Shown piece after piece: positions 1 to 39,614 of a DNA stretch of 39,614 bases; position 1 is the stretch's first letter, and each line of letters starts with the position of its first letter. Origin of the DNA: a virus; the IMG/VR virus record IMGVR_UViG_3300027893_000006, positions 1 through 39,614 of that record; one strand, 5' to 3'. The translations under genes and the position numbers were made by a program. The notes beneath the pieces were generated by a model. That model saw only the letters and a program-made list of their open reading frames with translations. It was not told where the DNA came from and searched no databases.

Positions 1-102
1 ATATAAATTTAAATAGAAATTAGATTCAGGATCTATGCTTTTCAAAAAATCAGCAGCTTCCTTTGTAGTATCAAATTCTAATATCAATAAATTTTCAAAC
101 AT
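1..102 (-). CDS. Partial hypothetical protein cut by the window edge
   Basis: An open frame starts with ATG at 102 and runs without a stop off the left edge, giving 34 residues that begin MFENLLILEFDTTKEAADFL. The start has no clear Shine-Dalgarno sequence, only an A/T-rich upstream stretch, as for several neighbours. The beta-strand-then-helix pattern looks like real protein, but no family is recognised. It would be the next gene downstream of the deacetylase on the same strand, after a 90-base AT-rich gap. Confidence 0.5.
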   Translation of the reverse strand, partial: MFENLLILEFDTTKEAADFLKSIDPESNFYLNLY

Positions 103-192
103 TTTATTTACTAAAAAGATCAATAATAAAACTTTTTATTAATTGATAAATAATACTAAAAATATCATACCATTTGAAATCAGGAAAGCCGG

Positions 193-813
193 TCATTTTT
201 CTTCTTTCAACAAATACAAATTACATTGTTCAATTGGATCTTTAGACCAAGTCCAAGAATTATATTTATCATAAATTGCTTTACAACGATTATAGAAATC
301 CATATCTAACTGTACTAATCCTTTCCAATTTTTATAATATGCTTGCTCAATTATATCTGGAATTTCTTTGCTGCTTCTATGATTACTCTCTTGACAAATA
401 TCTGTTATTAACAGATTTTTTACTAAATCATTTTGGCTTACAAGTTCAAACAGTAATCTATGTGAACCATGTCCATATTCACCTGCAGGATTATGTGTGA
501 AAATATAATCTGGTTTTATATTCTTTATTACAGCTTCAAAAGATAATTCTATTCTTTTTATTGCATCTTTTAAAAGATTTGGGCGACGTGTTGATAAACT
601 ATAAAAATTATTATTTTCAGATAAACATCTTACAAGATTTATGTTTTCTTGTTGACAAATTTTTTGTAATGCCTGTCGTCGTTGCGGTCCTCGCCGCACA
701 TAATCATCACATAAAATTATTAAATATTTTTCAATGTTTCCATTTTGAAAAATTGGATATCCCCAAAGAATTTCGTCATCAGGATGGCAAAATATTCCTA
801 ATACTTTATCCAT
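193..813 (-). CDS. PIG-L/LmbE-family deacetylase
   Basis: This 206-residue protein is a probable zinc-dependent N-deacetylase of the PIG-L/LmbE family, which removes acetyl groups from N-acetylglucosamine-type sugars. The signature HPDDE is at residues 10-14, and a second metal/catalytic block runs from about T106 to H118 (THNPAGEYGHGSH). The length is typical. I chose the ATG at 813 because GGAAG lies about 7 bases upstream; an upstream TTG at 834 is less likely. The gene overlaps the FkbM methyltransferase by 8 bases and sits at the end of a run of glycosyltransferase genes, which suggests it edits a sugar those enzymes attach. The substrate (surface glycan, virion glycan or sugar on DNA) is unknown. 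Confidence 0.85.
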   Translation of the reverse strand: MDKVLGIFCHPDDEILWGYPIFQNGNIEKYLIILCDDYVRRGPQRRQALQKICQQENINLVRCLSENNNFYSLSTRRPNLLKDAIKRIELSFEAVIKNIKPDYIFTHNPAGEYGHGSHRLLFELVSQNDLVKNLLITDICQESNHRSSKEIPDIIEQAYYKNWKGLVQLDMDFYNRCKAIYDKYNSWTWSKDPIEQCNLYLLKEEK

Positions 814-1489
814 TTTTATTCTTCCAAACACCAATTATTTCAGTTTCTTTATAACCAAGAACTTTTAAAAGAGAAATGATCTGAGAGTTATTATCTTTTC
901 TTTTATTTCTATTTCCATCTGGTATTAATTCAACATATAAAGCTGGTTTATGCTTTCTTAAAGTTTTTATTGAACCTTGTAATGCTTCATATTCCATTTC
1001 CTCTACATCATATTTTATAAATGATACCAAGCTTTTTTCGTTTTCTAATAACTTATCTAATGTAATAGTTTCGATTGTTCCTAATTCTGATTGAATTAAA
1101 TAAGTAGCTCCACTATTTGTATTCAATCTTTCTCTTGTATGATCTATAACTAATCTATCTGAATTATTATTTGACAATGCTTTCTTAATAAGCTGACAAT
1201 TAGATAAGTTATTTAATTTTAAATTAATTTGTAAAAGATCATAATTTTGTTTAATTGGTTCTATTGCTATAACTTTTTTAGCTTTCTTTGCAAATTGAAT
1301 TGTATGGCAACCAACATGAGCTCCAGCATCAATTACAATAGAATTGCTACTAACAAAATTTAACATATATCTTATTCTGTCTATGTCCCATAATCTCTTT
1401 GTCTCAATCATTTTTGCATAAATAAAATCATTAGGATTAGGAATATAGAATAAAATATCGTCTATTTTAATTAGCTTCTTGTCGTCCAT
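806..1489 (-). CDS. FkbM-family SAM-dependent methyltransferase
   Basis: The protein (about 227 residues from the ATG at 1489) has the class I SAM-binding fold. Motif I is IVIDAGAHVGCH at 51-62, an acidic ribose-binding strand is IAIEP at 74-78, and the FkbM-type KYDVEEMEYEAL is at about 159-170. FkbM enzymes are usually O-methyltransferases acting on sugars or natural products. An upstream TTG at 1501 is in frame but has no better ribosome binding site. The gene overlaps its glycosyltransferase neighbour upstream and the deacetylase downstream, so the three are probably translated together. A sugar substrate is an inference from this context. Confidence 0.85.
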   Translation of the reverse strand: MDDKKLIKIDDILFYIPNPNDFIYAKMIETKRLWDIDRIRYMLNFVSSNSIVIDAGAHVGCHTIQFAKKAKKVIAIEPIKQNYDLLQINLKLNNLSNCQLIKKALSNNNSDRLVIDHTRERLNTNSGATYLIQSELGTIETITLDKLLENEKSLVSFIKYDVEEMEYEALQGSIKTLRKHKPALYVELIPDGNRNKRKDNNSQIISLLKVLGYKETEIIGVWKNKNG

Positions 1490-2204
1490 CACTTTTACCA
1501 ATCCAACTTAGATTTGGGCATTTATCTACTTTTGGCAATCCAAGTTCTTCTAAAAATTTATTATAATTATTAAACCTATTTCCAATATGGGCTGACCAAA
1601 TATGCGAATCTTTTCTAAAAGAACCATCTACATAATCATGTGGAATTTCTTCAAAATTTATCACTCCTCTAAATTCTTTCCAAGCCTTAAATAATTGTCG
1701 TTGATCGTCTCTATAATTTATAATTCCATTATCCCACATTTTATTATAAAATAGTAAAAATAAATTTATAGCAATTTGATTACATCGAAACATAATAATT
1801 CCATTTTGTATTTCCTTCATATCTAAATGCTCTTTATCAAATTTTAATAATATATCATTATCTTGTATAAGAGCATATAAATCATTTAATGATTTACGAA
1901 ACAACATATCAACATCTGTCACAATACAAATTTCATTTGTATTTTGAAATTTTTCAAAAACTTCAAGTAAAACATGAGATATTCTACACTGCATATATTG
2001 CCGATAGCGAATTGTTTTTGGTACTTCAATTTTATGATTTGTAATATTAACTAACATATTACAATCTTTTAATTCTTTTATTTCATTTTTCGATAAATTT
2101 ACAGAAGATATATAAATCTTTTCATTAGGATTGGTTAAAGCTGCTGACAAACAATACAACTTTCCCCAGGGTAAATAATTTCTATCTAATGAGGTGCAAA
2201 GCAT
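1467..2204 (-). CDS. GT-A-type glycosyltransferase with DVD motif
   Basis: A 245-residue protein with the look of a nucleotide-diphospho-sugar transferase: an N-terminal alpha/beta half, then a metal-binding DxD (D97-V-D99) in ICIVTDVDMLF, then a GIIMF strand followed by a helix, and a late HDYVDGSF/HIW segment as in GT8-like enzymes. It starts with ATG at 2204, sharing bases with the stop of the upstream gene (TAATG), which supports this start and translational coupling. It is one of three glycosyltransferases in 1.4-5.5 kb. Donor and acceptor cannot be told from sequence. Confidence 0.7.
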   Translation of the reverse strand: MLCTSLDRNYLPWGKLYCLSAALTNPNEKIYISSVNLSKNEIKELKDCNMLVNITNHKIEVPKTIRYRQYMQCRISHVLLEVFEKFQNTNEICIVTDVDMLFRKSLNDLYALIQDNDILLKFDKEHLDMKEIQNGIIMFRCNQIAINLFLLFYNKMWDNGIINYRDDQRQLFKAWKEFRGVINFEEIPHDYVDGSFRKDSHIWSAHIGNRFNNYNKFLEELGLPKVDKCPNLSWIGKSDGRQEAN

Positions 2205-3277
2205 TAATTCATCTCCAATATTGGAATATTATTTTTTGGTGAAACTACAAAACGATACATTGATTGACAACTTTTAATTTTTTCTTCTGGAATAGTGCTT
2301 AAATAAGCAATAGAATCTTTTGGAAAATTTATATTTTGAATTGGAGATAAAGAATAGATTATTTTGTTTTCTAATAAAATTTTTCTAACTTCATTATAAT
2401 ACGTTCTCCAAATTCCTTTTCTAACTACATCAAACCATTCATTTTCTTCTTTTGGTTTTATTCGTACTGCATTAAAAAGACCATTCCATAAATAATTCAT
2501 TTGAGATGAAGGAATAAAAAACTGTAAAAAATTATCAAAATCTACAAGCGTTTCACTATGTTTTATTATATAAATTATTGATTTAGCATAAAGTAATTGT
2601 TTTAAAGACATATCAAATAAAATAATATTTCTTTTCCCTATCTCAGCAATAGCATTTAAAAACATCAATCCACCAACTACTGAATATAATGGATATTGAT
2701 TTTTTCTTAACAAATTCCTATCTTTTAAATTTATTAAATACCCAGAATCATTTTGCTTTTCGCTGGATACTCGATATATTTCTTCGTTTTCAAAAGGCAA
2801 ATTTCTATACCGAACTGCTTCATAAAATTCTAAATTTGTTTTATCCAATACATTAATAGATTCATCAAAATTTGATAATACAGTTATTACAAATAATGTA
2901 TTTCGCCCATCAATATTAATTTCTGTAACTGGATATGGAATTATTTTAAGAAATCTTTTTAATGCTTCATAAGAAGCATAATTTACGTTATTAAAATCTT
3001 CACTATAAGGGTTATGCTCAAGTATCAAAATTCGCAAAGTGTTTTTCATTGCTCGTAATAAACAATCTTTCATATCTTCCCAAGATACACCTTCACCAAG
3101 CAATATATGAAAAATTCTATTAACAAAAAATTTTTCATTTAAAGTACCAACACAAATATTATTTGGTCTTAATTCTCTAAATCCCCAATTCGGCTTATGA
3201 GTGATTTCTTGAATACTTCCAGCGAACAAATTATTTTGAACAGCAATCAACGCTCGTTTATGTGCACCTCGTTTCAT
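2204..3277 (-). CDS. Hypothetical protein in the glycosylation cluster, weakly methyltransferase-like
   Basis: A 357-residue protein I do not recognise. Two parts have a Rossmann-like pattern: residues about 80-135 (TLRILILEHNPYS, then NTLFVITVLSNFD) and about 200-235 (YSVVGGLMFLNAIAEIGKRNIILFDMS). The second resembles a motif I plus acidic-strand pair as in SAM-binding proteins, but the usual GxGxG is absent. No signal peptide or membrane segment is evident. It overlaps the upstream glycosyltransferase by ATGA and the downstream one by TAATG, so it belongs to the same co-translated set. A role in sugar or acceptor modification is only a contextual guess. Confidence 0.6.
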   Translation of the reverse strand: MKRGAHKRALIAVQNNLFAGSIQEITHKPNWGFRELRPNNICVGTLNEKFFVNRIFHILLGEGVSWEDMKDCLLRAMKNTLRILILEHNPYSEDFNNVNYASYEALKRFLKIIPYPVTEINIDGRNTLFVITVLSNFDESINVLDKTNLEFYEAVRYRNLPFENEEIYRVSSEKQNDSGYLINLKDRNLLRKNQYPLYSVVGGLMFLNAIAEIGKRNIILFDMSLKQLLYAKSIIYIIKHSETLVDFDNFLQFFIPSSQMNYLWNGLFNAVRIKPKEENEWFDVVRKGIWRTYYNEVRKILLENKIIYSLSPIQNINFPKDSIAYLSTIPEEKIKSCQSMYRFVVSPKNNIPILEMN

Positions 3278-4032
3278 AATTTTATGTCACTTTCAAAAAC
3301 TTCTCTAACTTTTTCGTGACCTAAATGCAACATCATAGGTTCTATTGCAATTTCTCTTCCTTTTAATTGTTTTGTATAATTTTTTATATATTCCGCATTG
3401 CTTCCACAAACGCACCATTGTTCAGGTAAATAAACTGGAGTAAAAGCAGTTTTCCAACTTGCTTTCCATATAGCAAGAGTTCCTCGACAAGTGTTGAATC
3501 GTAATTCATTTTTTAACTGTTCAAGAAAAATATTACATCCATTTATTTTCGGAACAACAAAGAACGGTGAAAAATTACATGCAGAAACATATTGAGGCCA
3601 ATCTCTTATTTCAGTTAAATCAAAACTGGTAACGTCTGTTCCCATTGCATTATATTTTACATATATTCTTGGATTTAATGGCAAAGCAGCACCAAATTTT
3701 TCAGCAATATCAAAACCATCTACAAAATTCTCATTTGCAATATACATATCATCATCAAGAAGACATGCTGATTTATAACCATAATCTAAAGCATAGAGAA
3801 TCTTATAATAATTTGAATTACGAATATCTGCTCGTGGAGTTTCGATTGGCCAAATCCTATCTACATAATCTCTAAAGAGATTATTAAATTGATGTAAGGA
3901 ACCAAGATTAGAATCTTCAGTTGTTATTATATGAATTCTATAATCAAAAGAAGAATATTTTCTAATATTTCGTACCAATCGTTGAACTTGTTCTTGCCTA
4001 TTACCGAAAGATGCAATTATAAAAGCTCTCAT
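3274..4032 (-). CDS. Glycosyltransferase with DDD motif
   Basis: A 252-residue GT-A-like protein. It opens with the typical first strand MRAFIIASFGNRQEQV, has a second strand IHIITTED at 33-40, and a metal-binding DDD at 93-95 in ACLLDDDMYI. The middle part (ALPLNPRIYVKYN, then a CRGTLAIWKASW segment) may hold acceptor-binding residues. It starts at ATG 4032 and overlaps the upstream two-domain transferase by 4 bases and the downstream gene by ATGA. The family is clear; donor and acceptor are not. Confidence 0.75.
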   Translation of the reverse strand: MRAFIIASFGNRQEQVQRLVRNIRKYSSFDYRIHIITTEDSNLGSLHQFNNLFRDYVDRIWPIETPRADIRNSNYYKILYALDYGYKSACLLDDDMYIANENFVDGFDIAEKFGAALPLNPRIYVKYNAMGTDVTSFDLTEIRDWPQYVSACNFSPFFVVPKINGCNIFLEQLKNELRFNTCRGTLAIWKASWKTAFTPVYLPEQWCVCGSNAEYIKNYTKQLKGREIAIEPMMLHLGHEKVREVFESDIKL

Positions 4033-5498
4033 TTTAACATTCCCTCAAAAAGAAGTTCTTTAAGTCTTGATTTAAGATGTAAAACAGAAACGCTTTTATT
4101 TTTATATGCTTCTATCAACTTTTGTTTTCCAGACCAAGTATGAATACCATCAGAATGCGGGCAATAGTTATATTCCGGACCAATATCAACTATCTTAATT
4201 CCAAAATTTTCTTCAATTTGTTCTTTTAATCCAAAAGCAACACACATCATATCTTGACCAATAGACCAATTATTCCCTGAATGTTTGAATAATTCTTGCC
4301 ATTGAATAAGTTCGGGCCAAGTTCGCTTAAAAATTTGCGACATTAGAAAATCTAAAAAATAATTAAGTTTTTTAGAAGTTTTAAACATTACCATCCCTTG
4401 ATTTATAGGATAATGATATTTTTCTGGCCGAGTTGTAACTGCAATATCAAAATCAAATTTATCAAAAGCAGTAAAAGGATCTTTAAGATAATATAAATCA
4501 GCATCAGCAGAAATAACTTTTGAATCCTCTGGTAATCCTTTTATAAATCTAAATTGAGTTATGATCTTTGAACCAGCTATTCCTATTTCAGCTTCTTCTG
4601 GAATTACATATTGCGTTAAGACATTATAACGCCGAGGCGTCAATTGACTATAACCCTTAACACGATTGCTGAATACAATTTTATTGCAACTTGTTGCATT
4701 TTCTATTGTAACTTTATCTAAAGTATCTAAACTTTTTCTCAATAATCGTTCATCAAAATCATAATCAGTAATTAAACAATATCCATTATTTTTATTACAA
4801 AACAAAAGTGGAAGAAGTTGTTCTTTTAGTATTCTATCTTTTATTCGTTGCAAATTTTTATTTCTCTTTGTTGCATCATAAACAGTATCACCTGGAGTTT
4901 TTAATGGGACTATCCAACCATAAGATCTTTGCGGAGAAATTATAGGGATGTTTTGTTTTTTACAAAATATAGAAAACCATAAATCTCTACAAAATGGAAT
5001 AGGAAAATCTTGCAATGTGGGTAAAATATTAAAAGTAGAAGAATGAAAAGCAGTTGTACCAACTCCAGCCATCTCTACATATATATCTCTTTCTAATCTA
5101 TCAGAAAAACCATAAGTAGATCGGCAACTGAGATAATCTTTTACTGGTTGCACAATATTTGATCCATGAACAGATATCACAGCTTTCCGTTCGTGTCTTT
5201 CAATACACTCTATTAACTTGTCAATATAATTCTTTGGATAATAAAGATCGTCATCACAGATAAAATAATAAGCGTCTTGCCAAACTTGATTCCAAATGCT
5301 ATCATGAGCATTTTTATTAGTTAAATTACAATAAGCAAATATTTTATTTCTATATAACCATTTAGGAACTTGCTCATAGTAATTCAAAATTAAATGAATT
5401 TCATCTACTTGCTCATACAAAGAATTAATTACAATCTTCAATTGTTGCTCACGTTCTTTAACGGAAGCAATAAGAACGATTACCTTTTCATCTTGCAT
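4029..5498 (-). CDS. Two-domain glycosyltransferase
   Basis: A 489-residue protein that appears to carry two transferase domains. The first (about 1-230) begins KVIVLIASVKEREQQLKIV and has a DDD at 82-84 in FICDDDLYYP, as in GT2-type enzymes. The second (about 235-489) begins LITDYDFDERLLRKSLDTL and has DAD at 332-334 (VISADADLYYLKDPF) and INQGMVMFK at 365-373, like GT8-type enzymes. It therefore may add two sugars in sequence. The start at 5498 follows GAAAGG at a usable spacing. It heads the downstream glycosylation run after a 180-base gap. Confidence 0.78.
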   Translation of the reverse strand: MQDEKVIVLIASVKEREQQLKIVINSLYEQVDEIHLILNYYEQVPKWLYRNKIFAYCNLTNKNAHDSIWNQVWQDAYYFICDDDLYYPKNYIDKLIECIERHERKAVISVHGSNIVQPVKDYLSCRSTYGFSDRLERDIYVEMAGVGTTAFHSSTFNILPTLQDFPIPFCRDLWFSIFCKKQNIPIISPQRSYGWIVPLKTPGDTVYDATKRNKNLQRIKDRILKEQLLPLLFCNKNNGYCLITDYDFDERLLRKSLDTLDKVTIENATSCNKIVFSNRVKGYSQLTPRRYNVLTQYVIPEEAEIGIAGSKIITQFRFIKGLPEDSKVISADADLYYLKDPFTAFDKFDFDIAVTTRPEKYHYPINQGMVMFKTSKKLNYFLDFLMSQIFKRTWPELIQWQELFKHSGNNWSIGQDMMCVAFGLKEQIEENFGIKIVDIGPEYNYCPHSDGIHTWSGKQKLIEAYKNKSVSVLHLKSRLKELLFEGMLK

Positions 5499-5679
5499 CG
5501 CATCGCCTTTCTTGAAAAGAAATCTTATTTAATTTTATAATAACAAGAGGAGCCTTGAACAAATGATGTCTCTTTATTTAAGTTTATAATTTATTATGAG
5601 CTAAAGCTCTTAGACTATTTGCTAAGACTCCAATTTATAATAAACGACCAGGAAGTCCTCTATTCCCAATATCTTTATA
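5499..5679. other. Gap with weak hairpins upstream of the glycosylation cluster
   Basis: This 181-base gap separates the small membrane genes from the glycosyltransferase run. On the minus strand it holds short potential stems (CTTAG/CTAAG and GAGC/GCTC). Only the ribosome binding site just before 5498 is convincing. A late promoter or a weak terminator could lie here, but none can be named. Confidence 0.3.
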
Positions 5680-5778
5680 TTACATCTTTGTTACTTTATC
5701 TGTTAATTTTTGAATTAACATCTTAATAACAGGATAAAGAATAAACCCAACAAATACACCAATTAAAAATAAATGCAT
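5680..5778 (-). CDS. Small single-pass membrane protein, 32 aa
   Basis: A short gene encoding 32 residues: MHLFLIGVFVGFILYPVIKM, then a polar tail with LTDKVTKM. Residues 2-18 form one strongly hydrophobic helix and the tail is basic and polar. The start is well supported by GAGGAG six bases upstream of the ATG. The upstream membrane-protein gene stops at 5789, eleven bases before this start. Small single-helix proteins beside other membrane genes in phages can be holin, antiholin or envelope-modifying factors, but nothing here decides the function. Confidence 0.65.
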   Translation of the reverse strand: MHLFLIGVFVGFILYPVIKMLIQKLTDKVTKM

Positions 5779-5788
5779 CTTGTTCTCC

Positions 5789-6349
5789 TCAAATAAGATT
5801 TTTTAATTTCAAATTACTTTTTACTTTCTGCACAAGTTTCCGTGTTGATTTTGATTGATCTGTTAATGCTGCTTTTATCATAGGTTGAGAAACTGTATTT
5901 CCGTTTTCTTTTGCTATATCTTTTATCTTTTCAACATTACAAATAATATCTTTAAATGCTTTATTTTTTACAAGAATACTGATTCCAACAGCAGCACAAC
6001 TTCCAATTAATCCACAAATAGCCATCCAAGTCGCAAATCTTGCAACAGCAAGAGCCATAAATAAAGAGATACAACTTGCACCTATTGCTGGAAGTCCCAT
6101 CTTAGAACCATTAAGAAAAGCAAAAAATCCTGTTGCTATTCCAAGAATAGAAAAAGTTATAAGCCAATTACTTTTCTTTACTGCATCCCAAAGTTGATCA
6201 GTAGGTGTTGAAGAAGGATTTGTTTGAATCGGCTTATTATTCCACATTGGAATAGATTTACATCCAGAAATCAAAACAAATATTAATAAACTAATTAAGA
6301 TACAAATAATAAATGCTAATAAATTATTATTTAAATTTTCTTTAAACAT
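5789..6349 (-). CDS. Multi-pass membrane protein with lipobox-like N-terminus
   Basis: A 186-residue membrane protein. Residues 10-29 are hydrophobic and end in VLISGC, a lipobox with C30 as the candidate lipidated cysteine. A short polar linker rich in Pro, Ser and Thr follows. Residues about 63-128 are almost continuously hydrophobic, enough for two or three membrane helices (LITFSILGIATGFFAFLNG, then GLPAIGASCISLFMALAVA, then an ICGLIGSCAAVGISILV segment). The C-terminal 55 residues are polar and basic. A lipobox ahead of multi-pass helices is unusual. It could be a lysis-cassette protein (holin or spanin relative), but no known family is recognised. Confidence 0.7.
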   Translation of the reverse strand: MFKENLNNNLLAFIICILISLLIFVLISGCKSIPMWNNKPIQTNPSSTPTDQLWDAVKKSNWLITFSILGIATGFFAFLNGSKMGLPAIGASCISLFMALAVARFATWMAICGLIGSCAAVGISILVKNKAFKDIICNVEKIKDIAKENGNTVSQPMIKAALTDQSKSTRKLVQKVKSNLKLKNLI

Positions 6350-6456
6350 CGCTCGCCTCTCAACTTTCTTTTACCTCTTTTTCCTGAAATTTTTCTTTGT
6401 GCAGAACCAATAAAAGGACCAGTTCCATTTCTTCTTTTTCTTTTGTTTACAGCCAT
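6331..6456 (-). CDS. Small, very basic protein, 41 aa
   Basis: A 41-residue protein beginning MAVNKRKRRNGTGPFIGSAQ and continuing with many Lys and Arg residues. The ATG at 6456 has AGGGA about six bases upstream, a good ribosome binding site, and the end overlaps the start of the membrane-protein gene by 19 bases. These points make it a better choice than a longer frame over the same bases, which lacks a binding site and reads as low-complexity lysine. High charge suggests nucleic-acid binding, which is inference only. Confidence 0.65.
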   Translation of the reverse strand: MAVNKRKRRNGTGPFIGSAQRKISGKRGKRKLRGERCLKKI

Positions 6457-6495
6457 CTTTTTCCCTTGATTGTTTTATAAATTTTCTATTATATT

Positions 6496-6615
6496 CTAAA
6501 AGTTTTTCACCCGGATACTTTTCTTTATCTTTTTCTTTGACCATAAATAAGGCATAATCCAAACTAAAGAATAAATAAAAGCGTAAATTAATAAAAATAT
6601 CAATTTAATCATCAT
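6496..6615 (-). CDS. Small membrane protein, 39 aa
   Basis: A 39-residue frame beginning MMIKLIFLLIYAFIYSLVWI, followed by MPYLW and a basic tail (SKKKIKKSIRVKNF). One hydrophobic helix spans about residues 4-25, with a positive C-terminus that would stay inside. It starts within the last codons of the upstream gene (ATGATG at 6615-6610). No good Shine-Dalgarno sequence is seen, so translation would depend on coupling. The hydrophobic-then-basic pattern and tight packing support it, with moderate confidence. Confidence 0.45.
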   Translation of the reverse strand: MMIKLIFLLIYAFIYSLVWIMPYLWSKKKIKKSIRVKNF

Positions 6616-6835
6616 TTAATATTTTCATACCTTCAATAGTTATTTTACTTTTTCCTGCAACTTTAAGTAAACCATCAAATCGATCTTTTGCTTCTTTAGC
6701 TAATTTGGTTGCAGCTTTCTTGGCAGCATTAAGTCTTTTTTCATCATTTAGTATTACATTAGCTTCAGCAAGTGTTCTTGCATCATTATCTGCTTGCCAT
6801 TCAGCTTCTTGTTTTGCTTCTTTAGTTATAGGCAT
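6605..6835 (-). CDS. Hypothetical helical protein, 76 aa
   Basis: A 76-residue, charged and probably all-helical protein (ARTLAEANVILNDEKRLNAA, then KKAATKLAKEAKDRF). No cysteine clusters or membrane segments. Small helical proteins of this type are common near phage packaging genes but their function is unknown. Start at ATG 6835 shares a base with the stop of the upstream gene. Confidence 0.7.
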   Translation of the reverse strand: MPITKEAKQEAEWQADNDARTLAEANVILNDEKRLNAAKKAATKLAKEAKDRFDGLLKVAGKSKITIEGMKILNDD

Positions 6836-7164
6836 TATTTACTTCCTTCAAGCTCTGAATCCAACTCTGTGTTTTTCCAAGTTATATGTGGTTCTTTTGT
6901 TATTTCAATTGCTGCAATCTCAATTCTACAAACACTGATTGTTTTTTCAATAATCATTGGAGTTGCAACAAATCCTTCAATTATTATATTATTTTCATAA
7001 TCTACTTCTGATTCTACAAAAGCTTCTTTTGTTAATATTTCAATTTGTCTTCCATTTTTCAATGTAAAAATAATTCTATAATATTCTTTTAAATCTTGTT
7101 CTTGATTATGCATCGCTTTTTCCTCTTCAAAAGCCATATTTTGTTTTTCTACTTGCCAACTCAT
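6835..7164 (-). CDS. Hypothetical protein, 109 aa
   Basis: An unrecognised 109-residue protein. The N-terminal 27 residues are acidic and helical. The rest looks like a small beta-rich domain (YYRIIFTLKNGRQIEILTKE, then NNIIIEGFVATPMIIEKTIS and an ISVCRIEIAAIEITKEP strand). The region upstream of the ATG is A/T-rich without a strong Shine-Dalgarno sequence. Its neighbours are the short genes just downstream of the terminase. Confidence 0.65.
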   Translation of the reverse strand: MSWQVEKQNMAFEEEKAMHNQEQDLKEYYRIIFTLKNGRQIEILTKEAFVESEVDYENNIIIEGFVATPMIIEKTISVCRIEIAAIEITKEPHITWKNTELDSELEGSK

Positions 7165-7179
7165 ATTTTAATTCCAATC

Positions 7180-7404
7180 TCAATCATTGTTCCGTTTTTC
7201 TATTGGCATTTCACTTCTATTTTTTAATGCTGCTTTTCTCTTTGCTCTACGAGCACGTTCGCGTTGTTTTTTATACCATGACGGACTTTTGCTTCTCGGC
7301 TTTTTATCTCTTCCATCAAGATTCTTGTATATATCTAAATCACCAGATATTTGATAATAATCGTTTTTGTGTTTATCTGGATCATTTCTATAAGTTCTAC
7401 TCAT
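7180..7404 (-). CDS. Small basic protein, 74 aa
   Basis: A 74-residue protein with a polar start (MSRTYRNDPDKHKNDYY) and a strongly basic second half (SWYKKQRERARRAKRKAALK). The basic block would suit binding to nucleic acid or to an acidic partner; no family is recognised. It overlaps the end of the upstream gene by 8 bases. Confidence 0.65.
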   Translation of the reverse strand: MSRTYRNDPDKHKNDYYQISGDLDIYKNLDGRDKKPRSKSPSWYKKQRERARRAKRKAALKNRSEMPIEKRNND

Positions 7405-7636
7405 TTATTCCAAGTTCCTCTTTTATAGCATCAATATTAACTTGCATCATATTAAGATAATTTTGTGCATCATGCAAATCTTTTTTAGCTTTTATAATAT
7501 TATCACGATGACAAGCTCGTTTTACAAATAAATGTACCCACATACCAAGTTCCTGTAAAGAATAAGTTTTCCATATACCTTCTTTATAATCTGCTTGATG
7601 CTCTATAATACTTTCTGGAGTTTTTGGATCTGCCAT
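7397..7636 (-). CDS. Hypothetical helical protein, 79 aa
   Basis: A 79-residue protein beginning MADPKTPESIIEHQADYKEG, with a Trp-containing helix (LQELGMWVHLFVKRA) and a C-terminal coiled-coil-like segment (IKAKKDLHDAQNYLNMMQVN). The spacing in the second half suits a short helix bundle. It lies directly after the terminase large subunit gene, separated by 23 bases. No function can be assigned. Confidence 0.65.
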   Translation of the reverse strand: MADPKTPESIIEHQADYKEGIWKTYSLQELGMWVHLFVKRACHRDNIIKAKKDLHDAQNYLNMMQVNIDAIKEELGINE

Positions 7637-7659
7637 TTTTAATTCTCCTCGTTAAATAA

Positions 7660-9003
7660 TTAAAAATCACTCGTTACAAATTTTCCACCACCACCAAGTG
7701 GATATTCTTTTGCTATCATATAACCAAATCCATCAGAGATATGTGTCAATAAACTTTTAACATCACTTTTCTGTATATCTCCACTATCATCGCAGGTTAC
7801 ACTTTCAAAATCTCTAATGAGATATCTACATTTTTTATCAATTATTGTTCCTATATAACCATCTGCTGAAAGCAATCTACTATTAACTGAATTTATTCTG
7901 ATACGAACAGGAGGATTAGAAATAGGATATCTATTAACAGTATTAAATACACTTTTGAATTTACTATTTATAATATCCCAATCACTTCCTTTTACTCCAC
8001 TACTCTTTTTTGCTCCTCCAGTTGCATCACCATAAAGTCTAACAACTTTTTTATGGAAGGACCAATTCTTAATTAATAAATCGCAAACTTTTTCTGTATT
8101 ACTATCTTGTTGTAAAAATATTTCATCAATAACACAGGTTACTAATCCACGATTCTTTCCTTGATTACGTTTTACTAACCATTCTGGAGGAGGAAGTTCT
8201 TGGCTAATAGTACAATTTCCTGGTATCCTATTAAAATCAAAACTAAAATTTAAAGGATAAGCAGCATTATATAATATTCTTTCTCCACTTGGAGGACAGT
8301 TTAATTCTTTATCAAAAGAATAATATGTTCTACCTTTAAATGAAACAAATTCACCACCATATTCTTGATTATATGTTAATATATCTACATCTTCAAGAGC
8401 TTTTTCTGCTGCTTCAGGATTTATTTCTCTTGTATGCCAAGTAAATATATCCCAATCATCTTTATCAATAGCATCTTCAGCAAGATTAAAATAATGATTT
8501 TTCCCCTCTGGTACCCCAATTAAATCTGCCCATCCTGGTCTTCCTAATGTGTCTAATGCTGGTCGTATATGTTTTCCCCACACATCTGCTTTAAAATTAC
8601 CAAATTCATCTCCAACAAATCCATCTAATGGAGGACCTTCAATTCTTGCAGGAACATCTAATCCAACAACTTCTATAGCTGCATTATTATATAATTTTAT
8701 TTTACGCTGTGAAGTTAATATAGAACGTCTATCACCAGTTGCTAAAGAACATTTTGGGATCATAGCAATAGAATCATCCCAAAAAATATCAAATGCTTGT
8801 TTATGAGTTGGAGCACCAAAAACAAATCGTCCTTGCAAAGAAGCTGGAAATTTTAATGCTTTTTTTATTAATCTTCGTTTTGCAAGTTCTGTTTTACCAC
8901 CACGTCTTCCAGCATGAGCAATATTAAATCTTTTTTCTGATTTATAATATCTTTGTTGCTCAACGTGAGGTTTTAACTTCATCCACCGAGGAGTAAGAAT
9001 CAT
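7660..9003 (-). CDS. terL: Terminase large subunit (packaging ATPase and nuclease)
   Basis: The protein powers DNA packaging into the procapsid and cuts the concatemer. The ATPase Walker A motif is AGRRGGKT at 31-38 and Walker B is GFVGDE with D132-E133. The C-terminal RNase H-like nuclease has D256 in NFSFDFN, a VIDEI strand at 291-295 and D326 in RLYGDATGG. The length of 447 residues is typical. The start at 9003 overlaps the stop of the small subunit gene by ATGA, so the two subunits are co-translated. Family assignment is secure; the packaging type (cos or pac) cannot be told from this sequence alone. Confidence 0.95.
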   Translation of the reverse strand: MILTPRWMKLKPHVEQQRYYKSEKRFNIAHAGRRGGKTELAKRRLIKKALKFPASLQGRFVFGAPTHKQAFDIFWDDSIAMIPKCSLATGDRRSILTSQRKIKLYNNAAIEVVGLDVPARIEGPPLDGFVGDEFGNFKADVWGKHIRPALDTLGRPGWADLIGVPEGKNHYFNLAEDAIDKDDWDIFTWHTREINPEAAEKALEDVDILTYNQEYGGEFVSFKGRTYYSFDKELNCPPSGERILYNAAYPLNFSFDFNRIPGNCTISQELPPPEWLVKRNQGKNRGLVTCVIDEIFLQQDSNTEKVCDLLIKNWSFHKKVVRLYGDATGGAKKSSGVKGSDWDIINSKFKSVFNTVNRYPISNPPVRIRINSVNSRLLSADGYIGTIIDKKCRYLIRDFESVTCDDSGDIQKSDVKSLLTHISDGFGYMIAKEYPLGGGGKFVTSDF

Positions 9004-9623
9004 TTCTCTTCCTCATCATCTTTTTCTTCTTCAATTTTAAAAGAGCTTAATTCCTTTTTAATTTCTTCAGGAATAATATCATTATCTATTTCTTTATTAG
9101 AGACAGTGGATTCTTCAATAATAGACCCCTCAAAAATTTCAGAGTTGACTGTATTTTTTTGTTTCTCTTTTGTACTATTCCCGGCATCAATTTCCCCTTC
9201 CCCGACATTCTTATTTCCGCCATTTTCGTCCTCACTTCCTAAAACACTTTCATCCATCTCTTTTAATGCTTGTTGAATTTTTTCTGCTATAATACTTGGA
9301 TCTTTTATTGAAACATGTTCTAAACCAAATAATTTATCTAATCGTTCAGCAGCAATTAACTTATGTTTAAGATCCGATTTACTACGAATAACAAATTCAT
9401 AAAATGAAATCTGACTACCTTTATATTCAGATGGATCAATATTATATAATTCTCGTATCTTCTTTTTTGCTCTACCAATAAGAAAAGTACAAGTATTTAA
9501 ACTTATTCCAGGAAACCATTCCCGCAGTTGTCTTTTTATCATAGACTTTGTCCATTTCTTTCCAATCCGTTCCATTATCGCATCTATGACACCATCATAA
9601 TATTTTAATTCTCCATAATCCAT
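9000..9623 (-). CDS. terS: Terminase small subunit
   Basis: A 207-residue protein immediately upstream of, and overlapping, the large subunit gene. Residues about 1-60 look like a DNA-binding helical domain (IDAIMERIGKKWTKSMIKRQ, then LREWFPGISLNTCTFLIGRA). Residues 60-130 are helical and end in IAEKIQQALKEM, suited to oligomerisation. The last 75 residues are low-complexity and acidic, finishing in EEEKDDEEEK, which could contact the large subunit. The call rests on position plus domain layout. AAAG before the ATG at 9623 is a weak ribosome binding site. Confidence 0.8.
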   Translation of the reverse strand: MDYGELKYYDGVIDAIMERIGKKWTKSMIKRQLREWFPGISLNTCTFLIGRAKKKIRELYNIDPSEYKGSQISFYEFVIRSKSDLKHKLIAAERLDKLFGLEHVSIKDPSIIAEKIQQALKEMDESVLGSEDENGGNKNVGEGEIDAGNSTKEKQKNTVNSEIFEGSIIEESTVSNKEIDNDIIPEEIKKELSSFKIEEEKDDEEEK

Positions 9624-9707
9624 ACTTTTCTTTCTATTAAATATTTTAACATTTCATCATATATCACCTATGAATAAATAAAAAGAAATAGACTATTACA
9701 TAACAAT

Positions 9708-9735
9708 ATTATAATAGTTTTATTATCTAAGTAAA
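9708..9735 (-). promoter_or_regulatory. Candidate sigma-70-like promoter for the terminase operon
   Basis: On the minus strand a perfect TATAAT (9713-9708) is preceded at 16 bases by TTTACT (9735-9730), about 85 bases before the terminase small-subunit start. The region is so AT-rich that a chance match is possible. Confidence 0.35.
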
Positions 9736-9989
9736 GTAAAAAATAAAAATTTTTTTAGAATTTTTTCTTCAAAATTTATAGACACTTCTAAAAATAAATC
9801 TATAAAATTTTGAAGTAAAATAAATAATCTTTGATAATAGAAAGTTTTTTGGTTTTTCTATTTTCTCGCTCGCCACATGAAACTTTTTCATAAAAGTTAT
9901 AAAAATTTTTGGGAATACCTAAAATTTTCTAATAATTAAAAAACTTTCAAATTTTTATAAAAAACCAGTAATTCTCGCATAGATTTTAA

Positions 9990-10361
9990 TTTTTACCTAA
10001 AAAACACTAATATAATCAGGTTATAGACTCTATAAACCGAGTAGTAGAAATTTAGGTAAAAATTATCCGAATTTAGGTAAAAATTTTTAATGGTTTTTAC
10101 CTAAAACTATTAAATATAATTATAGTATAGGCTCTATAACTCAGTTTAGTCAAAATAGTAAAAATTTTATATAGTATTACCTATATAAAAGAGATTAGAA
10201 ATATAAAAAACATAACCCTATATATACAGTGTAGTATAGGTAAAAATTTTTACTAATTTACCTAAATTGCCCTATGATACCTTTTAACCACTTATATTTA
10301 TACTTTTTAAGTAAAAACAGTCTTAAATTTTTACCTAAAATAGTAAAAATTTTTACCTAAA
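9990..10361. repeat. Iteron-like repeats, TTTAGGTAAAAATT in both orientations
   Basis: About ten copies of TTTAGGTAAAAA or its complement TTTTTACCTAAA occur, at roughly 9991, 10051, 10072, 10094, 10177 (degenerate), 10236, 10256, 10327 and 10342, with one more outlier near 9916. Several are near-palindromes that approach GGTAAAAATTTTTACC, for example 10236-10252 and 10342-10361. Such dyad sites suit binding by a dimeric protein. The clear clustering in one intergenic region is visible directly; the role is inferred. Confidence 0.65.
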
Positions 10362-10423
10362 TCGTTTTCACATACTATTATAACCGTTAAATTTATTATA
10401 ATTGAGCTCTACCATTTATTTTA

Positions 10424-12724
10424 TTAAAATTCCCCAGTGCTTCCAATTTCATCATTTGGATTACCACTTGTTCCTTTACGTCTTATACCACACCATCCAT
10501 AAATTCGTGACCATTCTGGTTTTCCTGTTTTTTCACTTATTACTTTTACATTTATTTTTTGTTTTGAAATATTATTAATAGATTCAAGATTCCCACTAAA
10601 TTCGTTCGGCGAAAGTTGATCAACATTCATTTCTTCACAATAATTTTTGTAATACATTTTCATATCACTAATTCGTATAAACCATACAACTTCTTCATCT
10701 CCTGTTTGTATTTCAAACCAATCTTGAACAAATTGTCTTATTGGATTACCTCCTTTTTCAAATTCATTTCTTATTCTAAAAGATGAACGTGGTTCAATAA
10801 ATCCATCATTTATTTCTAAATTCATCCCAGCATCTAATACTTTATTCATTAATCCTGGAAGTTCTTTTAACCAAATATCCATTATTAAAGGATTCATATC
10901 TTTTCCTCTTATATAAACATGAGGAAAATATAAAAATTTGAATCTATTAGATAAAGCTACAGAACGTATAGGAATTTCTGGAGGATTATTCCCTGCTATG
11001 ATAATTTGACAAGGAAGTTTTTTAGAATAAATTCCCCCTCCTTTTTTCTCAATTCTAATAGGAGCACCGAACGGAATACTTAAAAGATTCTCTATAATAG
11101 CTCCATCTTGTAAATCATATTTTGTTAAATGTATATCATCACTTATAAGAAGCTGAGCATTACGAGCAGGGTATAATTCAAAAGGTCGTCCAATTTTACT
11201 CAAACTTAATGCTTTACAATTATCTTGACCAATAAAATTACGAATTAATTCTAATATTTGAGATTTTCCACTATCACTTTCTCCAACCATACATAAAAGA
11301 GATTTATATTTATGGGTATGTAACATACAATAATAAATAAATTGTAATAAAAGATTTGTACTTTCTTCATCATTTTTCCATTGAGTTTTGAACGTTTTAT
11401 CTATTTCTGGACAAGTTGCATTTTCGTCATAATCAAAAGGTAAAGCTGCCATTGATATACAAGCATCCATATTTCGAGGGAATATATGTCTTTCTGGTAC
11501 ATAAAAATTATAACTCTTCATTATGATAATATCTTCTGGTTTATAATTTTTTTCTTTTTCTGGCATGAAGAAAGGATTAAAAATAGGCATTACAGGATTT
11601 TCTATAATATCTAAATCTATTTCTGGAATACCAATATGTAAAATCATTTTTAAAAGTGTTGGAGTTGGTTTGTATAATTCATCCGAATTTTTTGATTTTT
11701 TATTATAACAGAGAGCGAAGAAAGTTGCCATTGATTTTAATAAATTATTTTCTGAAATCTCTTTATAAATTTTAGTTTCAGGATTACCTTTTATATACAT
11801 ATCATCATAAAATTTAAGAGGTCCTTCTTCAGAGGGATGAAATGTTTCTAACCATTCAAAGAAAGCAGGTCGAGGATTGTCGTATTCGAAAGCTAATCCT
11901 GTTACTAATCCATCTTTAATTCGTTCTTTAATTGATTCTTTAGGAAACCATTCTTTAAGATCTGAAGAAGTTGCTAATTTAAGAAGCTCTTCTTTTGTAT
12001 TTTTCTCATCTTTTTTAAGCCAGTCTGTTATATCTTCACTTTTTTCTAAATTAGGTAATCTAAGTAATTTTATGCTTGAACTTTTTTTATAGCGATCATG
12101 TGCTGCAACTAATGCTTTTGTTTCTCCTGCTTCATCATTATCTACTAAAATGATAACATTTTTATTATCTAATGGAGTTGTATCTGTTTTAATCCAATCA
12201 TTAAATAAAGCTGCTGTGCTGATTAAACCTAAATTAGAAAGTGTGCGAGCATCTTTAGCTCCTTCACACATAAAAATAATTTCATCATTTTTAGCATTAA
12301 CAATTTCAAATAAATTATAAAGAATAAGAGAAGTGTCTTTTATATCCCAGATCCAAGGATCTTTTGATTTCTTTTTATCAGATGGTCGACGAACTTGGAA
12401 TCGTTTTAATGCTGTTTTATCAAATTTAATTTCTTGATATAATAATTGACCTTCGACAGTAATGTAATCAAATACATCTATTATTTGAGGAGTTGGATAA
12501 AGAAATGATAAACTTAGACCTATACTTGCACAAATATCAGAAGGCGAACAACCAGCGTGACAGTGAAGAATTATTTTTCCACTATCTTTAAGTTTCACCC
12601 AAAGACTTAATCGTGCGTCACCGTGTTTGGGGCACAAGGCCATGTATTCATATTTACCTTTTGCCTCTTTTCCGGATAATAGATCAGTAAGTTTTTTAAA
12701 ACGATTTACGTCTTCCTTACGCAA
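10424..12724 (-). CDS. Primase-helicase (CHC2 zinc finger, TOPRIM, SF3-type helicase)
   Basis: A 766-residue replication protein. A zinc-binding motif is formed by C31, H34, C55 and C59. The TOPRIM primase core has EGAKD at 154-158 and DNDEAG at 195-200. The helicase has Walker A GESDSGKS at 481-488, Walker B with D529-D530, a sensor AGNNPP near 577-582 and an arginine-finger candidate R594 in SNRFKFLYF. This layout matches the D5-like primase/superfamily 3 helicases of many phages. The start appears to be TTG at 12724, supported by AAGGGA seven bases upstream; no ATG occurs before residue 28, inside the conserved fold. It overlaps the preceding gene by 19 bases and adjoins the candidate origin. 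Confidence 0.9.
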   Translation of the reverse strand: MRKEDVNRFKKLTDLLSGKEAKGKYEYMALCPKHGDARLSLWVKLKDSGKIILHCHAGCSPSDICASIGLSLSFLYPTPQIIDVFDYITVEGQLLYQEIKFDKTALKRFQVRRPSDKKKSKDPWIWDIKDTSLILYNLFEIVNAKNDEIIFMCEGAKDARTLSNLGLISTAALFNDWIKTDTTPLDNKNVIILVDNDEAGETKALVAAHDRYKKSSSIKLLRLPNLEKSEDITDWLKKDEKNTKEELLKLATSSDLKEWFPKESIKERIKDGLVTGLAFEYDNPRPAFFEWLETFHPSEEGPLKFYDDMYIKGNPETKIYKEISENNLLKSMATFFALCYNKKSKNSDELYKPTPTLLKMILHIGIPEIDLDIIENPVMPIFNPFFMPEKEKNYKPEDIIIMKSYNFYVPERHIFPRNMDACISMAALPFDYDENATCPEIDKTFKTQWKNDEESTNLLLQFIYYCMLHTHKYKSLLCMVGESDSGKSQILELIRNFIGQDNCKALSLSKIGRPFELYPARNAQLLISDDIHLTKYDLQDGAIIENLLSIPFGAPIRIEKKGGGIYSKKLPCQIIIAGNNPPEIPIRSVALSNRFKFLYFPHVYIRGKDMNPLIMDIWLKELPGLMNKVLDAGMNLEINDGFIEPRSSFRIRNEFEKGGNPIRQFVQDWFEIQTGDEEVVWFIRISDMKMYYKNYCEEMNVDQLSPNEFSGNLESINNISKQKINVKVISEKTGKPEWSRIYGWCGIRRKGTSGNPNDEIGSTGEF

Positions 12725-13029
12725 TTATTTTCCCTTAATATTTCCTCAATTCTTTCTATTTCATTTAATAAAAGAATAAAATCATCTGTTATTTTATAAG
12801 CAAGACCATTTCTATTTCTTGCAGATATTCTTTCACAACATTCTTCTTGTTCTAATATTTTTAATAATTTTTCAGCTTTATTTTTATTGTTTACCCAATG
12901 ATTATCTGGATTTACCCACCAACATAAATCATGAAATGAAAAAATTTCTAATCGTAAAAATTTATCAGTAACATTTAAAATATCATCATTTATTGAATAT
13001 AAAGCAAATTTTACTTTTTGTTTATTCAT
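12706..13029 (-). CDS. Hypothetical protein, about 107 aa
   Basis: An unrecognised protein beginning MNKQKVKFALYSINDDILN. Its middle (LEIFSFHDLCWWVNPDNHWV, then NNKNKAEKLLKILEQEECCE) and end (ISARNRNGLAYKITDDFILL) resemble a small winged-helix-type domain, with a variable linker, a helix and a beta-hairpin, but this is only a fold impression. The ATG at 13029 overlaps the methyltransferase stop by 8 bases. It precedes the primase-helicase and may act with it. Confidence 0.6.
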   Translation of the reverse strand: MNKQKVKFALYSINDDILNVTDKFLRLEIFSFHDLCWWVNPDNHWVNNKNKAEKLLKILEQEECCERISARNRNGLAYKITDDFILLLNEIERIEEILRENNCVRKT

Positions 13030-13555
13030 TTTTATATTGAAAATAAATGGCAACTCTTGGAACGTGAAAAACTCTTATCCCTATAAATACTCTTTTTACA
13101 ATTTTAAATCTTGCCCAATTAGGATTAGGCATTGTATATTTATGATATACAATTAAAATTCCATTATTATTTAATAATTTTTCACATTCATAAGTCCAAA
13201 CTTTATAATTTAATTTTGGTAGTTCAATATTAGGATATAATTCCCAAGCTTCTCTATTAGAATAAGGAGGGTCAGCAATTATTATGTCAAATTTTCCTTC
13301 TTTTTTTAATAATTCTTTACTACAAATATGGGCATCAAGTAAATAGTCAGGATTAACTTTTGGATTAAGATCAACACGAACACCATATTTATTCATACCA
13401 CTAAATAAATTCAATATTTTTGGTTCTTTATTTATAATAGGGTATAAAATTTCTTTAGCTATCTCTATTAATTTTTCTTCACAACCAAGAGGCATTCCAC
13501 CACGATAATGATCAGGTTTAGGTCTTGGTAAAAAATAAGCAATATTTTTATCCAT
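13022..13555 (-). CDS. DNA methyltransferase-like protein (DPPY motif)
   Basis: A 177-residue protein with the amino-methyltransferase motif DPPY at 95-98 (FDIIIADPPYSN), which in N6-adenine and N4-cytosine methyltransferases binds the flipped base. A SAM-binding strand LNLFSG is at 48-53 and the region ends VRVDLNPKVNPDY. There is no obvious target-recognition domain, so it is a minimal enzyme. It may protect phage DNA from host restriction; a modified base as substrate is also possible. It overlaps the genes on both sides by 8 bases. Confidence 0.75.
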   Translation of the reverse strand: MDKNIAYFLPRPKPDHYRGGMPLGCEEKLIEIAKEILYPIINKEPKILNLFSGMNKYGVRVDLNPKVNPDYLLDAHICSKELLKKEGKFDIIIADPPYSNREAWELYPNIELPKLNYKVWTYECEKLLNNNGILIVYHKYTMPNPNWARFKIVKRVFIGIRVFHVPRVAIYFQYKNE

Positions 13556-13769
13556 TTTCTAATTTATCTTCTTCAATTTTAATTTCAATTAATACTGACA
13601 TAGCAGCATACATACTATCTTTATGTTCTGCTATAAGTTCTTTATGTCTTTTTGATATTTCTTTTAATACTCCTTTCCAACCTAATTCAGCAAAATTGTA
13701 ACAAGGAGAATTGATTGTTAGTTTATACGGAATTATTAAATTTTCGTACCATTTTTTGAATGTTTCCAT
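13548..13769 (-). CDS. Hypothetical protein, 73 aa
   Basis: A 73-residue protein beginning METFKKWYENLIIPYKLTIN. Its start resembles that of the next gene upstream (MKAFKEWLEQF), hinting at a shared short helix. The second half is helical (VLKEISKRHKELIAEHKDSM). No function assigned. Confidence 0.55.
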   Translation of the reverse strand: METFKKWYENLIIPYKLTINSPCYNFAELGWKGVLKEISKRHKELIAEHKDSMYAAMSVLIEIKIEEDKLENG

Positions 13770-13771
13770 TT

Positions 13772-14020
13772 TTATCCATCTTTCAATTCTTCATTTATTA
13801 ACTTAGAAATTTCTATAAAAGTTCCATGTTCAATTTTAGTTCCTAAAGTTTTTATCCATTCTAAAGCCGCTTTCCAAACTTCTTCAAATTCAATGTGTTT
13901 TGCAATAATTTTTTCTTCTCCATTACACCAACAACAAATAATATCCATTATCTTACCAGTTCCGCCACAATGAGGACATTTAATTTTAAATTGTTCTAAC
14001 CATTCTTTAAATGCTTTCAT
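13772..14020 (-). CDS. Small zinc-finger protein, 82 aa
   Basis: An 82-residue protein with a DnaJ-type zinc finger: C15-P-H-C18 followed by GGTGK, then C29 and C32 followed by NGEEK. The rest is helical (FEEVWKAALEWIKTLG). Such fingers bind zinc and often nucleic acid or protein. The ATG at 14020 follows the previous stop directly. Confidence 0.65.
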   Translation of the reverse strand: MKAFKEWLEQFKIKCPHCGGTGKIMDIICCWCNGEEKIIAKHIEFEEVWKAALEWIKTLGTKIEHGTFIEISKLINEELKDG

Positions 14021-14021
14021 T

Positions 14022-14210
14022 TTATTTATTCATTCTTATAATTAAAGATTGTTCTTTTATTTTTTCTAATTTACGATATTTTATATTTATTTTATTTAAA
14101 TTTTTTAACTGTTCTACAATTTGATATAATTGCAAAATTTCAGAATTATTTTCTGGAAAAATTTCAAGACCACTAAAATTTCCATTTTTTTGTAGCACAT
14201 TAATTTTCAT
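14022..14210 (-). CDS. Hypothetical protein, 62 aa
   Basis: A short unrecognised protein, MKINVLQKNGNFSGLEIFPE at the start, then a helical, basic second half. It is kept because it fills the space between two real genes with one base to spare at its end. Confidence 0.5.
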   Translation of the reverse strand: MKINVLQKNGNFSGLEIFPENNSEILQLYQIVEQLKNLNKINIKYRKLEKIKEQSLIIRMNK

Positions 14211-14238
14211 TTATTATATTTTCTAAGAGTAACGCTTT

Positions 14239-14748
14239 TTATTTGTTTTTAACAAAATTAAAATTATTCGGTCTATTTTGCATTATCTTTTTTATTTGTT
14301 CAAATGATAAAGGATAAAAATTATTATTATCTACTCCAATACCCCACTGTTTACCAATAGGATTTAATTTATTATGACTATGTCCAAAAAGTTGCCAACT
14401 ATTATAATGACTTTGTTGCCATGTTCGCATCGCATAATGACAAACGACAATGAGATGATTTTCAATAAACTTTATCCACATATATTTTGCAGAATTAGAT
14501 AACCAATGATCATGACTACCTTTAAGAAAAACATGATTACCATTTAATTGTTTAATATAATTCTGTGCTTGTTCTTTTGTTCCTAAACAAAAATCACCTG
14601 CATGAATAGTTGTATCATTACAACCAACTAAAGAATTAAATCTTTCTATTATTGCTACATCCATTTCCTTAATATTAGAAAATGGACGCATACAATATGT
14701 TATAATATTTTCATGACCAAAATGTTCATCTGCTGTGAAGAAATACAT
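14239..14748 (-). CDS. Calcineurin-like metallophosphoesterase, 169 aa
   Basis: A small metallophosphoesterase. Metal-binding motifs appear in order: D7-E-H9 (FTADEHFGHEN), GD at 51-52 (HAGDFCLG), GSHDH at 77-81 where most relatives have GNHDH, CHYAMRTW and a late FGHSHN. The Ser in place of Asn is a departure from the usual metal-site residue. Substrates of such phage enzymes are mostly unknown; nucleotides, RNA ends and protein phosphates are all possible. It overlaps no neighbour and sits one base from the next gene. Confidence 0.85.
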   Translation of the reverse strand: MYFFTADEHFGHENIITYCMRPFSNIKEMDVAIIERFNSLVGCNDTTIHAGDFCLGTKEQAQNYIKQLNGNHVFLKGSHDHWLSNSAKYMWIKFIENHLIVVCHYAMRTWQQSHYNSWQLFGHSHNKLNPIGKQWGIGVDNNNFYPLSFEQIKKIMQNRPNNFNFVKNK

Positions 14749-14749
14749 T

Positions 14750-15151
14750 TTAAATTCCCTTTGTTTTATTTAATTCAACTAAATGACTTAATAATTCTTT
14801 AAGATCATAGAATTCTTTAATAATTTCATTTTGAAAATTTTCAAGTATATATTTTGTTCTTTTATCATACCATTTATCAAATTTACCCCAACCATATTCA
14901 TCAAGTTCAACACATCGTAGAACGTAAATTGGCGTTCCTCTTAACTCAATTTTAGCAGCAACAGTTCTTTGTAAAATACTTGCTTTATTTTCTTCAACTT
15001 TTAATTCTAAAAAACCATCCCATTTCATATGTAATATGAACAAATCTGGCAGACCGGAACGTTGCATCATGTGTCCATGCAAGTTTATTACAAAAGCACC
15101 TTGATTTTCTAACTGTTTTTTAACTTGTGTTTGAAATTTGTTTTCTTTCAT
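14750..15151 (-). CDS. VRR-NUC-like PD-(D/E)XK nuclease
   Basis: A 133-residue protein with the core of a VRR-NUC/Holliday-junction-resolvase-like nuclease: GLPDLF with D36, then GFLELKVEENK with E49 and K51, and Q61 in ILQRTVAAKIEL. The spacing D-x12-E-x-K followed by a conserved Gln is the family pattern. Such enzymes cut branched or flap DNA during phage replication and recombination. The start at 15151 lies inside the end of the upstream gene (32-base overlap). Confidence 0.75.
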   Translation of the reverse strand: MKENKFQTQVKKQLENQGAFVINLHGHMMQRSGLPDLFILHMKWDGFLELKVEENKASILQRTVAAKIELRGTPIYVLRCVELDEYGWGKFDKWYDKRTKYILENFQNEIIKEFYDLKELLSHLVELNKTKGI

Positions 15152-15395
15152 TTAACATTTTTCCTTCTATATAATTCTCTATAATTTGTTTTACAAAAGG
15201 TCGAACAATATGTTGCTTTATTATAAATTTTATAATTTCTTTGCCACTTTTTTCATTAACATTATTATATGTATTTTTTAATAACTCTAAAAAAGCTTTT
15301 TCGTGCTCTTTATCAACTGTTATATTTCTTGTTTTACTTTCTTTTTTATAATCTTCTACAAGTTTCTTAAACCAAATTTTCTGATCAATTTTCAT
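15120..15395 (-). CDS. Hypothetical charged helical protein, 91 aa
   Basis: An unrecognised, charged, mostly helical protein starting MKIDQKIWFKKLVEDYKKES. I place the start at ATG 15395 because GGAG lies seven bases upstream and the previous gene stops just before it; an in-frame upstream ATG at 15440 lacks this. The end overlaps the nuclease gene by 32 bases. Confidence 0.55.
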   Translation of the reverse strand: MKIDQKIWFKKLVEDYKKESKTRNITVDKEHEKAFLELLKNTYNNVNEKSGKEIIKFIIKQHIVRPFVKQIIENYIEGKMLNERKQISNTS

Positions 15396-15396
15396 T

Positions 15397-15588
15397 TTAT
15401 CTCCAATATTTAGTTTTCCAATTTTGTGTGTAAGTTCCATTTATAAAATTTGCATATCCTGCACAAACCATTCTATTTAATAAGAAATGATTACCAATAA
15501 TTTCATAACCATTTTTAAGAAAAAATAAATAATCTGATTCTTTAGCATTACAAAATTCTAATATTTCTACTGTAATTGTTGTAATCAT
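15397..15588 (-). CDS. Hypothetical protein, 63 aa
   Basis: A 63-residue protein beginning MITTITVEILEFCNAKESDY. No family is recognised. It is kept for tight spacing with both neighbours and a GAAAAGA sequence before the ATG. The end abuts the next gene (TAAAATG). Confidence 0.5.
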   Translation of the reverse strand: MITTITVEILEFCNAKESDYLFFLKNGYEIIGNHFLLNRMVCAGYANFINGTYTQNWKTKYWR

Positions 15589-15589
15589 T

Positions 15590-15889
15590 TTATCTTTTCT
15601 TTTTAATAATTTTAGCTCGTCTCTTTAATGTTGCTTCACCAACAATAGGTTCTGGTTTCTTTTCATATAATTTTTTTATCGTTTCATTATAATGTTCTGT
15701 CATTATTAAACCAGCGACTAATAATCCTTCAGCTAAACATTTTTCATTAGTTGGTCGTTCACAACGAACAATTTTAAAAATTTCATCATTTACGAAATAA
15801 GGGCATTTATTACAATATGATCTATACCAATCTCTATCTTCTTTAATTACTTTTGATTGTGGTTTAGTTGAAAAACTTATTTCACTCAT
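15590..15889 (-). CDS. Hypothetical Cys-containing protein, 99 aa
   Basis: A 99-residue protein with four spaced cysteines in its first half (C26, C29, C43, C51), a pattern that could bind zinc or an iron-sulfur cluster, then a helix (LLVAGLIMTEHYNETIKKLY) and a basic C-terminus (LKRRAKIIKKKR). No specific family is recognised. Confidence 0.6.
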   Translation of the reverse strand: MSEISFSTKPQSKVIKEDRDWYRSYCNKCPYFVNDEIFKIVRCERPTNEKCLAEGLLVAGLIMTEHYNETIKKLYEKKPEPIVGEATLKRRAKIIKKKR

Positions 15890-15905
15890 TTTTAATTTCT
15901 TGTAA

Positions 15906-16472
15906 TCATTCTTTTTCTAATAAATTTCTAATTTTTGTAAGTAATTCATTTATTTGCATAAAAAGTTTTTTAGTTATATCACCTGTTCGATATTTATGTA
16001 TTATTTTAGTTAACTCATCTCGTTCTTGTTTCAATTTAATAACACTCTTACGCATTGTTCCATAATTTCTTAATAATTTTTCAATTTGCCAATCAAGATT
16101 TGGTCCACCAGAAATATCAGGTTTATATTTATTTAATAAAATAAAACAATTTTGTTCTTCTTTTAACAATTCATCTCGTTCTTGTTTCAATTTAATAACA
16201 CTCTTACGCATAGTCTCAACAGGTTCGTTCATAATTCCTTTACCAGTTTCTTTGCCAGAAAGTATATTGGCAATTAACTTTGCTGACATATAACATCCAT
16301 AATTTTCTCCTCGCCACCAAGCTGGATGAGCAGCATCAGTTGCATCCAATTGTGAATCATCCCAATATTCTTTTTGTTTTTCTTTAATTATTACATTAAC
16401 AAAACTTTTTATCCAATAAACTAAACTGATTACAATACAAATTATCATAAGAATTAAATATACAATATTCAT
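15906..16472 (-). CDS. Membrane-anchored coiled-coil protein with internal duplication
   Basis: A 188-residue protein. Residues 2-28 are one hydrophobic helix (NIVYLILMIICIVISLVYWI), probably an N-terminal membrane anchor. The remainder is polar and helical and contains the same stretch, TMRKSVIKLKQERDEL, twice, coded by identical 41-base repeats. A coiled coil is likely. The start at 16472 is strongly supported by GGGAGG eight bases upstream and by TGATG overlap with the previous stop. It resembles an i-spanin in layout, but there is no partner with an o-spanin lipobox adjacent, so this is only an idea. Confidence 0.65.
   Translation of the reverse strand: MNIVYLILMIICIVISLVYWIKSFVNVIIKEKQKEYWDDSQLDATDAAHPAWWRGENYGCYMSAKLIANILSGKETGKGIMNEPVETMRKSVIKLKQERDELLKEEQNCFILLNKYKPDISGGPNLDWQIEKLLRNYGTMRKSVIKLKQERDELTKIIHKYRTGDITKKLFMQINELLTKIRNLLEKE
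16015..16211. repeat. 41-base direct repeat inside the coiled-coil gene
   Basis: Bases 16015-16055 and 16171-16211 are identical (both begin TCATCTCGTTCTTGTTTC and end CTTACGCAT). They are 156 bases apart, a multiple of three, so the repeat keeps frame and encodes the duplicated TMRKSVIKLKQERDEL. Identity at the DNA level points to a recent duplication or gene conversion. Confidence 0.9.
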
Positions 16473-16801
16473 CAATTTTCCTCCCAAGATTCAGATTCAA
16501 AAGATTCAAAATTATCCCATTCATCTTCATAATCTTTTGTGTTTTCTGTTCCGATTTGTAATTCTTCTAATCGTTTACGTTCTATTTTTAATGCTTCAAG
16601 AAGATTCACTAAATAATCAGCAATTAATCCAGTAAGAAAAATAGTGCTAAATTTTATAGATTCAAGAAAAGGTAAAGAAATTTTTGTTTCAAGTAAATTG
16701 GTTTCTGTAATTATTTTATTGTTTTCCCAAATTAATCTATCATTAAACCAAAAACCAGCAGGTTCATTATCATACCATGTTATTGTTATTTCTACATTCA
16801 T
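16472..16801 (-). CDS. Hypothetical protein with acidic C-terminus, 109 aa
   Basis: The N-terminal half looks beta-rich (MNVEITITWYDNEPAGFWFN), the middle is a helix (LTGLIADYLVNLLEALKIER) and the last 25 residues are very acidic with Trp and Phe (EDEWDNFESFESESWEEN). Acidic aromatic tails are known on DNA-mimic or protein-interaction proteins; that role is a guess. ATG at 16801 overlaps the nuclease stop. Confidence 0.6.
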   Translation of the reverse strand: MNVEITITWYDNEPAGFWFNDRLIWENNKIITETNLLETKISLPFLESIKFSTIFLTGLIADYLVNLLEALKIERKRLEELQIGTENTKDYEDEWDNFESFESESWEEN

Positions 16802-17514
16802 TATTCTATTCTTTCATTACAATCTTGTTTACAAACATCACATTTTTTACATTCATTAAAACTTGGAACTTTACGACATTTATTTTCTTCACCAGAAATT
16901 CTTTTTATTGTATCCCAAATAATTCTTTTTAAACTTTCATCTTGTGCTGCCTCTGAAGGAATGTCTATATTAGGAACTCCAAGTTTATAAACTATACAAC
17001 CATTAAATTCAACTCCTTTATATTTTTCAATTGCTTTTGGTAAAAGCATCATATAAAGTATTACTTGAACATGATCACTGGTTTTTGGTTGTCCAGTTTT
17101 ACAATCTTCAACAAGATAAATATTTTCCATTTCGTCTTGCATATCTTCATCTTGTCCAATAGCGACAATATCAGCTTTACCAGAAATTATTATATCATCT
17201 CCTGTTTCTTCGATTAAATCATCACCCCTCCATTCTTCTGGAATAAGATATTTACCTTTTCTTACAATTAATTTGAAAGCATTCTGATCTTCAACAAATA
17301 CTTTAAAACCAAGTCGCTCTAATCCTTCTCTTCTTTGTCTTATAAGTTGATTATGCTGAATTGTCCATTTAGCTAAATTAAAATCGCTTGGTTTTTTATC
17401 AAGAAGATAATGGGCTTTAAGCCAATATTTCCATTCACATTGTTCTTCACCAGCAACGAGTTTTGATACCCATGAAGGCCAAATAAATATTTTATCTCTC
17501 TTCTTTTTTGGCAT
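16801..17514 (-). CDS. Cas4/RecB-like PD-(D/E)XK nuclease with Cys cluster
   Basis: A 237-residue nuclease-like protein. The core has D115 in GKADIVA, E136-D-C-K139 in YLVEDCKTGQ and Q150, which matches the RecB-family exonuclease active site (D, ExK, Q). C26 near the N-terminus and C213, C222, C225, C228 and C232 near the end could hold an iron-sulfur cluster, as in Cas4 and AddB. Phage Cas4-like proteins usually work in recombination or end processing. The ATG at 17514 shares bases with the stop of the upstream disrupted gene (TAATG), favouring it over the ATG at 17526. No CRISPR array is in the window. Confidence 0.82.
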   Translation of the reverse strand: MPKKKRDKIFIWPSWVSKLVAGEEQCEWKYWLKAHYLLDKKPSDFNLAKWTIQHNQLIRQRREGLERLGFKVFVEDQNAFKLIVRKGKYLIPEEWRGDDLIEETGDDIIISGKADIVAIGQDEDMQDEMENIYLVEDCKTGQPKTSDHVQVILYMMLLPKAIEKYKGVEFNGCIVYKLGVPNIDIPSEAAQDESLKRIIWDTIKRISGEENKCRKVPSFNECKKCDVCKQDCNERIE

Positions 17515-17750
17515 TATTTCTCCCATATTATTTTAGAGTTAAATGTTCCATCTTCATTATTATATACAGGTCTTTTCATTTTATATTTAACGGCACAATT
17601 TTCACGTAAACATTTCTTTGTAGCATAATTTATTTTAAATCTCGGCCATCGAGTATTTTTATCAAACCAATAATTAAAATCCCATTTATGCCAACCGATT
17701 CAACATAGAAATTTTCCAATCCAATTTATTTTATGATTTTTACTTGTCAT
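17514..17750 (-). pseudogene. Small gene interrupted by an in-frame TGA at codon 17
   Basis: Reading from ATG 17750 gives MTSKNHKINWIGKFLC, then TGA (17702-17700), then IGWHKWDFNYWFDKNTRW and on to a TAA at 17514-17516, 78 residues in all if the TGA is read through. The part after the TGA is protein-like, Trp-rich, and ends in a TAATG overlap with the nuclease, as real genes do here. A single C-to-T change of a CGA Arg codon would explain it. It may be a recent nonsense mutation, a read-through signal or a sequencing error. TGA is a normal stop elsewhere in the window. Confidence 0.55.
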
Positions 17751-17924
17751 TTTGTATTTTATTGCTTCTTATTTAATTTTGTGCTTAAATATTGTATATA
17801 AACCAGCTTTTAAGGATAATAATAATAAACTAATGGCTTTGTATTCGCCCTGTACCGCTTTATAGGCTATATTATTAGCCTAAATGCTTATAAAACCTCT
17901 TATTCCTTAAGCTGGGAGCCCGTT
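17751..17924. other. Gap with a small hairpin and direct repeats
   Basis: This 174-base gap lacks a convincing gene. It has a perfect 6-bp stem, AGGCTA at 17864-17869 with TAGCCT at 17876-17881, and a direct repeat CAGCTTAA (minus strand) spaced 18 bases, near 17907-17932. It is richer in G+C than its surroundings, which suggests a small structured RNA or regulatory element of unknown type. Confidence 0.35.
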
Positions 17925-18227
17925 TTAAGCTGTATTTAGGCAATTATCATCATTAGTGTCTAATTGTGATATATTACCGTTTTCTTTTATTTTTAAATCT
18001 TCATAAGGAGCAGCGATCATACGATACAGTTCAAGTTTAGCACATTCAAGAATACCAATTGCAGCATTAATATTTCTATATGCTAAACCCGTTTCTTTAA
18101 TCCATTTATGAATAATTTTAGTAATGATATAATTTAAATCTCCAACTTCACATCCATCAATTATTTCAAAAAGTGAATGTAAATATGGATCAATTATTTT
18201 TCTTGATTTTTGTGCTATGTAAGGCAT
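17925..18227 (-). CDS. Conserved phage protein of the DUF6899 type
   Basis: A 100-residue protein. The pattern MPYIAQKSRKIIDPYLHSLF, GDLNYIITKII, YRNINAAIGILECAKLELYR and AAPYEDLKIKENG is one I associate with a widespread phage protein of unknown function (DUF6899). The match is from memory. It is helical and has no known catalytic residues. The ATG lies inside the end of an overlapping small frame. Confidence 0.75.
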   Translation of the reverse strand: MPYIAQKSRKIIDPYLHSLFEIIDGCEVGDLNYIITKIIHKWIKETGLAYRNINAAIGILECAKLELYRMIAAPYEDLKIKENGNISQLDTNDDNCLNTA

Positions 18228-18309
18228 TTTTATTTATTCGTCGCATTTCACTTCTCATTTTATTTTGTGTCTGTTGTTTAAAAGAATTTATTGTAAAATG
18301 TTGTTTCAT
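18190..18309 (-). CDS. Possible small basic protein, 39 aa
   Basis: A 39-residue frame begins MKQHFTINSFKQQTQNKMRS with its ATG overlapping the upstream stop as ATGA, and ends 38 bases into the next gene. The protein is basic and polar. The coupling-type start is its main support; the long overlap is against it. Confidence 0.4.
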   Translation of the reverse strand: MKQHFTINSFKQQTQNKMRSEMRRINKNALHSTKIKKNN

Positions 18310-18896
18310 TTCTTTTTACCTTTTACTATTTTTTCAATTTGTTTACAAGAAAGTTGACCGTTTAATATTTTTTCTATTTGTGTAGAAGTAAAATAATTTG
18401 ATAATTTTTCTTTTTTATTAAGTCCTTCATAAGTATTTTCAATTATATGGGTTTGTGTTTTTTGTTTCTTTTTTCTTTTAGATTTTGTCATTAATGGATT
18501 TATTTTGTTAGTTAATTTTTGAAGGTATTCTTTCTCTTTTTTCTTTTGTAATTTCTCTACTAATATTTCATGTAGATGACCCATCGTGTTGAATAAATCT
18601 GCACAAAGTAACTCTTCAATATCAAAATTTTCATATCCTTCAAATGTTATCCAAGTTTCTAACCAATGTCGAGCTTTACTTTCCATATAACTTTGTACAG
18701 GCATTCCTTTTTTCCAATTTGCTTCATCTCGTTTCAATTCGCCACTTTTAATATTATGATCACGCATAAATTGTGCAAATCGTCTGAGAACCAGCGGACT
18801 AAAACTACCAATGATATTTATTTTTTGAGTGTCATTATCTCTAAATGCACCTGTAGAAAATTTTCTAACAGCTTTTTTCTTTTTTAATTTTTTCAT
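18306..18896 (-). CDS. dATP/dGTP diphosphohydrolase-like protein
   Basis: A 196-residue protein whose first 115 residues follow the pattern of the phage dATP/dGTP diphosphohydrolase family: FSTGAFRD at 13-20, PLVLRRFAQFM, NWKKGMPVQSYMESKARHW at 60-78 and a late AD.FNTMGHLHE block at 99-110. These relatives of MazG-type enzymes hydrolyse purine dNTPs. The remaining 80 residues are basic and unmatched. The start at 18896 follows AAGGGA; reading further upstream would run into the tRNA. Together with other nucleotide enzymes it may shape the dNTP pool. Confidence 0.6.
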   Translation of the reverse strand: MKKLKKKKAVRKFSTGAFRDNDTQKINIIGSFSPLVLRRFAQFMRDHNIKSGELKRDEANWKKGMPVQSYMESKARHWLETWITFEGYENFDIEELLCADLFNTMGHLHEILVEKLQKKKEKEYLQKLTNKINPLMTKSKRKKKQKTQTHIIENTYEGLNKKEKLSNYFTSTQIEKILNGQLSCKQIEKIVKGKKK

Positions 18897-18919
18897 TATC
18901 AATTTCCCTTTATAAATTA

Positions 18920-19003
18920 TAGCCGAGACGAGAGTCGAACTCGTACACCCCAAAGGATATGGGAGCTTAAATCCCATGCGTCTGCCAATTCCGCCACTCG
19001 GCC
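18920..19003 (-). tRNA. tRNA-Leu (anticodon UAA)
   Basis: An 84-base cloverleaf is visible on the minus strand. The acceptor stem pairs GGCCGAG with CTCGGCT (one G-U at the end). The D-arm contains the Leu-like GCGGAATTGGCAGACGC. The anticodon stem TGGGA/TCCCA encloses TTTAAGC with anticodon TAA. A long variable arm and a normal T-arm (GAGTTCGACTC) follow. No CCA is encoded. It would read UUA, the commonest Leu codon in such AT-rich genes. It lies one base after the stop codon of the HNH gene. Confidence 0.93.
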
Positions 19004-19004
19004 A

Positions 19005-19466
19005 TTATTCCCTTGTATTATTATGACAACTTCTACAAAGAGTTATCATATTTTCTGGATCATTATTAGTATTATCTCTATCTATATGATGAACATCAAG
19101 TATTCTACTATATTTTTTCTTATGTTCTTTTTGTGTGATTCCACAATTTTGACAAATATAATTATCACGTTTTCGAATTTGTTCTTTTAATTTATAAATT
19201 GCTTTTGTTCGTCCATCTATATAACCAGGACTATTTTCACCCTCAACATTTCGCTTTTTACATAATTTACTTGCTGATTTTTTATGTAAACAGCCACAAC
19301 TCTTAGTATTCCCTCTTCGCAAATTATTGCTAAGAACTATTGTTTCATTCCCACAATCGCATTTACATAACCATTCAGTCATTCCCATATAATTTTGACC
19401 AAATAGTTTAATAACTATAAGCTGATTAAATCTCTGCCCTGTTAAATCTATTATTTTATTAGCCAT
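19005..19466 (-). CDS. HNH homing endonuclease, 153 aa
   Basis: A free-standing HNH endonuclease. The N-terminal domain has DLTGQRF and the zinc-type cluster C34, C36, C38, C57, C59 seen in many phage HNH proteins. The HNH core is C105/C108, DVHHIDRDNTNN with H126-H127 and C144/C147-H148. A second copy of the same family is at 29517-29969. It begins three bases after the stop of the metallophosphoesterase and ends one base before the tRNA, so it may be a mobile insertion, although no intron is seen around it. Confidence 0.9.
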   Translation of the reverse strand: MANKIIDLTGQRFNQLIVIKLFGQNYMGMTEWLCKCDCGNETIVLSNNLRRGNTKSCGCLHKKSASKLCKKRNVEGENSPGYIDGRTKAIYKLKEQIRKRDNYICQNCGITQKEHKKKYSRILDVHHIDRDNTNNDPENMITLCRSCHNNTRE

Positions 19467-19468
19467 AA

Positions 19469-20863
19469 TTATCGCATAATGAGTCCACTATAATTATCTA
19501 TGTTTACTTGAAATCTTGCAATGCAACCAGCAGTCTTATCCCATACAAAAGCCATTCCTGCTCTTTTTTGCCAATTATAACTATGAATTCTATGCCATTC
19601 GTTAGGCGGAACAAGTCCTGGTAGAAATTCAATACTCACACCTTGTTCTTCAAACATCATTGGTTTTCCACTTCCTTTACGATGTTGGTCACCGCAATGA
19701 AATTCGCAATAACGAGCTTCTTGCCAACCATTTAATCTACATTCATTTGCCATTAAAGCTGCAAGACGAACTTGTTGTCGTATAGAATGCCCATGTTCAA
19801 ATCCTAAAAGATTAACTCCAAATTTATGGAATTTATATGGTGACATACTTGCATCTATTTCAAAATTTTCATCATTATGATAATATGCTTTAAATATTCT
19901 ACTCAATGCAATTTCAGAATGTCGTGCATGATTTCCAGGAACTGATATTACTTTTACAGGAGCAATTTCTTTCATACGTTCTATGATTGCTAATCCTAAT
20001 AATTCTCCACGAAGAAAAGTATTTTTCCATGCGTCAGCCTCCGGTTGTGGGGTAAAAGATGTGGTAGTATTATAAACATTGTCAGTATGTAAGAAATCAT
20101 TCCCCATTGGAAAAATTATTCTTTCATAAGGTCCAAAAATTTTTGTTAATTCTATTAAATCATCTAAAATAGCCATTGTCATTTCTTCGGCTTTATCTGG
20201 TGTCCAATCAATATCTGCTGCTGGTTTAAAAGATCTTAAACCTAAATGCAAATCAAATAATGATATTTCAAGTTCCCGCTGATGTTTTGATTTTATTATT
20301 TCTGGCCTCTTTATAACAGGTACGATCGGTGAAGCAACTTTTATTTTTTCATATAAATCTTCAAGTGCTAATACATCTTCTTCTTTGCGTTTTAACCAAA
20401 TTTTGACTTGAAAATTTGTATATGTTTCACATTTATCTGTACCAGTATTTCTACCTCCAACTGTTACTTCCCAAGAATTTATTAGATGACGTTCTACTTC
20501 CCAAATAGACATATCAACTTCAGCAATTCGTAATGCATCTTCAACTGTTTTTATATTTAAACTTTTTGTAGTTATTATACCAATACCTTTTTCATTTTGA
20601 AAATCTTTTGATACTTCTTCTACAAAAGGTTCTTCTTGTTTTGATGAACATTTTTGTCCTTTTTTTTGTTCTTGTTGTTTTTCTCGGTATGTTTTATATA
20701 ATTTATTAAGTTTAAAATCTTGAGATATTAATCTTCTTACTGTATGATATCCGAGTTTTTTTCGTAATGCAAATCCTTGTTGCGAGAATGTTCCAGCTTC
20801 TATTTCTTTACGAATAGTCTTTTTTAATACCATTTTTTCCTTATCTGTTAAATTCCTACTCAT
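19469..20863 (-). CDS. Phage metallophosphoesterase with N-terminal helical domain, 464 aa
   Basis: A 464-residue protein. The N-terminal 60 residues look like a helix-turn-helix (RKEIEAGTFSQQGFALRKKL, then GYHTVRRLI). The calcineurin-like domain spans about 195-464 with D204-x-H206, GND at 254-256, GNH at 310-312, EHGHS at 356-360 and GDQH at 391-394. The combination is common in tailed phages; the substrate is not established. The gene ends in LIMR three bases before the HNH gene and its start overlaps the upstream stop. Confidence 0.85.
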   Translation of the reverse strand: MSRNLTDKEKMVLKKTIRKEIEAGTFSQQGFALRKKLGYHTVRRLISQDFKLNKLYKTYREKQQEQKKGQKCSSKQEEPFVEEVSKDFQNEKGIGIITTKSLNIKTVEDALRIAEVDMSIWEVERHLINSWEVTVGGRNTGTDKCETYTNFQVKIWLKRKEEDVLALEDLYEKIKVASPIVPVIKRPEIIKSKHQRELEISLFDLHLGLRSFKPAADIDWTPDKAEEMTMAILDDLIELTKIFGPYERIIFPMGNDFLHTDNVYNTTTSFTPQPEADAWKNTFLRGELLGLAIIERMKEIAPVKVISVPGNHARHSEIALSRIFKAYYHNDENFEIDASMSPYKFHKFGVNLLGFEHGHSIRQQVRLAALMANECRLNGWQEARYCEFHCGDQHRKGSGKPMMFEEQGVSIEFLPGLVPPNEWHRIHSYNWQKRAGMAFVWDKTAGCIARFQVNIDNYSGLIMR

Positions 20864-21438
20864 TATATCTCCCTTAAAATGTAATTATACTTAGTTTTAA
20901 TTTCTTCTATTTCAAATTTAGTTATTACCCCACGCCAATCTTGAACATGAATAATTAAATCCTTTGTTATAATATCGGCTAATGTATAAGGATTGCGTTC
21001 ATCATACCAATCTATAAATAATAATGCTGCTGTATTTTTATCTTGAGCAACGATTTGTTGAACTTTCCAAGGATTAGCTTGAGTATAACCAAATTGTTCA
21101 CACCATACATAAAAATAAAAATCTAAAAAATCTTCATATTTTATTGGATCATTATATTTATTTTTCATTTTTCTTTTTTCTTTTAAAATATAATAAATTA
21201 ATAATATGACATAAAAACAATTCATAGAAACAACTCCTATACCACCAATAAAACTACACCATTGATTAAGAAATGGATAATAATATAAATTCCAAATTCC
21301 CCAAGAAACAAAAAAAGTAATAGCAATAATACTCACGCCTCTTACTTTTTTATCTTTTAATAATTTAAGACAATGAAGTAAAATAAATAAACTTCCTGAT
21401 AGTTCATATATCCCATTTATAGTATCTTGCCAAATCAT
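20863..21438 (-). CDS. Membrane protein with fused soluble domain, 191 aa
   Basis: Residues 1-88 hold three hydrophobic helices (about 8-26, 35-52, 62-84) with a conserved-looking loop WGIWNLYYYPFLNQWCSF. That pattern is familiar from a small phage membrane protein of unknown function. Residues 92-191 are a separate, soluble, Trp- and Tyr-rich domain (YEDFLDFYFYVWCEQFGYTQ, then FIDWYDERNPYTLADIITKD). The two parts share one frame with no stop, so this looks like a fusion; an internal ATG at the junction could also start the second part alone. Confidence 0.65.
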   Translation of the reverse strand: MIWQDTINGIYELSGSLFILLHCLKLLKDKKVRGVSIIAITFFVSWGIWNLYYYPFLNQWCSFIGGIGVVSMNCFYVILLIYYILKEKRKMKNKYNDPIKYEDFLDFYFYVWCEQFGYTQANPWKVQQIVAQDKNTAALLFIDWYDERNPYTLADIITKDLIIHVQDWRGVITKFEIEEIKTKYNYILREI

Positions 21439-21695
21439 TATAAACTTTCTTTCTTTTTTCTTCTTTCAGTATGTAATACACCTTCTTCTTTTGCTTTTTG
21501 ATTTATATAATCTGTACTACGATAAAAATCTTCACCTATAAAAATTATATTAGCACCTGTTCCAGGACTAATTATTTTTTGCAATTTTCTTTTCCCACAA
21601 TAAGGACAAGGTTTATCTATATGATCTTTTTTTATACTATGGAAAAATTCAGTTATTTTTCCACAATTTTTACATTTATAATCATAAGCTGGCAT
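21438..21695 (-). CDS. FmdB-type zinc-ribbon protein
   Basis: An 85-residue protein matching FmdB-family zinc ribbons at its start: MPAYDYKCKNCG, then PCPYCGKRKLQKIISPG, with C8, C11, C30 and C33 as zinc ligands. The second half is polar and basic. FmdB-like ribbons are frequent in phages but lack a proven role. The start abuts the upstream small gene. Confidence 0.8.
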   Translation of the reverse strand: MPAYDYKCKNCGKITEFFHSIKKDHIDKPCPYCGKRKLQKIISPGTGANIIFIGEDFYRSTDYINQKAKEEGVLHTERRKKKESL

Positions 21696-21696
21696 G

Positions 21697-21807
21697 TTAT
21701 TTTTTTCTCCTTAGTTTTACAAAACCACTAATAGGAGCAGTTAAATTTTGTAACATTCTTTTATGTTCCATTTTTCTTTGGTAATAAGATTTCTTTTGTT
21801 TTGCCAT
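21697..21807 (-). CDS. Small basic protein, 36 aa
   Basis: A 36-residue protein, MAKQKKSYYQRKMEHKRMLQ followed by NLTAPISGFVKLRRKK. The start is fixed by the TAATG overlap with the upstream stop at 21807; the longer in-frame alternative upstream would lie inside that gene. High positive charge suggests nucleic-acid binding. Confidence 0.65.
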   Translation of the reverse strand: MAKQKKSYYQRKMEHKRMLQNLTAPISGFVKLRRKK

Positions 21808-22193
21808 TATTTTATTTTTCTTAAAAATTCTGCCATATTTTTCATTCTTGGAAGCCAAGGAAGATGAGTAAATATACAATTATCTTTTTCGCCAATAAGG
21901 ATAATTTTCTTATTCCAAGCTATTGCTAATCCTAATTCACAATGACGACCTCCTTTAGATTTTTCATCACCAATAAGTTCTATAAATAAATCACATTGTT
22001 GAACTGCTGATAAATCACGGATAGCTCTTTGTCCTGATTGATAATCTGCAATTTTTTCTTTTCCTTGATGCCAATAACTTACAACTTCAAATTCTAATTC
22101 TTCTAATTTTTTTCCTAATTCTTGAGCTTCATTATATCTTGGGTAGCTGGCAGCAATATAAATTTTCATTTTTCTTTGTATATTAATATCCAT
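21807..22193 (-). CDS. Nucleoside 2-deoxyribosyltransferase-like protein
   Basis: A 128-residue protein of the nucleoside 2-deoxyribosyltransferase family: KIYIAASYPRYNEAQELGKK at the start, a DLSAVQQCDLFIELIGD block at 60-76 and the signature KSKGGRHCELGLAIAW at 78-93 with E86 in the position of the catalytic glutamate. Such enzymes swap or remove bases on deoxynucleosides or nucleotides. In a phage this could salvage bases or destroy an unwanted nucleotide. A second ATG at 22169 would give a start closer to relatives; AGGA precedes the first. Confidence 0.75.
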   Translation of the reverse strand: MDINIQRKMKIYIAASYPRYNEAQELGKKLEELEFEVVSYWHQGKEKIADYQSGQRAIRDLSAVQQCDLFIELIGDEKSKGGRHCELGLAIAWNKKIILIGEKDNCIFTHLPWLPRMKNMAEFLRKIK

Positions 22194-22194
22194 T

Positions 22195-22539
22195 TTATAT
22201 TCCTATTGATTCAATTGAAATTTCTATATCATTAATATCAAATTGCGCTATATCATTTTTACGAATAATTCTTTTTTGTATTAAATTCCCAATAGTTAAT
22301 AATTTTCCATTATTTAAAGAATCCCAAATTCCAAAATGAGTTAATAATCCCCAACATTTTTTAGCTTGTGGGAATGTAATTTCTACCATATTAATTAAAA
22401 CATCTTCATTAAATTCTAAATCACCAGGACCCATTTCTATTCTATTGTAATTAGTGTCTTTTTTCTCAATTTCTATTAGTCCTAATTCAGATTCTTTTAA
22501 CAATCCTATATAAAAATATTTTATAGTTTTTAAATCCAT
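22195..22539 (-). CDS. Protein resembling a phage tail-associated structural family
   Basis: A 114-residue beta-rich protein. The segment ITFPQAKKCWGLLTHFGIWD, then SLNNGKLLTIGNLIQKRIIR and a D-x-x-x-F-D-I-N-D-I-E-I-S-I-E end, matches the pattern of a widespread small phage virion protein (FP.A..WG.vThvGIfD...GG.lL..g.l) from memory. If correct it is a structural protein sitting amid nucleotide-metabolism genes. The first 30 residues are shorter than I expect for that family, so the match could be partial. Confidence 0.5.
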   Translation of the reverse strand: MDLKTIKYFYIGLLKESELGLIEIEKKDTNYNRIEMGPGDLEFNEDVLINMVEITFPQAKKCWGLLTHFGIWDSLNNGKLLTIGNLIQKRIIRKNDIAQFDINDIEISIESIGI

Positions 22540-22587
22540 CTTTTTATTTTCTTTAAAATCTCTACATATTAAAAAATTTTACAATTT

Positions 22588-22848
22588 TTACAAGTTTTCA
22601 TTTTTATCATTTAACAATTTTTCATTTTCTCTACGAGTTGCTTCTAAATCAAATAATGTGTATTTTATTGCTACTTTTAAATAATCTAATAATTCTTGTA
22701 AATCATCTTTTTCATTAGATTCAATTTTTGGTTTTGATTTTGATTTTGATTTTGATTTTGTTAAAACTTCTTTATCTAACTCTTGAATTAATTCATTTAT
22801 TTGTTTTTTTACTTCTTTACGACTTAATTTTTTCTGTTCTTTAGCCAT
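22588..22848 (-). CDS. Helical protein with Ser-Lys repeat, 86 aa
   Basis: An 86-residue protein: two charged helices joined by a low-complexity linker TKSKSKSKSKPK at about 36-47. The linker is coded by about five tandem TTTTGA hexamers (22732-22765), which could vary in number by slippage. Its start shares a base with the stop of the exonuclease gene (TAATG). Function unknown. Confidence 0.65.
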   Translation of the reverse strand: MAKEQKKLSRKEVKKQINELIQELDKEVLTKSKSKSKSKPKIESNEKDDLQELLDYLKVAIKYTLFDLEATRRENEKLLNDKNENL

Positions 22849-23732
22849 TAAAATTCATCACTTTCTTTTATTTGTCCTTCTAATCCACATTGTTGACAAA
22901 GTTTTAATGTTCTAAATTCCATATTATACAACCATTCAGCTATCTTTTTTGGTTGCCAATTTCGTTGTTTCACAACTATACTATTCTTTATTTTTAATGT
23001 TATTAATTGTAAATTAATTTTAAATTTGCCAGAAGCAAAAAATTCTTCTAATCTATCAATTTCTTTTGCTGAAAATAAAGAGTAATTAGGAATATCTTTT
23101 AATTCTTTACTTTCACGTAATGCAGCAGCGATCAACGATTTACGAACTTTACCTACTCCTTTTATATTATCTACAGCATCACCAATAATAGCGAAATAAA
23201 TTTTAAGTTGCTCTGGTTTTAAACCATAAAAATTTTCTTCGATCCAAGATACTGTTCTTGGTTTATTTCGTTGTTGAAATTGAGGGATTTGAATTACTGG
23301 ATAAGGTTTGTTTCTTAATAATTGATAAAAATCTTTATCACTTGAATATATAATCACTTTTTCTATTTGAGAATATTTTTCTACTAAACTTGCAATAAGA
23401 TCATCTGCTTCAAGTTCTTCATCATAAGCACTTTCCGCAATCATATTAAGAAATTCTTTAAATTTTTCTATTCTTTCAATTGTCATAAATTTATGAGCAT
23501 CTTTTTTTCGTTTCTCTCTACGATTAGCTTTATATTCTGAATCAATTTTATATCGAAAATTATTTTTTCCTTCCCAACATAAAATAATTTCGTCTTTCCA
23601 ATATCTTCGAAATGCTTCTATACTTTTCAAGAAACCAAATTCCATACCTGTTGGTCGTCCTTCTCTTGTCATAAGATCAGGAAGTTTATAATTACAACGA
23701 TATAATTGCATCATGCTATCTAAAAGTATCAT
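22848..23732 (-). CDS. 5'-3' exonuclease / flap endonuclease
   Basis: A 294-residue protein of the FEN/5'-exonuclease family. Metal-binding residues are visible as D5 (MILLDSMMQ), E108/D110-D111 (EELEADDLIA), D132/D134 in YSSDKDFYQLL at 129-139, and a helix-hairpin-helix DNA-binding stretch GDAVDNIKGVGKVRKS. It would remove primers and flaps, complementing the DNA polymerase, which lacks this domain. I use ATG 23732 because the protein then starts on the first core strand and the upstream gene ends two bases earlier; a GTG at 23768 is possible. Confidence 0.88.
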   Translation of the reverse strand: MILLDSMMQLYRCNYKLPDLMTREGRPTGMEFGFLKSIEAFRRYWKDEIILCWEGKNNFRYKIDSEYKANRREKRKKDAHKFMTIERIEKFKEFLNMIAESAYDEELEADDLIASLVEKYSQIEKVIIYSSDKDFYQLLRNKPYPVIQIPQFQQRNKPRTVSWIEENFYGLKPEQLKIYFAIIGDAVDNIKGVGKVRKSLIAAALRESKELKDIPNYSLFSAKEIDRLEEFFASGKFKINLQLITLKIKNSIVVKQRNWQPKKIAEWLYNMEFRTLKLCQQCGLEGQIKESDEF

Positions 23733-23733
23733 T

Positions 23734-23880
23734 TTATTTTCCCACAAATACTTTTCTCTGTTTACCACAATTAGAACATCGTTTTCTTTTTGGAGTATAT
23801 TGATAAATTTTTACTGGCTTTCCTATTCTCATTGCGTTTAAACAACGACAATATAACTTGCCTATTTTATAATCTTTCAT
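23734..23880 (-). CDS. Small zinc-ribbon protein, 48 aa
   Basis: A 48-residue protein that starts with ATGA overlap on the reductase stop and ends TAAAATG at the exonuclease start. Cysteines at 11, 13, 35 and 38 (YCRC and CSNCGK) form a likely zinc ribbon, followed by a basic tail. The perfect packing between two certain genes is strong support. Confidence 0.72.
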   Translation of the reverse strand: MKDYKIGKLYCRCLNAMRIGKPVKIYQYTPKRKRCSNCGKQRKVFVGK

Positions 23881-26258
23881 TTTATCGTCCTCTTGCCGAT
23901 ATAATATCCATCAAATTGAGATACAAATTCAAACCATAATTCATTTTCTTTCCATTGAAAAGCTGAATGATGTTGTTCTAATTTTTTACCTTCAAACACA
24001 CGATAACCATTTCCTTGAATAAAAGTCCTATCTTCTATACCACACCTATCTCCATCACAAGCAGCTCCTCTTAATGTTACATCTTCATTTTCTTCCATAA
24101 GTTCATAATTTACTGGTTTAAATTTTTTAACTAATCTATTCCATTTTTCATTATCAAAAGTTGTCGGTTCATTTGGCATATAAGGAATCGATAAATAAGC
24201 ATTGGATGGTAGAAAAGTCATACAACGAATTTTATCCTTATTATCCCAAATAAAATTTAAAATCTTCTTCCATTCATCATCTTTAATCACAACTGTACTA
24301 CTAATATTATGAGTTAATTTTTCTTTGTTTGTAGGGAGAATCCAATTTTCATAAACTAAAAACATATCATTTATAAAATCTATTGCTGAAATTTCATCTT
24401 GACTTGTCCCATTAGCTTTTACAGGAAAAGTTATGCACCAATCTCCATTAGGTTTTTCTTCTATCATTTGAAGATTATATTTCTTAAAAAATTGAGCAAC
24501 TGGTTCTAATGGATTTGCAGTTATTCTTTTAAAATAATATTTAGCAGGATGAGAATGAATTCCACTACTTATACATCCAAGCTCTAAACTACTTGTTCCT
24601 CCTGGTTTAATACAAGTACAACGAACGGCAGAATTAATTCCAATTTTATCTGCTGTTATTTCATTCATTTCTTTAACACAAATAGCTCCATTCGATAATA
24701 TTTTTTTATTAAATATCCAAGGAGCATCTCTCATTCCAGTTATACTAACTCCAATAAGAGCATCTCGTTTCACAATATTTTCTGTAATTTCACCAAGATA
24801 AGGAAAATTAGTATAACTGGCTTGAAGAGTAGCAATAAAACTTGCATATTTGCAAGCATCATAAAAATCTTTTTCATCTTTACAACCAGTCGCATTTATC
24901 TCTACAAGATTACAAAATCCAAATCCTGTTTGTTTTATTTCATTATATTCTTGTGGTATAGATAAAGAATTGCCAAAAGGTTTTATATACCAAACAGGAT
25001 TAATACCAATTTCTCCGCAAGGATTTATACCCCAATCTTCATTTTCTAAAAATATAAATCCTGGATCACCGAAATTATTTTTGTTGAGTTTTATTATTTC
25101 TTCAAATTGTTCTTTAGTACAAGTATTGGGATTAAGAACTACGCTATTATTACATAATTCTCGTTGTGAATTTTTTCCACAAAATTTAAATTCATGTGTA
25201 CTTTTACAATATAACATTTCTTCATCATCATAACTAAATAACGAGATTAGACTGCTGCGTCTTATTCCACCTGCAAGAACTGCTTTAGAAAGATGACAAA
25301 TAATATCATGACATTCGATTGGTTTTAATTGTCTTTCTTGTACATTAATAAGAATAGTTCTTGTAGATTCTAAAGCTTCTTTTAAATCTAAATGTCCAGG
25401 AGCTTTTCCACCACTTTTTAATTGGCTTCCTTGTGGACGAATTTTATTATAATTAAATTCAATATAATAGCCGTTTATAAATCCATTTATTAAAGTTGTA
25501 ACAGAATTTGCCCAGCCTTCAATTGTATCTTCTATTGTGTGATGACAAATGAGGCTATTATTTATCTTTTTTATCTTTGGTAATTTTATCACGTGTTGTT
25601 TCTGTACACTAAAACCGACACCAACACCACAAAGAAGCAGATATAAAATTTGTCCAAAAACTTCTGGTCTATCTATTAAAGTAAAGCTACAATTATACAT
25701 TCGTTCATTACGTTCTTTTAATGGTTCTCCAGCAAATTGCATAGAACGCATAGAAGGTAGGACTTTTTTAGCATAAACAAATTTAAATGCTTCATCTATT
25801 TTGTCTGCTAATTGCGGAAATCTTTCTTTGTGCATATTTTTTACACGTCGCACAGTTTCATTAAAAGTTTCTCTTCTTCGTAATGCTGGAATATATTGAG
25901 CATATTTTGAAGCATGAATATAATCGGCAATAGCAGTTTTGTCAGGCTCTAATCTACGTTCTTCATTTCGTTTTTGTCTATATGAAATATATTCTTTAGC
26001 GACTTCAAGATTATGTTGTATTAAAACTAATTCAACAATATTTTGAATCTCTTCTATTTCTATAGTAGGAATATGAGAAATACCCAAATCTAAATCATCA
26101 ATTAATAATTTTATTTGTTCTTCAATTATTGATGTTAATTCAGTAAGTGTTTCTGGGTAAATTAAGCCATAAATTTTCAAAAATGCTTTTTTTATAGCAT
26201 TATAAATTTTTGTTTTATCAAATTCAACTATTTGTCCATTTCGTTTTTTAACTTGCAT
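23877..26258 (-). CDS. nrdJ: Adenosylcobalamin-dependent (class II) ribonucleotide reductase
   Basis: A 793-residue enzyme that makes deoxyribonucleotides. An ATP-cone regulatory domain (MQVKKRNGQIVEFDKTKI) occupies about 1-95. The catalytic barrel has the reducible pair C190 (MYNCSF) and C449 (GFCNLVEIN), and the radical site NPCGEI with C414 and E416. PSMRSMQFAG and GVGVGFSVQ support the B12-dependent monomeric class rather than class I, and no small subunit is present. C734-x4-C739 (CDGDRC) is the likely electron-shuttle pair, followed by 54 further residues, longer than I expect. The host must supply B12 or the cofactor. A long leader with a hairpin lies upstream. Confidence 0.9.
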   Translation of the reverse strand: MQVKKRNGQIVEFDKTKIYNAIKKAFLKIYGLIYPETLTELTSIIEEQIKLLIDDLDLGISHIPTIEIEEIQNIVELVLIQHNLEVAKEYISYRQKRNEERRLEPDKTAIADYIHASKYAQYIPALRRRETFNETVRRVKNMHKERFPQLADKIDEAFKFVYAKKVLPSMRSMQFAGEPLKERNERMYNCSFTLIDRPEVFGQILYLLLCGVGVGFSVQKQHVIKLPKIKKINNSLICHHTIEDTIEGWANSVTTLINGFINGYYIEFNYNKIRPQGSQLKSGGKAPGHLDLKEALESTRTILINVQERQLKPIECHDIICHLSKAVLAGGIRRSSLISLFSYDDEEMLYCKSTHEFKFCGKNSQRELCNNSVVLNPNTCTKEQFEEIIKLNKNNFGDPGFIFLENEDWGINPCGEIGINPVWYIKPFGNSLSIPQEYNEIKQTGFGFCNLVEINATGCKDEKDFYDACKYASFIATLQASYTNFPYLGEITENIVKRDALIGVSITGMRDAPWIFNKKILSNGAICVKEMNEITADKIGINSAVRCTCIKPGGTSSLELGCISSGIHSHPAKYYFKRITANPLEPVAQFFKKYNLQMIEEKPNGDWCITFPVKANGTSQDEISAIDFINDMFLVYENWILPTNKEKLTHNISSTVVIKDDEWKKILNFIWDNKDKIRCMTFLPSNAYLSIPYMPNEPTTFDNEKWNRLVKKFKPVNYELMEENEDVTLRGAACDGDRCGIEDRTFIQGNGYRVFEGKKLEQHHSAFQWKENELWFEFVSQFDGYYIGKRTIK

Positions 26259-26453
26259 ATATCACCCCAATATTGCGTCTTAAATCGGGTTTCGACTCCC
26301 AGTCGACCCATAGCTGGCTTATAGGTATATTATTACTTACTATTACGACGTTTGGCCAACAGCGGGTCGACTGGGGACGAATTTACGACTTTAATTCCGG
26401 TTATTTTTATAATTTGTAGCTTTTTAGTATAGTTTCTATTTTATGCATTTTTA
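26259..26453. other. Leader region of the ribonucleotide reductase gene
   Basis: A 195-base gap upstream of nrdJ. It includes the long GC-rich hairpin at 26298-26375 and AT-rich flanks with a TATACT at about 26427 on the minus strand, but no matching -35 box. I looked for a cobalamin riboswitch box (GCCACTG) and saw none. Confidence 0.5.
26298..26375 (-). promoter_or_regulatory. Long GC-rich hairpin in the reductase leader
   Basis: CCCAGTCGACCC at 26298-26309 and GGGTCGACTGGG at 26364-26375 are perfect complements (12 bp), enclosing 54 bases that can extend pairing (GCTG at 313-316 with CAGC at 360-363 of 26000). Nothing else this GC-rich is in the region. It lies about 40-115 bases before the reductase start, placing it in the 5' leader, where it may control translation, stability or processing. 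Confidence 0.6.
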
Positions 26454-27323
26454 TTAGTATAATAAGTGATTAAAATCTTCTGATTTTAGATTTGCTGCTA
26501 TTTCTGTAAAGTCGATATGTTCTTGTAGAATTTCTTGTTCCGACTTTTTTATTTGACTTGATTTTTTTGCTCGTTTCGCCCGTTTGTTAATAGTTTCTTT
26601 GCTTAAAATAAAACTATCTTTAGAAAGATCAACTCCAGGTTTTGGTCGCCCAAGAAATTGAATTGTAAGAGGATAAGGTTCTGGAGGCCATCGCATATAA
26701 ATTTTTATTTGTTCCATAGTTTTATTGTACCAAATTCCGAATGTATAAGTAGTATGTGGACAATGGACCCATTCACCTGTTTTTTTATCATAATAACCGA
26801 CTGCTCTATTTAATGCTCTACACCAAGGACCAGGATGAGATTTAAGAAATTCAATTTCAAATTCTTTTAATAATTTATGTTTAGTAGCTCTCCAATATCT
26901 ATTATTTTGAACTTGAGCTTGTGTCCAATAAGGCCATCGTTTTTGTAATTTAGTCCATAATGGAACTAAATTCATAGAAAAATATAATGCCCAAACTGGT
27001 TGATTTGGATCTATCACTTCATACCAATATCTTTTACTTTTACAAAAATTACATCCTTTTAAACTATTGCTTCTAAAAACATATTTACAAAGTGGAGCAA
27101 TTTTTTTAAGATCTATTATTGGTTTAACTATCCCCCAACCTTTTTGTTCCTTATACTCTCTTTCCCAATTTAATTTTACTCTTTTATTATGTTGTTCATA
27201 AATAATTCTATGATACTCTCTTAATTCTTCTTTATTTTTACAATTTAAAAATTGTTCAAATCGAATATCTTCTTGTTCTTGTTGAAGCATATATTCTTTA
27301 TAAGTAAGAATACTGGTTTTCAT
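26454..27323 (-). CDS. Unrecognised Trp/Cys-rich protein in the modification locus
   Basis: A 289-residue protein I cannot assign. A Cys-rich segment (CKYVFRSNSLKGCNFCKSKR, about 79-98) could bind zinc. The middle is rich in Trp and aromatics (LQKRWPYWTQAQVQNNRYWR, then HPGPWCRALNRAVGYYDKKT), with HCPHTTYTFGIWYN that contains His and Cys ligands. The C-terminus is basic and helical. It overlaps the glycosyltransferase gene by 4 bases, so it may act in the same pathway. No signal peptide. A catalytic role is possible given the conserved-looking aromatic blocks. Confidence 0.6.
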   Translation of the reverse strand: MKTSILTYKEYMLQQEQEDIRFEQFLNCKNKEELREYHRIIYEQHNKRVKLNWEREYKEQKGWGIVKPIIDLKKIAPLCKYVFRSNSLKGCNFCKSKRYWYEVIDPNQPVWALYFSMNLVPLWTKLQKRWPYWTQAQVQNNRYWRATKHKLLKEFEIEFLKSHPGPWCRALNRAVGYYDKKTGEWVHCPHTTYTFGIWYNKTMEQIKIYMRWPPEPYPLTIQFLGRPKPGVDLSKDSFILSKETINKRAKRAKKSSQIKKSEQEILQEHIDFTEIAANLKSEDFNHLLY

Positions 27324-28135
27324 AATTCAGGCTCCGGAACTTTTATAAGTTGTTTATGATTTTTATCTCTATTTTTCCAGCATCTTCTCCAAGCTATTCT
27401 AACATCATAGCGTTCATTACCATAAATATTTGATTTATTTCTTGCTTTCTTTTTAACTACATTGATAATTCTTGGCCATATTTCTGCAAGTTGATAAGCT
27501 GCTTCTTTTTGAACTTTTGGCGTTCTATAAAGTGTAGTACCACCTTCTGCAGTAGGATCTATTTGATCACAACACCAATTATATCCTACCCTATTAGGAT
27601 ATCCTTTTGATAATAATTGAAGTGTAATATCAAAATCTTGCATTGTTTTTAATCTATCTAATCTAATATTTTCAGCTAATAAAACATCTCGATTAAAATA
27701 CAAACAATCTTTTGCATTAGTACAATCACGAAAATCTTCTTCAACAAAATGATTTCCTTTTCGAATACTAATAGCCCCGTGAACAAAACCAACATCTAAT
27801 TGATTACTCATCCAATTAAACATTTCATTTAATTCTTTATTTTGTATTTGTTCAAGCCAATCATGTATTCCAAGATATCTAACACAAAATCGTAAATCAT
27901 CATCTATTATTATTACTCCCGGAGTTGGACAGTTTTCTAAAATATATTGCCAAACTTGTCCAAGATATTTTTTATCGATTGCTTTAATTGATAAATCATA
28001 GATTTTAAATCTATTTACCTCTTCTTTAGGACAAATTATAATAGGTTTAATATCACTATAGGTTAAAATTTGTTTTATGGTTTTTAAGGAGGAATTTTTC
28101 CGGCCTTTTGTTGGAATATAAACAGTATAATCCAT
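27320..28135 (-). CDS. GT-A-like glycosyltransferase of the modification locus
   Basis: A 271-residue transferase. The opening MDYTVYIPTKGRKNSSLKTI is the nucleotide-binding first strand. An IIIDDDLRF with DDD at 78-80 is the metal-binding motif. Later DCTNAKDCLYFNRD and QDFDITLQLL blocks fit acceptor binding. The opening and DDDLRF pattern resemble phage TET-associated glycosyltransferases that sugar-coat 5-hydroxymethylcytosine in DNA; this is from memory and not certain. Its position beside a base-modification family protein and a dCMP-type hydroxymethylase homologue supports DNA as substrate. Overlaps the next gene by ATGA. Confidence 0.65.
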   Translation of the reverse strand: MDYTVYIPTKGRKNSSLKTIKQILTYSDIKPIIICPKEEVNRFKIYDLSIKAIDKKYLGQVWQYILENCPTPGVIIIDDDLRFCVRYLGIHDWLEQIQNKELNEMFNWMSNQLDVGFVHGAISIRKGNHFVEEDFRDCTNAKDCLYFNRDVLLAENIRLDRLKTMQDFDITLQLLSKGYPNRVGYNWCCDQIDPTAEGGTTLYRTPKVQKEAAYQLAEIWPRIINVVKKKARNKSNIYGNERYDVRIAWRRCWKNRDKNHKQLIKVPEPEL

Positions 28136-28140
28136 TTCAT

Positions 28141-28497
28141 TTAACCTTCTATATCTTCATATAAACAATTTATATTTTGACAATAATCTTTTTCATCATT
28201 TAAGCAAGTTAGATTTTTACAATCTTTACATTTTGATTCCCATGTATTACCCTCATTTTCCCAATTAATATTTTCCCATTCTTTAATATTACAACAAGCA
28301 GAACCTCTATTTTTATCATAATACATTAAAGAATTAATTGAATTGCATTTGCATTTAAAAACGTATGTTTCAAGTTCCATACCTTTTTCAATACAATTTA
28401 ATATTATAGTTTCAATTTCAGAACCATCAACATATCTATATGTATCCTGTTCCCAATCCCAGAACCAATTTTCATTACATTTTGGACATCGTGCCAT
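28141..28497 (-). CDS. Cys-rich zinc-binding protein, 118 aa
   Basis: An acidic protein with many cysteines: C4/C7 (MARCPKCNENW), C35, C49/C51, C68/C69, C90/C93, C98, C106 and C111. At least two zinc or iron-sulfur sites are likely. The start is fixed by position; a longer frame is not seen. No family recognised. It may be an accessory factor in the modification locus. Confidence 0.65.
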   Translation of the reverse strand: MARCPKCNENWFWDWEQDTYRYVDGSEIETIILNCIEKGMELETYVFKCKCNSINSLMYYDKNRGSACCNIKEWENINWENEGNTWESKCKDCKNLTCLNDEKDYCQNINCLYEDIEG

Positions 28498-28513
28498 TTT
28501 TATACCTTTAAAT

Positions 28514-28600
28514 TTATAATTTTTTTACCATATAATAAGTTTTTATTACAATAATACCTATAATTACATGGAAAATAATTTCGCACATTTTTTCATACAT
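28514..28600 (-). CDS. Micropeptide with one membrane helix, 28 aa
   Basis: MYEKMCEIIFHVIIGIIVIK, then TYYMVKKL. A single hydrophobic stretch (about 8-23) ends in a basic tail. GGAG lies ten bases before the ATG at 28600, and the frame fits exactly between two certain genes. Role unknown. Confidence 0.5.
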   Translation of the reverse strand: MYEKMCEIIFHVIIGIIVIKTYYMVKKL

Positions 28601-28602
28601 AA

Positions 28603-29517
28603 TTATTTTTCTCCATTATATTTACTACGTGGTCGGCCTTCACCCATTTTTACTCGTTGATATTTATCAAATTCACACAAAGAATGTTCTACTTCTCGAA
28701 GTTCAAATGGAATTTTTGCATTAAAAATATGAGAACCTAAAAGATATCTTGTAGTAGTTAATCTACGATATAAAAATTGCATAGATGTTAATCCTTGTTG
28801 TTGATTTTTATGTGGGAGACCAAGACGTTTCAAACCTCGTTGAGCACCAGGACCCATATTTGTCCAAGTTAATTTATCAGTTGCATTTTCAAGAAGTGGA
28901 GTAAATCGTAAGTCACAGACTAATTCATAAGACATAAATTTGCCTATCATATACAATTCTTGAAGTTTATTGTAAACTTTTTCCATGCTATTTGTTTCTT
29001 TACATAATTCTGTAAAATAATCACGACGTATCCAAGCATTTTTTGCTGCTCGAAGATAAGATATATGTTTATCTTCAAAAGCTACTCCAGTTGTCATCCA
29101 AGCTCCTGTGAAAATTTGTTTCTTATCTTTATGTCTTTGTAGAATATAATTTTCAACTTCTTGATAAGAAACTATAAAACCAAGATTTTGTGCATGTTCA
29201 TACCAATTAAAAAGTCGATACCAGCAAATATTAAAAAATATTAAAGATAAATAATCTCTTTTATTTTCTTTTAAATATAAGGAGGGTTTCCATTTTAAAA
29301 ATCCTTGTTTTAACATTTTTTGTAAAGTAATAGTTCCTTTATCGAGTTGCCGAAATACATTTGTAAATTTGTATTGTTGCAATATAAGATCATCTGTCCA
29401 AGGTTTTGATAAATTTTTTTCAAAACGATTAACATAAATCGAATGCCGTTCGTTGATCCAATATGCAAGATCTTCAATAGAGCAATGACCAAATTTTATA
29501 TTTGCAAGTTTAGGCAT
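28603..29517 (-). CDS. 5-hmdU DNA kinase helical-domain / aGPT-PPlase-family protein
   Basis: A 304-residue, largely helical protein that matches a family tied to DNA base hypermodification (alpha-glutamyl/putrescinyl-thymine pyrophosphorylase-like, 5-hmdU DNA kinase helical domain). Seen features are YKFTNVFRQLDK at 49-60, TGAWMTTG at 137-144, GPGAQRGL at 222-229 and the hallmark end from 276 to 300 (VEHSLCEFDKYQRVK, MGEGRPRSKY). In characterised phages this family modifies 5-hydroxymethyluracil already in DNA. Here the hydroxymethylase-like neighbour looks cytosine-specific, so the true substrate is open. A TAATG overlap links it to the HNH gene upstream. Confidence 0.78.
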   Translation of the reverse strand: MPKLANIKFGHCSIEDLAYWINERHSIYVNRFEKNLSKPWTDDLILQQYKFTNVFRQLDKGTITLQKMLKQGFLKWKPSLYLKENKRDYLSLIFFNICWYRLFNWYEHAQNLGFIVSYQEVENYILQRHKDKKQIFTGAWMTTGVAFEDKHISYLRAAKNAWIRRDYFTELCKETNSMEKVYNKLQELYMIGKFMSYELVCDLRFTPLLENATDKLTWTNMGPGAQRGLKRLGLPHKNQQQGLTSMQFLYRRLTTTRYLLGSHIFNAKIPFELREVEHSLCEFDKYQRVKMGEGRPRSKYNGEK

Positions 29518-29969
29518 TATCTGTTTCCTAATTCTTTATTATGACATATTTTACAAAGTGTAATCATATCCCCTTTTATATTATTTCTATCATTTCCATC
29601 AATGTGATGTACATCTAATTTTCTATTAAATTCTATTAAACTTTGTTTTTGTGTCATACCACATTTTTGACAAGTATAATTATCCCTTTTACGAATTGAT
29701 TCTTTTAATTCAAAAATTTCTTTTGTATATTTTCCACAATCTTTTCCATTAATATATCTTGAACTATTTTTTCCTACATATTTTTTTCTTGTTTCTTTTT
29801 GCAAACAACCACAACTATTAGTGCTATTTCCTAAAGCATCCCCTCTTATTATTGTTTCTTTTCCGCAATCACATTTACAAAACCAATAAGCACGACCCTC
29901 CCAATTTCGATAAGCAAATTTTATTACTAATAATCTACCGTATCGTTTATTTGTTTTATTTTCTCTCAT
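29517..29969 (-). CDS. HNH homing endonuclease, 150 aa
   Basis: A second HNH endonuclease related to that at 19005-19466. It has the same N-terminal Cys cluster (C31, C33, C35, C53, C55) and HNH core (C100/C103, DVHHIDGNDRNN with H121-H122, C139/C142-H143). The start overlaps the end of the thymidylate-synthase homologue by 14 bases, and the stop overlaps the next gene by TAATG, so it is woven into the operon rather than inserted in a gap. Two copies next to nucleotide genes fit homing mobility. Confidence 0.9.
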   Translation of the reverse strand: MRENKTNKRYGRLLVIKFAYRNWEGRAYWFCKCDCGKETIIRGDALGNSTNSCGCLQKETRKKYVGKNSSRYINGKDCGKYTKEIFELKESIRKRDNYTCQKCGMTQKQSLIEFNRKLDVHHIDGNDRNNIKGDMITLCKICHNKELGNR

Positions 29970-30960
29970 TAAATTGTTGTGTCCACTCGGCGAAATATGG
30001 ATTATGAAAATTCGCAGGTTTTATATCTATCCATCTTGTTGCCGTTCCCATAACAAGATCACTGAATGTTGAATCAAGATTTAATAAATTTATGTTACTT
30101 AAAATTGTCGAAGAACATTTTTCTTCAGGTGTTTTACGAATCCATTCTTCAAAATTTAATGCTTGTTCAATTTTATAATTTAAACTTTGTATAGGATGAT
30201 AAACAAGAAAATCTTTTATTGGATATTCACCCCAACAATTTTCAAGTATCTTATTTACTTTTTCAAAATTATTTTCATAGATATGTTCAGAACCTGCTTG
30301 ATGAATATAACTGCCAAGTTCTAAATTTAATTCTTCTGCAATAATACGTTGTAGAGTTGTAAAACAAAATACATCATAAGGAAGACCAAGCCATGCATCA
30401 TTGCTTCGCATTGTAGCTATAAGATAAAGTTTCTTTTCTCGAATCATAAAGTGTAAAGCAATAGTGCAAGGTAAATCTTTATGATCCCCAATAATTGCAT
30501 GAAGCAAATCTCCACTATCCCACATTGTAATAATAGCTTGACGTGTATTTGGTTTTTCTTTAAGTAAATGAATAAGAGCTTCTAATTGATTTTTACCATT
30601 AGGATGAAAAAAGATACTATTTTCATAAGCAAATCCAGGATTCTTTTCCCATCTTCCACCATAAGCACCATAAGCTATTCCTTGTTCTGCAAAATTTTTA
30701 TACGAAGGAGCATAAGCTTCTATCATATCTATTTTAAATGTACCAGAAAGATACCAAAGCATTTCTGCACAAGCATAAGATAAACTAAATTTACGCTCTG
30801 GAAATTCAAGTAAAATATTTTTAGTAGGGTCTAATAAAGTTGCTTGAAAACCTAATATCTCTTTTGTATTTCCAACACGTGAATTTAATTCATTTCCTTG
30901 TTTTATTATTTGTTTTAGTGTATCCCACCACAAATGATTTAATGTTTGATATTGTTTCAT
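29956..30960 (-). CDS. Thymidylate synthase-family enzyme, probably dCMP hydroxymethylase-like
   Basis: A 334-residue enzyme of the thymidylate synthase fold. Catalytic C165 (LPCTIALHF), the phosphate-binding R185-S-N-D (MRSND), E66 (AEMLWYL) and H226-x-Y228 (GSEHIY) are present at the spacing of E. coli ThyA. The residue aligned with Asn177, which selects uracil, is Asp196 (GLPYDVF), the change known in T4 dCMP hydroxymethylase. The enzyme therefore may add a methylene-derived group to dCMP, supplying a modified cytosine. The ATG at 30960 has GGGA five bases upstream; an ATG at 30975 is an alternative. The next genes carry modification functions. Confidence 0.85.
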   Translation of the reverse strand: MKQYQTLNHLWWDTLKQIIKQGNELNSRVGNTKEILGFQATLLDPTKNILLEFPERKFSLSYACAEMLWYLSGTFKIDMIEAYAPSYKNFAEQGIAYGAYGGRWEKNPGFAYENSIFFHPNGKNQLEALIHLLKEKPNTRQAIITMWDSGDLLHAIIGDHKDLPCTIALHFMIREKKLYLIATMRSNDAWLGLPYDVFCFTTLQRIIAEELNLELGSYIHQAGSEHIYENNFEKVNKILENCWGEYPIKDFLVYHPIQSLNYKIEQALNFEEWIRKTPEEKCSSTILSNINLLNLDSTFSDLVMGTATRWIDIKPANFHNPYFAEWTQQFNERK

Positions 30961-30990
30961 ATTAATCCCATTCATTTATTTTTCAAAAAT

Positions 30991-31039
30991 AACGAACTGG
31001 TGGGATTGATTTCTCCATATTAAATACCCACCAGTCGTT
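30991..31039 (-). terminator. Hairpin with T-rich tail, likely terminator
   Basis: AACGAACTGGTGGG (30991-31004) pairs with CCCACCAGTCGTT (31027-31039), 13 bp with one bulged A. On the minus strand the stem is followed by TATTTTTG, the pattern of an intrinsic terminator. It lies between the gene at 31060-31326 and the thymidylate-synthase homologue, so it may end one transcript or attenuate entry to the modification locus. Confidence 0.55.
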
Positions 31040-31059
31040 TTGGAGAGAAAATGAAAATA

Positions 31060-31326
31060 TTAATTTAAATAAAAATGTTCTATAATTTTATTCATTTGTT
31101 CAATACTAATTGTAACTTCATAACCTTTATGATTTCGTCCCATCATATCTATACACATTGGTTTTTGAAATGGGTAATACTCAAAAAGATCTTCAGCATA
31201 ATATTCTATTGGACATCCAAAACAAATTATTAATTGTCCAGCTTTACTGTGTTCACCAGTAGTTATTCGAGTAGTTACAGTTTTTATAAATTCATTTCCT
31301 TCAGTATCTTTTGCTATTACTTGCAT
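31060..31326 (-). CDS. Hypothetical protein, 88 aa
   Basis: An 88-residue protein with a beta-rich start (MQVIAKDTEGNEFIKTVTTR, then ITTGEHSKAGQLIICFGCPI) and a helix at the end (SIEQMNKIIEHFYLN). It overlaps the upstream gene by 10 bases. Unrecognised. Confidence 0.6.
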   Translation of the reverse strand: MQVIAKDTEGNEFIKTVTTRITTGEHSKAGQLIICFGCPIEYYAEDLFEYYPFQKPMCIDMMGRNHKGYEVTISIEQMNKIIEHFYLN

Positions 31327-31610
31327 TTTTCAAATTCCGTTAATTGTTTTTGAAGTTTTTTATATTGTTCTAATAACAATATTTTAGTATCTTTTTTAAT
31401 TTGTTTTTTGAGTATTTTCCAATTTTCTCCTAATTCAACTAAATTATCAGTTCCAAAAAGTAATTTTCGTATTTCGTTTTCTTTTTGTATTTTAATATCA
31501 AAATAATTAGCTGCTTCAAAATTACTAAATTGAGCTAAACGAGCCATTATCTCTGCTCGTGTCCATTGTTCAATTAGTTGAATTAATTGTTCTAACATAA
31601 ATAATTTCAT
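31317..31610 (-). CDS. Hypothetical helical protein, 97 aa
   Basis: A 97-residue helical protein (MKLFMLEQLIQLIEQWTRAE, then IMARLAQFSNFEAANYFDIK) with a long charged C-terminal helix (KDTKILLLEQYKKLQKQLTE). A coiled coil is likely. Unrecognised; it begins after the structured non-coding stretch. Confidence 0.6.
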   Translation of the reverse strand: MKLFMLEQLIQLIEQWTRAEIMARLAQFSNFEAANYFDIKIQKENEIRKLLFGTDNLVELGENWKILKKQIKKDTKILLLEQYKKLQKQLTEFEKCK

Positions 31611-31811
31611 CCCTACTCCAGCCCTTGGGATTCCAACTCTGATTCGCCGTTAGTGTACTGGACGCGAACAACATTATAAACTTTACTAATAAAATAATAT
31701 ACTATATAATGGAACAGAATTATCGTATCTGCTCCGTGATACAATCCTTATGTAATCAAACGCTCTTTTTATTCGCTGATATAAATCAGTAAAAGATTAA
31801 GAGTAACTCGC
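31611..31811. other. Non-coding stretch with several weak stems
   Basis: No convincing gene. Together with 31812-31942 this makes a 334-base gap. Visible stems include GGAACAG/CTGCTCC (one mismatch, about 31711-31735) and CTGAT/ATCAG at about 31776-31789. It is richer in G+C than the neighbourhood, which suggests a continued RNA structure or a leader for the gene at 31610. Confidence 0.4.
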
Positions 31812-31942
31812 AATATAATAGTTTTATATTTTATTATAACAAAGGTGGTGAGCGTCCTCTAAATGACATGCAGTCAACCCACCTTATTTGAATAAATAGT
31901 TGCCCAATCTATTTATTCACGTAGACAACCGACCATTATATT
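31812..31942 (-). ncRNA. Structured RNA with three-way junction, unknown class
   Basis: On the minus strand, AATATAATGGT (31942-31932) pairs with ACTATTATATT (31822-31812), 11 bp with one G-U. Inside are an 11-bp hairpin TGAATAAATAG/CTATTTATTCA (31889-31919) and a second stem AAGGTGG/CCACCTT (31842-31885), giving a three-way junction. It begins two bases after the stop codon of the gene at 31945, the same placement as the two hammerhead ribozymes after its sister genes. It does not match a ribozyme class I know. Confidence 0.5.
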
Positions 31943-31944
31943 AT

Positions 31945-32304
31945 TTATTCAACTTTTATACCTTCAGCTTCTAATTCTTCTTGTAAAGAAGTTAATCGTT
32001 CACGTAAATTTTTTAATCGTTTTATTCGCTGGTCAATTTGTTTTACATCTTTTGTTTGTTTTTGTAATTCTTCAAGATGCTTATTTAATTCAATAAGTTT
32101 TTCTGGAGCTTCAATAAATTGTTTTAGAACTTCAGCTTTTTTAGCTTCAATCCCAGCTATATCTTCATCATAAGTTGCTATAATTTTATCAAAATGATTT
32201 AAGATAAAAATATAGTGCTTAATAAGTGCTTCATTAATTTTACGACCTTCAGCTAAAGAATTTAACTTATCTAATTTATTTTGTTTATAACTACATATTC
32301 TCAT
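31945..32304 (-). CDS. Coiled-coil protein C, 119 aa
   Basis: A helical protein, MRICSYKQNKLDKLNSLAEG at the start, with long coiled-coil segments and an end (RERLTSLQEELEAEGIKVE) closely like that of the next gene (REQLEALQKQLETEGVDISS). The two look like relatives sharing a C-terminal helix. I choose ATG 32304 because GGAG lies eight bases upstream; the ATG at 32310 is too close to it. It is read from directly after hammerhead 1. Confidence 0.68.
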   Translation of the reverse strand: MRICSYKQNKLDKLNSLAEGRKINEALIKHYIFILNHFDKIIATYDEDIAGIEAKKAEVLKQFIEAPEKLIELNKHLEELQKQTKDVKQIDQRIKRLKNLRERLTSLQEELEAEGIKVE

Positions 32305-32327
32305 TTTCATTTCTCCAATTTTTGGTT

Positions 32328-32386
32328 ATCTCATCAGTATAACAGAACCACCTGTTATAGACTGGCCGAAATCGGCCAGTTTCGAT
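32328..32386 (-). ncRNA. Type II hammerhead ribozyme 1
   Basis: Reading the minus strand: ATC, GAAA (32383-32380), stem III CTGGCCG/CGGCCAG with a tiny loop (32379-32362), TC (32361-32360), stem I TATAACAG/CTGTTATA with loop GTGGTT (32359-32338), CTGATGA (32337-32331), GAT. All core hammerhead nucleotides are in place with two perfect closed stems; stem II is the open one and only 3 bp (ATC/GAT). Predicted cleavage is after C at 32360. It starts two bases after the stop codon of the gene at 32389. Confidence 0.88.
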
Positions 32387-32388
32387 TT

Positions 32389-32862
32389 TTATATACTACT
32401 AATATCAACGCCTTCTGTTTCGAGTTGCTTTTGTAAAGCTTCAAGTTGCTCACGCATTCTTGCAACTTTTTGTACTTTACGACGTGTTTGCTCATCACCA
32501 AATTTTTCAATATGACTGGCTTTTGTTTCTTTTTCCTCAGCACTTTTAATGAGAATAGCTGCTTTGCAGCGAGCTACGAAAGCCTGATATCTCATATAAG
32601 TAGCAAGGCCAGCAAAATCGCTCTTTTTCAAAGGTAGATGCCTGCGAACATCATAGCCAGCATAAACCACCTTTTCACCATCTTTAATTGCAGATGGAAC
32701 AGCAATAAGTAATCCTTCACTATTTACGGCTGATACAATTTTACCCTCAGTATCACGATACTTTACATCCTTTATGACAAACGCCTTTCGTCCCTTCTTT
32801 TCCTTTTTGTTTTCCTTATTTTCATTTTCTTTACCAGGATTTACTTTGTTTACTTTCGCCAT
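32389..32862 (-). CDS. Coiled-coil protein B, 157 aa
   Basis: A basic protein: a Lys/Asn/Glu-rich start (MAKVNKVNPGKENENKENKK), a middle globular part (VKYRDTEGKIVSAVNSEGLL, then IAVPSAIKDGEKVVYAGYDV, and YMRYQAFVARCKAAIL) and a C-terminal coiled coil (REQLEALQKQLETEGVDISS). Its GGGAGG ribosome binding site is one of the strongest in the window. It has its own promoter and is followed at two bases by hammerhead 1. Likely highly expressed; function unknown. Confidence 0.75.
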   Translation of the reverse strand: MAKVNKVNPGKENENKENKKEKKGRKAFVIKDVKYRDTEGKIVSAVNSEGLLIAVPSAIKDGEKVVYAGYDVRRHLPLKKSDFAGLATYMRYQAFVARCKAAILIKSAEEKETKASHIEKFGDEQTRRKVQKVARMREQLEALQKQLETEGVDISSI

Positions 32863-32914
32863 TTTAGGCCTCCCAATTTTGAATAATATTTTTGTTTAAC
32901 AACCTACTATTTAA

Positions 32915-32942
32915 AGTATAATTCATTTTTTGAAAAAAGCAA
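32915..32942 (-). promoter_or_regulatory. Promoter of coiled-coil gene B
   Basis: TTGCTT (32942-32937), 16-base spacer, TATACT (32920-32915). Its surroundings match the promoter at 33475-33503, including ATTTGCTTTTT before and GTAGGTT after the -10. Confidence 0.65.
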
Positions 32943-32965
32943 ATTTATTTTAATTTATTTTGGTT

Positions 32966-33068
32966 ATCTCATCAGTATAACAGAACCACCTGTTATAGAC
33001 CTCGCTTACTTTAAGGAGTTTCGACCTTTTGACCTAAAGCCATTTCTTTTATTCAGCGAGGTTTCGAT
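32966..33068 (-). ncRNA. Type II hammerhead ribozyme 2
   Basis: Minus strand: ATC (33068-33066), GAAA (33065-33062), stem III CCTCGCT/AGCGAGG (33061-33055 with 33006-33000) enclosing a 48-base insert, TC (32999-32998), stem I TATAACAG/CTGTTATA with loop GTGGTT, CTGATGA (32975-32969), GAT. The core and stem I are identical to hammerhead 1 over 43 bases (32320-32362 and 32958-33000), but stem III differs in sequence while keeping pairing, which is covariation-like. It begins one base after the stop codon of the gene at 33070. Confidence 0.88.
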
Positions 33069-33069
33069 T

Positions 33070-33423
33070 TTAGCTTTCAAGTTCCTTTGTTAGCTTTGCT
33101 AATTGCTCACGTAAAGCAGCAACTTTCTTCTCGGCTTTTGCCTTTTTAGCTTTTTCACGTTCAGCTTTCTTTGCTTCACGTTCAGCTTTCGCCTTTTCTT
33201 TTGCAGCAGCTTTTACAGCAGCATTAGATGAATTTTCAACACGAGTTGCAAAACGATTGATACTGGCAACAATTTTATCTCTGCCAGCTTTTAAATTATC
33301 AGGAAGAGTTGTTATTCTTCCTAAATCACCAGCGATATTACGAATATCGCTTACTACAACAGGAACATCCTGAGTAGTTGGCTTTACAGCCGATTTTGTT
33401 TTATTACTTGTTTTTTTCGCCAT
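33070..33423 (-). CDS. Coiled-coil protein A, 117 aa
   Basis: A basic, Ala/Lys/Glu-rich protein: MAKKTSNKTKSAVKPTTQDV, then a globular part (IRNIAGDLGRITTLPDNLKA), then a long charged helix (AAAKEKAKAEREAKKAEREK) and AALREQLAKLTKELES. Its last helix resembles those of genes B and C. It has its own promoter, a GGAGG binding site and a hammerhead one base after its stop. The same GGAGGCCTAAAATGGC leader occurs before gene B. Confidence 0.75.
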   Translation of the reverse strand: MAKKTSNKTKSAVKPTTQDVPVVVSDIRNIAGDLGRITTLPDNLKAGRDKIVASINRFATRVENSSNAAVKAAAKEKAKAEREAKKAEREKAKKAKAEKKVAALREQLAKLTKELES

Positions 33424-33474
33424 TTTAGGCCTCCAAATTAAACAATTAATTTTTTAGTTTTAACCTACATATAA

Positions 33475-33503
33475 AGTGTAACCTATTTTTAACTAAAAAG
33501 CAA
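33475..33503 (-). promoter_or_regulatory. Promoter of coiled-coil gene A
   Basis: TTGCTT (33503-33498), 17-base spacer, TACACT (33480-33475), followed by TTATATGTAGGTTAAAA. The flanks are similar to the promoter of gene B. Confidence 0.6.
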
Positions 33504-33575
33504 ATGAAAAATTTGTATTTTGTAAAAATTTTTTACGCCCTATAACAACTTAATTTTTTATACAATTTTAATATT

Positions 33576-35597
33576 TTAACGTATTTTACCAGCTATAAAT
33601 TTTCCATCTGGTGCAGTAATAATTTCTTTACCAGCAGCTTCACTCCAATTATTAGGACTCAAACCTAAACCGAATAAAATAGGCACTCTAAATTTTATTG
33701 TTGTATTTTCTAAAGTATCAAGAATATATTTATGTAAATTAGGATCATATAAATTTTCAAGAGGAACGCCATTTAATAATTCATCATGAACATTAGCTCG
33801 CAATTTAATTCCCCATTTTCGAGAATCGGAATTATAACGAGGTGAAATAGCAACCATTCGTTCTTTTATAATATAAGCAGCACAACTTTGAATTAAACTA
33901 TTGAATGCTTTATAGGATGCTTTTCCTGGAAGATATCTACGAAAACCATAAGCATTAAAAATAAATCCACGTAGTTTAGCAACTTCAATTGTTCGCCTTG
34001 AAGTTTCACGTATTTCAGGAAAAGTATAATGATATTTGTCATAAGATTTTTCTGCATGTTCTTTACAAAGTTCCTTAAATTTATTAAGTCGTAATTCAGA
34101 ATCCAATCTCCCATCTTCAATTAATTTATTTACTTTTTCCCCTATAATTTTTATAACATGTTTATCAGACATAAGCCTTCCAACAATAGTTTTTTTACCC
34201 ATTCCATAAGCCATACCAAAATTTTGATTTTTTGCATTGTCTCTTTCCATTAAAAGTAAATCTGCGACCCATTGATGATAATCTGTTGCTGGATCTTCGT
34301 TATATGCTTTTATAGCTTTTTTTATTTTGCAATAATGAACAATTAAACGATATTCAATTTGAGAAGCATCATTTGAAATGTAGCCCTCTCTTTCGTGTGG
34401 ATGAATAAGTTTTTTAGATCTACTATTTTGTTGTTGTGAATTTGGTTTGCTACAAGATAAACGACTTGTTCTAATTGCTTGATTATAATTTGGATGAACT
34501 ATCCCATTAACATTGAGTTTTAAAAAAGTATCAAGAAACAAACTTTTAAATTGTTGTTCTGTTCTATATTCAGTTATAAGATCAACCACTTGTTTTATTT
34601 TTTCATTACTTGTTACTAATGGATGAACTTTATATAAAGCCATTGCATCTTTATCAAAACTTGGTCGACCAGTATCTATCCATCTTCCATCTTTTTTCTC
34701 TTTTATTGTAAGTAAAATTGGTAGTTTAAATTGTTTTAATAAAATCTCTTGTAAACAATTATTTGAATTAGTAAATTCTTTTCGCTCAGTTAATCGCTCA
34801 ATCTTTTTAGCGTTTTCTATCATAATTTTTAATACTTGATAAGATTGTATTTTACATTCCATTTCATTTATTACTAATCCATCTTTCTCCATATCGAATA
34901 AAATAGGAGTTAATTTAATTTCAGTTTCAATTAGATCTTTTACTTTTTCTGATTGTTCATTAGTTGTTTCTTCTATTCGTCTTTGCATATTTTCTTGTAA
35001 AAATCTATACAATTTTCTATTCATTCTTACATCATCATTGGCATATTCTCCGAGTATTTTTATAGGAATATCAGCATAAGATTTTAATTTTGGTTTAAAA
35101 CTATTTAAATATTCTTGAACTCTATCTAAACTACCAGTATCATAATTTAACCAATCTTTACAAAGTGGCTTTAATCCATATTCTAAACGATCACTATAAT
35201 ATAATTTACTTAATGTTAATGTATCTACAAGACGGCATTTAAATTCTACTCCATCTCCAATATCAAACATCATTGCATCAAATTTTACAAGATGATTTAT
35301 CCAATCAGTACATGTGGATAAAATATCTTGTATCCAATTCATTACATTATCTATTAATAAATTATTAGAATCTATAGAGGTATGACGAATAGGGATATAC
35401 CAAATATCTGGAATTTCATCAGCAGTTATACTAAAACCACAAATTTTATCCCCTTTCCAAGGATATAATCCTCCTAATTCGTCATCATTAAAAACTCGTT
35501 TTGTTTCTACATCACAAAATATTTCTTTACGATTTTGTAAATTAGGGAGTTCTGATAATGATTCTATTATATGAAAATTATCACGGAGATTAATCAT
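33576..35597 (-). CDS. polA: Family A DNA polymerase with 3'-5' exonuclease
   Basis: A 673-residue replicative polymerase. Proofreading residues are D29-x-E31, N101...F106-D107 and Y185...D189. The polymerase has motif A D410 (DASQIEYRL), the O-helix R452, K456, F460, Y464 (RDNAKNQNFGMAYG) and motif C H604-D605-E606 (NVHDELL). F460 aligns with Phe762 of E. coli Pol I, which favours discrimination against dideoxynucleotides. There is no 5'-3' exonuclease domain; that activity is the separate gene at 22848. ATG at 35597. Length is typical for phage enzymes. Confidence 0.95.
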   Translation of the reverse strand: MINLRDNFHIIESLSELPNLQNRKEIFCDVETKRVFNDDELGGLYPWKGDKICGFSITADEIPDIWYIPIRHTSIDSNNLLIDNVMNWIQDILSTCTDWINHLVKFDAMMFDIGDGVEFKCRLVDTLTLSKLYYSDRLEYGLKPLCKDWLNYDTGSLDRVQEYLNSFKPKLKSYADIPIKILGEYANDDVRMNRKLYRFLQENMQRRIEETTNEQSEKVKDLIETEIKLTPILFDMEKDGLVINEMECKIQSYQVLKIMIENAKKIERLTERKEFTNSNNCLQEILLKQFKLPILLTIKEKKDGRWIDTGRPSFDKDAMALYKVHPLVTSNEKIKQVVDLITEYRTEQQFKSLFLDTFLKLNVNGIVHPNYNQAIRTSRLSCSKPNSQQQNSRSKKLIHPHEREGYISNDASQIEYRLIVHYCKIKKAIKAYNEDPATDYHQWVADLLLMERDNAKNQNFGMAYGMGKKTIVGRLMSDKHVIKIIGEKVNKLIEDGRLDSELRLNKFKELCKEHAEKSYDKYHYTFPEIRETSRRTIEVAKLRGFIFNAYGFRRYLPGKASYKAFNSLIQSCAAYIIKERMVAISPRYNSDSRKWGIKLRANVHDELLNGVPLENLYDPNLHKYILDTLENTTIKFRVPILFGLGLSPNNWSEAAGKEIITAPDGKFIAGKIR

Positions 35598-35620
35598 AAT
35601 TTAATACTATTTTTTATTTA

Positions 35621-36208
35621 TCATTTAGACATCCAATTTTTATTGTCATTATATAGCCAATCTTTAATAATATTATTATCATAATCATCTTCTAATGTTT
35701 GTTTTGTCCAATGAGGGAGTGTTCTATCTAACATTGCTTTTGCATTATTAGGTTCTACAGCCCAATGTTCTGCAAGTATTTCGAAAGCAACTACATCTAT
35801 AACACCAGAATCAATTATAATATTAGCACAATTAATACAAGCAGAGAACGTCGTAAGTAGAATAGTTTTTCCACGTTGGCCGTTTCGTTTCATTCGTTTT
35901 AAATATTTCATTATAACTCTTGGCTCAGCATGACTACATCCACAAGAACCTTTTATTCCAGAACATTTATTTTCTAATCCAGATGGACCATTTATTGCAG
36001 TATAATGAATTATTAATTCATTTTGTAAATCTACTTCTAAAATAGCAGCACCAACAGCTTTTCGTTTACAAACTTGATTTTTTTCTGCTTCAATTTTTAT
36101 TCGATCAAATGTTCGTAGAACAACTTGCTTAATAAGTTGTTCGAAAGTTGGATTGCCATTTATTTTATAATATGCTTTTAATAAATCTAATTTTGTTTCT
36201 TTTTCCAT
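35621..36208 (-). CDS. dCMP deaminase-family zinc enzyme
   Basis: A 195-residue protein with the zinc-deaminase signature HAE at 93-95 (CSHAEPRVI) and C124-x-x-C127 (SACINCANI), where most relatives have PCxxC. An extra Cys cluster (KCSGIKGSCGC) precedes it, as in several dCMP deaminases that bind a second zinc. It would turn dCMP into dUMP. This sits oddly beside a hydroxymethylase that prefers dCMP, unless flux between C and T pools is balanced. The gene is between the polymerase and the nucleotide kinase. Confidence 0.85.
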   Translation of the reverse strand: MEKETKLDLLKAYYKINGNPTFEQLIKQVVLRTFDRIKIEAEKNQVCKRKAVGAAILEVDLQNELIIHYTAINGPSGLENKCSGIKGSCGCSHAEPRVIMKYLKRMKRNGQRGKTILLTTFSACINCANIIIDSGVIDVVAFEILAEHWAVEPNNAKAMLDRTLPHWTKQTLEDDYDNNIIKDWLYNDNKNWMSK

Positions 36209-36209
36209 T

Positions 36210-36758
36210 TTATATTCCTAATAATTCTCTACGATTTATCCATTCACGCATAATAGTTTCTATACCTATATTTTCAACAAAACAAGGAATTTTTTTCGGT
36301 ACTGGTTGTTGACAATTTTCTGGTAAAATATCTAAACTAAAATCACAATCTCCACCTAATCCATATTCTTTAAATATTTTATTTGCTTCGCATAAAATCG
36401 GCCAATTTAATAAATTTCCACGTTCGTCTTCTCTTATTCGCTGTTCATACCATTCTTCATCTCCAGCAAAAAGAACAACTATTAAACCTCCTACACTTCT
36501 AATCCAACTATTTATTATTTTTAATTCTCTTGGAAAAATTTTATTATGATGATAAGCTAATCCACCAAGATGAAATCTATCTTGTACAGAATAAGGATTT
36601 ATCATTTTTCTATAATCTAAAAAGAAATCAAATATTGATTCATTAGGTCGAGTCATCCAACTATAAACAACTGGATAACCAAGTTCACTAACTCTTTTAA
36701 CAACTTTTTTAGCAAAAGTTGTTTTACCAAGACAATCACTACCTTCTATTATCAACAT
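36210..36758 (-). CDS. Deoxynucleoside monophosphate kinase-like protein
   Basis: A 182-residue P-loop protein resembling thymidylate kinases: IIEGSDCLGKTT at 3-14 with K12, the DRFHLGGLAYHH block with D60-R61 at 60-71, and a lid-like YEQRIREDERG segment. It likely phosphorylates one or more dNMPs, possibly including a modified one made by the locus nearby. The start at 36758 begins on the first core strand. Confidence 0.78.
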   Translation of the reverse strand: MLIIEGSDCLGKTTFAKKVVKRVSELGYPVVYSWMTRPNESIFDFFLDYRKMINPYSVQDRFHLGGLAYHHNKIFPRELKIINSWIRSVGGLIVVLFAGDEEWYEQRIREDERGNLLNWPILCEANKIFKEYGLGGDCDFSLDILPENCQQPVPKKIPCFVENIGIETIMREWINRRELLGI

Positions 36759-36770
36759 TTTTAGTATCCT

Positions 36771-37262
36771 TTAAATTTGGTTTTCTTTTTTTAATCTTTC
36801 ACGGCCAATTAGTAATGCTCTTTTAAAATTTGGTGGTTGCCAATCTTTTCCTTTGTTTCTTAATCGTGGATTAGTAATAGGATTACGTGGAGCTTTTGTT
36901 GCATTCGAATTGCAAACTTCTTCCATTATTTCTTTACTTGGAAGCCAATAACTTACAGCCGTTCCTATAACTACATATAATAAATCACCTAATCCATCAC
37001 TTGCTTTTAATTCATTTCCTTCATTTATTCCTGTCATAAATTCGGCAAGTTCTTCAGCCATTAAATGAAATCTATAAAAAGATTCATTCTTTTTCTTATC
37101 GCATTTCCAATATCTTATAGAAATTTCAGCAACTATAAATGTTAATTTTATAAGAAATTTCATTAAAAAATTTGAAAATCCTTTATTAGCTTTAAGAAAT
37201 AAGCAATAAGGAAATTGATGCTTCTTATGAAATTCATAAATTGCTTTTTGTGTTTCTATCAT
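36771..37262 (-). CDS. MazG-like nucleotide pyrophosphohydrolase
   Basis: A 163-residue helical protein with MazG-family motifs: AEELAEF at 69-75 (E70, E71, E74), DGLGDLLYVVIG at 89-100 (D89, D93) and the following NSNATKAPRNP at 118-128. MazG-like enzymes split dNTPs to dNMPs plus pyrophosphate; phages use them to remove unwanted nucleotides. The first 60 residues are basic and hydrophobic and extend the family core. An AGGA binding site precedes the ATG. Confidence 0.8.
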   Translation of the reverse strand: MIETQKAIYEFHKKHQFPYCLFLKANKGFSNFLMKFLIKLTFIVAEISIRYWKCDKKKNESFYRFHLMAEELAEFMTGINEGNELKASDGLGDLLYVVIGTAVSYWLPSKEIMEEVCNSNATKAPRNPITNPRLRNKGKDWQPPNFKRALLIGRERLKKENQI

Positions 37263-37293
37263 TTTATAATTCCTATAATAATAATAATAAAAA

Positions 37294-37441
37294 TGCTGAT
37301 AATAGGACTATCAACTATTTTCTGGTAGGATAGCTCACCATCATATTCCAAATTGCCAACTATTATCAGCACATAATTTAATTAATAAGCTGATGGACTT
37401 TCAACCCTAATTTATATTTTCCTGTTTTTCTTATCAATTAA
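37294..37441 (-). ncRNA. Two long stem-loops after the SSB-like gene
   Basis: On the minus strand TTAATTGATAAG (37441-37430) pairs with CTTATTAATTAA (37389-37378), 12 bp with one G-U, and TGCTGATAATAG (37371-37360) pairs perfectly with CTATTATCAGCA (37305-37294). CCATCA in the first loop (37396-37391) can pair with TGATGG in the second (37343-37338), a possible kissing contact. The first stem overlaps the stop codon of the upstream gene. It may be a terminator, a processing element or an unknown RNA. Confidence 0.5.
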
Positions 37442-38304
37442 AAATCTTCTTCTGCTTTTACAGCAGCTTCCTCTGGAGAATTAATTTCATCATCTTGTAC
37501 CATAAGACGTTGTTTATTAAATAAATCTTTAAATTCTAAATGTAGATTTTGCATTGTTTCAGCTTCTTCTGGAAGAATAATTGAAGGTTCTGCTGATTCA
37601 AATTGAAAACCATACCATTTTCTTGTTGCATCTGGAACATGATGAATTGTTTTTAATTTCCAAACTTGAGCCCAAAGAGGAACCTGCATTGATTTTCCTC
37701 TTATATTTTGTCTTCGAAGTGAAACCGCTGAAATGAAATTTTTACCTTGAGTCCATTCACCTCTTTCAAAAGAAAGTGTTACTGGAGTTCCAACAAGCGG
37801 ATGATCTCCATAAATAAGACCAATAAATCTAAGATGTTCTACATAACCATAATACATCTTATCTTTATCAGGCATATTATCTTGTCCTTCATAAAGTTCT
37901 ATTCTTGTATCAGCGTTCTTAGATTTAGCTGCAAGTTCACTGGTGGGATCATGACTACGATCTAAAATCATTGGACCTGTGCCTTTTAAATCACGCCATT
38001 TTGCCCATTCAGGGAAGAAAAATAAAGGAACAAAACAAAAAGAATTAGGCTCTTCTTTGTGTTTACAAATCATTACATCCCCAGGACGAATGATAACAGA
38101 ACCAACACCAAAATTAGAAATTAATTCAGCATCAGTTGTAGCTTGGATAATCTTAAAACGAGGAACAATACGATATTCTTTAAGAGTATCCAAACTTTCA
38201 TCTTGCTCAACATATTTAGCAAGATAATTTGGATCAATCCCTTCCACTTTATTTATTGCTGTTTCTGTCCGTGAACTTTTTTGACCACCATTTTCTTTCA
38301 CCAT
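37438..38304 (-). CDS. Probable single-stranded DNA-binding protein analogue
   Basis: A 288-residue protein next to replication genes. The body is beta-rich with aromatic residues (FGVGSVIIRPGDVMICKHKE, then MYYGYVEHLRFIGLIYGDHP) and the last 25 residues are acidic and end in EEDF, as do single-strand-binding proteins such as T7 gp2.5 that use an acidic tail ending in an aromatic residue. The function is inferred from these traits and the strong, separate promoter and GAGGAG binding site, which suit an abundant protein. No direct family match is claimed. Confidence 0.55.
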   Translation of the reverse strand: MVKENGGQKSSRTETAINKVEGIDPNYLAKYVEQDESLDTLKEYRIVPRFKIIQATTDAELISNFGVGSVIIRPGDVMICKHKEEPNSFCFVPLFFFPEWAKWRDLKGTGPMILDRSHDPTSELAAKSKNADTRIELYEGQDNMPDKDKMYYGYVEHLRFIGLIYGDHPLVGTPVTLSFERGEWTQGKNFISAVSLRRQNIRGKSMQVPLWAQVWKLKTIHHVPDATRKWYGFQFESAEPSIILPEEAETMQNLHLEFKDLFNKQRLMVQDDEINSPEEAAVKAEEDF

Positions 38305-38347
38305 TTAAATTCTCCTCAATAATTAATTTAGGTTTATCAAAACCCAT

Positions 38348-38375
38348 ACTATATGGTTTATTTTATTTAACGCAA
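38348..38375 (-). promoter_or_regulatory. Promoter of the SSB-like gene
   Basis: TTGCGT (38375-38370), 16-base spacer, TATAGT (38353-38348), about 45 bases before the start. It resembles the promoters of coiled-coil genes A and B. Confidence 0.55.
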
Positions 38376-38406
38376 GTGAAAAATAAAATTATTTTAATTT
38401 CTCATT

Positions 38407-39102
38407 TCATTTCTCCTTTCTTTTTCTATAAACTGTTATATATTGTGGATATTGTTTTCCAAATCCTTTTGGTATTTGTTTCCCTTCATTCATTTGTTTT
38501 GTTAAAAATTCTACAACTGTTTTCCAATCTAATTTTAATATCCCTAATTCTGCAACTTTTTTTGGAACATCAAAATAATCTGTAAGTTGATAATATTCTT
38601 CGGTAAATTTATTTGGAAGAGCAGCTTGCATTTTTACATCTGGAATACCAGTTGCTAATTGCCCATCAACTTGCATTTTAATTGAAGGATCAGATAATGA
38701 ATTTTGCACAAGTCGATAGGCTATAATCTGTCCACATAGGTCTTTTCTTGCTTTTACCTCTTTACGAAGTTCATCAAATAGATTTTCTAACTCTCTACAA
38801 ATAAACCCAAAATCACAAAGTTCTTCACTATTTAATTTTTTAGATTTTATTTGTTCATTATTTTTTGCTAAAAATCCATAAACTAAATTATAAACAGATT
38901 GAACTTCTTCTTGTATATTTATAAATTCTTTAATTATTTCTGTAGAAGGTTCTTCAGTTATTTTTTCAAATATTTTCTTATCTTTAGATTCTAATTTTAA
39001 TTTTGGAAATTTTTTATTACAAAAAGGACAATTATCTAATCGCTTTTCTACAATAAAAAATTCCTTACAATATATACAATGTTGTGCAATTCGTTTTTCC
39101 AT
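38407..39102 (-). CDS. Zinc-ribbon protein with helical body, 231 aa
   Basis: C9/C12 (QHCIYCKEF) and C25/C28 (DNCPFCNKKF) form an N-terminal zinc ribbon. The rest is mostly helical (KIFEKITEEPSTEIIKEFIN), with a central segment rich in Gln and Leu and a basic end (YITVYRKRKEK). It has no known catalytic motif. It lies immediately upstream of the SSB-like gene, so a replication or transcription role is possible. I use the ATG at 39102; a GTG at 39111 is in frame. Confidence 0.6.
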   Translation of the reverse strand: MEKRIAQHCIYCKEFFIVEKRLDNCPFCNKKFPKLKLESKDKKIFEKITEEPSTEIIKEFINIQEEVQSVYNLVYGFLAKNNEQIKSKKLNSEELCDFGFICRELENLFDELRKEVKARKDLCGQIIAYRLVQNSLSDPSIKMQVDGQLATGIPDVKMQAALPNKFTEEYYQLTDYFDVPKKVAELGILKLDWKTVVEFLTKQMNEGKQIPKGFGKQYPQYITVYRKRKEK

Positions 39103-39114
39103 TTTTCTCACTTT

Positions 39115-39243
39115 TTATTTAATTTCGAATATAGAAGATTCAACTAAATCATTCTTTTTACACACAGGACATTTTGGCATATCGACTAATGGAATATTCT
39201 TAGTTTTCCATTGAAAATTACAGCGATGACATTTATGATTCAT
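39115..39243 (-). CDS. Small zinc-ribbon protein, 42 aa
   Basis: MNHKCHRCNFQWKTKNIPLV, then DMPKCPVCKKNDLVESSIFE. Cysteines at 5, 8, 25 and 28 form two knuckles spaced 17 residues apart, a clear zinc ribbon. The frame ends 12 bases before the next gene start. Confidence 0.68.
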   Translation of the reverse strand: MNHKCHRCNFQWKTKNIPLVDMPKCPVCKKNDLVESSIFEIK

Positions 39244-39365
39244 TTTATTCTACCCTTTTGTTTCTTTTTCATTTTATATGTATTCCTTAATTAACTTTTC
39301 ACTTTTCATTTTTCAAAATTTAATAAATCATTTAAGTCTAAGCAGCGATGGTCTGATTGCTTAAT

Positions 39366-39575
39366 TTAACATTCTTTTTTCTTTTTAATACATTTTTTAT
39401 GAGCACGAACATAATCAAATAAATTTGAACAACCAACTGATCTTTGCCAAAATCGAATTGGTTTATTACAAAGATAGCAAATCTTAGATTGTTGTTTCAT
39501 CCATTTTAATTTTCGTTGTTCAATCCAACTAAATGTATCATGATCATTTTTAGATTTAACCCATGAATTTTTCAT
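39366..39575 (-). CDS. Small Cys-containing protein, 69 aa
   Basis: A 69-residue basic protein. C33-YL-C36 followed by NKPI and a later AHKKC with C62 resemble the metal-binding knuckles of HNH-like or zinc-finger proteins, but the catalytic pair is not evident. The ATG at 39575 is preceded by five copies of TTCAT (39571-39595), read as ATGAA on the minus strand. A 122-base gap without a convincing gene follows it. Confidence 0.5.
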   Translation of the reverse strand: MKNSWVKSKNDHDTFSWIEQRKLKWMKQQSKICYLCNKPIRFWQRSVGCSNLFDYVRAHKKCIKKKKEC

Positions 39576-39614
39576 TTCATTTCATTTCATTTCATTCTTC
39601 AAAATTTAAAAGAC

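Follow-up and report, generated by a model that had tools for sequence, protein, structure and literature searches.

Here, we analysed a metagenomic phage contig of 39,614 nucleotides (IMG/VR record IMGVR_UViG_3300027893_000006; the whole stretch is called the window below) and found two complete type II hammerhead ribozymes on its minus strand, designated copies A and B. Both can be read directly from the DNA and begin 2 and 1 nt behind the stop codon of their upstream gene, as the original prediction for this DNA had claimed. That they are functional type II hammerheads, as likewise predicted, is well supported by the Rfam score, by covariation and by conservation at orthologous sites. We consider it probable from the sequence comparisons that both act in cis and cut polycistronic minus-strand phage mRNA between its genes. 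The interpretation given in the original prediction was partly supported overall, and its weaker points are addressed below.

Copy A (32320-32388, minus strand, from the spacer and the 5' arm of stem II to the pseudoknot tail) is separated by a 2-nt spacer from the TAA codon (32391-32389) of a gene encoding 157 amino acids. It is composed of the 5' arm of stem II (ATC, 32386-32384), GAAA (32383-32380), stem III (CTGGCCG/CGGCCAG), C17 at 32360, stem I (TATAACAG/CTGTTATA), CTGATGA (32337-32331) and GAT (32330-32328), with the cut expected at 32360/32359. Copy B (32962-33069, minus strand) follows the TAA codon (33072-33070) of a 117-aa gene after a 1-nt spacer and continues with ATC (33068-33066) and GAAA (33065-33062). 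The two arms of its stem III, CCTCGCT (33061-33055) and AGCGAGG (33006-33000), pair although 48 inserted nucleotides lie between them; C17 is located at 32998 and the cut is expected at 32998/32997. Stem I, core and tail are identical in the two copies over 43 bases, while stem III is wholly different in sequence yet paired in each; these features, the coordinates and the stop distances had all been described correctly before. Both copies carry the catalytic core CUGANGA and GAAA with the A15.1-U16.1 pair, have GUC as NUH cleavage triplet (GUA in the orthologues of a related phage, G027) and show the type II topology, in which stems I and III are closed by loops and stem II is open. Stem III and stem I form strong hairpins.

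A further element, overlooked in the original prediction, is a pseudoknot between GGUU of loop I and AACC directly 3' of stem II, which is present in both copies (copy A: GGTT 32349-32346 with AACC 32327-32324, spanning 32324-32349; copy B: GGTT 32987-32984 with AACC 32965-32962; both minus strand). This bears on the 3-bp stem II, which had been regarded as a weak point. Stems II as short as 2 bp are common among natural hammerheads, and most type II representatives can form the loop I/tail pseudoknot (PMC3088659). A 3-bp stem II is therefore normal for this class, and the pseudoknot compensates for its shortness.

Employing a structural descriptor that includes all three stems, we obtained two full matches in the real window and none in 100 dinucleotide shuffles. 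When a short stretch was scanned, copy A (here 32320-32387) reached 47.9 bits against the Rfam model Hammerhead_II (RF02276; cut-off 37). The default Rfam scan of the whole window returned only a tRNA, copy A having been lost in the speed filters. Copy B gave no RF02276 match even at E 10, because its 48-nt stem III insert is absent from the model. The covariance-model check proposed along with the original prediction was hence positive for copy A. A local model, R2, was built from 20 diverse phage hammerheads including copy A; it scored copy B with 55.5 bits (E 5e-14), fitting it via an inner GAAA. Since whole-window Rfam scans miss copy A, type II hammerheads are probably under-annotated; such scans can overlook good type II hammerheads as well as those with stem III inserts.

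Covariation was analysed across the 20 diverse phage type II hammerheads, in which 90.1% of cells were paired and two-sided changes occurred in 92 cells compared to 28 in shuffles. The paired fraction was 100% for stem III, 95% for stem I, 91% for stem II and 71% for the pseudoknot, and two-sided changes were present in all four helices, the pseudoknot included. In an independent test on 64 distinct hammerheads, the mean helix between loop I and tail was 3.26 with swapped tails and 4.22 with the own tail, the latter value exceeding the best of 1000 shuffles. Another metagenomic phage (L075, 4800-14300) carries 13 or more type II hammerheads within 10 kb; there, stem III is nearly constant and stem I and the pseudoknot covary, which is the reverse of the situation in the window.

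Copy B offers a choice between two GAAA elements, the second of which lies in GGTCGAAACTCC (33026-33015) within the stem III insert (33007-33054, minus strand). The covariance model prefers this inner GAAA because the inner reading need not span the insert; stem III built from it is broken, whereas the outer GAAA gives a stem III of 8 bp. The orthologue of copy B in G027 likewise has an 8-bp outer stem III, with a different sequence and a 57-nt insert, and the inner element of that insert, GGTTGAAAGTCC, similar to the one in copy B, cannot pair in the role of the inner GAAA. As the outer stem is thus kept and the inner pairing is broken or impossible, we favour the outer GAAA as the one probably used by copy B. 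Behind the same gene as copy B, another relative (G030) carries GGTTGAAAGCCC. The short element GGTYGAAARYCC recurs at 33015-33026 and 37395-37406 of the window (both minus strand), at L106 11592 and at L105 19525; its sites are the stem III insert of copy B, the orthologue of this insert, the position behind the same gene in G030 and the window gap 37263-37437, which holds GGTTGAAAGTCC and showed no Rfam identity.

The long open reading frames of the window lie nearly all on the minus strand, which places the ribozymes in sense orientation within a co-directional gene run. Upstream in the same run, a family A DNA polymerase is encoded (33576-35597, minus; Pfam PF00476, E 2e-40; phrog_17), and the phage contig also encodes a primase, a terminase, nucleotide-metabolism genes and one tRNA-Leu. 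Copy B follows the lysine-rich 117-aa gene (33070-33423, minus), for which no PHROG, only sub-cut-off Pfam matches and no confident family were obtained. Between the ribozymes lies the 157-aa gene (32389-32862, minus; orthologues 53-85% identical), and copy A is followed by a gene for a coiled-coil-like protein of 121 amino acids (31945-32310, minus; orthologues 46-74% identical) with the ribosome-binding site TTGGAG at 32318-32313; neither was assigned to a family. A strong hairpin, AACGACTGGTGGG...CCCACCAGTTCGTT, was also observed at 30976-31059 (minus) behind the stop of the gene bounded at 31060, followed by a T-rich stretch; it may be a terminator or one more of the hairpins at gene ends.

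Scanning IMG/VR with a pattern yielded 26 contigs, 23 of which passed RF02276, with up to 14 copies per phage. One hammerhead-bearing contig resembles Streptomyces phages; for G021 no relatives were found among named phages, and the DNA of the region had no similarity to INPHARED phages. Copy A has orthologues in two related phages. In G023, the flanking proteins are 85% and 73% identical; in G027, they are 60% and 45% identical, and stem III has been fully replaced and is still paired. The orthologue of copy B in G027 is retained behind an upstream gene whose product is 53% identical to the 117-aa protein, and the downstream gene differs. Both ribozymes hence occupy the same gene ends in G027 despite flanking protein identities of only about 45-60%. 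Between the two hammerhead-bearing genes of G027, a 175-aa gene with near-perfect short repeats of the GDAKISG type has been inserted (L030, 6499-7026). Within the window, and likewise within G027, stem I, the tail and the cut triplet are the same in both copies and stem III is not, which suggests that the 3' half has undergone concerted evolution. Hammerheads of different phages were also compared in pairs that share a flanking gene: 23 pairs had both neighbours in common, 21 the downstream neighbour alone and 20 the upstream neighbour alone; the element thus belongs to the gene boundary and not to one gene. Nearly all copies lie in sense orientation between co-oriented genes, the arrangement also found for the two hammerheads of the window.

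The original prediction had considered the link to the stop codon special, which no longer holds, as it recurs in many unrelated phages, though no paper stating it was found in the literature searched. For 62 copies, the distance from the stop to GAAA had a median of 5 nt; it peaked sharply at 3 nt (19 copies) and was at most 10 nt in 41. After stricter removal of redundancy, 59 copies were left, for which the median was 6 nt; 26 of them lay within 5 nt, compared to 13.1 expected from random placement of each ribozyme within its own gap (largest of 20000 trials: 25); the upstream genes in both sets were mechanical ORF calls, so that single distances can be wrong. With the annotated genes of Streptomyces phages, the median from the stop to the 5' end of the model was 15 nt, and 11 of 28 distances were at most 4 nt. 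About one third to one half of the copies lie more than 10 nt from the called or annotated stop. Going by these gene positions, we regard the link as real and widespread across many unrelated phages, not as universal. At its other end, the ribozyme in many cases also comes near the ribosome-binding site of the next gene.

Three cultured Streptomyces phages, Jevington, Spernnie and Amethyst, gave 14, 9 and 8 type II hammerhead matches. In their early hammerhead-bearing arms (Jevington, L097 1105-10700; Spernnie, L096 5100-10370; Amethyst, L098 1400-6620), 29 gaps between genes measure at least 60 nt, and a hammerhead occupies 26 of them. Three annotated genes of these phages overlap a hammerhead; their starts have thus probably been called too early.

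At some gene ends, a different hairpin takes the place of the ribozyme. In G031 and G033, the junction orthologous to that between the 157-aa and 121-aa genes of the window lacks the ribozyme and carries, right behind the stop, a structure which we named motif X. It consists of an outer stem (in most cases CAA/UUG) and an inner stem, separated by a conserved 2x2 loop, UA/AC. G023 harbours three copies of motif X at other gene ends of the same cluster, beside one hammerhead. Seven pairs covary across six copies, and with a model of the motif, additional copies were detected in G031, G033 and G039, whereas the window and the other hammerhead phages searched gave none; against Rfam, only sub-cut-off matches were obtained. 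The copies are located at L029 8475-8541, 9674-9740 and 10139-10196, L034 9401-9459, L036 11457-11516, L115 429-491 and 1615-1671 (minus) and L103 3039-3098, and most of them overlap or follow the stop codon by -5 to +13 nt. Motif X is a long hairpin with an internal loop between genes, which is a feature of RNase III sites, and its structure suggests that it may be such a site; an undescribed self-cleaving ribozyme would be the less likely identity. Searching for new ribozymes where known ones are located follows an established logic (PMC10085705).

What would cutting between genes mean for the message? We propose that each ribozyme folds once its approximately 65-110 nt have been transcribed; the hairpins of stem III and stem I would form and the GGUU/AACC pseudoknot of loop I would keep stems I and II parallel, upon which the strand would break 3' of C17, co-transcriptionally. 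Judged from the position of the sites, cleavage just behind the coding region, as put forward in the original prediction, is a sound inference. The upstream message would end about 30 nt (copy A) or 75 nt (copy B) past the stop with the stem III hairpin and a 2',3'-cyclic phosphate, and the downstream message would start with a 5'-OH, followed by the stem I hairpin and then the next gene. Most likely, this would serve to divide a long transcript into mRNAs of about the size of a gene, whose ends are protected and whose lifetimes are independent of each other. Cleavage in the cell, protection of the ends and a benefit to the phage are what we infer here; 5'-OH ends could also speed up decay, so that expression might be raised or lowered.

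Other explanations of the same observations have to be weighed. The RNA motifs could mark conserved junctions of exchangeable gene cassettes, serving as recombination sites between small genes, with cleavage mattering little. Such a role would agree with the way hammerheads follow the boundary (23 pairs sharing both neighbours, 21 the downstream and 20 the upstream one) and with the stem I and tail shared by the copies within one genome, in the window as in G027. Recombination, however, needs neither the catalytic core nor compensatory pairing in the three stems and the pseudoknot, and yet all of these have been preserved. Moreover, copies diverge so strongly in stem III, and in many cases in stem I, that the stretches of homology are short. 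We regard this explanation as unlikely. It is very improbable that the elements are hammerhead-derived hairpins which no longer cut and serve only as 3'-end or terminator hairpins: both copies and their orthologues have retained all core nucleotides, the NUH site and the pseudoknot, against which stand the strength of the stem III and stem I hairpins and the core-less hairpin found at the same gene end in relatives. A terminator reading of copy A was rejected, as the sole terminator-like match is on the plus strand, opposite to the genes.

An effect on translation was considered as well. The ribozyme might be unfolded or blocked by a ribosome that terminates at the stop, or by a 30S subunit that has bound at the following start, so that cutting would report on translation; alternatively, cutting might expose a sequestered ribosome-binding site. 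With the stop 3-5 nt from GAAA and the next start often 20-30 nt from the core, both ribosomes would come to lie on the ribozyme. In G027, pairing is possible between the flank that immediately precedes each hammerhead and the ribosome-binding site that follows it (L030 7551-7690 and 5380-5520; CACAC(T)CCCCT/AGGGGTGTG and ATCCC/GGGAT), so that cutting could free that site. Across 55 hammerheads, however, this pairing amounted to 6.24 for the own and 6.17 for swapped partners, and the window shows none; sequestration by the upstream flank is thus not supported as a general rule, and a translational regulator appears doubtful to us as the main function. Cis-acting cleavage between genes remains our preferred reading.

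Type II hammerheads, their loop I/tail pseudoknot and gene-flanking clusters were described in 2011, including several hammerheads flanking single genes in prophages (Perreault et al., PMC3088659), and the paired arrangement is thus not special in the way that had been presumed. The members of RF02276 from that study resemble those of the window in core, GUC site, open stem II, closed stems I and III, pseudoknot, phage location and the flanking of a gene by two copies. They differ in that copy B has the 48-nt stem III insert missed by the Rfam model, and abutment to stop codons is not mentioned there. In the tandems of Clostridium scindens, Azorhizobium caulinodans and Agrobacterium tumefaciens, hammerheads likewise flank single genes in a polycistronic phage-type transcript. 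Tandem phage hammerheads cleaved native transcripts of about 2 kb in vitro, the A. tumefaciens set also in E. coli (PMC3088659). The genes differ from those of the window, where cutting is predicted, and here orthologous gene ends and hairpin replacement can be traced. With regard to the proposed function, the closest comparison is phage T7, in which RNase III cuts an early transcript of about 7,000 nt at five intercistronic sites into mono- and dicistronic mRNAs (PMC4858673); there, a host protein cuts hairpins and no self-cleavage is involved, and motif X looks closer to this type. Our best reading, by analogy, is that the hammerheads may be the protein-free counterpart of the T7 sites.

The window adds two further hammerheads, one with an unusual stem III insert. 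Our search of the literature, which was partial and leaves an earlier mention possible, returned only chance mentions of ribozymes in Streptomyces phages and nothing relevant on hammerheads and stop codons in phages; as far as this literature shows, three observations are new, namely the quantified stop link, the gap filling in Streptomyces phages and the substitution of motif X for the ribozyme. A wider view, which we regard as possible rather than probable, is that unrelated phage lineages segment their operons with interchangeable modules for RNA cleavage that abut the stop. In most cases, these would be type II hammerheads, of which a phage can carry up to 14; in relatives, the module at the corresponding gene end would be motif X, which would then perhaps be a new self-cleaving ribozyme rather than an RNase III site. 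The role of hammerheads in phages has been an open question since 2011. Our results provide testable rules for it: the ribozyme directly follows a stop codon, each longer gap has one cutter, and another hairpin can replace the ribozyme at the same end. These rules can be tested in Jevington, Spernnie and Amethyst, the cultured Streptomyces phages in which a single gene arm holds 8-14 copies.
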